Origin: Cladocopium goreaui
Taxonomy: Eukaryota; Sar; Dinophyceae; Suessiales; Symbiodiniaceae
DNA length: 64,000 nucleotides
Reading direction: 5' to 3'
Assembly (NCBI GenBank): GCA_947184155.2
Contig: CAMXCT020000257.1
Location: 1 to 64,000, forward strand
The first letter of the stretch is position 1; every line of letters starts with the position of its first letter. Shown here one piece after another: positions 1 to 64,000 of the stretch. The notes below the pieces were generated by a model. The model was given only the letters and a program-made list of their open reading frames with translations. It was not told the origin of the DNA and did no database searches. The translations under genes and the position numbers were made by a program.

Positions 1-496
1 CATCCAAAATGTCATCTACGATGAGATTGGCAGTCTCCGCCACCGCTCGGTGCAGCTGACTGAATGTGAAGTTTGGTTTCAGGCCGGCCCATCCAGATGC
101 CCGTCGGTTCCGAAGTAGCTGCCACAGCATGCGGGCAACTACGATTTTGTCAGGGTCAGTGTCGAACTGTCCATCAAAGCTCATGCCATTCTCCAAGGTG
201 AGCAGGAACGGAAACAGTTGTCGATCAGCTGGATCAACTTGCTCTGTTTTGTTGATCAGCATAGGCAGTTCCTGCAGAAAGCGTGATTTTCCTTGGCCAG
301 GAGAACTCAAAACCAAAAGAATTGGGCGCTCTTGTTTGTCGGAAGGGTTCTCCACTGTCTGTTTAATTATCGGCGTCAGCTCCTCCACCAACTCTTGAGC
401 ACCACAATAGTCCCAGTCAGCACCTGGAGTTTGCAGTAAGGCTATGGGATCCTCAAACTTCAGACCCGCAAGCAGTTCGCTCTTAAGCGGCAAAAC
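1..496 (-). CDS. P-loop NTPase exon of a spliced gene (partial, runs off the left edge)
   Basis: Minus-strand exon open from 496 to the window edge, with no stop in 165 codons. It starts after an AG|G acceptor (AG at 497-498); a stop lies in frame a few codons upstream, so it must be an internal exon. The translation contains a Walker A-like loop, SSPGQGKS, after a beta-strand-like run (ILLVL), then LENGMSFDG and a Leu/Trp-rich helix. This is what a nucleotide-binding P-loop domain looks like. The upstream exon at 916-1191 joins in phase 0 and supplies a coiled coil. The coiled-coil plus P-loop layout recalls Crinkler-type or STAND-like NTPases, but I cannot assign the family. Walker B is not visible because the gene is cut by the window. 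Confidence 0.6.
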
Positions 497-915
497 CTCA
501 CATGAACTTCAAGGGTTCCGAGAAGAACGGTGGAGACCCAGCATATCCCAGGAAATATGGTGGGCAGTAGCAAATCATCTTGAGACACTGCAAATCTCAA
601 CATTAGCTAAATTGTTTGATATTCTTTGCAAAATAGGGGTGGTCATTTGTTTCTGGTCTGCTTTCAGAAGTCACATTTGCATATGCATCTGTTTGGTTGT
701 TTCAATCATATTTACCATGTTGTCGGATATTCTTGATTGCCTTGCTGGTAATTTCATATATCCACTGGAGGGGCACTACAGAGTATGGAACAGAGGACCA
801 AAGAGACAGAACTGTTTGAACCTTTTTGAATGCCATTCGAATGTGAAGCATCTTTCATTTATTTTTGCATCTTTTGGAAGAACTGTGACCAGACTGAAGC
901 TGTGCAGCAGATGGC

Positions 916-1191
916 CTTCTCTTGGACTTTTTGGACTTCCTCCTTCGCCTTCTGCACCTCCTCCTTCGCCTCTTTCACTTCCTCCTTCGCCTCTTTCACG
1001 TCCTCCTTCGCCTCTTTCACGTCCTCCTTCGCCTCCCTGATTTTCCGCTCATCTCCTGTTTGCCTGGCAGTTTGCAAGTCTTCCACTGCCATTTGCAAGT
1101 CTTCCACTGCCATGTCCACTTGCACTTGTGCAGCTGCTTGCTGGTCCAAAGCAAGTTTCAGCTGACGTCGTGCCAAGGTCAAGGCATCAGC
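916..1191 (-). CDS. Coiled-coil exon of the same P-loop gene
   Basis: Exon of 276 bp (92 codons, phase 0 at both ends). The acceptor is a pyrimidine-rich run ending GTGACAG at 1192-1194. The donor is AAG|GC at 914-915, a non-GT site. It encodes a charged helix: a stretch rich in Gln, Ala and Val, then a heptad-like repeat of the type EAKEDVKEAKEEV, made by a tandem 18-bp DNA repeat at about 940-1040. Joining it to the exon ending at 1 keeps the frame. It likely serves as an oligomerisation or spacer helix in front of the P-loop domain. The exact donor is inferred: reading on would hit a stop after about 19 more codons of unrelated composition. Confidence 0.55.
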
Positions 1192-2100
1192 CTGTCACGA
1201 CGGACAGACAGCGCGAATGAGAACGAAAAGACAGGATTGTTCTGGGGGACTAAATGTTCTTCTCCTCTCCAGTCTGAGCCTGGAAGACAAAAAAGACTTA
1301 CCTCTGATGAGTCCTGTCTTTCTGAAAGCCAATTATTCCGTCTTTCTTTTCAGGTTCTTTCTTTTCAGTTTCTGTTTCCTTCACTTTCTGAAGAAACAAA
1401 ACTGCTGGACGTTGGATGACCTGTCAGCAAACATGTCATATGACATGTCGATCTGCAACATGCAGGATCCTTTACATGATCTTTGATCCTTTAAACGTAA
1501 AGATAATGTAAAGATTTTAAAGTTGCCGTTGTTTTAAGAGGGAATTCAATGGCTGATGGCCGTATGGTGCCTCTCTCGCAGGCGATCGTGCCAAGGTCAA
1601 GGCATCAGCCTGTCGTGCCGAGTGCGGAGACGAGTTCTTTTGGCGAAATGAGGACAAAAATGAAGACATACAGGGGAATGAGGAGGAATGAGGACATACG
1701 GGGGATGAAATGGGATGAAGACGTCTCTTCAAAAACGTCTCTTCATGTTGGGACTTAATGTTTTTCTCTTCTCCAGTCTGAACAGCCTGTCGCAACAGGA
1801 GAACTTATCTCTGATGACTTCTGTCTTTCTGAAAGCTAATAGGTCTGTCCTTCTTCTGTTTCTTTCGCTTTCTGTTAAAACTGGGCGTTAGATGACCCGT
1901 CTGGAGCAAACATGTCACATGTGACATGTTGCAGGGAATCTTTGAAGCGAAGCAAAAGCAAAGCTGTTTGAAACAAGAGGTTAAGGGTGGAATAGAAAAC
2001 TTGAAACCCACGCTTTCAACAATTGAACAGAGTAAAGTTGTCCTGTAAAAGAAGGGAATTCAACGGCGGCCGTGTGCCTCATCCGTCGGCGCTTCCTGCG
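1165..2100. repeat. Diverged tandem duplication spanning an intron/exon border
   Basis: Two copies of roughly 400-500 bp lie head to tail: about 1165-1585 and about 1585-2100. Shared landmarks in order are TCGTGCCAAGGTCAAGG followed by CATCAGCCTGTC (1169 and 1587), a CTCTTCTCCAGTCTGA-type block, TCTGTCTTTCTGAAAGC, an AACATGTCA-GACATG block, and GGGAATTCAA. The first copy holds the start of the coiled-coil exon and the second holds a cognate exon start with no clear continuation. The second copy is probably a dead exon/intron duplicate. Confidence 0.7.
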
Positions 2101-3922
2101 GGTTGGAGAAACACTTCAAAGCGTTCTGACTCTATGAGTTGCCAATTCTTCAAACTCCATGACAGAAGTTCATTCTTAAACAGGGAGGTCACCAAGCACA
2201 GCTTGGAACAGAAATACTACTTACTCAAAATTACTGCGCTTATGTGTTTGGGCAGCATTTTGGAAGGAGCAGTTCAAGTCAGCACGTAGAGTTTTGGAGA
2301 CGCCAACTAGCTCCCATCTCCTCGACTCGCTTGATTCCTTGTGGGTCTTCCTGCAACCAAATGGAACAGCATACAGATGCGATAAAAATGCGCAAGTTTC
2401 AGTTTGCCTGTGAGCGTGCACAACATGCAACATGTCTTTAAAGAGTTTGGCGCGACATGTCTTTTTTTTGTTATTCCTTTTATGTGGTCCTTGTTTGGCG
2501 CTGCACGCAAAGGTCCCACACCATGTTGCTGCGAAGTTTTCTGCGGGGAGAAAGTTCTGCATGGGCACACCTTGGAGGAATGCAAGCACCAAGTTCTTTG
2601 CAACACGCTCTCGATCCAGTACGTTGAAACCTAACTAAGGGCGAGGCAACAAACCTGGAGACAAGCCATGCTATAGCCAAGATCACCCAGCCTGTCAAGG
2701 TTGTTTTCTTGTCAGCAGCTTCAAACAAGCTTGTCGAAGGTATCAACAAATGAACAGCAATACAAAGACATTGACAGACATCCTGCCTCGTTTCCATTGC
2801 TTTACTCTCATTGCAGCATGACAGGGTATCTAGGAATCTCAGGAAGAGTGAACGAGCCGCGCGCGTCAGATTTAATTAAAAAGAAAACGTGCAAGAAATT
2901 GATGTAATTTCAAGTGGTTCAAAACACTTCACGACATTTCAAGACAATTTTCCTTGTTTGGAGTTACACATTGAACAAAAACAATGTCCGACACCAATTC
3001 ACTCACAGCGTCGAAAAAGAGCCAAAATAGCTAAACAATGGAAAGTGCGGCTGCATTGCATATGGCGGACATGTTGCTTTGCACATGTTGTGCTCCAGTG
3101 CCAAATGCAATTTGCCACGCTGTTAATAAAATTGTACTTTGAAACATTTCTTTGAGAAGTCAAATCTGAAAAATCTCACGGGGTCCTGGGAGATCTCCTG
3201 TTGGGGTACACGGCCGAAGGGTCGACACTGCCTGCGGCCTCACCGGTGCCACAGCGTTGAAGTGCGAACATGAAAATCATACGAAACATTCATGAAACAT
3301 ACATACGAACCTGATAAACACATGAAACCTTCATGAAAACATAACACAGGTTTGGCAAACTCAGCACCGACTCACACACCTTTGATTCGATTTGATTCGC
3401 ACTGAAGAGGCCGCGTTTGCTTTCGCGCTTTGTGATCCTTTGTGTCACTGGGACTCAGACTGTGTCAACTGGAGTCGAACTTTAGAGATATGAAGCGGCT
3501 ATGACACAAGGTTGTACCTGGGAGTAAGTACCACCCAGCACCTAATCAGCCGAGAACCTAGCGACCTCAGAGCCAAAAACATGTTACTGATTCTGAGATC
3601 CAAGCGGCACAGGGATTCCCAACCTACAACTGGATGCGTGTGCGAATCTGAGTTTACCTGCCAGTCACTCAGCTGCTAACAACATGAACACTGATCCTAA
3701 AAGAGCGAACTCACATAAAACGATAAAACGATTTCAATATGCTAAGTGTGTGTCATCTTCAACTGAATTCTCTGATCCGAGGCTCCATCCGAAGCCCAAG
3801 TGCCACTTCCCAACGGCATGGCAAGCTTGGCAACGTCCGTCCAGCGAAAGCCTCTGATCGGAAGTGGCGAAACGTTTGGGTCTGAAGAATGGGGTCAAAT
3901 GGGATCTGAAAAGGTTTGATCT
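2101..3922. other. Intergenic, no gene recognised
   Basis: Short overlapping ORFs occur on both strands but show no domain, no coding-like composition and no convincing splice pattern. A run of short direct repeats based on ATGAAAC and CATACATACGAAC lies at about 3269-3345. A degenerate spliced-leader-like string lies at 3020-3035. Otherwise nothing is seen. Confidence 0.5.
3020..3035 (-). other. Possible relic of a dinoflagellate spliced-leader sequence
   Basis: The minus strand reads TTAGCTATTTTGGCTC. This matches AGCCATTTTGGCTC of the dinoflagellate spliced leader at 13 of 14 positions, but it lacks the 5' CCG and the final AAG. It could be a decayed leader left by mRNA retroposition, or chance. 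Confidence 0.2.
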
Positions 3923-4069
3923 TGTATTTTACAAGGTCGGCCAACAATGTTACAATAGCAATGGGGCTAAACCACAAAGAGCCGCTAAGCACTTGACCCT
4001 TTTGAACCAACGCTACAGAGTAGATCGATGACATATATTATACATGGTTTTACTGCAGGAGTTTTTACA
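3923..4069 (-). repeat. 3' LTR of the first copia element
   Basis: Starts TGTATTTTACAAGG and ends GAGTTTTTACA on the plus strand. It aligns with 16078-16221 over its whole length, with identical ends and a diverged, indel-bearing middle (about 3965-4000). Very short for an LTR. Confidence 0.9.
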
Positions 4070-4078
4070 CCCCCCTCG
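4070..4078 (-). other. Polypurine tract
   Basis: The minus strand reads CGAGGGGGG immediately before the 3' LTR, the expected place for the plus-strand primer of reverse transcription. Confidence 0.8.
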
Positions 4079-4290
4079 GGCGAGCAGGGACGACTGCGGA
4101 GAACGAATAACCCAGAAAAGCATACCCTCGCGGGTAGCCGAATTTCTTTATATAGTTGGTTTTATCATTTTTATGCAGTCTTTCAAAGGTCCCTCTAAAA
4201 AGCTCAAGCCCGTAAAACCCAGCGCAGCGTTGCAAGGAAGGCACATTACCATGCCACATCTTGCGCTATGCTACAAAAGAAAATCATCGT
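4079..4290 (-). other. 3' untranslated internal region of the first copia element
   Basis: About 210 bp between the stop codon of the polyprotein and the polypurine tract. No second ORF or structured element is obvious. Confidence 0.6.
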
Positions 4291-7200
4291 CTACCTGCGG
4301 TTCCAATAGATCCAACGGCCGCCGGCCTCGTCACGGTAATACCAAGCCCCACGCCAGAAACTCCATTCTCGGCGTGCACCATAGTGATCACGATTCCAAC
4401 TCCAAGAGGCATCCGGGCGACCGGAGCTTGCAGCCTTCGATGTGACTCCTGTGCTTGCTGCTTTTGCAGTGGGCGGCGTCTCAGGCTCCAAGAATGGTCG
4501 TGCTCCTGCTTTGGATGTTGGTGGTTCGGGTGCAAGAAATGGTGCATTGTTGGGGTCAACTGGGGCATCAGCGTGCGAGGCATCTGCGCGAGCAGAGCTT
4601 GAGGCGGCAGGGTCATCATGTGTGGTGACGGATGCATCAGCTTCGGCTTTGCGTTTTCGCTCAGTGGTGGGCGCGACCGTGGGGTCGGCCTTATGACCTC
4701 CAGGACCTCCAGCCTTTGCAGCGGCGCTCTGCTTCTCTTTGCGTTCAAGGTTGCCCCGAACCAATGGAAGGTTTTCCTCATACACCTTTTCGAGGAATTC
4801 AAGAGTGCCATCAAAAGGAACTTGGACAGTGCCCTTCCAGGTCAACAGGCCACGGAATGCGCCACGACGACCGATGTAGCTGACATATTCATCCTCTGTA
4901 AAAATGTGGCGGCCGAACATGAATCCCCAGACCTTCTTCCATGTTTTGCGGAACTCAACTGGGAAACCATCAACACCTCGAGGCTGGGACATGAAAATCA
5001 ACTTAGATAAGCAGTTTTCATTTTGGGCATTGGCGGCGACGCCAGCCGAGATCTGAGCTTTGGTCCTTGGGGGATCGGGGAGGTTGCCATATGCGAACAT
5101 GTCGTCGAATATGCAGTCCTGCAGGTCCTTCCCCTCACCGTGGATGCGGTCGCAAAAAGTGACGTCGCTGGCGTATCTGTCTTCCACGTCCTCGTAGCCC
5201 AGCGCTTTTGCACGTCGATGCCTGTCGCGGCAGTCTTTGAGGACTGCTGATTCCACGGATGTGATTCCCCTGGGGCCCAGTTCCCGGCGAAGCAGATTGG
5301 CTTGCTCATCCGTCAAGGCTGTCAGCAAGCTTCCGCTCATTTTCCCAAACATTCCGAACCCGGCGAGACTTTGCATTCGCCGTTCAAGGATGCGGGTCCT
5401 CCTGTTGGGTTTGTCGGCCTCTTTTGTATCGCCACTTTCGTCCACTGGGAGTGGTTCATATCCACATGTGGTGCATGTCACTTGGCCACTGACGTACTCA
5501 ACCTGGCAGAGGGGGCAGGAGCCCATGAAAGGTTCGCAGTACTTGGGTGCAATGTAAACACGGCGCGTCCTTGCGGGCGGCTGGTCAACTTGCATTGGGG
5601 CAGTGGCTGCATCATCATCAGTGGACTTGGCATCGGGTCGCCCCGTGCTGGTGTCATCCATTGGGTCGTCATTTGCATCATCTCGGGCAGTCAGGGTGAC
5701 CGCTTTGGATTTCGGTGCTGAGGCTGATTCCGCGCCTGTCCATGAGCTGGGCTCGAGATTGCTCTCGGCGCGGGTCCAAAGCACCTGTCCTTCTTCTGAG
5801 ATGCTGACCAGAAACTGCGGTGGAATGCGTTCTGAACACAAAATACCATCCATTTCTGTGCGACTAAAGATGACACCAGCTTCAACTGCTTGCCGCATTG
5901 CGATTTTGACTTCGACTGGACATTTTGCTCTTAATCCAGATCGATACCCCTGTGTGCCAATACAGTGTTCTGCCATGTAGATATGAGCACGGCCACTGTT
6001 GACTGTGTCACCGCCGCCTGGGATCAGGCCGTTCTGTGCGATGCTCTTCCAGCTGCTTCTCATCGTGCGATGGAAGACAACCTCAGGGACCTCAGTCATG
6101 GCACACAGGGGCACGCCAGTGAAGGCGGCTTTTCGCTCGGGGGATACTTGGTTTGAGCAATACACCATGGTTGAATTGGCATAAAGACCCCCTGCGGTTT
6201 TCAAGGCAGCTTCGGAGTGACCCTGAATTGCACGGATTTTCACAGGATAATACGGCATGCCTAGGCCATTGTCGACAGGAAAATGGGAGATCTTTGCACA
6301 CAAGAATTGGAACCTACTCTTGCCATGCTTGTCGATCTTCATTGCGGTGCCAAACAGGTTTGCGACAGTGATGAAAACATCTGGGGGCACTTCCTTGCGG
6401 AAGGCTTTGGCAAAATCCTCCAAGTCAATCCAAAGGTCTTTGTCCATTGGCACCTTGGCACAGGATCCATGCCCCCTGCAAACTTTGTTGACACGAGTTG
6501 CAAAATCAGAAAATTTCTTGTCGACACGAGTCTGGCCAGCAATGGTCTCAACGTCGGATGCCGATATCAGCTCCAGCTCATACGCCGTACCTTCAAAGAG
6601 GATACCGGGCACATCGTCCCCGTCTGCATTGGTCACCATTGTATATTGGTATTCAGGCAAATGCTCTTCCATCCAATATGCTTTCACGTGGCCGGATGCA
6701 TGTCCCTCTAAGCGCGCAGTTGCCTGCGGCTGGTACTGGCTGGATGTGGCTCTCTTGTCATCTGCGGGCTCATCCAATGGTGCTGGTGCTGCTTTCGGCC
6801 GCGACTTCAACATGACCTCAGCCGTTTGGACCAGGATTGTTGCTCTGCTGGATGCAGCGGGCTCGCCGTCGCCGGCGGCCTTTGGAGGGTCATCTTTGGG
6901 AGGCTCAGCAAAAGTGCCCGAAGGCATCGTCTTGGTGTCGATGTAGTCCTCAGTGTCAGGTTGTTGAGCTTCGACGTCCTCCTTGGTGAATGACCTGCCC
7001 GTCGGCGTGATGTGTCTTCGGGACTCTCCAAAAAGCAACTTGGTGATGTTTGCACATGTCTCCTGATAGGATCTTGGCAGCTCGTCCAGGACGGCGCTCA
7101 TGTTCCTCCGCAAATCATCCCATGTCTCCTGGCCACACTGAGCAAGCTCCAAACCAATTCGGCCAACCCGCCATCCGCAATCAATTGCGAAAAGGGTAGC

Positions 7201-10200
7201 TGTCCAAAAGGCAGCAAGACGCGTGCGATTTTCTTCAGAGTTGGCGAAATGCCACTGGTCTCTGAATTCCATTGCATCGGCGTACCCCTTTGCTTTCAGC
7301 CACGGATACTTCGGATTGGCAAGCCCTTGCGGGCTGCTGGTTAGAGCTTTAAATCGGGGCTCCAAAACATCAAAGAACTGGTCAAAGATAGGATGGATGC
7401 CGTAATCTGCGCTCCAAGGCGCGGTCGTGAGACCGGCCGACTGCAAATCCAACTCCCGGGCCTTGTTGACAAACCATGTCAAGTGGCGCTCACAATCATC
7501 CAGGATCGTGGGCCAGTGCCCGTTGGGGCCGTCGTACGGCCAATTTGGATTTTGGGCAATCCCATCCTCTCCTACCAATTCATTTCCGAACCAGGACAAA
7601 TGCAGGTTGATGCGTGCATCAGGATAGCGCTCGCGGGCGTCCGCGGCCAATTCAATCCCACGCTTGACCAGCTTCTGCAGAGTCTTGCCCCAAAGCATCT
7701 CATGGATGAACTCAGTCACATACTTAGGCTTGCGCTGCCGGTAATGCTCGGACAGGTCAAACTTCTTAAGTGTTTTCCTACGCCCTGTGATCAATGCACA
7801 TGACGAGTCAGAGACTAAGATCCAGATTACATCATTGACGGGCATCTCTGGCAACATGATCTTTTCAATGTGGGACTCCTTTGGCAAAAAGCAGAAGCTA
7901 AGGTATTCTGCAAGCGGATCCTCTCGACCGTAGAACCTCAGGGCCGAAGCCGGCGTCCATTCAGTCATCAGTCCATCCACGAGGTCCTGAGCAGCCTGAT
8001 TCTCACCTTCATTGCGCATGGCCAATGCAAACAAAATGCGATTGTGAAGGAGCAACCATGCTTCTTTGTTAGCCTCACGTGTGGCTTCGAGCGCAGCCTC
8101 GCGGCTGGCCGGGTGTGCTGTGGCATATCGCGAGTCAGCCATTTTAGCAGGACAGGCACGAATGACAGCGGGTGAAATCCTTTTGGATGTTTGGCCCACC
8201 ACAGCTACCCGGAAACACTCATGGAGCATGTCAGTCAACTTGAAGGTATAGTTCTCAGCAAGTTTAAGAGCTTTGCCCCTACTTTGATCATGCTCATGTT
8301 TGCCATCACATTTGAATGAGTCTAACACTTCGAGTTCTTTGAAGTTTCCTGCAATAGTCCAACTTTTCTTCATTGGTTGACCGTTGTTTCCAAGAACACC
8401 CAACATACAACCATCAAAGTGATGAGTAGTCATGGATCGTTCTATGAGGAATTTTCTAACCATCGGCCATCTCCAATATTTGCAATTCTTGGACAGTTCA
8501 AATGCTATCAAGGTTCGTTCATCACAAACTTCATCCACAAGTTTGACAAAAGACTTGAACAACTTGGTAAACTGTTTTTGTTGCTCTTTGATTCTTTCTT
8601 GACCCTCAACAGTAAGGCCATTCACATTCCCCCATGGGCTACCTCCAACACAAGGCAACGATGCATAAAGTATCAAAGTGCCGTCATTGAAATCATTTCT
8701 GAAATCTTGGACTTGGGAGGCTAGCCGTTGCCGACAGCTGTTAGTGGTACCATCTTCTTTTTCGGTAACCCTAATGCAGTGGCAATCTTCATTGGACTTT
8801 CTTGGGGTACTAAGCTTCGAATCATCAGAGCAGCAAAATTCGATCAACATTCTGGGCTTAAAAGACTTTTGGGAGCCCCCCTGATTCCCGGCAGCGGTTG
8901 CTAGTTTTGGCACCTTAGTGGAGTTCGGCGCCGCGGTGTGGCGGGCTGCTGCTTCTTCCACCTTTGTCGGGCCAATGCCAATGAGATGAATGGCATGCAA
9001 CCAAAGGGCTGGTCGGGTAAAAGGTTTTGTAAGAATGTCTGCAACTTGGAAACTGGTTCCTACGTTGAGAAGATCGAACTGTTTACATTCAAATTGTTGT
9101 TTCAACCATTTGAAGTTGATGTTTTGTGTTTTGTTCATGTGTCTCATGGATGCTGATGAACCGGTGGACATGACTGTGATAGTCGCTTGGTTGTCCTCCA
9201 TAAATTTGACTTGATAAAATTCAGGGAAACTGGCCTTGAGGGAGTTGATGTCCGCTGCACTACAACCTGTATCGACGTTCCCATTACGGATTTCATCAAT
9301 TTCAGGGTCGATCCTAGTGAACACGGCATCTTCTTGGGGCTTCGCGGCATCGCGAGCTGGCTTACCCTGTAGCTTCTTGAAAAGGTTCAACTGCTCAAAC
9401 AGGGCCAGCATTGGAATGCCCTCGGCTCTCATGCTGTGATTTGCGGCAACTACCTCAGCCTCAGTTGAAGATATTGCAACAACCGTTTGTTTCTTACTGA
9501 ATGCATTTAAGGGGTAATACGTGTTGGGGCCTACAAGCACAATGGCACTGCCAGTGGTACTCTTGCTATCATGTTCGCCTGCATGATCTGCGTCGGCAAA
9601 AAGCCAGAGTTGGCATTCATCAAAGGCATCCCCAATGAAACCCTCTAGGAAATGGTGCTTTGTACAATGAATGTATGACACCAATCTATGCAAGGCAACA
9701 TCGCATTCTATGGACCATTTTGTCACTCTTGATGCTAAGCTTTGTGTGGCACGCAACAAATCGAACCTTGCCATTCTGGCGGCAAAGAGTATCTTCATCA
9801 AGATCTTGCTGGCCACTGGCTGGAGTTTGCCAGGCTTTTCATCTTCACTGAGTGTGGGCCGTGCGATGCCAGCATCTGTGAATGGTGTTGGCACCTCTTT
9901 TAAGGACGATGGGCTGACTTTTGCAAGACTACAATAGTTTTCTACACAGGACCCCAGGAAATCACTCATGTCATACCTCACTAAGTTCACGGGCTTGGCC
10001 ATGACGCCAGCTTTTGTCTTCACAGCGTGATCAACCCCCCTGAACTTAGAGGCCTTGGCTTCCTTTTTCGCCTCGCGTTTGTCGCGATGTGGTCCTGGTC
10101 TGGCTTTACTTGCCATTGCAAACTGCTTGAATTTGTCAGGTCCATCTTGTCCGTAACAGAAAACTGTTTTTCCTGTCCAGAATTCATTTGTTTGATTGCT

Positions 10201-13200
10201 AGATGTTTTCCAATCATCTGTATAAACATCATAGCCCCCCTGATTGTTCCCGTCGGTGATGCTAGGACAACTTTTCAATGTCACCTTTTTGTCAAAGAAA
10301 GTTATGCGACTTGAATTTTGACAAGTTACATCTCCCCCCTCATCAACCGGCTGGTACAATCTTTTTCGGGGTTGTATGTGGTGTCTAATCCATGCCATGT
10401 TGGTTTCATCATGCTCCCACCAGTCTTGTGTTCTGTGTTGTGCGGCTGCTGACTTCTTGGCTTCAAAGGCGAATGCGAAAGGGTGTGCCTGCGAAGGCAA
10501 CCGGATGTTTTGAAATTCACGGTGCATACAGCCAAAGTAGCGATCATATGGCTCAGGATCGCCAATGTTCACTGCAGCCTTGACGCTTGCCCATGCCTTT
10601 TCCAGATTGGCGGTAGGGCCAGCCATCTTGAAATCATCTACATACACAACCAAAAGACAGTTGAGCTCTTGATGATGAAAAATTGAATGCCAAATGTCAG
10701 GTAAAATTTGCTTCCAACCCTGTTTCACCACACGGCTATTGAGATGATTTTCCCAAATACCCCCGCTATCAGGATGACCATAAAGGGCAAGTAACATAGG
10801 AACCATGGGTTGCCAGTACTTTTTCTCCCAATCTTTGGGCCATCTGTTGCGTGGAAGTGACAACCATGTGGGCACCCCTGTGAAGAGGGCTTGTATGTAG
10901 GCTTGGATTGCATCTGCCTGCTGTTTGGAGAACCCGGGCTGACTACCGAAAGCATCTAGCAGCTTTGCTGCTTCCATGGATGCTGGGGAAGAGCCTAACT
11001 CGTTGAAGAGTGCGTGATCGGAATTCTCGTCCCTGACATTGTTCCCTTGGAAAACCGTCCTACCCTTGAACTTCCGGCGAGGGTCTGATTCAGGCAATTC
11101 AGAACCCTTCTCATAGCAAGCCTCAAAGATTCGACCTAGGTGCACAGTTTGGCCATTGCGACGAGCCTCAGCTACTATGTCGCGGCATTCACGAACACGC
11201 TTCTCATCCCAAACACCCTTATTACGGAGATTATCCCACTCCTTATCAAGGGCGGCCTTGGCCTTGGGGTTGCTGGCAATCTCATCTTTTGATACAAGCC
11301 TAGCAACTGAAGCGAAAAGCTCGAGTGCGACCTTGAACTCAAGTTCCTTGATCTTCTCTCTGACGAGCTCTCTAATTCGAGGCCGGTGCTCAATTGTGGC
11401 AGGCGCGGCAACTTTTGGCATTGCCGGCACGGAAAACTTTTGGGAAGTGGCTGGAATAATTTCCCAAACATTGCCTACGAGCTTTGCAATTGCAGGAGGG
11501 CATTGAGTTGCCTCAAGCCGGGCCGGTGAAGATTTCTTCTTTTTGCCCTTGCTGCCAGATGACGATGCTGGCTTCTCCTCCTGCTCCTTGGCTGCTTTCT
11601 TTGCTTCTTCCTCGATGATCAACTTCCTATCTTGGGGTCCTAACATCTTCCACAATTCTGAGTCGATCCCCTCCGGACGCTTTGAACCTTTATAGTTACG
11701 TACAATCCGGTGACCATCCCAATGATGTCCATCTGGAATTATTTCACCTTTAGGGGTCAATTTGAGATCTGGAAATACGGGCGCTTCGGGTGCATCAGGC
11801 TCGACATCGCTGTCGGCTGGTAGAGGCGTACCTGGCTCGTATTCATACTCATCTTGTGGCGGATGCAACCTGGACTCAAGAGGCACAGCTTTGGGTGTCT
11901 GCGGAATGACCTGGTCCTCGAGGCGATCGGCTTTGGGTGCTTTCGAGTCAATCAGAGCTTTCAAAGGAAAGATGAAACCCTCGGATGGCAATTCCAACCT
12001 CTTTGTTCTTTGGATTGTCAGTGCACCCCAGTTGACATGATAATCTGCGGCTTCCAACTTGGCAACTAAGTATTCACCCTTCCAATCATGACCTGGTTGG
12101 ATGTAATACCCAAGGAAAATTCCTTCATTTGCTGTTGGGGAGAGCTTACCTGATGTGTTATCCAACCTCTTGGGGTTATTCCAGAATAACACTTTAGCAC
12201 CAAATGGAATGTGCATTGCAGGGAACTCTTCACCAAACCTGAGTTGCCATGGGGATTCACTGCCGTCAAGCTGGGGGCTTGCGTTGATCGCGGTCGCATG
12301 ATGCTGCATGGCCAATGGCCACATCTTCAAAGGAAGTCCTGATTGCAACAAGTTGCTCCGGGCACCTTCCAACATCTGACGAACTTCGCGCTCAGCAAAA
12401 GACTTTGATGAATCTACATATTCAATGGAAGTTTGGTGTCTGTAACCCAAATCCTTGATGGCCCTGATCAATTCTGGGGAATTGTCAGTGTACACAACTT
12501 GAACATCATCCTTTGATCCAATGAAGTGATTCAAACCATCAACACAGCTTTGTGAGTCCTTGGACTGGCTAGGGTAGACATACCGATATTGGGTGTGCAG
12601 ATCTTTCAACACCAATGCGACTTGCTCCCCCCTGAAACCCTCTTCTACGTTTTTCTTGATAATGACATGATCCCCAATGACATGGTCACCGAACACTTCA
12701 GTTTCGATTCTCTTCTGACCACCTTTCTTTCGTGCCTGAGGTGCCATCATCCTTGCTCGTTGGCAGGTTCTGCAAAAGGGGTTCTTGGGGAAATGCGTGT
12801 ATTGATGTTGGGTACTTGCAGCTTCAGCCAATAGATCCTCAGTCTTGCGGCTTCGGATGTACTCCTGCTGAGCGTCATCCTCCACATGCTCATCCAATTG
12901 CTCTTCATCTTGGGCTTCGTCCCGTTTGGCTTTTGAGCTCGACCGTGAGGTCGGCATTGCAAACAACTTTCTAAGGTGCTTATCCTTTTGAAATTGATCT
13001 TTGGGATAAACTTTGCAACTATCATCCAAAACTGGGACATGACCTTCGATCTTGAGCTGGACGACCTTGTCATCTGGACGGACTAGGATTGGTTTGCCAT
13101 TGGCAGGCCATACGAAACTGTAACCCTGATCTACACATCTCGTTCCTACGGAGAGCACAGCTGGGGTATGATCAAGTACATACGGGTGCACGGGATCTGG

Positions 13201-16047
13201 CAATGCGGACAACTTGACATCAGCAACCTCGTTTGCCTCGGTCGAACCATTGGCTGTGACTAAGGAAATCGGATGCTCGGCTGCACGGCAGTTCTTGGCA
13301 CTAACATCCCTCAGCATTCCTTTGGACACAAGATCGGATTCACTACCTGAGTCGACAAGCCAACTAACACCGGCCTTTGGCGCGGCTGTGGCAATTGACG
13401 GGAATCGACCAATGTCTCTAAGGGCTTTGGGACCGCTAATGAACCTGCACTCTTTGCATGTGATGTCACGTGTGTCCTCATTCCAACAACAAAACCCACA
13501 ACTAGGTGCAACATCTGAATCATGAAGTTTCACAGTTTCCTGAAGCTGTCTTGCACGAACCTGAGCCTCATGCTGTTCAACCTTGGATGAAACCGGAACA
13601 TCTTCAGCTGTCTTGTACACCTCAGTGAACTCTCTTGGACGGTGCTTGACTGGGACTTGACGACCAACTGCCTTCACCTCGATCACATGTGGGGCCTTTC
13701 GGAATCTAAGGCGCTTCATGCTGACACTTGACTCATCGGAGCACGAAGTTGCCTTCGGCTGTTTTCGCACGATGCATGCAAACTTCTGGATCAGGCATGG
13801 AGCGGCTGTGGAATCCTTGCTCTTCTTTTTGGGAGCGGGTGAATTGGCCCTTTTGGTGTCTTTGGTGGCGGCAGCAGCTTTGTCATCATGCTTATAAAAG
13901 CATTTGTCACCACGTCTGCACTTTCCCTGGGCATGATAGATACATGGGGTTTTGGCCATTTCTTCCTTGGACATTTTCTTCCCCTTATCATCTTTATTGC
14001 CCCTTGATGGTGAGCGTGTTTTGGTTCTTCTGGGTGATTGAGTTCGAGATTTGTCGTCCTTGACATGCTTAAATGGACATTTCTTCCCCTTATCACAGGT
14101 ACCCTTTTGGAACTTATAGCAAATCTTGTCACCTTTGCCACCTCGTTCCTGCGATCTACCACGACTTGGGGAACCCTTTCGGCCACCACGACCATCGCCT
14201 TTGGCAGGTGCGGCCTTTGTGTCCTTAATCCCAGCCTTGTTCTTCTCCGCGATGCGGTTCTTGTTCTCCCTCAATCGTTCGCGATCGATCAAGTTCTTCA
14301 TGGATTGGTGAAGAAAACTATAAGACTTTTCATGGGATTTCTCATGAGCACGGTCAAACATCTCAATGTCATACTTCAGCAACTGACTTGGTCGGATCTG
14401 CCTCAACAAGATGTCCCTTAACACAGCATCATCGGGGGTGACAGCCATGCCAGCTAGGGTAGCATCCCATTTGTTGATGAATCTTCGGAGATCCTGGACA
14501 GTATCGCCTACTTTGACAACACCCAAAAGATCTTCTACTCTGTAAAGGCTACCTGCTTCTTCTGATGTCTTGAAGTAGTCCTCAAACATGAGCAGAACAT
14601 ACCTTCCCCTGACCTGGATGCCTTTTCGGGATTGCTGCTCCTTGAAATTCAAGATCCTAGTTGCGAGGTCCCCTCCGGCTGAGCGCGTGAGCGCTGCTGA
14701 TAACTTTGTATCCAGCGTGAGGAACTTTCCAGGATCTTGGAGTTTCTTCAACTGCTCTCTGGTGCACTCTTGATCGTACACCTCATTGAGCCAGAGCCAC
14801 GCCTCATCCGGGCGATCTGAACAGCTTTTCACTTCATCCCTGACATGATTCTTCCAAGTCCTATACGACTCCGGAGCGGGCATGTTGTTCAGCTTGATGA
14901 GTTCGGCCTCCTTAGTTTTTGGCTTATCCTTTTCTTCCCTTTGGGTTAAGGCTTTCACCAATTCAATAAGATCTGAGGGACCCATAACTTGCTGTTGCTT
15001 GGTTACGCTCTTGGGGGAGTCATTTGGGGGAGTTTTGATAGCTTCAGTGGGAGTGAAAAACCCTGACTGCGTTGGCAATTGGGGCTGGTCGTTGCCGACC
15101 GCCGGCTTTTGCTTGGGACTGCCACCTTTGAGCAGCTCATCCAACTTGGCCTTTGCTTCTTGCGCCAACACTGCAGGCGTCTTCAACTCATGAATCGGCT
15201 CGTCACTGCCTTTGGCAGCCTGTGCATCGGATGCTTTGGGAGTGGCAATATTGAAGTGAGGCACGCTAGTGGTAGCGGCTGGCTCGGCATTCAGGGCGGA
15301 TGCTCTCGGAACGGAGGCATGCTGCGCTTTGGCAACATGCTTTAACTGCTCCTGAAGGTCATCGATTTGGTCCTGAAGGCTAAGGTTCTGAGCCGCTGCC
15401 TCATTGATCTTGTCGGCCATCTCCTTCTTGTAGTTCTCGAACTCGGTCCTCAAACTGATGAACCTGGCCTGATCAATTGCAGCCTGATCTTCATATTGCT
15501 TCTTTGTGGCAGCTATGGCATTCTTTGCATGTTCAACTGTCTGTGCATAAGAAGCTTCGAATTCACTAGTGATACGTTGCCTTTCCTCTGCAATTTTCTG
15601 ATCATGCTTTGTGTTTGCCTCTGCCTTTACATCCTCTATTCTTTTGTCATTCGATGCCTGAGCCTGATTCAACCTGACCTCCATCTCGTCGCCTCGTTTC
15701 CTCTCCTCGTTGACGGCACTAATGGCCTTACCTTCAATCTCCTGCAGCCTTTGCTCATACTCCTGCTCCTGCATTACGAGTCTACTTGACCATTCGTTTC
15801 GAATTGAGTCAACTACTCCATGCATTATCTGAAGGTGCCTCTGTTCAGCTTCCCTCATGACTTGCAGGGTATTCCCACTAGTAATCTGGGACAGGTTGTT
15901 TTGTATGAAGGTAAAGTACGCAACAACGGGTTGGAACATTGTTTCGTCATCCATCGGCTCGGGGTTGCCCCCGGCCACATTGGGCACAGCGACAGCCGAT
16001 GGACCTGACCCTGGAACGGCGAGAGGATGGTCAATTGGGGTCCCCAT
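4291..16047 (-). CDS. Copia Gag-Pol polyprotein with methyltransferase-like, SGNH-like and Tpt1/KptA domains
   Basis: One uninterrupted ORF of 3,918 residues, with an ATG 31 bp inside the 5' LTR. Order by residue: Gag coiled coil about 20-250; Gag core about 370-600; two CCCH zinc fingers about 639-660 and 699-722 (C-x7-C-x5-C-x3-H); protease DSGS at 899-902; integrase HHCC about 1080-1095; integrase D about 1119, D about 1186 (YTDN), E about 1218 (AERE); RT about 1580-1830 with YVDD at 1802-1805; RNase H with ADADHAG near 2151 and SSTEAE near 2192, ending ADILTKPF near 2336. These assign it to Ty1/copia. The extra part holds a methyltransferase-like stretch about 2400-2570, an SGNH-hydrolase-like stretch about 2735-2890, a Tpt1/KptA domain about 3174-3415, a CxxC...CxxC zinc ribbon about 3510-3530, and a Trp/Arg-rich end at 3890-3918. 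All key catalytic motifs are intact, so it may be or recently have been active. The methyltransferase and SGNH calls are tentative; the others are firm. Confidence 0.95.
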   Translation of the reverse strand: MGTPIDHPLAVPGSGPSAVAVPNVAGGNPEPMDDETMFQPVVAYFTFIQNNLSQITSGNTLQVMREAEQRHLQIMHGVVDSIRNEWSSRLVMQEQEYEQRLQEIEGKAISAVNEERKRGDEMEVRLNQAQASNDKRIEDVKAEANTKHDQKIAEERQRITSEFEASYAQTVEHAKNAIAATKKQYEDQAAIDQARFISLRTEFENYKKEMADKINEAAAQNLSLQDQIDDLQEQLKHVAKAQHASVPRASALNAEPAATTSVPHFNIATPKASDAQAAKGSDEPIHELKTPAVLAQEAKAKLDELLKGGSPKQKPAVGNDQPQLPTQSGFFTPTEAIKTPPNDSPKSVTKQQQVMGPSDLIELVKALTQREEKDKPKTKEAELIKLNNMPAPESYRTWKNHVRDEVKSCSDRPDEAWLWLNEVYDQECTREQLKKLQDPGKFLTLDTKLSAALTRSAGGDLATRILNFKEQQSRKGIQVRGRYVLLMFEDYFKTSEEAGSLYRVEDLLGVVKVGDTVQDLRRFINKWDATLAGMAVTPDDAVLRDILLRQIRPSQLLKYDIEMFDRAHEKSHEKSYSFLHQSMKNLIDRERLRENKNRIAEKNKAGIKDTKAAPAKGDGRGGRKGSPSRGRSQERGGKGDKICYKFQKGTCDKGKKCPFKHVKDDKSRTQSPRRTKTRSPSRGNKDDKGKKMSKEEMAKTPCIYHAQGKCRRGDKCFYKHDDKAAAATKDTKRANSPAPKKKSKDSTAAPCLIQKFACIVRKQPKATSCSDESSVSMKRLRFRKAPHVIEVKAVGRQVPVKHRPREFTEVYKTAEDVPVSSKVEQHEAQVRARQLQETVKLHDSDVAPSCGFCCWNEDTRDITCKECRFISGPKALRDIGRFPSIATAAPKAGVSWLVDSGSESDLVSKGMLRDVSAKNCRAAEHPISLVTANGSTEANEVADVKLSALPDPVHPYVLDHTPAVLSVGTRCVDQGYSFVWPANGKPILVRPDDKVVQLKIEGHVPVLDDSCKVYPKDQFQKDKHLRKLFAMPTSRSSSKAKRDEAQDEEQLDEHVEDDAQQEYIRSRKTEDLLAEAASTQHQYTHFPKNPFCRTCQRARMMAPQARKKGGQKRIETEVFGDHVIGDHVIIKKNVEEGFRGEQVALVLKDLHTQYRYVYPSQSKDSQSCVDGLNHFIGSKDDVQVVYTDNSPELIRAIKDLGYRHQTSIEYVDSSKSFAEREVRQMLEGARSNLLQSGLPLKMWPLAMQHHATAINASPQLDGSESPWQLRFGEEFPAMHIPFGAKVLFWNNPKRLDNTSGKLSPTANEGIFLGYYIQPGHDWKGEYLVAKLEAADYHVNWGALTIQRTKRLELPSEGFIFPLKALIDSKAPKADRLEDQVIPQTPKAVPLESRLHPPQDEYEYEPGTPLPADSDVEPDAPEAPVFPDLKLTPKGEIIPDGHHWDGHRIVRNYKGSKRPEGIDSELWKMLGPQDRKLIIEEEAKKAAKEQEEKPASSSGSKGKKKKSSPARLEATQCPPAIAKLVGNVWEIIPATSQKFSVPAMPKVAAPATIEHRPRIRELVREKIKELEFKVALELFASVARLVSKDEIASNPKAKAALDKEWDNLRNKGVWDEKRVRECRDIVAEARRNGQTVHLGRIFEACYEKGSELPESDPRRKFKGRTVFQGNNVRDENSDHALFNELGSSPASMEAAKLLDAFGSQPGFSKQQADAIQAYIQALFTGVPTWLSLPRNRWPKDWEKKYWQPMVPMLLALYGHPDSGGIWENHLNSRVVKQGWKQILPDIWHSIFHHQELNCLLVVYVDDFKMAGPTANLEKAWASVKAAVNIGDPEPYDRYFGCMHREFQNIRLPSQAHPFAFAFEAKKSAAAQHRTQDWWEHDETNMAWIRHHIQPRKRLYQPVDEGGDVTCQNSSRITFFDKKVTLKSCPSITDGNNQGGYDVYTDDWKTSSNQTNEFWTGKTVFCYGQDGPDKFKQFAMASKARPGPHRDKREAKKEAKASKFRGVDHAVKTKAGVMAKPVNLVRYDMSDFLGSCVENYCSLAKVSPSSLKEVPTPFTDAGIARPTLSEDEKPGKLQPVASKILMKILFAARMARFDLLRATQSLASRVTKWSIECDVALHRLVSYIHCTKHHFLEGFIGDAFDECQLWLFADADHAGEHDSKSTTGSAIVLVGPNTYYPLNAFSKKQTVVAISSTEAEVVAANHSMRAEGIPMLALFEQLNLFKKLQGKPARDAAKPQEDAVFTRIDPEIDEIRNGNVDTGCSAADINSLKASFPEFYQVKFMEDNQATITVMSTGSSASMRHMNKTQNINFKWLKQQFECKQFDLLNVGTSFQVADILTKPFTRPALWLHAIHLIGIGPTKVEEAAARHTAAPNSTKVPKLATAAGNQGGSQKSFKPRMLIEFCCSDDSKLSTPRKSNEDCHCIRVTEKEDGTTNSCRQRLASQVQDFRNDFNDGTLILYASLPCVGGSPWGNVNGLTVEGQERIKEQQKQFTKLFKSFVKLVDEVCDERTLIAFELSKNCKYWRWPMVRKFLIERSMTTHHFDGCMLGVLGNNGQPMKKSWTIAGNFKELEVLDSFKCDGKHEHDQSRGKALKLAENYTFKLTDMLHECFRVAVVGQTSKRISPAVIRACPAKMADSRYATAHPASREAALEATREANKEAWLLLHNRILFALAMRNEGENQAAQDLVDGLMTEWTPASALRFYGREDPLAEYLSFCFLPKESHIEKIMLPEMPVNDVIWILVSDSSCALITGRRKTLKKFDLSEHYRQRKPKYVTEFIHEMLWGKTLQKLVKRGIELAADARERYPDARINLHLSWFGNELVGEDGIAQNPNWPYDGPNGHWPTILDDCERHLTWFVNKARELDLQSAGLTTAPWSADYGIHPIFDQFFDVLEPRFKALTSSPQGLANPKYPWLKAKGYADAMEFRDQWHFANSEENRTRLAAFWTATLFAIDCGWRVGRIGLELAQCGQETWDDLRRNMSAVLDELPRSYQETCANITKLLFGESRRHITPTGRSFTKEDVEAQQPDTEDYIDTKTMPSGTFAEPPKDDPPKAAGDGEPAASSRATILVQTAEVMLKSRPKAAPAPLDEPADDKRATSSQYQPQATARLEGHASGHVKAYWMEEHLPEYQYTMVTNADGDDVPGILFEGTAYELELISASDVETIAGQTRVDKKFSDFATRVNKVCRGHGSCAKVPMDKDLWIDLEDFAKAFRKEVPPDVFITVANLFGTAMKIDKHGKSRFQFLCAKISHFPVDNGLGMPYYPVKIRAIQGHSEAALKTAGGLYANSTMVYCSNQVSPERKAAFTGVPLCAMTEVPEVVFHRTMRSSWKSIAQNGLIPGGGDTVNSGRAHIYMAEHCIGTQGYRSGLRAKCPVEVKIAMRQAVEAGVIFSRTEMDGILCSERIPPQFLVSISEEGQVLWTRAESNLEPSSWTGAESASAPKSKAVTLTARDDANDDPMDDTSTGRPDAKSTDDDAATAPMQVDQPPARTRRVYIAPKYCEPFMGSCPLCQVEYVSGQVTCTTCGYEPLPVDESGDTKEADKPNRRTRILERRMQSLAGFGMFGKMSGSLLTALTDEQANLLRRELGPRGITSVESAVLKDCRDRHRRAKALGYEDVEDRYASDVTFCDRIHGEGKDLQDCIFDDMFAYGNLPDPPRTKAQISAGVAANAQNENCLSKLIFMSQPRGVDGFPVEFRKTWKKVWGFMFGRHIFTEDEYVSYIGRRGAFRGLLTWKGTVQVPFDGTLEFLEKVYEENLPLVRGNLERKEKQSAAAKAGGPGGHKADPTVAPTTERKRKAEADASVTTHDDPAASSSARADASHADAPVDPNNAPFLAPEPPTSKAGARPFLEPETPPTAKAASTGVTSKAASSGRPDASWSWNRDHYGARREWSFWRGAWYYRDEAGGRWIYWNRR

Positions 16048-16059
16048 AGCAAAGTAGTG

Positions 16060-16077
16060 AGACTACGGCTGATAACC
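16060..16077 (-). other. Candidate primer-binding site
   Basis: The minus strand just inside the 5' LTR reads GGTTATCAGCCGTAG. It resembles the usual copia primer site for the initiator Met tRNA (TGGTATCAGAGC), with one extra T and weak agreement after CAG. The position is right; the tRNA identity is a guess. Confidence 0.35.
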
Positions 16078-16221
16078 TGTATTTTACAAGGTCAGCCACC
16101 AATATGTTACAATAACAATGGGGGCAAGTAACCGCTAAGCTGCTGGCACTGTTTTGAACCAACGCTACAGAGTAGATCGATGATATATACACTACATGGT
16201 TTTACTGCAGGAGTTTTTACA
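16078..16221 (-). repeat. 5' LTR of the first copia element
   Basis: Same TG...CA ends as 3923-4069. It carries the conserved block AACCAACGCTACAGAGTAG and the terminal GGTTTTACTGCAGGAG block. At 144 bp, it must contain any promoter for the element; no TATA box is evident on the minus strand. Confidence 0.9.
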
Positions 16222-17341
16222 CTTTCAATGTAAAGTGTAGTCAAAAACTTGTCAATTCGGGAAACCTACAGTATTTCTTTCTACAATTCTGATCCAAAAG
16301 TAAAAAACGTATTGTTTTTTTTGGGTTTTCGCTTGTATTCTCTTCTCTTCCTACCCTTGCTTTTCCTTTTCTTTGTTTGGGTTGGCATCAGTTATCAGCT
16401 GCAGAAACCCATACATAGAATATATGGATGAGCATGGTACATTTGTCAATGATTGCCTGAAATTTGGCAACTTGTGGGGGGTCCCTTTTGTGAACTTCAA
16501 ACTGCATTCTTGTAATGCAAAGTATAGTCAAAAACTTGTCAATTCGGGAAACCTATTTCTATCTACAATTCTGATCCAAAAGTGATTGACGTATTGTGTT
16601 TTTTAAATGGTGTTCGCTTGTATTCTCTTCTCTTCCTACCCTTTCTTTTTTCCCTTTTCTTTGTTTGGGTTGCCATCAGTTATCAGCTGCAGAAACCCAT
16701 ACCAAAAACATACATAGAATATGGATGAAAATGATACATTTGTCAATACAATGATTGCCCAAAATTTGGCAACTTGTGAGGGGTCCCCTTTGTGAACTTC
16801 AAATTGCATTATTGTAATGCAAAGTGTGTCAAAAACGTCTCAATTTGGGAAACCTGTTTCTTTCTACAATTCTGATCCAAAAGTTATTGACGGAGTGTTT
16901 TCTTGAGGGTGTTCGCTTGTATTCTCTTGTGTTCTTACCCTTGCTATTCCTTTTCTTTGTTTGGGTTACCATCAGTTATCAGCTGCAGAAACCCATACAA
17001 GGAATATGGATAAACATGGTACATTTGTCAATGCAATGATTGCCTGAAATTTGGCAACTCGTGGGGGGACCCTTTTGTGAACTTCAAATTGCATTTTTTA
17101 AATGTAAAGTGCAGTCAAAAACTTGTCAATTTGGAAAACCAATTTTCTTTTCACACTTCTGATCCAAAAGTTATTTACGTATTGTTTTTTTGCAGGTATC
17201 CGCTGGCATTCTCTTCTCTTCCTCCCCTTGCTTTTCTTTTTTCTTGGATGTTTGTTTGGGCTGCCATCAGTTTTCAGCTGCAGGAATACATAGCATATGG
17301 ATGAGCATGGTGCATTTGCCAGTACTATGATTGCCTTAAAT
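16222..17341. repeat. Tandem satellite, period about 287-301 bp, four units
   Basis: The landmark TCAAAAAC(T/G)T recurs at 16241, 16528, 16829 and 17115. Each unit has the same order: an AATG-AAAGTG start, GTCAATT-GGGAAACC, TCTGATCCAAAAGT, a C/T-rich tract, CATCAGTT-TCAGCTGCAG, an ATATGGAT-AAC/AGC box, and TTGCC-AAATTTGGCAACT. The array begins exactly at the copia LTR and runs into the assembly gap, so its full size is unknown. Small ORFs in it are by-products of the repeat. Confidence 0.85.
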
Positions 17342-17985
17342 NNNNNNNNNNNNNNNNNNNNNNNNNNNNNNNNNNNNNNNNNNNNNNNNNNNNNNNNNNN
17401 NNNNNNNNNNNNNNNNNNNNNNNNNNNNNNNNNNNNNNNNNNNNNNNNNNNNNNNNNNNNNNNNNNNNNNNNNNNNNNNNNNNNNNNNNNNNNNNNNNNN
17501 NNNNNNNNNNNNNNNNNNNNNNNNNNNNNNNNNNNNNNNNNNNNNNNNNNNNNNNNNNNNNNNNNNNNNNNNNNNNNNNNNNNNNNNNNNNNNNNNNNNN
17601 NNNNNNNNNNNNNNNNNNNNNNNNNNNNNNNNNNNNNNNNNNNNNNNNNNNNNNNNNNNNNNNNNNNNNNNNNNNNNNNNNNNNNNNNNNNNNNNNNNNN
17701 NNNNNNNNNNNNNNNNNNNNNNNNNNNNNNNNNNNNNNNNNNNNNNNNNNNNNNNNNNNNNNNNNNNNNNNNNNNNNNNNNNNNNNNNNNNNNNNNNNNN
17801 NNNNNNNNNNNNNNNNNNNNNNNNNNNNNNNNNNNNNNNNNNNNNNNNNNNNNNNNNNNNNNNNNNNNNNNNNNNNNNNNNNNNNNNNNNNNNNNNNNNN
17901 NNNNNNNNNNNNNNNNNNNNNNNNNNNNNNNNNNNNNNNNNNNNNNNNNNNNNNNNNNNNNNNNNNNNNNNNNNNNNNNNNNNNN
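17342..17985. other. Assembly gap (644 Ns)
   Basis: Run of N between a satellite array and a simple-sequence array. The gap length may be an estimate, since both sides are tandem repeats. Confidence 1.
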
Positions 17986-18060
17986 GTAGTAGGTAGTAGG
18001 TAGTAGGTAGTAGGTAGTAGGTAGTAGGTAGTAGGTAGTAGGTAGTAGGTAGTAGGTAGT

Positions 18061-18105
<45 letters not shown>

Positions 18106-18185
18106 CAGCAGCAGCAGCAGCAGTTGTTGTTGCTGTTGTTGTTGTGTAGTGTGGTGTAGTGTGGTGTGGTGTGGTGTGATGTGTG
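17986..18185. repeat. Compound simple-sequence array
   Basis: A 7-bp repeat (GTAGTAG) to about 18060, then GTA trinucleotides, GCA trinucleotides, GTT-type repeats and a GTGTG-GTGTAG stretch. It abuts the gap. Not the TTTAGGG-type telomere repeat. Confidence 0.85.
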
Positions 18186-18189
18186 GTGC

Positions 18190-18735
18190 GGTTGAACATC
18201 CAAAAGTGGTCCGAACGTGGTGTGCCTTTCACATTTTGACTTCGACATGTGCTTCGTGCCACAACCGCGTGCACTTTTTCGACATCTAAACGTCCAAAAG
18301 TGGCCCGAGACCGTCAGTTTTAACACTTTTGACTTCGGAATGTGCTTCGCGCCCCAACAGCATGCACTTTTTCAACAGCTCAACTTCCAAATGTGGTCTG
18401 AGACCGTCAGTTTTTTGCACTTTTCACTTCGAAATGTGCTTCGCGCCACAACGGCGTGCAATTTTTCATCTCTCATCTGGCTAGATGGCTCCGCACCCGC
18501 CGCTTTGGCGAGCCTACTTTTAGACCCTCTGGAGCCACAAAACATTTGAAAAACACAGTGATTCGCGACCTTCTACCTTTTCGCGCACCTGCATCTTCTT
18601 TCTTCTGACTCTTTCTCTTCTCTGATCTTCTTTCTTCTTCTCTTCTCTTCTCTTCTCTTCTCTGATTCTTCCCACCTCTGCTTTTTCATCTGTCCATATT
18701 GTCGGAAGTTTGACTTCTAAACTTCCATCGATAAT
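18190..18735. repeat. 94-bp repeat array A (three units) with conserved tail
   Basis: Units recur at 93-94 bp (ACTTCG at 18239, 18332 and 18426). The core includes ATGTGCTTCG-GCCACAAC-GCGTGCA and TTTTTC-ACATC/CAGCTC. A tail from about 18475 contains GGCTCC...GGAGCC inverted arms (18487-18536) and ends with GTCGGAAG-TTGACTTCTAAACTTCC. The same array-plus-tail occurs at 21567-22250. Reading frames through the units are open on both strands, but the period is not a multiple of three, so these are not genes. Confidence 0.85.
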
Positions 18736-20577
18736 TTTAATAAAATCAAATTTGATAAATCAGACAAATGCTCACTACCCATCACCACCCGTCATTACGA
18801 GTACAAATCATTTCATGCCTAGTTGATCATTTTTGATCCCATTTGATCCGGTTGGCTGATCGTGCCAGTGCCTGATTCGACGAACCCAGCCATGCCATGC
18901 ACGACGACAAACATCGTGTCGCAGTCTTGGAATCACGTGGCTCAAGCGCTTCTCCAGCTGCAGGCCAACACCTGAGCATAGCTCACAGGCTGCCAAGGCC
19001 AGGCCAGGCCACCAAACAGTTCGAATTTCAGATGCGCAGGGTAAACTGGAAGGAATTGTTCAACTGAACCAGCCTGGATATTCCGTCATACTCACGCAAA
19101 CACTTCAAAATAGGAAAGCGCTGCGGCAACATTCTGATATATTCTGATCATATCTAATCATGCTGCGCATGCAGTAGAATCTTGTAGAGTCGGTAGAATG
19201 TCGTTGCAAACCGAAGGAGGCAGAGATCGATGCAATGCTTTGCCTTCCAAACGCTGCTGGAGTCGCTTGGAGCTCATCCGCAGCAGCCGTACCACACCTC
19301 TCTACAAAGATCTGGTCAAGCAATGTCAATGGAGTCAACATTCCAACCAATTTCAACAATGTATATCTGTATATCTATATGTTTTTCTCGAGGTAACGGA
19401 AGTGCAAAAGGCATGAAAAAAGGATGCACTTGGCACACATCCTGAACTTACCGCCATGTCTAAGTTTAGTGATAATGATATGACATGCAGCCAGTGCAAA
19501 AGCCTACAGTAGTTGTGGTTGTTACATCTTCTGGATGCAAAAGCAGCATATTTTTTCCGCTGCGTCTTCTTGACTGCGCCGTCGAGCACAAGATGATCTC
19601 CTTGGCTGGAGCACATCTGTCTACAATGAGCTGGTAATAAGTTCTGGCAGGAAAAAAGACGACGCCAAGAATCACGAAGACACAGGGAAGAAATGAATTA
19701 GCTGCCCAACCAAAAGGGGGGTATCAAAACCGGACTCTGAGTGCAGCTGGCAGGCAGTCCGCGTCAGTGTTTGCTTGTTACTTGGTCCAGAGCATCCACT
19801 AGGTTATCTGCGCCGGCCTGGGTAGGCGCGCGCTTGTGCCGAGGAGAGATGTTAAAGGCTAAAGGTAAGAAGTGCCGCACTGAAAACTCAACAAAGCTCT
19901 TCATGACAATAAGCAGCTGAGGCTATGCAGTCACCAGGCTGTGGTCAACATGTCAACATGTCAACATGTCAACATGTCATACAGCTATTGCCGGCAGGGC
20001 CAAACTTTCACCTACCTTTGAAAAAGACTGCTTTTGATAAATCTGTTGAATTTGTTTAAGTATTGTTTTTCAAACGTGTGTCAATTGAAGCAGACTAGGA
20101 CAAGCCGCATCACTGCGGAGAATTATGTTGCTAGAGTTGTCCCCAGCTGCTTCCCAACAAAGATGGAAACCCAACCTGTGAGCAAGTTCCAATGAATGGC
20201 ATTGGGAAAACTCTCTTTGAACAGGTCTCATTCGCACCTTGACTTAGATCCGGACTCCAAGGATGCAAACACCAGTGGTGACAACGAGGTTTGCAGCAAT
20301 AACTGCAATTGTGTACGGCAGCAAGGGTACATCCTAGACGACATTCCCACAGCCATTTCCCGCATCATTCCAGAGGCGCATTTCATGTCATCTTTGACTC
20401 ATCGTATATGCAGAATCAGACAGGTCGTATGATTTGTTTAGAATAAAGAGTAAAGATAATACCAGGAGTACCGCACAAGGCGGTGGCGGAAGTTTCAAAA
20501 AGAGGAAACCTATAGGAGAGGTTGGTTGTTGTGAATCACGGATGGCAGAGCGAAGCCACTGATGGACCGACAGGTGG
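18736..20577. other. Intergenic, no gene recognised
   Basis: Only short ORFs without recognisable domains. A short array of GTCAACAT (four copies) lies at about 19947-19978. Nothing else is supported. Confidence 0.45.
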
Positions 20578-20587
20578 TTGAGATCTC

Positions 20588-20846
20588 TTCTCTTTCTCTC
20601 TCTTTCTGTCTCTTTCTCTGACTATCTACCTACCTCCCCACCTATCTATCTATGTATCCATATCTCTCTCTCTCTCTGTGTCTGTGTGTCTATCTATCTA
20701 TTGATCGATCGATCTATCTATCTGTTCATCTACCTATCTACCTATCTACCTATCTATCTATCTATCTATCTGTCTGTCTATCTATCGATCTCTCTCTCTC
20801 TATCGATCTATCGATCGATCTATCTACCTATCGATCTATCTATCTA

Positions 20847-20878
<32 letters not shown>

Positions 20879-20975
20879 TCTATCCGTCTATCTATCCATC
20901 TACCTATCGAACTATCGATCTATCTATCTATCTGTCTATCTATCTATCTGTCTGTCTGTCTGTCTATCTATCTGC
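20588..20975. repeat. TCTA-type microsatellite
   Basis: About 390 bp of (TCTA)n interrupted by CTGT, CGAT and CTAC variants. The Tyr/Leu/Ser-rich ORFs across it are artefacts. Confidence 0.95.
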
Positions 20976-20992
20976 AAGCGTGAAAACGAAGA

Positions 20993-21175
20993 TATTCTGG
21001 GAGACTTCCTCAGTTTTTGAACTTGACAACATCAAAAACGCAGCAATTCTGCGAGACGTCCTCAATTTTTGAACTTGATAACATCAAAAACGAAGCAATT
21101 CTGCGAGACTTCCTCATTTTTCGAAATTGACAACATCAAAAACGAAACCATTCTGCGAGACTTCCTTCAAAAATG
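20993..21175. repeat. 52-bp tandem repeat, about 3.5 units
   Basis: The unit starts ATTCTG-GAGAC-TCCTCA and continues GAACTTGACAACATCAAAAACG. Copies begin near 20993, 21045, 21097 and 21149. It directly follows the TCTA microsatellite. Confidence 0.85.
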
Positions 21176-21566
21176 GAAAGTTGAGTGCAGAGCTGACGGC
21201 CTCGTACCAATGCGTTTTGCGATTTTTCCAGTCCACCTGTCTAAAGTACCGCGCCTGCCACGACAAAGTATGAAAAAGTGATGCCAGGTCATACGAAGTG
21301 CTGCACCTGTCACGCAAAATCATCTCAGCAAACCTGAAGATCTGATGCTCCAAAATGCAACCCCTCTCAAGAAATCAGCGCCCTGACCTCTTAACATCTC
21401 TGATGAACATGTCTCTTGTACTGGGCCTGCCACGGAAAATGCATCTTTGCAGATCCTCTTCAAACGTCCCACGCCTGCCATCGTTTTTGGAAATGCTACA
21501 AAACCCTCACCTTTTGCTCACTTTTGACAAGGTGCACAATCCCTTGCGCCTGCCAGGCGAAACGAC

Positions 21567-22250
21567 ATCTGAACGTCCAAAAGTGGTCCGAGCATGGTGT
21601 TCTTAACATTTTGACTTCGAAATGTGCTTCCCGCCACAACGGCGTGCACTTTTTCGACATCTCAACTTCCAAAAGTGGTCCGGAGCTGGTGTGCTTTGTA
21701 CATTTTGACTTCGAAATGGGCTTCGCGCCACAACGGCGTGCACTTTTTCGACATCTCAATTTCCAAAAGTGGTCCAAGCATGGTGTGTTTTGTACATTTT
21801 GACTTCGAAATGTGCTTCGTGCCACAACGGCGTGCACTTTTTCGACAGCTCAATTTCCGAACGTGGTCCGAGCATGGTGTGTTTTGTACGTTTTGACTTC
21901 GAAATGTGCTTCGCGCCACAACGGCGTGCACTTTTTCGACATGTCAACTTCCAAAAGTGGTCCGGAGCTGCGGTGTTTTGTACATTTTGACTTGGAAATG
22001 TGCTTCGCGCCACAACGGCGTACAATTTTTAATCTCTCATCTGGCCAGCTGGCTCCGCACCCGCCGCTTTAGCGAGCCTACTTTTCGACCCTCCGGAGCC
22101 ACAAATTATTGGAAAAACACAGCGTCTCGCGACTTTCCTACCTTTTGGCGCACCTGGATCTTCTTTCTTCTTCTGTTCTCTTCGCTGACTCTTCCCATCT
22201 CTGCTTGTCGGAAGATTGACTTCTAAACTTCCTTCGATGACAGTATATGA
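21567..22250. repeat. 94-bp repeat array B (five units) with conserved tail
   Basis: The landmark GACTT(C/G)GAAATG recurs at 21613, 21707, 21801, 21895 and 21989, exactly 94 bp apart. The tail has the same GGCTCCG...CGGAGCC arms (22051-22100) and the same TTGACTTCTAAACTTCC end as array A, 3.4 kb away in the same orientation. This suggests a mobile or duplicated unit made of a short array plus tail. Confidence 0.88.
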
Positions 22251-25200
22251 CATAATATTTAGCGTTTAGGAACTCTGTCTAAATCTTCTTCTGTCTGGAT
22301 TCTATCAATCTTTCCCCAGTTCGAGGTGGCTAACGTTTGAGTCACTGAGAGTCCTCAGGTGGCAGCAGAGCCAAAGCGTAGTTCTTCACTCCAGTGGAGA
22401 TTGGAGCCAGCCTGAACCACATAAAGTTGCGAACCATCTTGCACAGATTTGCACAGAATGGGGTCCGAAAAGTCTATCAGGTATGTTTCTCTTCAATCCT
22501 ATTTTGAAAACAAGTCCTGAAGTACTCAAAGCGATACTGCACAAGCTAAACTCAGAGTGCCAACTGTCAAGTCAAAACAATGACTGACTTAGTCATGAGA
22601 AAGGCTCAGTATTGTATCAAAACCAAGGAAATGATTTGGACTACTCGAATCGAGCTACAAGTTTTCTATTCCTTTTGGGAACAGGATGGAACAGGTGAAT
22701 CATCACGTTCATTCAAATCACTGTCTTTGATGTGCTTTGAATGTTTTGATGGAAGATCATGGAAGCTCATCAGAGCGTAGCTTTCTCAGGGTGGATGATG
22801 GTGGATGTGGCACGGCACATGACTGGCAGTTGAAAATTGCACGTGCGCAGTTGGCTTTCCATGGCTTGGATTTCCACTGGAAAGCATAAGTAGGATAAGT
22901 TGCAAGCGCGAATGCACGAGCTTCTGGTGCCGTGCGAAGCTTTGACCATGTTTGATCAGGTCTCAAGATCTATCAGAATCTATCATAAGAAAGTATCAAT
23001 ATACAGCAGATTGCTAGCTCAACACCTCCAAACCTGTGGCGGTGAAAGCAGTGACTCTGCTGTTCTATGTGCTTCCGCCTTTACGGAACAAGTGAAGAGT
23101 TTCCCCACTTGCTCCAAAGTTGCCTGCGGAAGTCTATGGTTTTGAGTTCATGTTAATTTCAGTTAGTGCCAGTCGTCTCAATGATTTCAATAGATCAGAT
23201 GCAGGACATGGATTGACATTGATTCGGCCACAAGTTTGGGAAGCCATGCTATACAGCGCCTCGCCAGGAAAAGTGCCTTTAGCGGCCGTTTCTGCACGGC
23301 GGCCATGTGCCGCTGCAAGGCGGCGGGAAACTCCAAGCCTAATGCCTTGCAGACAGGAAGTCACAAGACTGCTCAATAGTCTCCGAAACGCCTTGCTTGC
23401 GTCGAAATATTAAAGCAATCTGCATGCCGAAGATGCTCAAGCGGCTGTAGTTTTCAGCAAATGAGTAGGGATTGAAGGGTTACTTCTGCCAACCAGCACG
23501 ACTCATAGGTATGGAAATTGCATTTGTATATTCTTGGTTTCCTTACTTGCTGCAGCTGAGAGATAGAGATATTGAGAGAGAGAGAGAGAATGCTTTTGCA
23601 CAAGCAAAGAGTGCTGTTGAGACAAACCAGGCCTAGGGCCATAGTAACGACTTGTCAAAGAAGACATGAAGAACACTGAACACACAGAAATAAAAAACAT
23701 TTCTCATAGCCATGAACTCAAATGAAGCGAAAGCAAGACTGGCCTTTCCAAACAATCGGCCTGAGTTGTGTTAAATGGGCTCAAAGGTTCTCGTTTTGTC
23801 CAGTGATGTTTGCATCAAGGTCATGACAGAAGTGACATCTAGCACAGGTCTCGTGAGCAGTCCCAGAATACTTCAGTCCCAAACTGTTGATCTCAAGGCG
23901 AGAACATACGGATCCATGTTGATCAGCCAGATCAGAAAGCAGCCATGTATTTTCTGCTGACATCGGGTTTTCTCAATTCAAGCCGGGTTGCCGAGGAAAA
24001 GCGAAAGCAATGCCTTAGGCCAAGGGCTAGATTGTCAATTGTCAATGTGTTTTTTGTAGACCTAGGTTCAGCCCCGTTCCTGAAGAAGCTTGACTAAAGA
24101 GGATGACTAAAGGAAAGATAGTCGAGGCATCGTGAATGCCTTCTCTGCAAACTCAAACATGAATTGAGATCTTGATCTGCTTGCAGGTATCCCAGCCTTT
24201 GAAGAACTGCAACAAGTTAAATAATGTTAAATCATGTTAAATCCAAGGTTCACTTACAGTCTTTGCCAGCACACTGGCCACAGTCCCCAAAACTGCACCT
24301 TGTCACAGAGCAACAATGAAATGGCTTCCAGGTTGACGATTGAGGACAGCTAAACTCAATTTAGCTCATTTTGCCGTACCCTGTTTGCGTTGAGCTGGAT
24401 TCCCGATGGTGAACAAGAAGCGACAATGCAAACTTTATTTTTGCATTGCTGGGATGTCTATTGAACTCGTGGAAATGGAATGGAATCTTGCCACAAAAAC
24501 AAAACATTCTGCTTCAATTTCTACCAGTAGGATTCTGTGTAGCCAGTCAGTCGGTCACATGCTTGGCCGGGCTGACCATAGATGTTTCCGAGTGCCACAT
24601 CTACGACCTCAGAAGTACCACAGGACAAATAAGTGACACCGGTCGGCGCCCAAGAGACTCCCAACTTGCCTGCTTGCCTTATGTGCCACTAACTAACCAA
24701 ACATAACCGGACAAACGCACCATTCCCCAAGCTGGAACAAAATTATTCTGCACGCGATTTTTTAGCCTCGAATCAAATGGCGCGTAAGAACCACCCTGGT
24801 CAGAGACAGTGGCCGGCAATGGACATAGGACCATTGGCCAAAAGCATGGGAAAACGGCAACCTCTTTCGGTGCTGTGGTAAAGTAACCTCAAACAAGAAC
24901 TGTGGCAGCTGTTCTGGTGCTTGGTTTGGTGGCTTTAGCCTTGGCGGCGGAAAGGCAGCCGCGCCAAGATGCCACTCCCTGGGGGAAACCCAAGTCACCA
25001 AAAAGCCTAGTTCGGAACTGTATCCCTCCCGTGAACAAGCTGTGTGGTCGTCCCATGAAATCAGCTATCAAACAAATCACACAGTGCACAAACGAGGCCT
25101 GATCAATACTTTCAAGCGGATGGCAGTGGAAGGCCGTGCGTGAAAAAGAAATTATGTTTTTCATCTTCTGCAGGTGTCAAAGCTTGAAGCACGTTGATAC

Positions 25201-25525
25201 AAATACACCCCTCCGGAGGCAGCAATGCATCGTTTGCAGGCCAGCTAACTTTCGATTCTCAAGATACTTCATGTGCGTAAACTCAAATTCGACGATCAGT
25301 CTGCAATACTCAGCCAAGGTTACATTCGGTTACATGTCTAGTCTGTCTACAAAAGCAAACAATTCTCAATATGATACTCTACCAAAAAACTAGACTCGAT
25401 ACTCTACCAAAAAAAACTAGACTCTCGACACGCTTGACCTGTTGACTTTGTGTACATGAATGAGTATATCGATGTTGTATTGTATGCACATGTATGATCA
25501 TGTATGTACCATGTTGATTTGTATC
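22251..25525. other. Intergenic, no gene recognised
   Basis: Scattered short ORFs on both strands, none with a domain or a supported splice pattern. A stretch at 24902-25102 starts like a signal peptide (Ala/Leu/Val-rich) but has no ATG and no follow-up. Short AGAG-type simple sequence occurs at about 23570-23590. Confidence 0.4.
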
Positions 25526-25527
25526 CG

Positions 25528-25714
25528 TGGATCAACAAAACTGCAGAGCGCGTCGGCTGTGCAGAACTTTTTCGTCCCGCACTTGAGCCATTTTGCAATG
25601 CCGTGTTCATCCTTGCGCAGTGGCCATGCTATGGTTGGTGCATGCCACCACGTGTTTCACATCTTCTAAAGTTTTAAAATCCACACCAGCTGGTGAAGCG
25701 CGCACAGAATCGCA
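25528..25714 (-). repeat. 3' LTR of the second copia element
   Basis: 187 bp, over 90 percent alike by eye to 33116-33299, with TGCGATT...GATCCA ends on the minus strand. Confidence 0.88.
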
Positions 25715-25724
25715 CTCCCCCCCG
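25715..25724 (-). other. Polypurine tract of the second copia element
   Basis: The minus strand reads CGGGGGGGAG just before the 3' LTR. Confidence 0.75.
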
Positions 25725-25994
25725 CAGCTCGCTCGCTGCGGAAACACAAAAGTTCAGCCACAAATTATGGCTTCGTAGCCCGGCTCTCATTTGAGCTTCA
25801 TTCGCACGCAGTTTCAGGGCTCCTCCTATTGGCATTCACATCAGTTTCCTCATCCGTCACATTCTTCTACCAGTGGCTGGTATGACCTCGGTGGTGGAGC
25901 TGCTTGAGAACTTGAAGGGCGTGTCATAGCGGCAGATGGGCCTGGTTGGGTTCTACCAACTGCACCACTTCTGGTTCCTGGATGTTCCTGGGAT

Positions 25995-27363
25995 TCAGCG
26001 CTGGACAAGGTTCCAGTGCCGCTGTTTGCGAGGCACCCATCCAAGTACAGCTTTCCAATCACTGGGGGTGTGCAGTTCATAGGGGCGGCCCACATGCACA
26101 TCCAGGTCATCATCTCTAGTTGGCTGCGGAGCAGGCCATGGTGGTCCATCCGGCACGGTGGCAGGCTCGAGCTGGATGCTCAGGTTGAAGGTAAAACGCT
26201 TTGGTGACACGTTCACCCGTGAGGAACTTGGCATCAGCAGGTGCACTTCTGTGCAAGAGGTGGAATTTCTGCTTCCTGGCGGAGGGTGGATTCGCACCAA
26301 ATAGACATCTTGGCCACACTTGGTGACCGACCATCCATCCTTTTTGCCAGTTTTGTTGGGACCCCCATAGCGGTCATCTAAACAAGGTCCATGTCCGCCA
26401 GCCTTTTTCTGAGCTTTTTCAGCCTCTCTACGGGCTGGTGGCAACTTGGAAAGTGCCCATGCATGGGTCTTGCCGTGCGGGACCCATCAGAGCCAGAGGC
26501 GGTGGTATCCCCTTGCATTGCAGCAGCGCACAGCAGCATCATCGGCGGCGCAGAAGCATCATCCAGCGACCACGGCGGCAGCGGCGGCACTGGCTTTGAC
26601 ATCTTATATAGGGGCCATGGCAGCAGGTCGAACGCCGGGACCTTTTGGGCAGCCCGTGGGGCAGTGGTGCTGAAAGGCCAACAGTTGCCCAGAAACTTGG
26701 ACATGTTGATGCGAGTCACCACTGACGGACTCAAGAGACATGTGCGCCCAGCCACAACTGTTTTCTGCCACGACATCACCCAACAGAGGACCATTTTCCG
26801 GGTTACTATCCCAAAAATCTCTTTGACTTTTATGGACTTGGTGATCCCATTCGGGCCTTTCAGAGTTTTCATCCCAAATCGTCCCAAAACTGTTTTCTCC
26901 AGGTTCATTTTCCCTTGGAGATTTCACATAGTTGGTGGTTGACATTTGAGGGGTTATTATTCCTCCAGGTTCATTTTCCCTTGGAGGTGTGCTTTCGGCC
27001 GGTTCGTCTCCCCTGGCACCTTTTGTTTTCTTGAGGCCAATGGCTCTTGATGGTTTTTCCACCTCCCCTTCCGTCTAAACAGATCTCATTGGATCGACCT
27101 TCGTTTGAAGGTGTTGATTGGCAGCTGCAGGCCAGCCATCCAGCGCATGCAGCAGCAGCCATAGCGCAAGCAAGCTGCAAATCCGGCCGAGCAGCAGCCG
27201 TGGACGCCACAGCAAGCGCTGCCATAGCCACGATCACCTTTACCTTGGTCACCATTTTCTTAATTTCATCAGGTGCTGAAGTGGCGGTGGGTTTGGAAGA
27301 CCCTTTGGAAGTTTTTTGAGGTGTGTGTTTCGGGGTCATATTTGGGGGTTGATGCATCAACAT
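25995..27363 (-). pseudogene. Unrecognised region after RNase H in the second copia element
   Basis: About 1.4 kb between the RNase H end and the 3' LTR, longer than in a standard copia. Open stretches at 25995-26444, 26378-26908 and 26971-27363 overlap in different frames. One has an Ala-rich hydrophobic segment with Cys residues near 27130-27240. No known domain is recognised. It may be a decayed accessory region parallel to the one in the first element. Confidence 0.4.
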
Positions 27364-27424
27364 GGAAATTAAGGAAATGCCAAAACTTGATCCAATCCCT
27401 CAACAGGGTACTGGGTTTAGTGAG

Positions 27425-27714
27425 CATATCCGCAGGAAGGTCAATCCCTTGTTGGTGTCTGACTTTCCATGTTTGGGGTTCTTTTTTCAACAGTTCACGC
27501 CAACATGAGGAACGAAGCTGCAAGCGGCGTGTCCTCCAACCACCATCAAGGTTCATGAGAAGGCTCAGTGCACTTGAGTTATCCAGGTCACATCCGAACC
27601 ATCATCCCTCATGCACGAACCATGGATTCGGATAACCTTTACAAGGGCCCGAGCAGATTTCAACATTGTGGTGGCTTCGCAATACCCCACCAGCTCGGCC
27701 TCCGCCGTGCTCAT
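27425..27714 (-). pseudogene. RNase H end of the second copia element
   Basis: The segment 27565-27714 reads MSTAEAELVGYCEATTM, the conserved copia RNase H box (S-T-x-AE). After a frame change, the stretch to about 27425 has DLPADMLTKP, the usual end of copia Pol. The frame break between them shows decay. Confidence 0.8.
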
Positions 27715-28290
27715 AATGTGAAATGCTTGCCGAGAGGCTTCCCATTGAATCGGAGATCCTGCAGCACACAGTATGATGCCTTGGTGACTGCGGTCACCTT
27801 GAGGAGCGAAGCTGATGTCTGCAAACGCTTCAGCAACATATCATGCCTTGGTGCCTGAAGTGCGCCGCGGGCACCATGGTCCTTGTTGCACGGGCGGTAC
27901 AAAAGGCAGGTTTCTGGGGCGTTGCACAAAACCCCAACACATGTTGTCCTATTTGGGCTTCTTTGTCAAATTTCTTCCCATGACACTTACTGCATAGGCT
28001 ATGTCAGATCGCTTGGGCTGCACGGACATCGGGTGTGGTGACATCCGTTTCATCAATTTCGGAACCGTCCAGTTTGGGCATGGGACATGGGGGTAGCACC
28101 CTCGTGTCGTTTCAACAGCTCAGCAGTGTAAGGCTTTTGTATCTTTTGTGCTACCATCAAGCTCACCCCATCATCATGTCTTTTCAGCTCAAACCCACAA
28201 AACCGGATCCGCTCTTCCTACCGTTTCAACTTCGGAGCATTTCCATTCTTGTTTCAACCGGTCGAAAAAGGAAGTTCGAAGATTGTCATT

Positions 28291-28558
28291 TGCCAAAGCC
28301 ATGATATCATCAACTTAACAATGACATGACCTTCACATGTTGGTCCGGTACCAGTGTGACCATGTTTCATAATTTCCAAAGGTTCCCTTCTTCAGTTCTT
28401 TTGAGGGAAAAATCACAACCATCCATTTTCCATGTGAACCCGCTCATGGTTTGATCCCTGTGCACCGCCCAGCGCGCGGGGCTTGAAGTGAACCCATACA
28501 AGGCATTATGGACCCTCCACCGCTCAGAAGAATTGCAGACTTTGGCTTCAACAAACAC
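28291..28558 (-). pseudogene. RT palm of the second copia element, catalytic Tyr codon is a stop
   Basis: WRVHNALYGFTSSPARW (28367-28558) matches the copia RT motif before the active site. Further on, VDDIMALA is encoded at 28291-28314, but the codon before it (28315-28317) is TAA, where YVDD would need TAT or TAC. The reverse transcriptase is therefore broken here. Confidence 0.78.
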
Positions 28559-28597
28559 TTTTAGGCTTTTAGGGGCACAACAATCACCTCCCGGGCA

Positions 28598-29284
28598 TCA
28601 TGAGGTTTCGGCCAAGGAGCAAGGAGGGATGTCGGTAACACCAGCACCCCACCCCTTCTGCACGGAGTGAGCCAATGCAGCTCTGATCAGAATGCCATGA
28701 GCGACAGAAGCATAGAGATTGCCCGGAGCAGGATCCAAGTCACTTTGCAGCAGGTTTCCACAAACCACTGCCCTACATTTCTTTTCCCCGCCATTTGGAC
28801 CCGCTTTTCGAACAGTCACAAGTTTTCCCGGAACAAACTCAACAGCTTCTTGGCTCAACACGGAGAGGTCAACAGGTTCAATGGCCTTTGTTTCATGAAC
28901 CAAACTATTGTATTCTTTTATCATCGCATCTTTCCATTCCCTAAATTCACAACGGACTTCATTCAAGGGAACTGTGGTGGTTTGCAAAGCCTCCCCCGGA
29001 TCCTTGGCCAAAATATCATCAGCTTGAAGGCCACATATTTTGACAACCCGTTTATTTTGGGCATCTCTGACCCGGAAAAGATCATTCTCGTACTTTTTCC
29101 CCTTGAAGCCATTGGATATCAGCCCCACAATTTTCCCCAAGAGCTTTCGTGGTGGGAACAACATCCAACAGATCTTGAAGTGAACCGGGAACATTTTGGT
29201 GCATCCAACCCAACCACTTTTCCAAACCATCCAAAGATTCCAGCTTGGCAACAACCCGTGACTTTGACCCAACATCTTTTTCAA
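28598..29284 (-). pseudogene. N-terminal RT of the second copia element
   Basis: Open stretch with WKDAMIKEYNSL, FVPGKLVTVRK and KKCRAVVCGN, the fingers region of copia RT, and a broken version of the following D-x-x-x-A-F/L motif (GVTDIPPCSLAETS). The frame is lost before the palm at 28558. Confidence 0.78.
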
Positions 29285-29859
29285 GGTTTGGTTTGGTGGT
29301 GTGCTCTCTCCCCCGGGCCCAGCACTAGCATCCAGCCACTTGACTCGTGGTGGTTCCCTCTGGTTTTCTCATCGATATCATCAAATATCCCCAACATTTC
29401 TTCCCCATTATCCCCCTTTTCACCATCAACTTCAAGAACAAGTTCATTTTGGGGTTCATCTTCAGGGATTGTTCCAAGTTGGGTTCCAAAACCAAAGAGG
29501 ACCCCCCCGCGATCCAATAGGCGCTGGTCCTGGAGGTAGCTGCTTGTGCCAAAGACGCAAGTGAGGTTTGCCAGGTCGCAGATCTTCTTCAAGTTGCAGC
29601 TGAGCTTGGTCGCCCAGTGGATCTGGAAGGATGGCCTCACGAGCATGCAAGACATGTTGGTCCTTTGTCGTTCGGACGAGCCAACCTGAAGCCATGTCAG
29701 GGCTGGGACACAACAGACATGTTTCAACAAAAGGTTGAGCCAACAAATTCCCTCGGTCATGCCATGTTTTCCTTGTGGCCAAAACCAGGGAATTGTAAGG
29801 CAACATTTTTTGAACAGGGGAACCAAGGAGCTCCGCTTGTTGCCTCAGTCAGTCTTTCC

Positions 29860-30303
29860 TCAGTGGCGTATCGCATGGCCTGGGGCCAAGTGGTATTTTC
29901 CTGACCTGGTACGCCTTTTTAGTTGGTTCACCTCGGCCTCACAATGGCCGTTACTTTGGGGGTCATCACCGGCTGTGAACGTATGCATAATGCTTCTTTG
30001 TGCGACCCACGACCTGAACTTGCGAGCCAGCAGTTCTTTGGCTCTATCTGAACGGACACGTGTGACACAAACACCCATGCATCGCATCCTAGTCACCAAA
30101 GCATCCATCGCGGGCATCACATGTTTCACATTTCGGGACCCAACAGGCTCCATGAGTGTGACATGACGCACTTTGGCTGGTTGCGACAACTCTCCCACAG
30201 CTTTTTCCAAACATTTTGACTCCGATTCTTTCTGTTCATCTTCGCCCATGATTGAGGGTTCATATTCAGCTGCATTTCCATCACCCCCATCATGGTCTTT
30301 CAC
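29860..30303 (-). pseudogene. Integrase core fragment of the second copia element
   Basis: Contains VRSDRAKELL (second catalytic Asp) and DDPQSNGHCEAEVNQLKR (catalytic Glu), matching the D and E parts of the retroviral integrase core. The downstream stretch to 29281 is in another frame. Confidence 0.8.
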
Positions 30304-30751
30304 GTTTTCACCATCACCCCCTGCAGGGTTTTCTTCAATTTTTTCGTCCCCCTGAAGGGAGTATTCTTTTTCATCCAGTCCCTCCCCTCAACATGCATCC
30401 ACAGTTTCCATTGGTCGCGGAGCATCGGGTGACATTTCGGCATCCAGATCAACAAGTCCCCGCAAAGGAACAATGGGTTCAACCGCATGTTCAATAAGAA
30501 TGGTCCCCGTCAAAGCATGTTGTGATAGTTCCACTGACCCATGTGCAAGTTCAACCAAAACAGGATCAGCATCGGCCAATTCTTGAGGGGTTCCCCTTCT
30601 CAAAGCATTTGTTTTCTCCCCCATCCAAAAGACCTGTGGGACCATCAGGAGCAGCCGGCTTGAGGGTTTTCAGGCGAGTGGTGGCTTCACTCAAAAGTCC
30701 AGTGACCCTTTCAGGAGTCGCTTCTCCCCATCCCAGTTTCCGGCCCAGCTC

Positions 30752-30997
30752 TCAACACAGTTTCGGAACCAAGCGGCTTCTCTGCAGTGTCAACATCCCC
30801 AAGCGTTTTTTCAGGGTGACTTTTTGGACACCTTGGCAACCCTCTTGATCAAGTTTGGAGTCAAACCCTGCAGCTTTCAAGGGACATTCACGTCTGAAGT
30901 GACGAACAGCAGAACAGTTGAAACATCGATTACTTTGAGGATCCCAAGGGGGCATGACCAAGGTGACATTGATCCCCTCTTGAACACCCTTTTTCAC
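30752..30997 (-). pseudogene. Gag zinc knuckle of the second copia element
   Basis: CFNCSAVRHFRREC is a classic C-x2-C-x4-H-x4-C knuckle for RNA packaging. This is the standard CCHC type, unlike the CCCH fingers of the first element. Confidence 0.85.
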
Positions 30998-31883
30998 TCA
31001 TCCAAAACTTACAAGCCTTCTTCTTTGGTGCGGAGATTTCTGCTCCGATTCAGGTTGAAGATTTTGAGGGATCCCAGGAGGTGGCGACACACCCAGAGCA
31101 GCAGCTTTCACAGCCGAAGTTGCCTTCACAGGCACACTCAAGGTCAGCTCTTCAGCTTCAGCTTGCAAATGCTCGGAGTAGCTCAGGATCGTCTCTGCTG
31201 TTGGCAACTGATCCAAATTAAACTGCTGGTGGATCATGCTGAGACGATATGCCACTTGTGGTGATTTTCCACTCAAGACATCCGTGCATTTGGTCAGTGC
31301 TCCTAGCAAAACCAAACCATCAGGCAAAGTGACTTGGAGTTCCCTGGCTCTTTGAACAAACCTTCGCCAGGTTCGAATCCAATCCAAAAATTCATGAACA
31401 TTAGAACCACACTTGGAACCCGTGATGTTCTGCAACAATTTGGTGCGTTCAGACGCACCTCCGGGTTGAAAGGTGATGCACAGCTTATACAACACCTGGT
31501 CAGGGGTGAGCTTTCGAGCTGCCATGATTTCTTCTTTGATTGGATCAGGGATAGATCCCAACAGCATGGACAATGCCCTTCTTTCAGTTTGGGGCCAAAG
31601 TTGAACACTAGGATCCACTTGTGGGCGAAGTCTCATCAACCGTTCAATGGGACCCAACAGCTCCCCTGACCAAAGCCCACCAACCCCCCGATGAGCAAGA
31701 CAAGTCACCCATGAGAGAATCAATGATGCTAAGCCAGTCACCTAATTGCAAGTCAGTGGCATCCATCGACAACTTCGGCAGTTCCACATCCCTGGGATTT
31801 CCAGAAGGATTTTCACCGAATCCACCTGAGTTTTGCAAGTTACCTGGACAAGGCGGCAAGGCAGGTGGGATTGGAGGTGTCAC
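30998..31883 (-). pseudogene. Gag core of the second copia element
   Basis: 30998-31741 is a 247-codon open stretch with an alpha-helical copia Gag pattern (TERRALSMLLGSIPDPIKEE, LTPDQVLYKL, EFLDWIRTWRRF). The preceding piece (31644-31883, LQLGDWLSIIDSLMGDLS) belongs upstream in another frame, so one frameshift lies near 31700. The zinc knuckle follows directly. Confidence 0.72.
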
Positions 31884-32367
31884 AACCCCAAACCATATCC
31901 ACTAGCCAACAGTCTTGGAGGAGAAGGTGGTGGCCCGGGTGGTGGCCGCACAAACGGTTCAACAACTGTCGGCACAATTGGTTCAGGTGCAACCCTACCT
32001 ACAACTGGCTCAGGAACCGTTTGGGGTTCAACCACATCATGTGACTTGGGCATTCCAGGCTCTTGGAAATCCAGGACCGAGGCTTATGGACTTTGTGAAC
32101 CAGAAGACCCTTTTTCAATTCCATGTTTTTCCACCCCGGGCTTTTTTGACACTCATCCCCACATGCAACAAACCTTGACGGAACTTTTCTTCAGCTTCTC
32201 GCAAACAACGCAATCGGAGCAACTCAGGTGGGTCCATTTCGACATCAACATTTCCCCTTTGTTCCACACAAACTTTTTGGGGCGTTGAGGAATTTGAACC
32301 CGGCTGCAAACCCAAGGTGCAAACCCAAGGCAATCACGTCGTACCCCCGAAAGCTTCTTGGACAGCT

Positions 32368-32838
32368 TCACGCTGCTGAGTTTTGGAGTTTTGCTCCAGA
32401 AGGGATTCGCAACATTTCCCATTCTTCTGGAACCACAGCACGCTCGGAGCCCTCAGGCCCGTCACCTATGTAGAACTTCACATTGCGGCCCTGGGGCACA
32501 TCACAAGCGTCAGAATCCTTCGCATTGGAGCCCTGAAGCACATTTTCAACCCTGGCTAGGTTACGACCCTCCACAGCAACTTGTTGTCTAGGCTCTATCC
32601 TACGAGACTCGGACCCTGACCCTCTTCCCTTACCAGTAGCACCCACGGAGCTATGTTCATTCACAGCCCTTTGCGCTGGTTCGGCACTAGGTCTAGACCC
32701 CTCATCCCTTTGCAGGTTCCCAGACTGCTGCTTTTCGGGGACAACAACCCTTTGCACACCAGGAGTTTTTTCAACATTCTGTTTCACCTCGAAGTTTTCA
32801 CTAGCCTTAGGGTTACTCTCAACCAACATGGGGCTCAC
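32368..32838 (-). pseudogene. N-terminal Gag or leader region of the second copia element
   Basis: 156-codon open stretch, charged and low in hydrophobic residues (RVENVLQGSNAKDSDACDV), between the 5' LTR and Gag core. No domain. Likely a decayed Gag N-terminus. Confidence 0.4.
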
Positions 32839-33115
32839 CAGGGGAAAAACACAACGGACGTCCTACAAGTCCCAGAGCATCCAACATGCCCCCACCAGTC
32901 ACACATCCAGTATCATCCAGTGGTATTGGGCTCACTAGCCAGAGCTCCCACAGACCCACCATTTTCAGACCCAGTTGCTCCATCCAGCAGCTGCTGCATC
33001 ATGTCATCCGCACAGCTAGCCACTTGCGCCGCATTCACCGCTGCAGCTGCACGTCAATGCACAGAAGACTCACGGCGCCCTGCAAGCTCCATGTCGAGAT
33101 CCGTTGGGCTCATAG

Positions 33116-33299
33116 TGGATAAACAACTGCAGAGCGCGTCGGCTGTGCAAAACTTTTTCGTCCCGCACTTGAGCCATTTTGCAATGGCGTGTTCATCCTT
33201 GCGCATGGCCATGCTATGGTTGGTGCATGCCACCACCTGTTTCACAACTTCTAAAGTTTTAAAATCCACAGCAGCTGGTGAAGTGCACACAAAATCGCA
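33116..33299 (-). repeat. 5' LTR of the second copia element
   Basis: 184 bp, TG...CA ends, matching 25528-25714. The small ORF at 33054-33290 that starts in it is not a host gene. Confidence 0.88.
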
Positions 33300-33304
33300 G
33301 TATC

Positions 33305-35102
33305 AATTCGTATTTTGGGTTCGGAAAAGCTGCCTGCACAGTTTTTGCATTGCAAAGCCTCCAAGCACCACGAGTTCAGCTTCAATCAGCTTCACATGGA
33401 ACATTATTACAAACTGTCCTAAACGTTGTGCCATGTTGCAGCACACCAGGAAGATCCGTCGCATATGACGCATATGAGTTTGAATTCATAAATAACCCAT
33501 GTGCGCCTTGCAGCTTGGGGGGCTGCACCATATTCCCAGTCCCCGTTGGGTACGCAGGAAGTCGAATTAGAATTGGATCTTGTCAGAGGGAACGCATAGC
33601 GAATTCGGTCAAGAGCTCGGAGGCAAAAGCAAAAGGCGATGACCTGTGATATCTTGTGATATCTTGTGATATACTCTATCAGAAACAAAGATTCGCTTAG
33701 TTTCCTTTGTTTCATTCCTATCAGAAACATACTTCTATAGAATCTGCGTGCTATGCCCTGAACTGGTTGAGGGCTGGCTGCAACCCTTTGAATAGTTTGG
33801 GGGTGGTGCCTAGTTGTTTTCACACCACTGCTTCCTCCTGCTGGTCGGGTGCTCAATCTTTGGTATCAGTTGGCCCCTTGGCATCTGAACCAAGCGTTTC
33901 AAAAGCAAGCGTTATGTCACATAGATAGTTCAAACATGTTCAAAAGAGCGAGTTTCAAAAATATTGAATATTATTGAATGCACATGCATAAATGCCCTAT
34001 TTGATAGCACATTGAAGTACATTGCAGTCATTTCAGCATTTCTAAAAGGCCTACCTTGCTTTTGCAACCTCACCTTCTGGACATGCGTCATGAGTGTCAT
34101 GCAAAGAACACGGGAATCAGACCGCAATTGTAAGGCCTGAAACCGTCGAAGCGCCAAACCCTCAGCTTGGAATTTGAAGTTAGTTGCCACTCAGCTATGC
34201 TTCTCAGCTATGCCCTCAAAGCGTCCACGCACTCAGAACCGTGTTGGTCCAGTGGGAACTTGGCAACAACTACCTACCTTTTACATCCTTTTACAACTGA
34301 AACCAAAGACTCCCAGAAACATTCCCTAGCGGGCATTTTACCACCAAGAAATGCTTCCCTCGAGGGAACATGCAGAGGCCTCAAACCTTTGCCAAAGTGC
34401 TTCTTCTACTTGATGTCTAAAACTCGGCTGTTTACTACTTGCAAAACTTGCAGGAACCCGCGCTGGCAAAGCTTGATGCTTCGATAATTACTGGCCTTTT
34501 GCTATACGACTCCTCGAGAACGGCAGAGTCCATAACAGCAAAACAACTCTGCCGGAAATCTATGTCTTGGAACTTGTCGCAGGTAGACTGGACTATTCAG
34601 AGAATGTCCGATCACGACATTCACATGGGTATATTGAGGATTCGATGGTGAACAAAGCAGCCAGTACGTAGTACATGAATGGTTCGCTGTATTCTACCAA
34701 AAAACTAAACTGGTTTTTAAAGCACCATAGACCCATATAAGAGGTTAGAAAACAAGAAAACAATCTTTCAATTTAAGTGACTTAAGAGGTACATGTTCCT
34801 CCATCTCCTTTCTGAATTTGAGCTTTGAGCTCTGAGCTCAGAACATGTCAACGATCAAAGGCTGCACAGGGGAGCTGTCCTTTCGCAAGGAAGAATTTGT
34901 GTACCAATGGTTGCAAAACGTCATGTCCCATTAGACAGGCATTCAAAGTCCTTTTGCACTCGCCAACAACGGTCCGTTTCAAGCTACACTTTGGAGAAAA
35001 AAACAAAGTTCGCTCTAGTAATCCTTGCTGGTGTCTGGTTTACGGCCGTCTTGCCTCTCTTTGAGATGTGACAACGTGCGGAGTGTTCTGAGTCTACTGA
35101 GA
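33305..35102. other. Intergenic, no gene recognised
   Basis: Short ORFs only. A GATATCTTGT direct repeat lies at about 33648-33671. Nothing else is supported. Confidence 0.45.
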
Positions 35103-35236
35103 CTAGACTGAAGGCATCCAAGCTACGCCACCGTAGTTCGCATCTCCCCACGTAATGATAGCGCCATCGTTGCGCAGCGCTGCAAACGCTCCGTACGATC
35201 CTGCGATCTCTTTGACCTCATACAGCTGATCCTGCG
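35103..35236 (-). CDS. RCC1-like exon, last one found
   Basis: Reads QDQLYEVKEIAGSYGAFAAL then RNDGAIITWGDANYGG, and reaches TAG at 35103-35105. The acceptor is either CACTCAG (start 35236, phase-compatible with the previous exon) or GCACAG (start 35246). The stop may be the true C-terminus. Confidence 0.7.
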
Positions 35237-35915
35237 CTGAGTGGGTCTGTGCAAGAAAACATTGGTTAAACTAGTTCGGTGTAACCCTGACGTTGCTCTG
35301 CGCCGGAATTGTGGAAGGTTGCGTATTTTTGAAATGCCATGCTGGTGGACTTTCAAAATGTAGATGTATATGTGATCCATGATCATGATCATGATCATGA
35401 TGATGATGATGATCATCATCATCATCACCATCACCATCATCATCGTCATCATCACCATCATCGTCATCATCATCGTCATCCCTTATGAAGATATGTTGAT
35501 GCTATTTTCAGAATCAGCATATTTGTCAAAGGGGGTGGTGGATTTGTTGATCCCTTATGAAGATAAGTTGATGTTATTCCTTAGTCAACACATTTGTCAG
35601 AGGGTGTGGTGGATTTGTTGATCTCTTATGAAGATAAGTGGGTGTGATTACCCCATTTAACATATTTGTTATATGGGGTGGTGGATTTTTGATACCTGAT
35701 GAAGATACGTTGATGTGATTACACCATTTAACATATTTGTCATAGGGGGTGGCTGATTTATGATCCCTTTTGAATACAAGACATATAAGTTGATGGTATT
35801 ACCCCATTCCACATGAGTTGATACTGGTGATGATGATGGTGATCATCATCATCATCATCACCACCATCATCACCATCATCATGTCATGATGATAATGACA
35901 TTGATATCATGATGA

Positions 35916-35950
<35 letters not shown>

Positions 35951-38900
35951 ATGATGGCGATGATGATGATGATGATGATGATGATGATAATGATGCGTAA
36001 GCGTGGAGCAAGGTCCGGGCTGGACGGAACCAGTTAAACCATCTTGAACGGCAATGAAAAGACTGTAAAATATAAAAATATAATTGCATACAGCCGTAAG
36101 GGCACACGTTTATCCTAGAATCATACAGAAAACATGCGGCCGTGCAGCTCATGTGTGACATCCCCCTCACTTTGCAAGGCCAAACTCTAGCCGTCAATGA
36201 GTTTTTACGAGTCTTACTGTACATGGTTCGTCTACTTGTACTGCATAACCAGAAGGATCAACTGGATCAGGTGACAACTATGTAAGCGCTATCATGACAT
36301 CACGGAGCCACAGAATGCCACAGAGCTGTGATCACTATTGTATACTATTGCAGCATCTTGTAGCATTGTAGCAGCTGAAGAAATGAAAATACACACAGGA
36401 GATCGCAGGAATGGGTTTGACGCCCAGGTTTGGGCAATATGATAGTGAGCATCAAGTCTCAATATTGTCATGTGTAAATGTCAATCACTAAGTATCAAAC
36501 ATCAAACATAATCATAGTTAAGAATTTAAGTATCGAATCGCATTCCCTGTTTGTCAAAAGCAAATGTAACTTCATAATATGTGTATATATATATATGCAA
36601 ATAAATTAATTAGAGATAAGCGTCGAATACTATTCAATTCCCAATGTGTCAAATGCAAATGTGAAATGATACGTATACAAAATTATTGCTGGGACCAGCA
36701 AGAGTTTGTAAATGCACCTGGCTGGTCCTGCACCGAAGAGCTGTCGCCTCCTTTGTGTGGGAGGCCCCAAGTGTGCACAGTGCCGTCTTCTCGCAAAGCT
36801 GCAAATGCCGAGGAGGTTGCCTCCCATCAACGCTGCAGACACGGCGATGTCAGCATAGAGCTACTGGCATGTTTCAAAAAAAAAAAAATATAAATAAATA
36901 ATTGGCTATATCCACAGAAGTCCACTTCCCACAGGGTTGGACGCTGTTTTTGTGTATTTCTGCAAACTCTTGCAGCCACACACGCCACACACGTCACTCA
37001 AACTCCAAGGATTTCCATGACCATATCTGACCTGTTCCCTTATGCGGGCTGTGCCTGGACAGTTTGAATGCTCACAAGCTCTTCCTGCAAATCTCATCGT
37101 GCCATGTTTGGGATGACATGTTGATATGAATTGATATGATTTGATATGACTTGATATGTTTGCAAACTTCGGAGCTACTTCATAAAAGAGGTGAACTTGA
37201 GAATTGAACTGTCACTAAAACCTTGCGGGTCGGAGAAGGTTTCACTCCTGAATTGCACTAGAGTCGCCACCATACTCTGAATGGCCCCAGGCCACGATTG
37301 TGCGATCTTGCTTCAAGGCAGCAAAAGCGGCATCACTGGCATAGATCTGTTCCACATCAAGAAGCTTCCCCTGGCACAAGCTGCATCTGGCTCACAGAAA
37401 AGCAGCTGCAACAAGGCAACTGTTCCATACTTGTCGAGTGCGTCTTGTCTCTTAAAAGGCTGAAAGGACTTTGCCTGTTGACCATGAGTCAGTTCTTCAG
37501 GTGGGCCCATCAAAATTCTATCTTCTAATATGTAGCCAATGACCGTCAAATGGAGTTTTCTCCGCTGTGAACCCTGCATACATGAATGAATATCACCGAC
37601 ACATTTCCACGCTCACAAAACACTATGCCGCCATTATACTCGTTCATACAGAATCTGGTACAGTCTCCAAAACAAATAGTATTGTAACATATCAGGTTGG
37701 ATTTGTATAAAATGGTACAATTTGTATACAGTCTTCAAGATGTAAGTCCTGAATTGGGACATGCTCGTTTGGTCAGGGTGAGTACATTGTTTCACCATGG
37801 TTTCATGGCCACAGCAAAATTGGCAAGGTACAGTAAGATCAGGAAGACATGTAAGAGTCATGTAAGAGTCATGTAAGACCGACAGAATAGTTTGCACAAA
37901 ATCCAGCCTGGACATTTCGGCTGTCTCCACCATATGCACTGTGTCCCCAGGTGATCACCGAACCATCTTTGCGCAACGCAGCCATTGCATGTCCACAGTA
38001 GACACGCTCCACGTCCTAGGAAATGTTAGGGCGTGTCAGAGCATTCACTCTCAAGTCTTGTCTACATTATATAGATTCGAACAAAAGACGGCATAAACTG
38101 CATGCAAGTAGAATATAAGACGCCTTTCAGGAGAGTGAGTTGATATGAGTTGATGTCTGTTCCAAATTGGTTTGGAATTTCCGAACATATCCTCCGTTGG
38201 AGTCCACCGAGTGACATAAAGCTGATCGTGAACCGCAGAAGAGTTGCCGCCAGACAGAGCCTATCATTTGAAAACTGCAGGCAATTTGAATTTGTTCTAT
38301 GATGTTTTTCGTTTTTCTCGGTGCGTCAACGATCTTGCCTTGGTCCTTCAGTCGACTTGTGAAGTGAGGTTTCCACATGTGAGTCCCTAGTTACCCTAGT
38401 TATTGAAATTGTTCAGGGAGAGTTGACGGAGTGCAAAGCGCAATGGTAATGCACCACAAACTAACTGCGGATAGTAAATCCAAACAATTTGTGCATCACG
38501 GTATCATCTGTCCAAATTTCCGAGCCTTGCCCCAAGTCACGACACTGCCATTCTCCTTGAGGGCTGCGAAGGCTTTGTTCGAGGCAAAGATGGATGAGAC
38601 ATTGCGTAACCTCAACACAACGAAGCGCACAACGTCACACAGTCTTTCCAATTCATTTCCGCAAAAATGGTTAACATCATATCTATGTGTACATCGCCGT
38701 GTACATCTGCTGTTTACTGCACTGCAAATGTCTTATATATTATATTGCATTGCATGACATTGTAGGATGTCGCATCGGATTGAATTGTTTTTTTTCTAAT
38801 CTTTGTTGTTACTTCGTATAATGTCAAGTCACAATAAATTAAACCATATCAAATAGTATCATATCATAATCGTATATGTATATATGTATATCTATATATA

Positions 38901-39456
38901 ATTTTATGTTCTTTATACTATGCCATATTGTGCACTGCATCGACTATTATATGATATCTGTTCGTATCAATTCATAATGTACATTTATCATTTTAAGCTA
39001 CATCTGTTATGTTCCACGATTGATCTTACACTACGTGCTGTATTACATGACGTAATATTGCATATTTCAGTATACTATCTCACATGTCATGTCATATTGT
39101 AGTATATTAAATCATATTATACCTTGAGCTCTGTCGTATTACATGACATAGCACTGTATATGGTAATATACTTTATCAATGCAAATTACCTTGAAACCTT
39201 TTCATAGCGCTCTATTATACTGCAACGTATATGTCCGAATATGTTGCATCACATCATTTAATGGTACCGTACCGTACATTACATTACATTGCATTACATT
39301 ACATGACGTTCTTTCACACCATATCATATTACATTCCATTACAGTGATTTTTGATCATATTGCAAAAAAAGTATATGATACGATATGATACGCAGGTTAT
39401 GTGTCTGCTGTGTGAAATTATGTATATATATATATATATACGTACATATAGATAGG

Positions 39457-39488
<32 letters not shown>

Positions 39489-41681
39489 GAGACAAAGAGA
39501 GGGGGGAAGAGGGGTAGGTAGGTAGGTAGATAGGTAGATACACTCAAAGGCGTGCCAGAACCGTAACAACTTCCTAAAACCGGCGAGATAAATCCAAGAA
39601 AAGTATACAACCGCCACGACTTTCACCACCGGTAGGTAGAGAGAGAGAGAGAGAGATAGATAGATAGATAGGTAGACAGATAGATGGAAAGATAGATAGA
39701 TTTAATAGATATAATAGATATAATAGATAGATTAGATAGAATGGATTAGAATAGAATCGGTCAGAATCGAATAGAGCAGAATAGAAAAGAATAGGCTAGA
39801 ATAGATTGGTTTAGACTAGAATAGAATAGAATAGGATTAGGGCCGATAGATAGATATATGAGATGGATTAGATGGATTGGTTGGATTGGGTGGTGAATTA
39901 TATAGATGAATTAGGTGGATTAGATGGATTAGATGAATCAGATGGATTATTGGAAAGATTAGATAAATTAGATGGATTAGATAGAAACATAGAAAGATAG
40001 AACAATAGCTCGGTAGAACGATAGGGAGATAGAACGATAGAACGATAGAAACATAGAAAGATATGTAAAAGGGTAGAAAGATAGACAGACAAACAGACAG
40101 ACAAACAGACAGATAGCTAGCCAGCCTGACAAACAGACAGACAACTCGACAATAGACTACATCACATCACATAACAGAACATCACGGCACTGCACAGCAC
40201 ACGCCCGCCAGGACATGACAAGTGCAATCTGGAGATGCCATATATTCATGCAAATATAGGACATACCATAACATACCCAACTCTGCAAGATTTACGCAAG
40301 TAATCAACAATTACATTTCCACCTGAATCTAATCTATATTTGAATACTGCGCGTTTGGCTTCGAAATCAGGCAGAAAATCTACACGAATACTTTTAAAAG
40401 GCAACATGGAACAGAAACTGCAGACCCGAGTACAGAGTGCGCTTCTTCAAACTGATGCATATTATGATAATGAAAAACACTTTTCAAAGAATGTTTGGTT
40501 GGACGCGCAAAAGATGTTTTTGTTGGTTTTGTTTGAATTTGTTTGGTCCTGTTTGGTCTTCGCTGAGACTTTTGCACATTCCGGGAAGATTTTGCCAAAA
40601 CCTCCGGGAAACACAAAAAATAGAGGAAACAACTATCGTTTGAGAGAATGTCTGGCTTGAGGCTCAAAAGATGTGTTTTTAATTGCCTTGAATCTGATAT
40701 GCTTTTTGTTGTCTCACATGAAACTACAAACTACAATTTCTTTAAAAAAAGATCAGCCACTCAGGCAAAATCACAAAAACACAAAAACTGAAGGCGACTT
40801 TGGTTTCCCAACCCTTAAAGCATTATCTTCTTGTTTTTTTTACTTGAGTCTTGTTGTTGTTTGTATTGTTGTTTGAACAACAAACGCTTCAAGGTAATTT
40901 TTTGAGATCAGATAGGTCTCCTCACGGGCACACGGGCACACGGGCACACGAGGAATCCACGGGCACACGGGCACACGGGCACACGAGGAATCCACAGGCA
41001 CACGGGCACACGAGGACTCCACGGGCACACGAGGAATCCACGGGCACACGAGGAATCCACGGGCACACGGGCGCAGGAATCAACGAAACTCAGTAACATG
41101 ACAGAATCATGACAACACTGCGGCGGCAGAACGGCGAGCCCGCAGAAAGGAATCTACGGTTCACGGAGCCATCGCAACGCATGACGAAATGACTTAAGAT
41201 CAAGGCAAACAACAACATTACGCTGCACGCAAACAACGGCGCAGGAATCAACGAAACTCAGGTAACATGACAGAATCATGACAACACTGCGGCGGCAGAA
41301 CAGCGAGCCCGCAGAAAGGAATCTACGGCGCACGGAGCCATAGCAACGCATGACGAAATGACTTAAGATCAAGGCAAACAACAACATTACGCTGCACGCA
41401 AACAACGGCGCAGGAATCAACGAAACTCAGGTAACATGACAGAATCATGACAACACTGCGGCGGCAGAACGGCGAGCCCGCAGAAAGGAATCTACGGCGC
41501 ACGGAGCCATAGCAACGCATGACGAAATGACTTAAGATCAAGGCAAACAACAACATTACGCTGCACGCAAACAACACGGCAAGGACAGCGACACGCCATC
41601 AAACAAACACCAAGGTCTACAACGACGGGCAACGAGCTCATCATGCAGGTATGGTCTCACGCTGCAGCAACCGGTTCGCAC

Positions 41682-41720
<39 letters not shown>

Positions 41721-44700
41721 GCCAAACAGACAGATGCATAGGTAGGTAGATAGCAAGACAGACACACAGACATATAGATACATAGGCAAAATGATACATC
41801 GATAAGTAGAATTCCCTCTAAGTTTCTGCAGGGAAGACGCTTGCAAGTGCAAACTGTCTGCGGCCAAACCTAAACATATTCCAAAGCTTCATATGGAACC
41901 CTCTATATTTTTTTAGTTCAGCAAGTGGTGATTCGCAGCAACCCTTAGCTAAAAACAATTCAAAAAAACGTCTTTAACAATATCTAAGCAACACACATCC
42001 AGCAAAATGCAAAAATCTCAGCATGAAATCCGTCGTCCTACTGCTTGTCCTGCAATTTTTGGCACTGGACCATTTGGCCCCCGCGATGGCACGATCCTAC
42101 CTGATCTTTGCACTCAGAGACGCCTGGGAACAGTCTGCAGCACAGCGCTCGCGGGATAAGAGCTCGATCTGATTCAGGGGGGGAATTTATTCTTAAGCAG
42201 ATCCACTCTTTTCCACACGTTGTGGGCATGGAACCCAACAATGTTCCAAATGTAATGGATTTAGTACATATATCAAATCAATGTATAGAAATCTAGCTAA
42301 ACTGATAGCAACAAAACGTGGAACAACATGTCCCAGGATTATGTTGGGGCGTGATAGCCATGTGACGTGCCAGAATCCACTGAATTCCAAGGAATAATTG
42401 CATTGGCTTTTTTTAAGGATGCCGTTCCACGATACAAACATGGTGGCTGCAAGGATGCAATTCTGGGCATTCAAGTGCTCTGGTCAGAAAATACACTCTG
42501 AAATAATGTTCAAACTCGAAAAACGAAAAATCACTGTGAAATAATGTTTGTTCTGCATGCCTTTGTTTTGTGGATGATGAGGATGATTGAAGTGGAGGAT
42601 GAAAAGGCCGAAGATCATGACATGGAGAAGGAGGAAGATGATGATGTTGAGGAGGAATGTTGATTGAGAAGGGGGATGACAAGAATAACAATGTTGCGGG
42701 ACATCCAGTGGAGGATCATGATTCTGCGGAAGATGAGGTGGCGAATGATGACGTTAAGGGAGGGGAAAATGATGATGTTGATCAGGCATGGGCCTGTACA
42801 TCTACCATAAGAACCAGTCCTGCCAGCGTGTCACTTCTGAACTTCTGGACTTGTCGCTGGCCGGGCACACGGGCACCCGGGCACAACCCCGATCCACGGG
42901 CACACGGGCACACGGGCACACGGGCACAACCCCGATCCACGGGCACACGGGCACATGGGCACACGGGCAAAGCCCACCAGGGAACCAACCTCAATTTTTT
43001 GTTTCGGCAGTTTTCCTTTGGACAAACAAAAACAAAAATTCAATCAAAACCACACTTGTCTTTTGAGCCTCAATCCCATCATTCTCTCACAAGCAAGTGT
43101 GTGTGTCTGTTTTGTGGAGTTTTCTCAACTCGTTGGCCCATTGTCCCAAAGCCTGCCAAAAAAACCTTGGGGAAACAAGAATGACAAGAACACAAAACTG
43201 TAGACTGTCTTGGAACTTTGGGGGGGGCTTATCACAGAAACTATACGGTAGGTCTTCTGTTCTTCTTTTTTGTTCAAGTTCTTCGGAATATGTTTTTTCC
43301 CACGGGGGGATGCAATCATGTTTATTTCAATCCTCTTGCAATACTGTTTAATACTGTTTTCCATGAGGTTTGTATTTTGCCTTGGCTTGAAAGAAACCCA
43401 GTATTCTTGCAAAGAAGCAAAATGTATGATACGATTTAAGCAAGGTTCAATATTCCTTAAACTGGTAGCCTCCCTGTCAAAATTTAAGCATTCTTTCAAA
43501 AAAGGTAACAACGAACATAAAAGAGATGCTGCATCCCCGTATAAAGTCAATATTCCTTCCTACGGTAATACGCATGATCTCTTCAGGAGATGGTGTGTTT
43601 TTTTTTTCACAAGGTCCCAAAAACACACGCCATCTTTTTGAAAAATGTTGAAAATATGTAGTTTGCTTTTCACGAGATGCAATAAGCTTTATTAAAGAGC
43701 TGTGTCAAAACTAAAGCGTTAACGTTCACTGAAAAGATGAGGACCTCTCTCAAACATGTAGCATTCATTTCAAGAAGTAGTTCTCTCTGAAAGAAACAAC
43801 TTTGATTTTGAAGATGCAATTATCGCTCGAAACGCAGTTTCCTTCAATGTAAAGTACAAGTAGATAGGCGCAGCAAGTCACCCCAGGTCGCATAAAGTCA
43901 ACCCAACCGCATGGAAACATGTACGCTCGCCCTAAATCGACCCAAGCGTGTTAAGTCACCAGGTTTGGCAAAACACAGTGGGCACACTACCGGAAGATGA
44001 TGGATGCCATGTGTTGCAAATAGGCAAAATCAATCGCACACTGCGCATGTGTCATTTATATGGTTTGGACCGGTTTGGAGCCATGTTTCTGTATTAAAAC
44101 CTAATGGGCACGCCGCGATTATATATTCCATTCAAACGCTCAGTTTGCTGTTCAGGAAGCCGCATTCTTACAAGATATTCAGCACTTCCTTAAAATGCCG
44201 GTTTCCGTCCAACATGTGCAGCATTCCCTTCAAAAGAATGCAGTCCATGAAATCTGAAGCATTTTTAAGAAGGGCGGCTTCTCTTTTTTTCAAGATAAAG
44301 TATGTATTCGAGCTGTTCATTGCACGCGCGCAGCCAAAGAAGACACGTTGACAGGGTCAGCAGCTTGAAACATGATCTCGCAGGATCAGGTTTAACCCTC
44401 AAATCCAAACTCTAAAACCTCAAAAGTCATCAAAAGAATGGTGACAAAACAGTGAAAGTGTGAAAAGGTGGCTCTTGGAGAAGGGTTACAAGGAGCACAT
44501 CTAATCATTTTTGGTATCAATTAATACTGTATACTGAGCCGTGAAAAATATTTGGTACATCAGGTAATCGACGGGTTGTCTATCTCGTTTCCCATGTGCG
44601 GACCTCGTTTTGCCTACCTCGTTCTCGGGGTGTTCATACATCGTTTTGCAACCTAAATATTGTATTTTCGGCAACCGCGGTAAACCGGTATAAAACAGTA

Positions 44701-47700
44701 AACCCCAAGACTCGCTTCACCAACTAGAAGCTGTCACTCTATGCAGTATACCCTGGACATCCAGTGCATTTGTATAGACATGCTTCGTATGGCTTGATGG
44801 ATCTTGCCAAGTCTGCGCCTGTATATTCGGTTCTCATGACATCCTCTACCACTTGCCGTGAGGTCAGCACAATCTGCAACACCTTTGTGGAAAGAAAAAA
44901 TACGTTGTCGTCGTGCCCAATCCCGGTTCATCCAGGACACTGATCTTGCACAGCACGAGCATCACCACCACACAGGTCATCCCCCCAGGCAATGACATCG
45001 CCATTGCTTCTGGCAGAGGCGAAGCAAAAGAATCAGATGAATCAGGCAGGAACGTAGCGGCGTAGCGCGATACACTTCAAAGACGATTGTAGCGTGTGAT
45101 AGTCGTGAAAAAATTCAAGCTGTGCTTACATCCTCGGCTGACCTCTACTGACGCATACTGACCCTTGTAGTTGTTACCCCCAACTTCAAAAGCGTTCTGG
45201 TCTGAATGAATCTTGAAGCTTCAGAGGCAACTTAGTGACTATACAGACCAGTAATGAGTCATGAGCTGTTGCGGGTCTAAAAAGTGGCCTGAGGGCAGCA
45301 AACGCAGTCTCCGTCGCGTAGATCTCCTGAAGCAAAAAAGTCCATGGAATTCTTGCACCTACACAATTGCTGTCAGCATTGCTGGAGAAGGGCAACAGTT
45401 TGCTAGCTTCATAAACAAAACGACACCAGCTGAAAGTCCATCTCAACCTGCTGCATGCTTATCCCAGCTGGAATGCGTTAGATTTCGAACTGAAAAAGTG
45501 CGTAATCATGTTGATATGTGAACTTGAAGCTGATCGAAAACTCAGGGCCCATCTGCAAGATCCCCAGTATCGCTGCCTCCACATCAGTGAGCTGATTACG
45601 GACAGCACTGCTGTCTCCACCACACTGTGCATGGCCCCAAGTGACGACAGTGCCGTCGATGCCTCAAGACCCAGTTGCGAGGAATTATGTGAACGCTGTT
45701 TCGACCGCACGCGGCCATGGTCTGTCTCCAATTAGCAAACCTACAATCCTGTTGTAGGGGGCACGCAACACCACACCCAGTACCGAGCGTGCACAGTACG
45801 GGGGAAAACGTTCTTGAACGGTTTCGACCAGCCCAAACATTTGAAACCGATTCCAAACACCATTGAAGTCGAGTTTGGTTTGCTGCGAGTGACACACTGA
45901 TGAAGAAAGTTAAGTTTCAACTCCTAGGTAATCATCCTGAAAGAGCAAACTGTTCAACAGTTCAAGTGGTCAACCTGATCGAATCAGAATGAAGGATTTA
46001 AGTATGCAAGATGCAAAAAGTCAGGTTCTAAGCTTAGCCGGTTGCTTTCGATGCAGGTACGCAAGACGCTTGATGTTTCCCCTATCACATCCCAGCTTCG
46101 CTGGACCAGGTTGGATGTGATAGGCCTGGCCCACCTGCATGTTAATCACTTTGAAACATTTTCAAAACTGCATGTGACTAGCAGTGTGCACACACACACA
46201 CGCACGCATAGCCCGCGACTGTGAGGGGCAAATCACGATGCCCAGCAAACTATTGTACTACCACCGCTGCATCAAATGCTCTACGGAATGACGCTGCATC
46301 AAACGTTTCAGAAATGTGACAATATCTTGTCGGTCTCTGACCGTGAACAGTTCAAGTAGGCGAAAATATAGAAAATACATCAAACCCAACAGATCTGTAC
46401 TTTGGGATTTCACACACACACAAGCGGGGGGGGAAGGAGGGAGGGAACAAGGACAGACAGCCACAACCAACAACGGAAAAACGGGGGAAACAACAAAGGC
46501 AGAACGGGCAGGGGGAGCACACAACAAGCAAGCAGAGCAAAGGCAAGGAAACGGGGGGAGAACCCAGCCCTGGCAGGCAGAAGAGCAAGAGCGCAAAGCA
46601 AAACACGCAACAAAGCAGCGAGACAACTGAAGCAGGACAGCAAAGGGAAGGAACAAACGCACTCCTCAAGAAGGGGAGAGAGGGGACCGGGTGGGTGGGT
46701 GGGAAGTGGGGGAAGAGCGAGAGGGCAAGAAAAGGACAGAAAAAGAAAGTGTGCGCACTGCACCCATTGGACTCACCTGGGGGAGTGGAAGGCGCACCCA
46801 CCTATACTCCTGTATCCAAGGTCGCACCGAAGAGGGGGGGAAGAAGGGGAATGCGAGGCCAGGACCACACACTAGGTCCATGAGAGTATTACTTCGCCTT
46901 ATGGCTACTTCTCCCATGTGGGAACTTCGCCCATAGGGCTGCTTCGCCATATGGCTTACCAGCATTTCCGTGTTGAACTTGGAATGTCCACCTAAACATT
47001 CAGAACTCTCTTGCGCTCGAAGTGCAAAGGGGTTCAGGATGTCGGCGACGGTGACATCCCTCTCTAATCTTGGGAAGATGCCCGGCCATCACTTTCATCC
47101 AAGTCCAGACGTAGAGACGGTGCAACCAAGTGAGGTTGGGTACCCATGAACACATTGAATGAGGAAAGTTATGGAGCGTTGTAAAGATGTGGTATTCGAC
47201 GCCTCGAAGTCCCAATTCCTAGGTAATCATCCTGAAAGAGCAAAGGGTTCAACAGTTCAACTGGTCAACTTGATCGAATCAGAATGAAGGACTACTAAGT
47301 ATGCAACTTGATCGAATCAGACTGAAAGATTACTAAGCATGCAAGATGCAAAAAGTCCGGTTCTAAGATTAGTCGGTTGCTATCGATGCAAATACACATC
47401 AAAGCGTTCTTTGATGCTTCCCCTATCACATCCCAGCTTCGTTGGACCAGGCTGGGTGTGATAGGCCTGGCCCCCCATTTTCAAAACTGCATGTGGCTAG
47501 CAATGTAGACACACACACATAGCCCCTCACTGTGAGGGGCAAATCATGATGCCCAGCAAACTATTGCACTACCACCACTGCAGCAGATGCTCTACGACTC
47601 TCTGGCAGTGAACAGTTCAGGTAATCGGAAATACATCAAACCCAACAGACCTGTACTTTGGGATTTCACACACTTGACAGACCGTTTGTCGTCTATGAGT

Positions 47701-50700
47701 CACTTTGTTTCCCATCAAGGGATCTGGAGATTTCAGTTTTAGGCCTTTTTCGGCACAAAAGACACTTGAAACTGCTGTGATGAACTCTCTTCGAAGAAAC
47801 TGCTGAAACAGATTCTGTTCTGTACACACTGAATGAAAACAGTCCTTCACTGAATGACATGATGAAAAACTGCAGGTACGTGGGGTTGATCAGACTCCAT
47901 ATCCTAGTCGTTGGCGACAGCCATGCAGCGACTCTGTCGCCCCCTGCTAGTACACTGTGAAAATTTGGACGCCGGAGTAAGTCTGATGATAACCCTTTGG
48001 TACAGGGGTTGCCCCCACACACACACATACTTGGATACACCCCGAAGGCAGAGGATGAAATGAGATGAACTGAAAACATGTTATGTTATGTTATGTTATC
48101 ATGTTGTCATGTCATGTCGCCATTTCTGTGAAATACCAAATGACGATGGACCCCTGCCACTTGACCTTGCTCACTTACCTTAGAAAACGCATGGCATGAC
48201 ATGATAAACGGCAAGCCGGTTCTTGGGTTAGCCGGATCCCACACAGAGAGCAGGTACAGGCTCATGCGTCCATGAACCCTTCCACCACATCTTCCATAGC
48301 TTCGTTGGGCAACATAGGAAGATGGGCTGTTGCCCCCCTGCTTATACCCTTTGATTCAGGGTTCCCACACACAGCAAGCCGCCAGGGCACGATTTTCCAT
48401 ACAAGAGAGACTGTCCTCAATATAGTTGTTTCCAACTAAACTAGTTATGGCAAAACCGCGCCTCAGTGCTGTTGGCCTATGTCATACAGTTCAAAACACC
48501 GGGATGAATGCAAAACAAGATAGTGCTGGTCAGATTTCAAATGGCTTCAATTCAAGCACCAAAGTGACAGCAATACAAGGTATCAGTATCAAGTACAACT
48601 TTGCTATTTTATTATATATTATATCAAGCTCGAAACAAGTGCCAACCAGCGTGTGCGCCGAAGCATCTGGGACGCCTTGGCTCGTAGTGCTTGTTCGGGA
48701 TATCCGAGCGATACATACTTCTGAATTGAGGGCTCAACATCAGCTTTTGCTTGTTGTTGTGGGTAGCTGTGTCGTGCTGCCAAGCAAATGCGGCTGTATG
48801 CTGGCTGAAAGTTTGTGCTGCTTAGAGGCTGCTGAAGAGTAAGGTTGGATTTGCCAAGTGTTAGTTGGTTGACTGTATGACAGTGTCTGAAGGTCAGGGT
48901 TGATTGTGCATTCAAGGAATGACAAGCCTGGTTCTTGTTCAAGTAGAACTGGAGGCTCGTAAAAAGTGTCTGTGAGAAATTGCTGCAGGCCATCATGACG
49001 CTGTTGTGATTTGTCTAGAAGGACAAGTCTGTTGTCAACGTATCTGGTGATGGTGAGAGTGTTGCTGAAGTAGTAGTTGTATTTGTGGCTGTGTACGCCA
49101 CTCATGTTCCACGTGGCTAACTGTGATGTTGGCAAGAACTGAGCTGATTTGATTGCCAATGGCGCTGCCGCGTAACTTGCTGAAATGTGTGGTTCATGTG
49201 TGTGAAAATGGATGCTTGCAGTGAAAGTTCACAAATGTTGTAAATGTCTCCAAACCGGATTTGGCGGTGAGCCATGGCTGCTTGTTGAGGACGGCCTCTG
49301 AACATCCACAAGGTGGTGTCTGCTTGTTGAAGGTCGACGGTGGAAATTGTGTCGTGATCAACATGTGGATGTTGTTGTTGATATTGTTGTGAAGCCGGCG
49401 TAGTCGGTAATTGGTTGTGCCGGTGTTGTGCTGGTTGGATGTGATGTGGGCTGGTACGTAAAGGATGAACCACACTGTGGCGGTGATGCCTGAAAGCCTG
49501 GTGTGGCTGTGTTGTAGTGTGGAAGTGGCTGAAGACCCGGCATGGCTGTGTTGTAATGTGGCGTGTTGACAGTGTGAAAGGACGGAGGCTGTGCAAACGT
49601 GGAATTGGCAAACGGTGGTTGCATTGGTTGTGGGACAGTGCGTCCCGTTGGTGGGTGTTGGTGTTGAGTTGGAGAGAATGGTGGTAGGAAAGGTATTGCT
49701 GCTGGTGTGCTATGTGGTAGCGGAGTCATCAACTGCACCAGCAAATCAGCTGCTGTCATCGCGGGCTGCATGGTCGTGGCCAAGGAAGTACAAGCAAGTC
49801 AACATGTAAATCAACTGTGGTCGTTGCTCCAGAATGAAACACCTAAACCATGAGATAACACTAACAAGAAAGAGTATCATAAACATCTTCAGGTGGAAAA
49901 TGTTGTAGGCATCCGAAAAAAGTTACGCATGCCGCAGAAAACTGTACATGATTCGGATCGTCACGAGCTAGTCACTCAAGCTGCGTAACCGCAAACAGCA
50001 GCAGCTTGTGGAGCTCTTCATTGCGCGCCTGTGCCGCCATCGCCACCGGCAAGCCAAGTGATGCTGCTTTATCTGCAAAGTGCTTTGTTCTGCTTTTGGG
50101 ACTTTTTTCAAAAGCTCATGGAGTGTTCTTAAGGCATCGTGAAGTGTTGCTTGGTGTTGCTTGGGAACTGGCTGTTTTTTAATCCAAGCGTCAACTGTCT
50201 TGGCTGCGATTGTGTTTGGTGCTGCTGTGGTGAAAGGACGGATGGCGTTCGTGCCCGGTAGGTTGTGGATGTTGTCCTGTAGGTCGGTGATTGTGCTTGC
50301 TGGAATGGTGTCGCCTGCGCTGCTGGGAGTGATGTTGTGCGGTGGACTAGTAGTGTGGCCAGCGCTGCGTGCTTTGATGCCCATGTCCGTCCATGTTCTT
50401 GGTTTCTTGGTAGCTGGTTGTGCAGCATTAGTAGTTGGAATGGTCCGCTTGTTGGGTGCTGTTGGTGGTGTGTGTTGGTCGTGGTTGGCCTGTGGTGTTG
50501 TTGTTGATTCAGGTGTCATTGTGAGATCTTGTTCTTGCGCGTCGACAACTGGAAGTTGGTTGTTGGATGTGGTGTGACGCTGTGCTTGAAGCTGCTGCTC
50601 GAGTGCGCGAATCTTGGCTTGAGCATCTTGGAGGCTGGTGTTGGCAAACTGGCGGAAATAATCCATGGTGGCATTGACCAAATGATGGATTTTGGTCTTT

Positions 50701-53700
50701 TCAACTGGTTGGGGTCTGGGTCGGTGATGGTAATGCCTTGTTGGTCACAGTGGGCTGCCGCTATGTCATCCAGATCCACATGCTCATCACGGAGCTTGAT
50801 GGAGAGGTGATGAAAGAAAATAGATTCTTTGATGCTGCGGGCAAACACTAGGGATGTGAATTTGCCATTGGCTAAGGCGCGTATGTTCCAATTGGACCAC
50901 CCCATGTATACCAATTCATGGAGATGGATGGTTTCGATGGATCGACCCGCAAGTTGGTACTTCTGGCTCCAAGCTGTTGCTGTGATGTGACGTGGAAACA
51001 TCAGGCCAAACTGCTGTTTGGTGTCAAAATGTTGACTGTCGGGCTGGAATGTGCTCGGTAGGTCACGGTCGTACCGCTTTGTGCCTTGTGGGCTTGGTGG
51101 TTCTTCCCCATGTTGGTGTGGTGTGCGTGTATGCTGTGCTTGTGGTGGTGTGTTGATGTTGTAGTGTCTCGCATGCCAAGAGTCATAAGGACCGCTGCCG
51201 CCACGCCACGACGTCATGATACAACTCAAAGCAACGGTGGAAACGCTGATTTGCCCCTGTGAATCTATGGGCACCTCTAATGAGCACTGAAATCGCTTTG
51301 CGATGTAATGAATTTGAACACCAACTTTGACAATGCTTGTGATGAAGCCCATGTGACTACATTGACTACATAAGCAAAAAGTAAACAGCAACACATGATA
51401 TTCTTTGTTGAATTGGATGTCCACAAAATCTCAAATTGTATAGTTGACACGGTGGCGGCCAGCGCACGAATTCGAAATTAACCATATTGTTTGTTGATTT
51501 GTATGTCGAGCGGAGATTCAACGAAGCAACAAACCCATGGAAGAGGTCATCAACTTTGTAATGACGCAGGTGAATTTTGAAGTCGTAGTGAACTTATATC
51601 CACGACGGGCTTGGTATGATTGCACTCTTCATCGAAGCTTGCGGTGTTCCGCTGAAACGTTCTGTTCAGGGTGCTACTGGTAATTGACTTGGTAACGTAA
51701 TCTTATCCGAAGCAATATGGCATTTTGTATTCCAGCAGTATTTGAACGCTTAGAAAATATGAAGTCCAGAGTATCATCTGCAAAACCGGGCCAGAAATCA
51801 AATAAGTTAAGTTATATGACCTCAAAGTAAAGGATAAATATTGCATTATAGTATGATCCGGAGGTGAAACTGTCGCCTCAGCAGCCTCTCATATGCACAT
51901 CCGTTGGCAGCAGCAGTAGCTCAACATCTTCACATTCATGTCCATGCAAGTGCTGTGTCGGTGTAGAAAGTTTGGATCAGGCTCAAGGATCCAAATGCTA
52001 GTGATGTTTGCCAGTGTTGAGTGATGCTAGTGAAATGTGATGTGGGTGAGTGTGTTGTTGCTGGGCATGCCAGTTGTTACATTGTACTTGGCTAACGATG
52101 TGGCAATGTGTTCTTGTGGTAGGTCGATGTCTGCTGGGAAGCGCGTTTCTAACCAAGCCGCCATGTCACGAACACTTGTGTCACGATTTGCCAAGAAACG
52201 GAAATACACGGATGGTGCTGTGAGCTCACGGCCCCTAGTGGTGCAGAGTGAATCCGCTGTTCTAGCTCACGGTAGTTAGAATGCTTGATTCTGCTTGATA
52301 ACTGTCCCGAATGGGAGGGTCCCATGGCGTGAGCACGGAAAGATCTTGCTGTATCTGTTGTTCGATAGCTTCTTTAAGTAGATCGTCTGACTGTGGTTGT
52401 TGTGTTGTCGTTGTAGTGTTTGCGGTATCAGGCGGTGCTGGTGGTGTGTGTTGCTGGCGAGGTTTCAGGTGGACTAAGGCAGCTGTGATGGTCTTCACGT
52501 GTTGTGGTGTGGCAGATGGCCCGGACATGGCAACAGACCGAATTTGATCGGCCAGGCTAAGTGGTGCTGGTGGTGGTGGAGGTGAAGTTGGTGGGGGAGG
52601 TGGCTGAGGTGGTGGATCTCGAATAAGTGAGGTTGAAGATGGCGGTTGCTTGTAGTGCTGTGGTGGTAATGGTGGTGGTGGAAGTGGTCGTGGTTGTGGT
52701 TGCGGTTGTTGTAGTGAAGTGTGGTGACGTGGTGGAGTGTGTTGGCGAAGAGATGTTGTTCTCTGTCTTGTGCGTGGTCGGTGGTTGGATCTGGATCTGA
52801 CAGTGGGTGAGTGATGTTGCCGGCGACCTGAGCGGTGCTGCGATGTGTGACGCCTGTGACGTGGTGTGGTGGATCTGTGCTGTGATGTGTAACGTGTGTG
52901 GTGTCGCTTGGTGGATCTGTGTTGTCTGCGATGTTTGCTAGTGGATCTGTGCTTCCGTGCGGTGCGAGAGCGTGTACGTCTGTGCTTTGCATTGCTTTGT
53001 GGTGGAGTTGGAACATTGGTGGGTGGATATTGTTGTGAAGCCGGCGTAGTCGGTAATGGTTGTGCCGGTGTTGTGCTGGTTGGATGTGATGTGGGTTGGT
53101 ACGTAAAGGATGAACCACACAGTGGCGGTGATGCCTGAAAGCCTGATGTGGCTGTGTTGTAGTGTGGAAGTGGCTGAAGACCCGGCATGGCTGTGTTGTA
53201 ATGTGGCGTGTTGACAGTGTGAAAGGACGGAGGTTGTGCAAACGTGGAATTGGCAAACGGTGGTTGCATTGGTCGTGGGACAGTGTGTCCCGTCGGTTGG
53301 TGTTGGTGTTGAGTTGGAAAGAATGGTTGTAGAAAAGGTATTGCTGCTGGTGTGCTATGTGGTAGCGGACTCATCAACTGCGCAAGCAAATCAGCTGCTG
53401 TCGTCGCGGGCTGCATGGTCGTGGCCAAGGAAGTACAAGCAAGTCAACATGCAAATCAACAAATGTGGTCGTTGCTCCAGAATGAAAACCTAAACCATGA
53501 GATTACACCAAACACCAAATGGCGCTATGATCAATGTTCATGGCTGCTGTGTCGCAACATACTTACCAAGTGTGCAACCAATGAGCTGGTGTATCGCCGG
53601 CTGCCGGGTCACATCTGAAAAACGGCGTTCAATCGCAACTGATGTTCATGCTAGAATGGGTTGACACGGGGAATTCTGAAAAGAAAAATCTGTAATTCTG

Positions 53701-56700
53701 GCTAATTCTGAACATGCATTCTTGGCGAATTCTGAGAAAACTCTGCTTCTGCCGGAGAATGCTGATAAACAACGTCTGGATGCTTGTGCGAAGTTTGCTT
53801 CTGGCAACATGATGTCTGGTAAAACTTGAAAGTAATCTGGTTTCCCCGGTGGACGCACACCAAGCTTCCCCGGCACTTTATCAGAGATCCGGGTGCATGA
53901 AAGACACACTTGGATACACCCCGAAGGGAGGGGATGAAATGAGATGAAATAAAAACATGTTATGTTATGTTACGTTATCATGTTGTCATGTCATGTCGCC
54001 ATTTCTGTGAAATACCAAATGACGATGGACCTCTGCCACTTGACCTTGCTCACTTACCTTAGAAAACGCATGGCATGACATGATAAACGGCAAGCCGGTT
54101 CTTGGGTTAGCCGGATCCCTTACAGAGAGCAGGAACAGGTTCATGCGTCCATGAACCCTTCCACCACATCTTCCATAGCTTCGTTGGGCAACATAGGAAG
54201 ATGGGCTGTTCCCCCCCTGCTTATACCCTTTGATTCAAGGTTTCCCACGCACACACAAGTGGGACGAGGGAAGGAGGGAGGGAACAAGGACAGCCAGCCA
54301 CAACCAACAACGGAAAAACGGGGGAAACAACAAAGGCAGAACAGGCAGGGGGAGCACACAACAAGCAAGCAGAGAGCAAAGGCAAGGAAACGGGGGGAGG
54401 GACGGGGAAGACAGCACACGGAACCCAACCTTGGCAGGCAGAAGACAACTGAAGCAGGACAGCAAAGGGAAGGAACAAACGCACTCCTCAAGAAGGGGAG
54501 AGAGGGGACCGGGTGGGTGGGTGGGAAGTGGGGGAAGAGCGAGAGGGCAAGAAAAGGACAGAAAAAGAAAGTGTGCGCACTGCACCCATTGGACTCACCT
54601 GGGGGAGTGGAAGGCGCACCCACCTATACTCCTGTATCCAAGGTCGCACCGAAGAGGGGGGGAAGAAGGGGAATGCGAGGCCAGGACCACACACTAGGTC
54701 CATGAGAGTATTACTTCGCCTTATGGCTACTTCTCCCATGTGGGAACTTCGCCCATAGGGCTGCTTCGCCATATGGCTTACCAGCATTTCCGTGTTGAAC
54801 TTGGAATGTCCACCTAAACATTCAGAACTCTCTTGCGCTCGAAGTGCAAAGGGGTTCAGGATGTCGGCGACGGTGACATCCCTCTCTAATCTTGGGAAGA
54901 TGCCCGGCCATCACTTTCATCCAAGTCCAGACGTAGAGACGGTGCAACCAAGTGAGGTTGGGTACCCATGAACACATTGAATGAGGAAAGTTATGGAACG
55001 TTGTAAAGATGTGGTCTTCGACACCTCGAGGTCAAGGTCTCAATTCCTATACTATAGGTAATCACCCTGAAAGAGCAAACGGTTCAACGGTTCAACTGGT
55101 CAACTTGATCGAATCAGAATGAAGGATTACTAAGTATGCAAGATACAAAAAGTCCGGTTCTAAACTTAGCCGGTTGCTATCGATGCAAGTACATATCAAA
55201 GCGTCCTTTGATGCTTTCCCTATCACATCCCAGCTTCGTTGGACCAGGTTGGGTGTGATAGGCCTGGCCGCCCTGCATGTTAATAACATTTCAACATTTT
55301 CAGAACGGCATGTGACTAGCAGTGTACACACACACACGTTTCAACACTTCGATGAACACCTCCCAACGTGCCCCACTTTGATGAAGCCAAGCTGCACAAG
55401 GCCGCAAAAGCGCGGTGCGTTGCCACCACGGAACGCACTTGCCACAATTGGGACTGGACAGCCCCTGCGTCGCCGCCACAACGAGGTGAGCCCCAAGCCA
55501 CAACAGAGCCATCTGTCCTTGGTGATTTGGGAGCCTTCAAGGAACAAGGTGGAAGAGTATGCACAATCCTAAGCAAACCAGCCTCTATTGAATCGCTGCA
55601 TGAACAATTGTTCCTTGTCATGAAATCTTCTGATAATATCTGACATGGTCAGCAAGAAACAACTAGACGACGGATGGCCCGAGAGCGTAGATGACCAAGC
55701 TACAGGCGTGCAAATATAAACACAATGTAGCAATAAATATGAAAGAAGTACGCTATAAGCAGAAGAGAAGAAGGCAATGATAACAATGGAAAATGTAGCA
55801 GCTGAAAGAGGCAAGGTGTCAAGATGTTAAGATGAAAGCTGAACATTGAAGCATTAGTACTGATACAGAACAAAAGCAAGAAGATAAACATTGCAAGGGC
55901 GAGGGTCGTTTCTAGACTATCTGATAGTTTGCGGAATGCGTTGCGGGACAAGAAAAACACTCACACAAAAACCTCACATTGTGCTTGCGGAACGCGCCGC
56001 CGACGCAGGGTGGACGCACAAAAAGTGGCAAAGTTTCCTCGGTTTTTCGCGAACAAACCAATCGAACTTCATTTCGCGCGTAGAGGTCGCAAAAAACTGG
56101 TCAAATCGCAATTTTTCCCCAGTGTTTGACGATCGTGGGTAACTGTCACATTGTCCTGATCGCTCGTGGCCACAGCCCGCCTTAAGAGAGAATAGGAATT
56201 AGCAGACGGAAGAGAAGAGAGAAGAGAAGAGAAGAAAAGAGAACAGAGGAAAGAGAGAGAAGAGAAAAGAAGACTGCAGACTAAAGATATGAAGATGTAA
56301 GGTGTCAAGACTTAAGATGCGAAGATGTAAGATGTACAGACGTAAGATGTGAAGACGTAAGATGTGAAGATGTAAGATGTACAGACGTAAGATGTCAAGA
56401 TGTAAGATGCGCAAACGTAAGATGTGAAGATGTGAGATGTGAAGATGCAAGGTGCAAGATGCGCAGATGTAAGATGTGAAGGTGCCAAATGTGAAGACGT
56501 AAGTTATGAAGATGTAAAATCGCAGCTCCTTTTTGGAAGAACCCTACGCACAGGCGCTCTCGGGAGCTAGGTGGAGAAGTCACAAAATACTGTTCTGCTT
56601 GGGGTCTTCACCGCAGCAAATGCTCCTTGAGAGGCATAGATATGTTGCACAAACCTTGCGAATTCGTTGCAACACACAAAAGGCACGGGACGCACAGGCT

Positions 56701-58579
56701 GTGGGTTTAGAAATTTGCCAGTGCAAACAATTCCTGAGTTCCCAGTGCATCCAAAAACTGGTTTGACATGTGCAAGTGTCCCAACTCTGTCTTTTTTTCG
56801 TTCCAAGAAAGGTTGTTGCTAAATCATCACATTTCAAAGACGTGTCATTGCATCAAAATGCGCGTCCTTGCCTGAGCTCTTCTGCAACATCTTGGCAGTC
56901 TCCGCCACAGGTGGGATCTCCCCAAGCGACAACTTCGCCCTGCATTGCAATCCGCAGAAAGAATCCAAATGAGCCTTAAGAAGGACTGACACTTGTCCAC
57001 GCTTGTAATTGATATGTAGAGGGTATCCGATAGGCAGGGAGATCACTTTGGCCATAAATTTCCATCACTTTGGTCAAAAATCACCCCGTGACCACCGATG
57101 ATCGCTTCAAGCAAAAAAAAACGATCACTTTGGCCTATCTCAGAGTTCGTGTCCAATGATGATCACTTTGGTCACAAATCTCCATCACTTTGGACATATA
57201 GTCATTTTGTTCGACGAAAGATTGTCACTGTGATCATAAATTTACAGCACATTGCTCACAAACTTCCAGGTTATGCATCCAAAACACACGTCTAGGGTTA
57301 CCTCTCTTTCCTTACCCCACGAGCGACAGGACATGTGGTCTGGCAGTAATGAATTATATATATATATTCTTTCAATGCGTCCAGTAACATCCTCATTACA
57401 CCAATGTTTTGCTACATTCTGAGTTGTCGTACTGCGCTGCTGCATTGTGTCCAGTGATGCTAGGCATTCAAAATTTGCAGCCCACAGCCGCGAAACATAT
57501 ACTATACAGCACTATGTCCAAGCATTGCTAAGCCCAAACGAGGACACGTTGGAATCACACAACGTTTTCCAGCCCAGTATATACCTCAACCTGTGAAGCA
57601 AGACAATGGATGCAACTATCTTGATAGAATATACGCACATGCATGCCACTAGAACTGATGTGTACATACATCTACATTGGGCTAGATAGAAAAATAGAAA
57701 GATGGAAAGATAGATCGATAGATAGATAGATGGATGGATGGATAGATGGATAGATGGATAGATGGATGGATAGATAGATATAGATAGATATAGATAGATA
57801 TAGATAGATAGATATAGATAGATATAGATATAGATAGATAGATTGATAGAAATAGATAGATATAGATAGATATAGATAGATATAGATAGATATAGATAGA
57901 TATAGATAGATATAGATAGATATAGATAGATACAGATAGATATAGATAGATATAGATAGATATAGATAGATATAGATAGATATAGATAGATATAGATAGA
58001 TATGGATAGATATGGATAGATATAGATAGATATAGATAGATATAGATAGATATAGATAGATATAGATAGATGTAGATAGATATAGATAGATATAGATAGA
58101 TATAGATAGATATAGATAGATATAGATAGATATGGATAGATATGGATAGATATAGATAGATATAGATAGATATAGATAGATATAGATAGATGTAGATAGA
58201 TATAGATAGATATAGATAGATATAGATAGATATAGATAGATATAGATAGATAAAGATAGATATAGATAGATATAGATAGATGTAGATAGATTTAGATAGA
58301 TATAGATAGATATAGATAGATATAGATAGATATAGATAGATATGGATAGATATTGATAGATATAGATAGATATAGATAGATATAGACAGATATAGATAGA
58401 TATAGATAGATGTAGATAGATATAGATAGATATAGATAGATATAGATAGATATAGATAGATAGATAGATATGGATAGATATGGATAGATATAGATAGATA
58501 TAGATAGATATAGATAGATATAGATAGATGTAGATAGATATAGATAGATATAGATAGATGTAGATAGATATAGATAGAT

Positions 58580-58621
<42 letters not shown>

Positions 58622-59836
58622 GGATCGGTAGATCGATAGATAGAAAGATAAAATTTGAATAGATTTTTGTCTATGACGCAGGACAGCTCTTCTCTAGTAA
58701 CAAGCACGATACCGCAACCACAACACACATTAGGTTGGGGAAATCTCAAGTCTGTCTGACATGCTGTTCCGCTTGCATGCAAAGTCACGCGTCACTTTTG
58801 CTATTGATGCACATCAATGGCAGCCGTTATCGCCTTGCGCGCGTGCGTGGAAGTGATCGCTGCTTTCGTCCAGGACCAGGAACCACGAACCAAGGACCTA
58901 GAACCGGGAACAAAAAATAACCTGGAACCTCAAACCAAAAACCAAGAACCATAAACCAAGAACCAGGAACGAAGCCAGCAGCAAGAACCAAGAACTCGGA
59001 ACCAAGAACCAGGGAGGAACCCCAGACCAAGGACCAAGAGCCAAGAACCAGCACCCGTGAACCCACAGCCAGGCAACGGGAAAAACCAAGAACCGGGCAT
59101 CGGGGCGAGTCACTGAAGGAAGGAATGTCTACTTTACGGCCAAAGCGATTAGAAAAAAGGGGCCAAAGCGACTGAAAATACGACCGAAGCGAACAAGCGC
59201 CCGTATACGATATGTACGACTGGAACCTGAAACAGCGCTCACGATCATAACCCGCCAGCTTGACCCTTGCAGAGGTATCCATATGTATACATACATACAT
59301 ACATACATACATACATACATACATACATACATACATGCATACGTACATACATACATGCATTACATTACATTACATTGCATAACATTACATAACGTTACAT
59401 AACGTTACATAACATTACAAAACATTACAGACCATAACATTACATAACATTGCATAACATTACATAACATTACATAACCTTACATAACATTACATTACAA
59501 TACATACATACATACATACGTACATACATACATACGTACATACATACATACATACGTACATACATGCATTACATACATACATTACATTCCATTACATTAC
59601 ATAACATTACATTTCATTACAAAACATTACATTACATTACACAACACTACATAACATTACATGACATTACATTGCATAACATTACATTACAAAACATTAC
59701 ATTACATTACACAACACTACATAACATTACATAACATTACATAACATAACATTACATTGCATAACATTACATTACATTGCATAACAGACCATAACATAAC
59801 ATTACATTACATTACATACATTACATACATTACTAC

Positions 59837-59867
<31 letters not shown>

Positions 59868-61181
59868 CATACATACATACTACATACATACACACCTACA
59901 CATACACATACATACATACATACATACATAACATACATACGATACATAACATACATAACAATACATAAGTACATACATACATACATACATACACCTTACA
60001 TACATTACTTACATTTCATTACAAAACATACATTACATTACACAACACTACATAACATACATTACATTACAACATTACATTACATTGCATAACATTACTT
60101 ACATTGCATAACAGAAATAACATAACATTACATAACATTACATTATATAACATAACATTACATACATTACATTACATTACATTACATTACATTACATTAC
60201 ATTACATTACATTACATTACATTAATACATACATACATACATACATACATACATACATACATACATACATACATTACATACATACATACATACATAACAT
60301 ACATACATACATACATACATACATACATACATACATACATACATACATACATACATACATACATACATACATACATACATACATACATACATACGTACAT
60401 ACCGTACATACCGTACATACCGTACATACCGTACATACCGTACATACCGTACATACCATACATACCATACATATCATACATACCGTACATACCATACATT
60501 ACATTACATGACATGACATGATATGACATTACATAACATTACATAACATAACATTACATTACATTACATACATCCATCTATGCATGCATACATACGCATG
60601 TACGTACGTACGTACGTACGTACATCATACATCATACGTACATATGTATGTAATATCTATCTGTGTGTGTGTCATTGACACAAGCACTGATTCTGATTCA
60701 ACGGAGTTATAAAAGCCATATGGCCATAGGTCGTCTTAGTCGTCTTGCCCTGTCCCTGCAGCTTCGGTCCTCATCAGTGATGGCGGCAAAGGCACAGCTT
60801 GACGCATAGAGCCTATGGGCATTCACCGTCCTGTCACACGTGTGGTGACTTTGCAAGTCCACCAACTTTGCCAAAGGAGTCCAAGCTTCAGAAATCTTAC
60901 CCAAGCACAAACAGATACAAGCATGACAAGATTGATATTGAGAACCCCTTCTGAACTGGGTGATTATACAAACATACTAATTAGCAATCAAACATCAAAC
61001 TTGTCTCAAGACTGTGGAGATCTGGGAAAAAGATCTGGGAAAAAGATCAGCCAAGCCCAGTCCAAATGCCTGTTGAGAGGGCTGGAACCTAGACAATCAG
61101 GATGTCCCCATGTGGCCACTGCACCATCATGTTTTAGCGCAGCAAATGCCCCACACTTTCGGTGCCCGCAAAGCACAGATC
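35103..61181 (-). CDS. RCC1-like repeat protein gene, 14 exons placed (partial 5' end)
   Basis: A spliced minus-strand gene of at least 26 kb and about 1.2 kb of coding exons. Each repeat reads like QLxxVxxIYAxxxAFAALRxDGxVVTWGxxxxGGDSSxVQ, a roughly 50-residue RCC1-type beta-propeller blade; about ten are present. Most exons join in phase so that the repeat is restored, for example ...QLTDVE|EIYATETAFAALR|SNGDVIAWGDD. RCC1-like proteins bind chromatin, GTPases or act in HERC-type ubiquitin ligases; the role here is unknown. No HECT, kinase or membrane segment is seen. The likely end is a TAG at 35103-35105. One short exon seems missing between 36820 and 37248, and the 5' end lies beyond 61181. 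Introns range from 200 bp to 9.7 kb and use GC, GA and GT donors. Confidence 0.82.
35379..35485. repeat. ATGATC/ATC trinucleotide array
   Basis: (GATCAT)n then (ATG)n and (CATCAT)n, in the intron between the last two RCC1 exons. It is followed by three diverged copies of an 80-bp unit around TTATGAAGATA-GTTGATG (about 35490-35800). Confidence 0.9.
35825..35997. repeat. GAT/ATC trinucleotide array
   Basis: (GAT)n and (ATC)n blocks that are complementary to each other, so the region can fold into a long hairpin. Confidence 0.9.
36718..36820 (-). CDS. RCC1-like exon
   Basis: Reads ATSSAFAALREDGTVHTWG, then a GGDSSSVQDQ blade end. Acceptor GGGAG|GC, donor CCAG|GT. The first half of its blade (about nine residues) is not in this exon or in the one before, so a small exon is probably missed. 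Confidence 0.7.
37248..37370 (-). CDS. RCC1-like exon
   Basis: Reads GKLLDVEQIYASDAAFAAL, then TIVAWGHSEYGGDSSAIQ. Acceptor GTGCCAG|G; donor CAG|GA, a GA-type site, inferred because a TGA follows in frame. Confidence 0.75.
37908..38015 (-). CDS. RCC1-like exon
   Basis: Exactly 36 codons: DVERVYCGHAMAALRKDG, then SVITWGHSAYGGDSRNVQ. Acceptor TCCTAG|G, donor CAG|GC. Phase 0 at both ends and it joins its neighbours in frame. Confidence 0.8.
38216..38260 (-). CDS. RCC1-like micro-exon
   Basis: Only 45 bp: ALSGGNSSAVHDQLY. It completes the blade begun in the upstream exon (TWGK|ALSGGNSS). Acceptor GATAG|G, donor TAT|GT. Confidence 0.72.
38526..38610 (-). CDS. RCC1-like exon
   Basis: Reads LRNVSSIFASNKAFAALK, then ENGSVVTWGK. 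Acceptor GTTGAG|G, donor AAG|GC. The previous exon ends CA, so CA+G gives the Gln of VQDQL across a 6.3 kb intron. Confidence 0.78.
39427..40130. repeat. TAGA/CAGA-type simple sequence in intron
   Basis: TATA run, CAGA repeats (39463-39490), GGTA repeats, then degenerate ATAGA-type sequence to about 40130. Tyr/Leu/Ser-rich ORFs here are artefacts. Confidence 0.9.
40921..41072. repeat. CACGGGCA minisatellite
   Basis: Arrays of the 8-mer CACGGGCA (read also as CACACGGG) alternate with the spacer CACGAGGAATC. The same core recurs at 42858-42972. Confidence 0.9.
41074..41578. repeat. 168-bp unit in three near-identical tandem copies
   Basis: CAGGAATCAACG starts at 41074, 41242 and 41411. The copies differ at only a few positions, so the triplication is recent. 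The last spacer motif of the preceding minisatellite (GGAATC) flows into the unit, suggesting shared origin. Confidence 0.93.
41682..41770. repeat. CAGA-type microsatellite
   Basis: (ACAG)n followed by TAGGTAGATAG. Confidence 0.9.
42858..42972. repeat. Second CACGGGCA minisatellite
   Basis: The same 8-mer as at 40921-41072, with the spacer ACAACCCCGATC instead of CACGAGGAATC. Confidence 0.9.
44941..45009 (-). CDS. RCC1-like exon
   Basis: Reads SNGDVIAWGDDLCGGDARAV, then QDQ. Acceptor is a clear pyrimidine tract ending GCCAG; donor CA|GT. The first A completes the Arg codon of the previous exon. Confidence 0.8.
45289..45326 (-). CDS. RCC1-like micro-exon
   Basis: 38 bp: EIYATETAFAALR. Acceptor TTTTTTGCTTCAG|G, donor AG|GC. 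It links QLTDVE of the upstream exon to SNGDVIAWG of the downstream exon with correct phase on both sides. Confidence 0.8.
45577..45662 (-). CDS. RCC1-like exon
   Basis: Two bases plus 28 codons: IDGTVVTWGHAQCGGDSSAV, then RNQLTDVE. Acceptor TCTTGAG|G, donor GAG|GC. In other frames the region looks frameshifted; splicing removes the problem. Confidence 0.8.
45925..46430. repeat. Module W, copy 1
   Basis: About 500 bp, also at 47219-47675 and (shorter) 55057-55345. Landmarks: AGGTAATCA-CCTGAAAGAG, GATCGAATCAGA-TGAA, a hairpin (46081-46124), an ACACACAC run and GATGCCCAGCAAACTATTG (the last is absent from copy 3). Confidence 0.85.
46431..47218. repeat. Module V, copy 1
   Basis: About 790 bp, nearly identical to 54253-55056. 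A purine-rich 350 bp stretch is followed by the block ACTTCGCC-TATGG-CTACTTC and by CATCACTTTCATCCAAGTCC. ORFs on both strands (Arg/Lys/Glu-rich one way, Cys/Leu/Pro-rich the other) follow from base composition. Copy 2 has a deletion and a small insertion near 54400-54450. Confidence 0.88.
47219..47675. repeat. Module W, copy 2
   Basis: Same order as copy 1, with a local duplication of AACTTGATCGAATCAGA near 47266-47318. Hairpin at 47422-47465. Confidence 0.85.
48030..48373. repeat. Module Y, copy 1
   Basis: About 345 bp, nearly identical to 53909-54252, including ATGTTATGTTATG runs, GCATGGCATGACATGATAAA and CATCTTCCATAGCTTCG. In this copy Y is not next to V; in copy 2 it is. Confidence 0.9.
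48740..49415 (-). pseudogene. Penelope-like reverse transcriptase fragment
   Basis: Minus-strand stretches in two frames give RGSAIGNQISSVLANI and then ITRYVDNRLVLLDKS, with FYEPPVLLEQEPGLSFLECT after it. The order GSxxGNxISxVLANI, RYVDx, and LE...FLxC is the palm of an RT of the Penelope-like group (M-G-S-P-L-S-P-x-L-A-N and RYVDD in the family). The second catalytic Asp is Asn here. A frameshift near 49150 breaks it. Proline-rich coding sequence lies directly upstream. Confidence 0.62.
49358..49783 (-). pseudogene. Pro/Thr/His-rich ORF of the Penelope-like element, copy A
   Basis: 141 codons from an ATG at 49783 (MATTMQPAMTAADLLVQL), then a low-complexity Pro/Gln/His stretch. It is nearly identical to the start of the ORF at 52262-53428, but the Arg-rich middle is missing and the sequence runs into RT, so this copy is a deletion derivative or a fusion. 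Confidence 0.5.
49968..50681 (-). CDS. Coiled-coil, Thr/Pro-rich ORF upstream of the Penelope-like RT
   Basis: 237 codons. Begins MDYFRQFANTSLQDAQAKIR in a predicted coiled coil, then a Thr/Pro/Gln-rich linker with a basic patch (NKRTIPTTNAAQPATKKPR), then KTVDAWIKKQPVPKQHQATL helices. It overlaps the preceding ORF in another frame at about 50640-50681, so the two were probably one protein. Possibly a nucleic-acid-binding ORF1 of the element. Family unknown. Confidence 0.45.
   Translation of the reverse strand: MVNATMDYFRQFANTSLQDAQAKIRALEQQLQAQRHTTSNNQLPVVDAQEQDLTMTPESTTTPQANHDQHTPPTAPNKRTIPTTNAAQPATKKPRTWTDMGIKARSAGHTTSPPHNITPSSAGDTIPASTITDLQDNIHNLPGTNAIRPFTTAAPNTIAAKTVDAWIKKQPVPKQHQATLHDALRTLHELLKKVPKAEQSTLQIKQHHLACRWRWRHRRAMKSSTSCCCLRLRSLSD
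50516..51216 (-). CDS. N-terminal ORF of the Penelope-like element, unrecognised
   Basis: Start taken at MTSWRGGSGPYDSWHARH (51216), the first ATG followed by a sequence with coding-like composition. It contains LMFPRHITATAWSQKYQLAG and IRALANGKFTSLVFARS, a mixed alpha/beta stretch of about 130 residues. The last 60 residues look like out-of-frame sequence, matching the frame switch into the next ORF. No domain recognised; its place suggests an element-encoded structural protein. Confidence 0.42.
51430..52020. other. No gene recognised
   Basis: About 600 bp of spacer between the two retroelement pieces; no domain or repeat seen. Confidence 0.5.
52027..53428 (-). pseudogene. Penelope-like element ORF, copy B (Pro-rich, Arg/His/Ser-rich)
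   Basis: The ORF 52262-53428 has 388 codons. Residues 1-135 are Pro/Thr-rich (MATTMQPATTAADLLAQLM...), 150-215 Arg/His/Ser-rich like a nucleic-acid-binding tail, 220-290 poly-Pro, and 290-388 more globular (LADQIRSVAMSGPSATPQHV, LLKEAIEQQIQQDLSVLTPW). A further open piece (52027-52209, FPADIDLPQEHIATSLAKYN) continues after a frame break. The first 430 bp match copy A at 49377-49810. No RT is left in this copy. Confidence 0.5.
53909..54252. repeat. Module Y, copy 2
   Basis: Matches 48030-48373 with few differences; runs directly into module V copy 2. Confidence 0.9.
54253..55056. repeat. Module V, copy 2
   Basis: Matches 46431-47218; from about 54470 to 55010 the two are almost identical, which points to a recent duplication. 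Confidence 0.9.
55057..55345. repeat. Module W, copy 3
   Basis: Shorter W copy ending at the ACACAC run. Hairpin at 55219-55262. It lies 50 bp from an RCC1 exon. Confidence 0.85.
55396..55517 (-). CDS. RCC1-like exon
   Basis: 122 bp giving TDGSVVAWGSPRCGGDAGAV, then QSQLWQVRSVVATHRAFAAL. Acceptor ACCAAG|G. The donor is ambiguous: TTGT|GC gives ALC|IDGTVV with the right repeat length. Confidence 0.75.
56220..56520. repeat. AGATGTGAAGACGTA-type minisatellite and GAAGA purine tract
   Basis: A purine-only AGAGAAG tract to about 56280, then a degenerate 15-16 bp repeat around GTAAGATGTGAAGA to about 56515. It lies within the intron between the exons at 55396-55517 and 56607-56654. Confidence 0.85.
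56607..56654 (-). CDS. RCC1-like micro-exon
   Basis: 48 bp: FVQHIYASQGAFAAV plus split Arg and Lys codons. Acceptor GCAAG|G; donor AA|GA, a GA-type site that restores VKTDGSVVAWG with the next exon. Confidence 0.75.
56872..56939 (-). CDS. RCC1-like exon
   Basis: 68 bp: GEVVAWGDPTCGGDCQDV, then AEEL plus AG. Acceptor ATGCAG|G, donor AG|GC. Joins the next exon as EELR|FVQHIYAS. Confidence 0.78.
57040..57240. repeat. ATCACTTTGG interspersed short repeat
   Basis: ATCACTTTGG recurs at about 57041, 57062, 57111, 57160 and 57181 with CATAAAT/CAAAAAT/CACAAAT after it. The degenerate period is 20 or 49 bp. Confidence 0.7.
57690..58650. repeat. Long GATA-type array with 10-bp unit TAGATAGATA
   Basis: About 950 bp, mostly in a strict 10-bp period. 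Variant units TATGGATAGA and TGTAGATAGA recur about 120-130 bp apart (near 58003, 58133, 58465 and 58071, 58191, 58281, 58411, 58531), so blocks of 12-13 units were amplified together. The 368-codon Ser/Ile/Tyr/Leu ORF across it is an artefact. Confidence 0.95.
58868..59090. repeat. AAGAACC minisatellite
   Basis: Degenerate 7-8 bp repeat around CCAAGAACC/CCAGGAACC, about 25 units. Confidence 0.85.
59283..60655. repeat. ACATA/ACATT simple-sequence complex
   Basis: Blocks of (CATA)n, (ACATT)n, (AACATTACAT)n and, at 60394-60490, the 10-bp unit TACCGTACAT, then TACG repeats. Together with the array at 57690 it fills most of one 3.8 kb intron. Thr/Ile/His-rich and Met/Tyr/Cys-rich ORFs are artefacts. 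Confidence 0.95.
60770..60830 (-). CDS. RCC1-like micro-exon
   Basis: One base plus 20 codons: TVNAHRLYASSCAFAAITDE. Acceptor GTGACAG|G; donor GAG|GA, a GA-type site that gives AITDE|GEVVAWG, the right repeat spacing, across 3.8 kb. Confidence 0.75.
61070..61181 (-). CDS. RCC1-like exon, most upstream one placed
   Basis: 112 bp: SVLCGHRKCGAFAALKHDG, then AVATWGHPDCLGSSPLN plus AG. Acceptor GCATCAG|G, donor AG|GC. It lacks the usual VQxQL stretch before the next exon. Confidence 0.75.
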
Positions 61182-61449
61182 CTGATGCGGCAGGATGTTG
61201 CAGCGATATTTTGAATTGGGTCCCTTGAGAGAAAAGGGGCTTGGCGTCCAGAATTGTAGATTGACTTGTCATCTGATTTGTCTAGCTAGATCGCAATCAA
61301 TCGCTCTGAATCACAATCATGGGCGACTTTGGGAAGCTGCTGGACACCTCGACGGGCTCTGAGTTTTGCAGGAATTGCACGATTGGTCACAGGATGTCAG
61401 AATATGTCAGAAGTCTTCTTGAATCTTCCTGCCATTGCCAACTCATGCC

Positions 61450-61545
61450 AACTCCCACCATACCCCACCATGGCCCACCTGGCTGTCTCACCAAAGCATT
61501 CACAACGCTACCATCTTCCAAGCCAAGCTCCTGCCACTTGACGCT
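61450..61545 (-). pseudogene. Possible degenerate RCC1-like exon
   Basis: The minus strand reads LEDGSVVNA then LVRQPGG in one frame, or YGGSWHEL in another. It looks like a blade with a frame break, just upstream of the last placed exon. It may instead be a real exon that I have not delimited. Confidence 0.3.
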
Positions 61546-61599
61546 TGTGAAAGGAGTGCTAAATAACAAGAGGTAACGGGAGGAAGAGGGAAGGAGACA

Positions 61600-64000
61600 A
61601 AACATGACAAAACCAAATTATACAATAAGTAGCAACGGCTCATGTTTGAGGAAAAAAATCAAAGCAAGCATACTGCGTTCTGCTTTCGTTCGTTTGATGC
61701 AATCATAATCCGGCCTTTCCTCCATGTAAAATGAAAAAGCTATTGCACCATTGCCCTTTGCAACGGATCCCTGCTCCTCCACCTTCTCACCTCGCAAGAG
61801 GCGTCGACCTGACATAAAGAGAACAATCGTTACGCCGCTGCAGGTTGACTGGAGGGTTGACTCATTTTGTGTTCATTTGCAACCTCTCCCAGTCCAGACA
61901 TGCATTAAAAAGCAGCAATTAAACTTGCAAACCACGACAAGGAGGATGCCCCAAACAAACTTGATCACAACAGCGCAGCTCCGCGTAGTTCTCAGACGGT
62001 CACATGGTCAAAAGTCTTTCATTTTGGACGACCGACAATTCTGGCTTGCAGCAAAGTTTACACAATGACGGTTTCCAGGGTCTTGTTTACGTTAAGGTTT
62101 AACAAAGATGTTGCTTACGTACGATTCGCTTACGGCAAACGGCTGGCCTATGGTACTTGAGGTGTTTGCACAACGAAAAAACAAGACTGAGCAAAGGAGT
62201 GCAAAAGCTTTGGCGGTGCATGTTTAGTAGGCAGAAGATGAACCAGCAGGAGCATCCGAAGAACTATGAAGAACTGCTGCTTTCACTAATGGTGGAGAAA
62301 TGGAGAAAGAGTCCGAGTCCGAATCCCTTCGTTGTGAGCACGTTGGCGACGCAATTTTGAAGCAGCTTTGCTGAGGTCTTGTGGGCCAGGGGACTGATAA
62401 AACAGGTTTTACGGTTTGCTTACACTTCGTATACGCTAGCTGCTAGCTTACAGGAAACTCTCGATTCAACTTTGGAAAGTTGGAATCGATTTTCTACCTT
62501 GGAAGGCTGTTCCCCTACAAACGGGCACTGCCCTGTCTGCTGGATCTAAGCCCTGGAACCAGGAACATCAAATAGCTCCAAAACAGATGCTCCTCCCAAA
62601 AGAAACGATTGAAATTGAATTCAGTTGGTTGGTGTGCATGTGTCATGTTGCATCGTCACTCACATGATGCATCCTCCGCATATTTATTCGAGCCGCGCGT
62701 GACATTACATGAATTCGTCTCACGATTCACGATTCGCTTATGGCACAATGGAAGTTGAAACAACTTTCTGCAAACCTTACGCCAACTATACAAAACCAAG
62801 TAAAATGCACATTTAGATGAATTATTTTCCGGCCCAAAACATCCAAAACATGCAAAGGGAACTTTGGAACGCTGTTCGATATTCTCACCCAGTGGGCTCC
62901 CGTGTTCGCATGCTGGCCTTGGTACGCAAGTGCTGTGAGGGGCCGTCCAAGCTGTTTGGAAGCTTCGCACATCAACTCTTGGACCGACTGAGATGAAGTT
63001 ACCTGGCACGTGAGGAAACTGCAAGTTTCCGGATTCCTATCTGGGAGGATCTGCAGGCAAGGGCCGTCGGGTGGGCACAGTTCACAACAGTTTCCATCTT
63101 GTTGGTATTATCAAAGTTGCAGGCAAAAGACGTCTTGAATAAAACCTTGATGTGTATGCAGGCGTATGCATGTGGAAGGCTGCCCTGCATTCCCACCATC
63201 GAAACATCCTTGCCACGAAATGTTCATCAGCTTTCTCATACTCGATTTCTCATTGGCATTGTCTCCTTCTCAACCCTATGTGCCGCGCTACTCGGCTTCT
63301 CAGACTCTCTGCATGCCTGTATCTACCTGTTAGAATCTAACTGTAGCCTGGAATTCATGTGAGCACTCACGTGTGTTCACATCTTCATGCCAATAGGACA
63401 CCCCTGGTTCGGGCCATCTAGTAGCACCTCCAAATCGGCAAGTTGGCCGCTCATGAGACATATGCTGACAGTGAAGGACATGATGCCCACGGTAAAATAG
63501 CACAAACTGAGGAAGGCAGCTGCGCAGGCACCAAGAACAAATCACAATGTGCTCAGTGCTTCAGCGATTCAGTGAAAGCATTCGTGTATAGAATATACTG
63601 CAATATAAATGTGCACAAAACTCCGAGGTGCCTGTCACAGCCCAGTCGAGGCTAAATGCTGCGTCATTGATGTGTTCAGGTTTCACAAAAGCAACACTCA
63701 CAAACTGAGCGGTATTGATGCCTCCTTGAAGACTATGACTTACTCTGGACTGTGGCCAAGATCGCCCACATGTTTGGCAGATTTCGGCATGGCTTGGAGT
63801 CCGAACCATCGTACCAGGTAGGCAAATTGTGAGCTGGGCAATGAATGCGACCACGAAGATCACCTCAGAACACTGACCTTCACTGACCTTCGACAGATTC
63901 GAACTGTACCCTTCATCATACTTCATCAGACTTCGGATGGGTTTGGAGAAATTACTCGGTGACTTAAAATTCAATTCCGCTGAAGGTTTCCAAGGTGTTC
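61600..64000. other. No gene recognised
   Basis: Short ORFs on both strands with no domain. The upstream part of the RCC1-like gene should lie in this direction, but no further AFAAL-DG-TWG blade was found. Stretches near 62850-62990 and 63740-63830 were examined and are not convincing. Confidence 0.4.

What the first reader, a model, noticed from the sequence alone, without database searches (positions are those of the whole stretch)
5800..6530. RNA 2'-phosphotransferase (Tpt1/KptA) domain fused into a copia polyprotein
Residues about 3174-3415 of the polyprotein carry the ordered Tpt1/KptA signatures: IRAIQGHS, then FHRTM...GLIPGG (family HGT...GL), GRAHIYMA (family R-x-HVHLS), and GVIFSRTEMDGIL...RIPPQFL (family GxxFYxSxNGVxL...VPxxYL). 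The enzyme normally removes the 2'-phosphate left by tRNA splicing, using NAD+. The key Arg, His and Arg positions appear kept, so it may be active. In a retroelement it could act on repaired or capped RNA ends, on the primer tRNA, or counter an RNA-damage response; these roles are inference.
Basis: partly seen in the sequence, partly recalled or inferred. Interest (0 to 1): 0.88.

Follow-up and report, generated by a model that had tools for sequence, protein, structure and literature searches.

The report
RNA-repair enzyme inside algal retrotransposon
A large jumping-gene family in a dinoflagellate alga carries, inside its single polyprotein, a domain related to an enzyme that normally clears phosphates from RNA after tRNA splicing, and selection has kept it, so the element probably uses it on RNA during its own copying.

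The parts
5788..6522 (-). Tpt1/KptA-family domain (residues about 3181-3425): N-lobe about 3181-3290, NAD lobe about 3291-3425 (the split is my estimate)
6463..6486 (-). KVCRGHGS: equivalent of Arg18-His19; Arg kept, His is Gly
   Evidence: numbering from PMC6333775 and the alignments printed
6214..6243 (-). VKIRAIQGHS: Lys66 and Arg68 equivalents kept
6061..6078 (-). VFHRTM: HGT motif, His101 and Thr103 kept, Gly is Arg
5977..5997 (-). SGRAHIY: Arg121 equivalent kept
5917..5940 (-). SGLRAKCP: Arg139 equivalent kept
4291..16047 (-). Single gag-pol-plus-extension frame from the first ATG (residue 6 of the open frame) to the stop
16078..16221 (-). 5' LTR (TGTA...TACA)
16061..16077 (-). Primer binding site GGTTATCAGCCGTAGTC; the 21-mer of LTR end plus PBS occurs 323 times in the genome (152 forward, 171 reverse), control 0
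3923..4069 (-). 3' LTR, 82% identical to the 5' LTR over 152 aligned columns
4070..4077 (-). Polypurine tract GAGGGGGG
   Evidence: read
13885..14127 (-). Two CCCH zinc fingers (gag), residues 646-667 and 706-726
13327..13362 (-). Protease motif WLVDSGSESDLV
   Evidence: gag-asp_proteas weak match, 0.082, under cut-off,
12385..12807 (-). Integrase: HHCC (12763-12807) and TDN...FAE (12385-12492, about 30 residues between D and E)
   Evidence: motif reading; SH3_retrovirus weak match, 0.074, under cut-off,
10531..11076 (-). Reverse transcriptase RVT_2 match with LVVYVDDF (10630-10653)
   Evidence: 0.0021; 1.9e-4, 21.5 bits, cut-off 31.6
9025..9609 (-). RNase H: FADADHAG ... VADILTK (the ADxxTK signature)
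   Evidence: signature in PMC5445492
7246..8841 (-). Extension between RNase H and Tpt1: methyltransferase-like motifs (8632-8841) and SGNH-hydrolase-like motifs (7246-7818); identity not established
   Evidence: motif reading, likeness recalled; no Pfam match; model not usable, pLDDT 42.7

Best explanation
Shown: a Ty1/copia-type retrotransposon of a dinoflagellate has taken a domain of the Tpt1/KptA NAD+-dependent RNA 2'-phosphotransferase family into the C-terminal extension of its single polyprotein, and selection has kept it there through the radiation of a large family with recent insertions. Inferred: the domain is an active enzyme. It binds NAD+ in the C-lobe, lets an RNA 2'-phosphate attack it, and releases a 2'-OH RNA. 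Because the His that holds only the 3'-phosphate of an internal splice junction has become Gly in the lineage, its usual substrate is probably not a spliced tRNA but a broken RNA end that carries a 2'-phosphate and no 3'-phosphate. Working inside or beside the virus-like particle, it would clean the ends of the element's RNA (or of RNAs it needs) after cleavage by nucleases that leave cyclic phosphates, so that the RNA can be repaired, primed or copied. How likely: functional domain under selection about 0.9, catalytically active about 0.7, RNA-end clean-up as its main role about 0.4.
For: Profile and fold of Tpt1. Active-site residues kept in the 53 copia-type rows of A2, rows with a gap at the column not counted: Arg18 36 of 36, Arg68 49 of 51, His101 50 of 51, Thr103 48 of 51, Arg121 43 of 47, Arg139 42 of 49 (the rows are the window, 7 loci and 45 of the 112 proteins). 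These six rank at percentiles 78-98 of 310 columns. dN/dS of the domain 0.05-0.10 over the six pairs of four close copies and 0.15 for window against L052. 145 of the 150 scored genome matches have no stop inside. Recently mobile: LTR pairs 100% identical in 4 of 8 other copies, exact 5-bp duplications in 6 of 8. His19 to Gly in 36 of 36; [quoted passage not shown] Viral precedent for KptA in RNA-end clean-up, RNA-virus polyproteins included (PMC9503650, passages).
Against: No activity, expression or substrate evidence was obtained. PMC6333775 calls the whole tetrad essential, so loss of His could mean loss of function. The cell has its own Tpt1 with a full tetrad (L001), so the element may not need one. 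The low dN/dS is not special to this domain: the stretch just upstream gives 0.08-0.10 and gag a median of 0.092. Over long times Tpt1 diverges faster than Pol (35 against 66% identity). Lys66 is not well kept (percentile 40), and a few rows have lost single catalytic residues. That a subset of Tpt1 enzymes acts on terminal 2'-phosphates I know only from a title in a reference list and from recall; the paper is not held.
Confidence: 0.45

Rival explanations
1. The domain is an RNA or DNA ADP-ribosyltransferase rather than a phosphate remover: it does step 1 (joins ADP-ribose to a phosphate at a nucleic-acid end) and makes a cap that protects element RNA or cDNA, or blocks a host nuclease or sensor.
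For: Tpt1 enzymes put ADP-ribose on 5'-phosphate ends of RNA (stated in PMC9458441, and PMC11088682). The NAD-contact His and Thr are well kept. In the second family, element B, Arg68 is Ala in 5 of 5 rows; the matching RslTpt1 mutant R64A slows step 2 210-fold, a step-arrest pattern.
Against: In the copia lineage itself Arg18 and Arg68, needed for step 2, are kept.
Confidence: 0.2
2. It processes the primer: it removes a 2'-phosphate from the tRNA (spliced, or cut into halves) that primes reverse transcription.
For: The PBS is fixed: 323 exact copies of LTR end plus PBS. [quoted passage not shown]
Against: The anticodon-hairpin pattern that a half-tRNA primer would need has 0 matches. The complement of the PBS core not followed by T has 90 matches; in 11 of the 15 loci read it is followed by A, as in the CCA end of a tRNA, and most of the 15 differ in their surroundings. 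No tRNA gene with that 3' end was found. The primer tRNA remains unidentified, so the role is not excluded.
Confidence: 0.1
3. A captured domain kept for RNA binding or as part of the polyprotein's build; catalysis no longer matters.
For: One of four tetrad residues is lost in the lineage; a long extension with no Pfam match lies beside it; neighbouring stretches are equally constrained.
Against: Selection keeps the active-site arginines and the NAD-contact His and Thr, not only the N-lobe.
Confidence: 0.2
4. Not an element domain: a chance match, or a host Tpt1 gene beside a retrotransposon.
For: The whole-protein score is modest (43.1 bits).
Against: One uninterrupted frame; three other polyproteins with the domain; fixed PBS-to-domain distance in 30 of 49 hits; fold match over both lobes; the host's own Tpt1, L001, is a separate and far more canonical gene.
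Confidence: 0.02

Closest known systems
Tpt1/KptA RNA 2'-phosphotransferase (PF01885; structures 7yw2, 7yw3, 6e3a)
   Same: Two-lobe fold; Arg18, Arg68, Arg121, Arg139, His101 and Thr103 equivalents kept
   Different: His19 is Gly; HGT is HRT; long inserts; part of a retrotransposon polyprotein instead of a free cellular enzyme; about 20% identity
KptA domains embedded in RNA-virus polyproteins (Beihai picorna-like virus, Botrylloides leachii nidovirus; PMC9503650)
   Same: KptA inside the polyprotein of an RNA-replicating element
   Different: Those are positive-strand RNA viruses; the paper's main text has 0 occurrences of 'retrotranspos'
DNMT-carrying LINE and DIRS retrotransposons of Symbiodinium (PMC5890265)
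   Same: Dinoflagellate retrotransposons that captured a nucleic-acid enzyme and keep its key residues (the Ka/Ks under 0.2 in the passages I saw is for charophyte Gypsy elements)
   Different: Another enzyme and other element classes; that paper says that the Copia elements lack DNMT
Ty1/copia (Pseudoviridae)
   Same: LTRs, PBS, PPT, single frame, motif order protease-integrase-RT-RNase H, YVDD, ADxxTK
   Different: About 1,577 residues of extension after RNase H, with the Tpt1 domain; D-to-E spacing of the integrase about 30 instead of 35

Membership tests
PF01885 Tpt1/KptA family | Profile match over the curated cut-off | tested here: met
   49.1 and 43.1 bits against 26
PF01885 Tpt1/KptA family | Winged-helix RNA lobe plus ART-type NAD lobe | tested here: met
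Canonical Tpt1 enzyme | Arg-His-Arg-Arg tetrad | tested here: not met
   Arg-Gly-Arg-Arg in the copia lineage, His19 to Gly in 36 of 36 rows that cover it. Filed as a divergent PF01885 subfamily, not as a canonical Tpt1
Canonical Tpt1 enzyme | HGT motif for the NAD+ adenosine 2'-OH (His and Thr side chains) | tested here: met
   His 50 of 51, Thr 48 of 51; the middle Gly is Arg in 44 of 51
Canonical Tpt1 enzyme | NAD+-dependent removal of an RNA 2'-phosphate | not testable with these tools
   needs an assay
Ty1/copia LTR retrotransposon | LTRs with TG...CA ends and target-site duplication | tested here: met
   LTRs at both ends in the window; exact 5-bp duplications in 6 of 8 other copies, none in the window copy (read by eye)
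Ty1/copia LTR retrotransposon | Integrase before reverse transcriptase, RNase H last, ADxxTK | tested here: met
   Motif order; signature from PMC5445492
Ty1/copia LTR retrotransposon | RVT_2 profile over cut-off | tested here: inconclusive
   21.5 bits against a cut-off of 31.6, E 1.9e-4
Ty1/copia LTR retrotransposon | PBS complementary to a host tRNA | tested here: inconclusive
   The PBS position is right; the tRNA was not found

The most novel reading that the evidence does not exclude
At least two unrelated retroelement lineages of the same dinoflagellate took in Tpt1 separately, and each re-tooled it in its own way. The copia lineage lost the residue that reads the 3'-phosphate of a splice junction (an enzyme for 2'-phosphate ends); the other lost the step-2 arginine (an enzyme that stops at phospho-ADP-ribosylated RNA, a cap). 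Both would answer one pressure: host cleavage of element RNA by cyclic-phosphate-forming nucleases. That would be an RNA-repair counter-defence in retrotransposons.
Probability: 0.25. Interest if true: 0.9.

Novelty: new variant of a known kind. Interest (0 to 1): 0.76.

Why it matters
Retrotransposons were known to capture DNA methyltransferases (PMC5890265), and RNA viruses KptA (PMC9503650). A retrotransposon family that keeps a Tpt1 domain under selection suggests that repair or marking of 2'-phosphate RNA ends matters for retrotransposition, and hints at a dinoflagellate defence that cuts RNA. It also gives a natural set of Tpt1 variants with defined active-site losses, which makes the question 'what is Tpt1 for where no 2'-phosphate splicing exists' testable with purified domains.

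Tried and rejected
Half-tRNA primer idea: I first read the PBS as the anticodon arm of a cut tRNA (the likeness to fly copia was recalled). The hairpin pattern has 0 matches in the genome, and in 11 of 15 loci read the PBS core complement is followed by A, as a tRNA 3' end would be, so I dropped it. A normal tRNA 3' end was then sought: 0 matches with the full T stem, 3 with a looser pattern, none a tRNA by ARAGORN. ARAGORN also found no tRNA in the window or in 19 loci.

Host ligase type: of 7 RtcB matches, 4 are on C1, a 7.4 Mb contig that looks bacterial, 2 on C317 and 1 on C4971. The plant/fungal-type ligase profile PF09511 gave 0 matches, but its control rang nowhere, so that says nothing. 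I cannot tell whether this host makes 2'-phosphates in tRNA splicing.

One origin or two for the Tpt1 domains: the tree of 58 rows puts the 27 copia rows and the 5 element-B rows in separate starred clades, but a tree holding them together is not rejected (p-AU 0.072), nor is copia plus host (0.294). Long branches are in play, the host group has no support (39/22), and L044 falls beside copia (90/88). Rows: chosen by me, 22 of the 112 proteins (three short ones, P0045, P0064 and P0089, then dropped) and 21 of the 120 listed. Two captures therefore rest mainly on the unrelatedness of the two polyproteins (no tblastn match of L039 to the window's polyprotein).

dN/dS: the script stopped with an error after the domain table and three pairs of the upstream stretch; the domain table was complete. 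Pairs between the A and B types have saturated dS and give no ratio; the one B-type pair gives 0.22. The gag figure keeps 29 of the 105 pairs, those with pS between 0.1 and 0.6.

Element B class: its RT, RNase H and CCCH finger are my motif reading; Pfam sees only PF01885 in the long frame and nothing in the first. I do not call it DIRS.

Literature: searches. One search was for half-tRNA primers; the others bear on Tpt1, KptA or dinoflagellate retrotransposons. I saw no report of Tpt1/KptA in a retrotransposon. Most hits I saw only as listings; cut lists were 20 of 37; 10 of 11; 12 of 802; 10 of 127. Of the three papers holding both 'KptA' and 'retrotranspos' I saw the KptA passages: a baculovirus gene, an Entamoeba table, a soybean table. 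Of the two I opened one; of the four none. Supplements, preprints and most subscription journals are not covered.

Full report
What is there. The minus-strand frame 4291-16062 is open for 3,923 codons. It is flanked by LTR-like ends at 16078-16221 and 3923-4069, a primer site directly after the 5' LTR (16061-16077) and a purine tract before the 3' LTR. In order it holds two CCCH zinc fingers, a DSG protease motif, an HHCC and D,E integrase motif, a YVDD reverse transcriptase and an RNase H ending in ADILTK. The copia reverse-transcriptase profile RVT_2 is seen at 1.9e-4 but under its cut-off; protease and integrase-SH3 profiles are only hinted at, under theirs. HHCC, DD(35)E, YVDD and ADxxTK are listed as Copia signatures in PMC5445492 (passages); here the D-to-E spacing is about 30. 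That integrase precedes RT in Ty1/copia is recalled. After RNase H come about 1,577 more residues, in which the Tpt1 domain lies.

Active site. Numbering follows C. thermocellum Tpt1 (PMC6333775, passages and section 9; register). Alignment A2 has 60 rows; its 53 copia-type rows are the window, seven loci and 45 of the 112 proteins, most of them short predicted proteins placed by similarity. Not counting rows with a gap at the column: Arg18 36 of 36, Arg68 49 of 51, His101 50 of 51, Thr103 48 of 51, Arg121 43 of 47, Arg139 42 of 49. Position 19 is Gly in 36 of 36, where L001-L003, L043 and L044 have His. Among 43 rows under 90% identity and 310 columns, the six kept sites rank at percentiles 78-98, the median column being 62% conserved; Lys66 does not stand out (percentile 40). 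His19 contacts only the 3'-phosphate of the splice junction; in RslTpt1 its Ala mutant slows step 2 only threefold, while Arg16 and Arg64 mutants slow it 710- and 210-fold. The same paper calls the tetrad essential. The pattern fits an enzyme that has dropped the splice-junction reading but kept the chemistry. This is inference.

It belongs to the element and is under selection. A region search found three other polyproteins of 3,599-3,973 residues with the domain at 78, 62 and 36% identity. They align with the window's polyprotein nearly from end to end at 86, 70 and 48%. A profile of six domains found 112 proteins. In the window's own genome (1.17 Gb, 6,202 contigs) the family search had 1,496 first-look candidates and scored 150; all 150 were over the cut-off and 145 have no stop inside. 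The 150 include three non-element genes (L001-L003); the window's own domain was not among those scored. Of 49 Tpt1 places on contigs up to C1203 (48 plus the window's; one hit on C1, bacterial-looking, left out) compared with the 100 listed of 323 PBS places, 31 have a same-strand PBS within 20 kb upstream. Thirty of those, the window's included, lie at 9.3-10.1 kb and one at 18 kb; none is on the opposite strand. Of the 18 without such a PBS, 11 are element B. Among four close copies dN/dS of the 234-codon domain is 0.05-0.10 over six pairs (dS 0.14-0.43); window against L052 gives 0.15 (dS 1.1), and one B-type pair 0.22. The stretch just upstream gives 0.08-0.10 over three pairs and gag a median of 0.092 over 29 pairs of 15 copies. 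The Tpt1 part is thus held about as tightly as the rest, not more. In the B-type branch Pol is 66% identical to the window (L076, L077) and Tpt1 only 35% (L051). Those are different copies; C241 and C9 share the B type of gag. So over long times Tpt1 diverges faster.

Age. Of eight other copies, four have identical LTRs, two 99.4%, one 97.7% and one 86.6%; six have exact 5-bp duplications, one 4 of 5, one none (duplications read by eye). The window copy has LTRs of 82% identity and no clear duplication, although its frame is intact; exchange between copies is the simplest reading.

A second carrier. Twenty-two hits score 92-101 bits over nearly the whole profile and lie in frames of up to 2,760 residues. 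I read eight of them (L004-L008, L039-L041) and a ninth, partial one of 63.9 bits (L042). The polyprotein has what I read as RT and RNase H motifs and a CCCH-like finger. L039, the one compared, shows no match to the window's polyprotein, and Pfam sees only PF01885. In the five rows aligned Arg68 is Ala, and in three of them HGT is HGS. None of the 11 such hits has the copia PBS. In the tree, copia (27 rows) and element B (5 rows) are separate starred clades, but a common clade is not rejected. Two more frame types, L043 and L044, keep the full tetrad and were not followed.

The host. L001 is a separate Tpt1 with the full tetrad (180 bits, 178). Among its relatives, the named ones are of Durusdinium, Symbiodinium, Effrenium and Polarella, so the genome is most likely from Symbiodiniaceae or close kin. 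L002 and L003 look bacterial to me (L003 lies on a 7.4 Mb contig).

Role. The primer-tRNA role was tested and found no support: no hairpin for a half-tRNA, no tRNA gene with the fitting 3' end. The PBS core also occurs in other surroundings; whether those carry Tpt1 is not known. RNA-end clean-up is chosen because it is the role proposed for viral KptA (PMC9503650, passages) and because the lost residue is the one that only an internal junction needs. No direct evidence distinguishes it from capping.

Novelty. KptA in RNA-virus polyproteins and enzyme capture by dinoflagellate retrotransposons are each in print (PMC9503650, PMC5890265, passages). I saw no report of Tpt1/KptA in a retrotransposon in searches (listings, some cut short) or in the passages. 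Hence a new variant of a known kind.

Noticed in passing
window 8632-8841 (-), residues 2408-2477: EFCCSDDS ... SLPCVGGSPWGN: looks like a methyltransferase-type segment (recalled likeness) in the extension after RNase H; its core is invariant in the four polyproteins aligned; no Pfam match.
   Followed up: partly
window 7246-7818 (-), residues 2749-2939: VSDSS ... GNELVG ... DQWHF: resembles the Ser, Asn and His blocks of SGNH hydrolases (recalled likeness); no Pfam match and a model too poor to use.
   Followed up: partly
L004-L008, L039-L042: A second family of long frames with a C-terminal Tpt1 in which Arg68 is Ala; L039 shows no match to the copia polyprotein; class of element not established.
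   Followed up: partly
L043 (C5927, two hits 15 kb apart) and L044/L045: Two further Tpt1-bearing frame types; L043 and L044 have the full Arg-His-Arg-Arg tetrad. Their contexts were not read.
   Followed up: no
window 3923-4069 and 16078-16221: The window copy has LTRs only 82% identical and no target-site duplication, yet an intact 11.8 kb frame, while four of eight other copies have identical LTRs: likely exchange between copies.
   Followed up: partly
G000 contigs C1 and C5523 (L003, L002): C1, 7.4 Mb, carries bacterial-looking genes and RtcB; C5523 likewise looks bacterial. The assembly probably holds a bacterial companion genome.
   Followed up: no
L053-L067: The complement of the PBS core lies in several otherwise different surroundings (followed by A in 11 of 15), so several retroelement families may share one primer, whose tRNA gene I could not find.
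   Followed up: partly
C258, L029 and L075: A copy with identical LTRs and an exact duplication has its PBS 18 kb from Tpt1 instead of about 9.7, which suggests a nested insertion.
   Followed up: no
window 16222-17246: A tandem array of units of about 283-302 bases abuts the 5' LTR. The low G+C of 16001-18000 (0.26) may partly come from bases that read N there.
   Followed up: no
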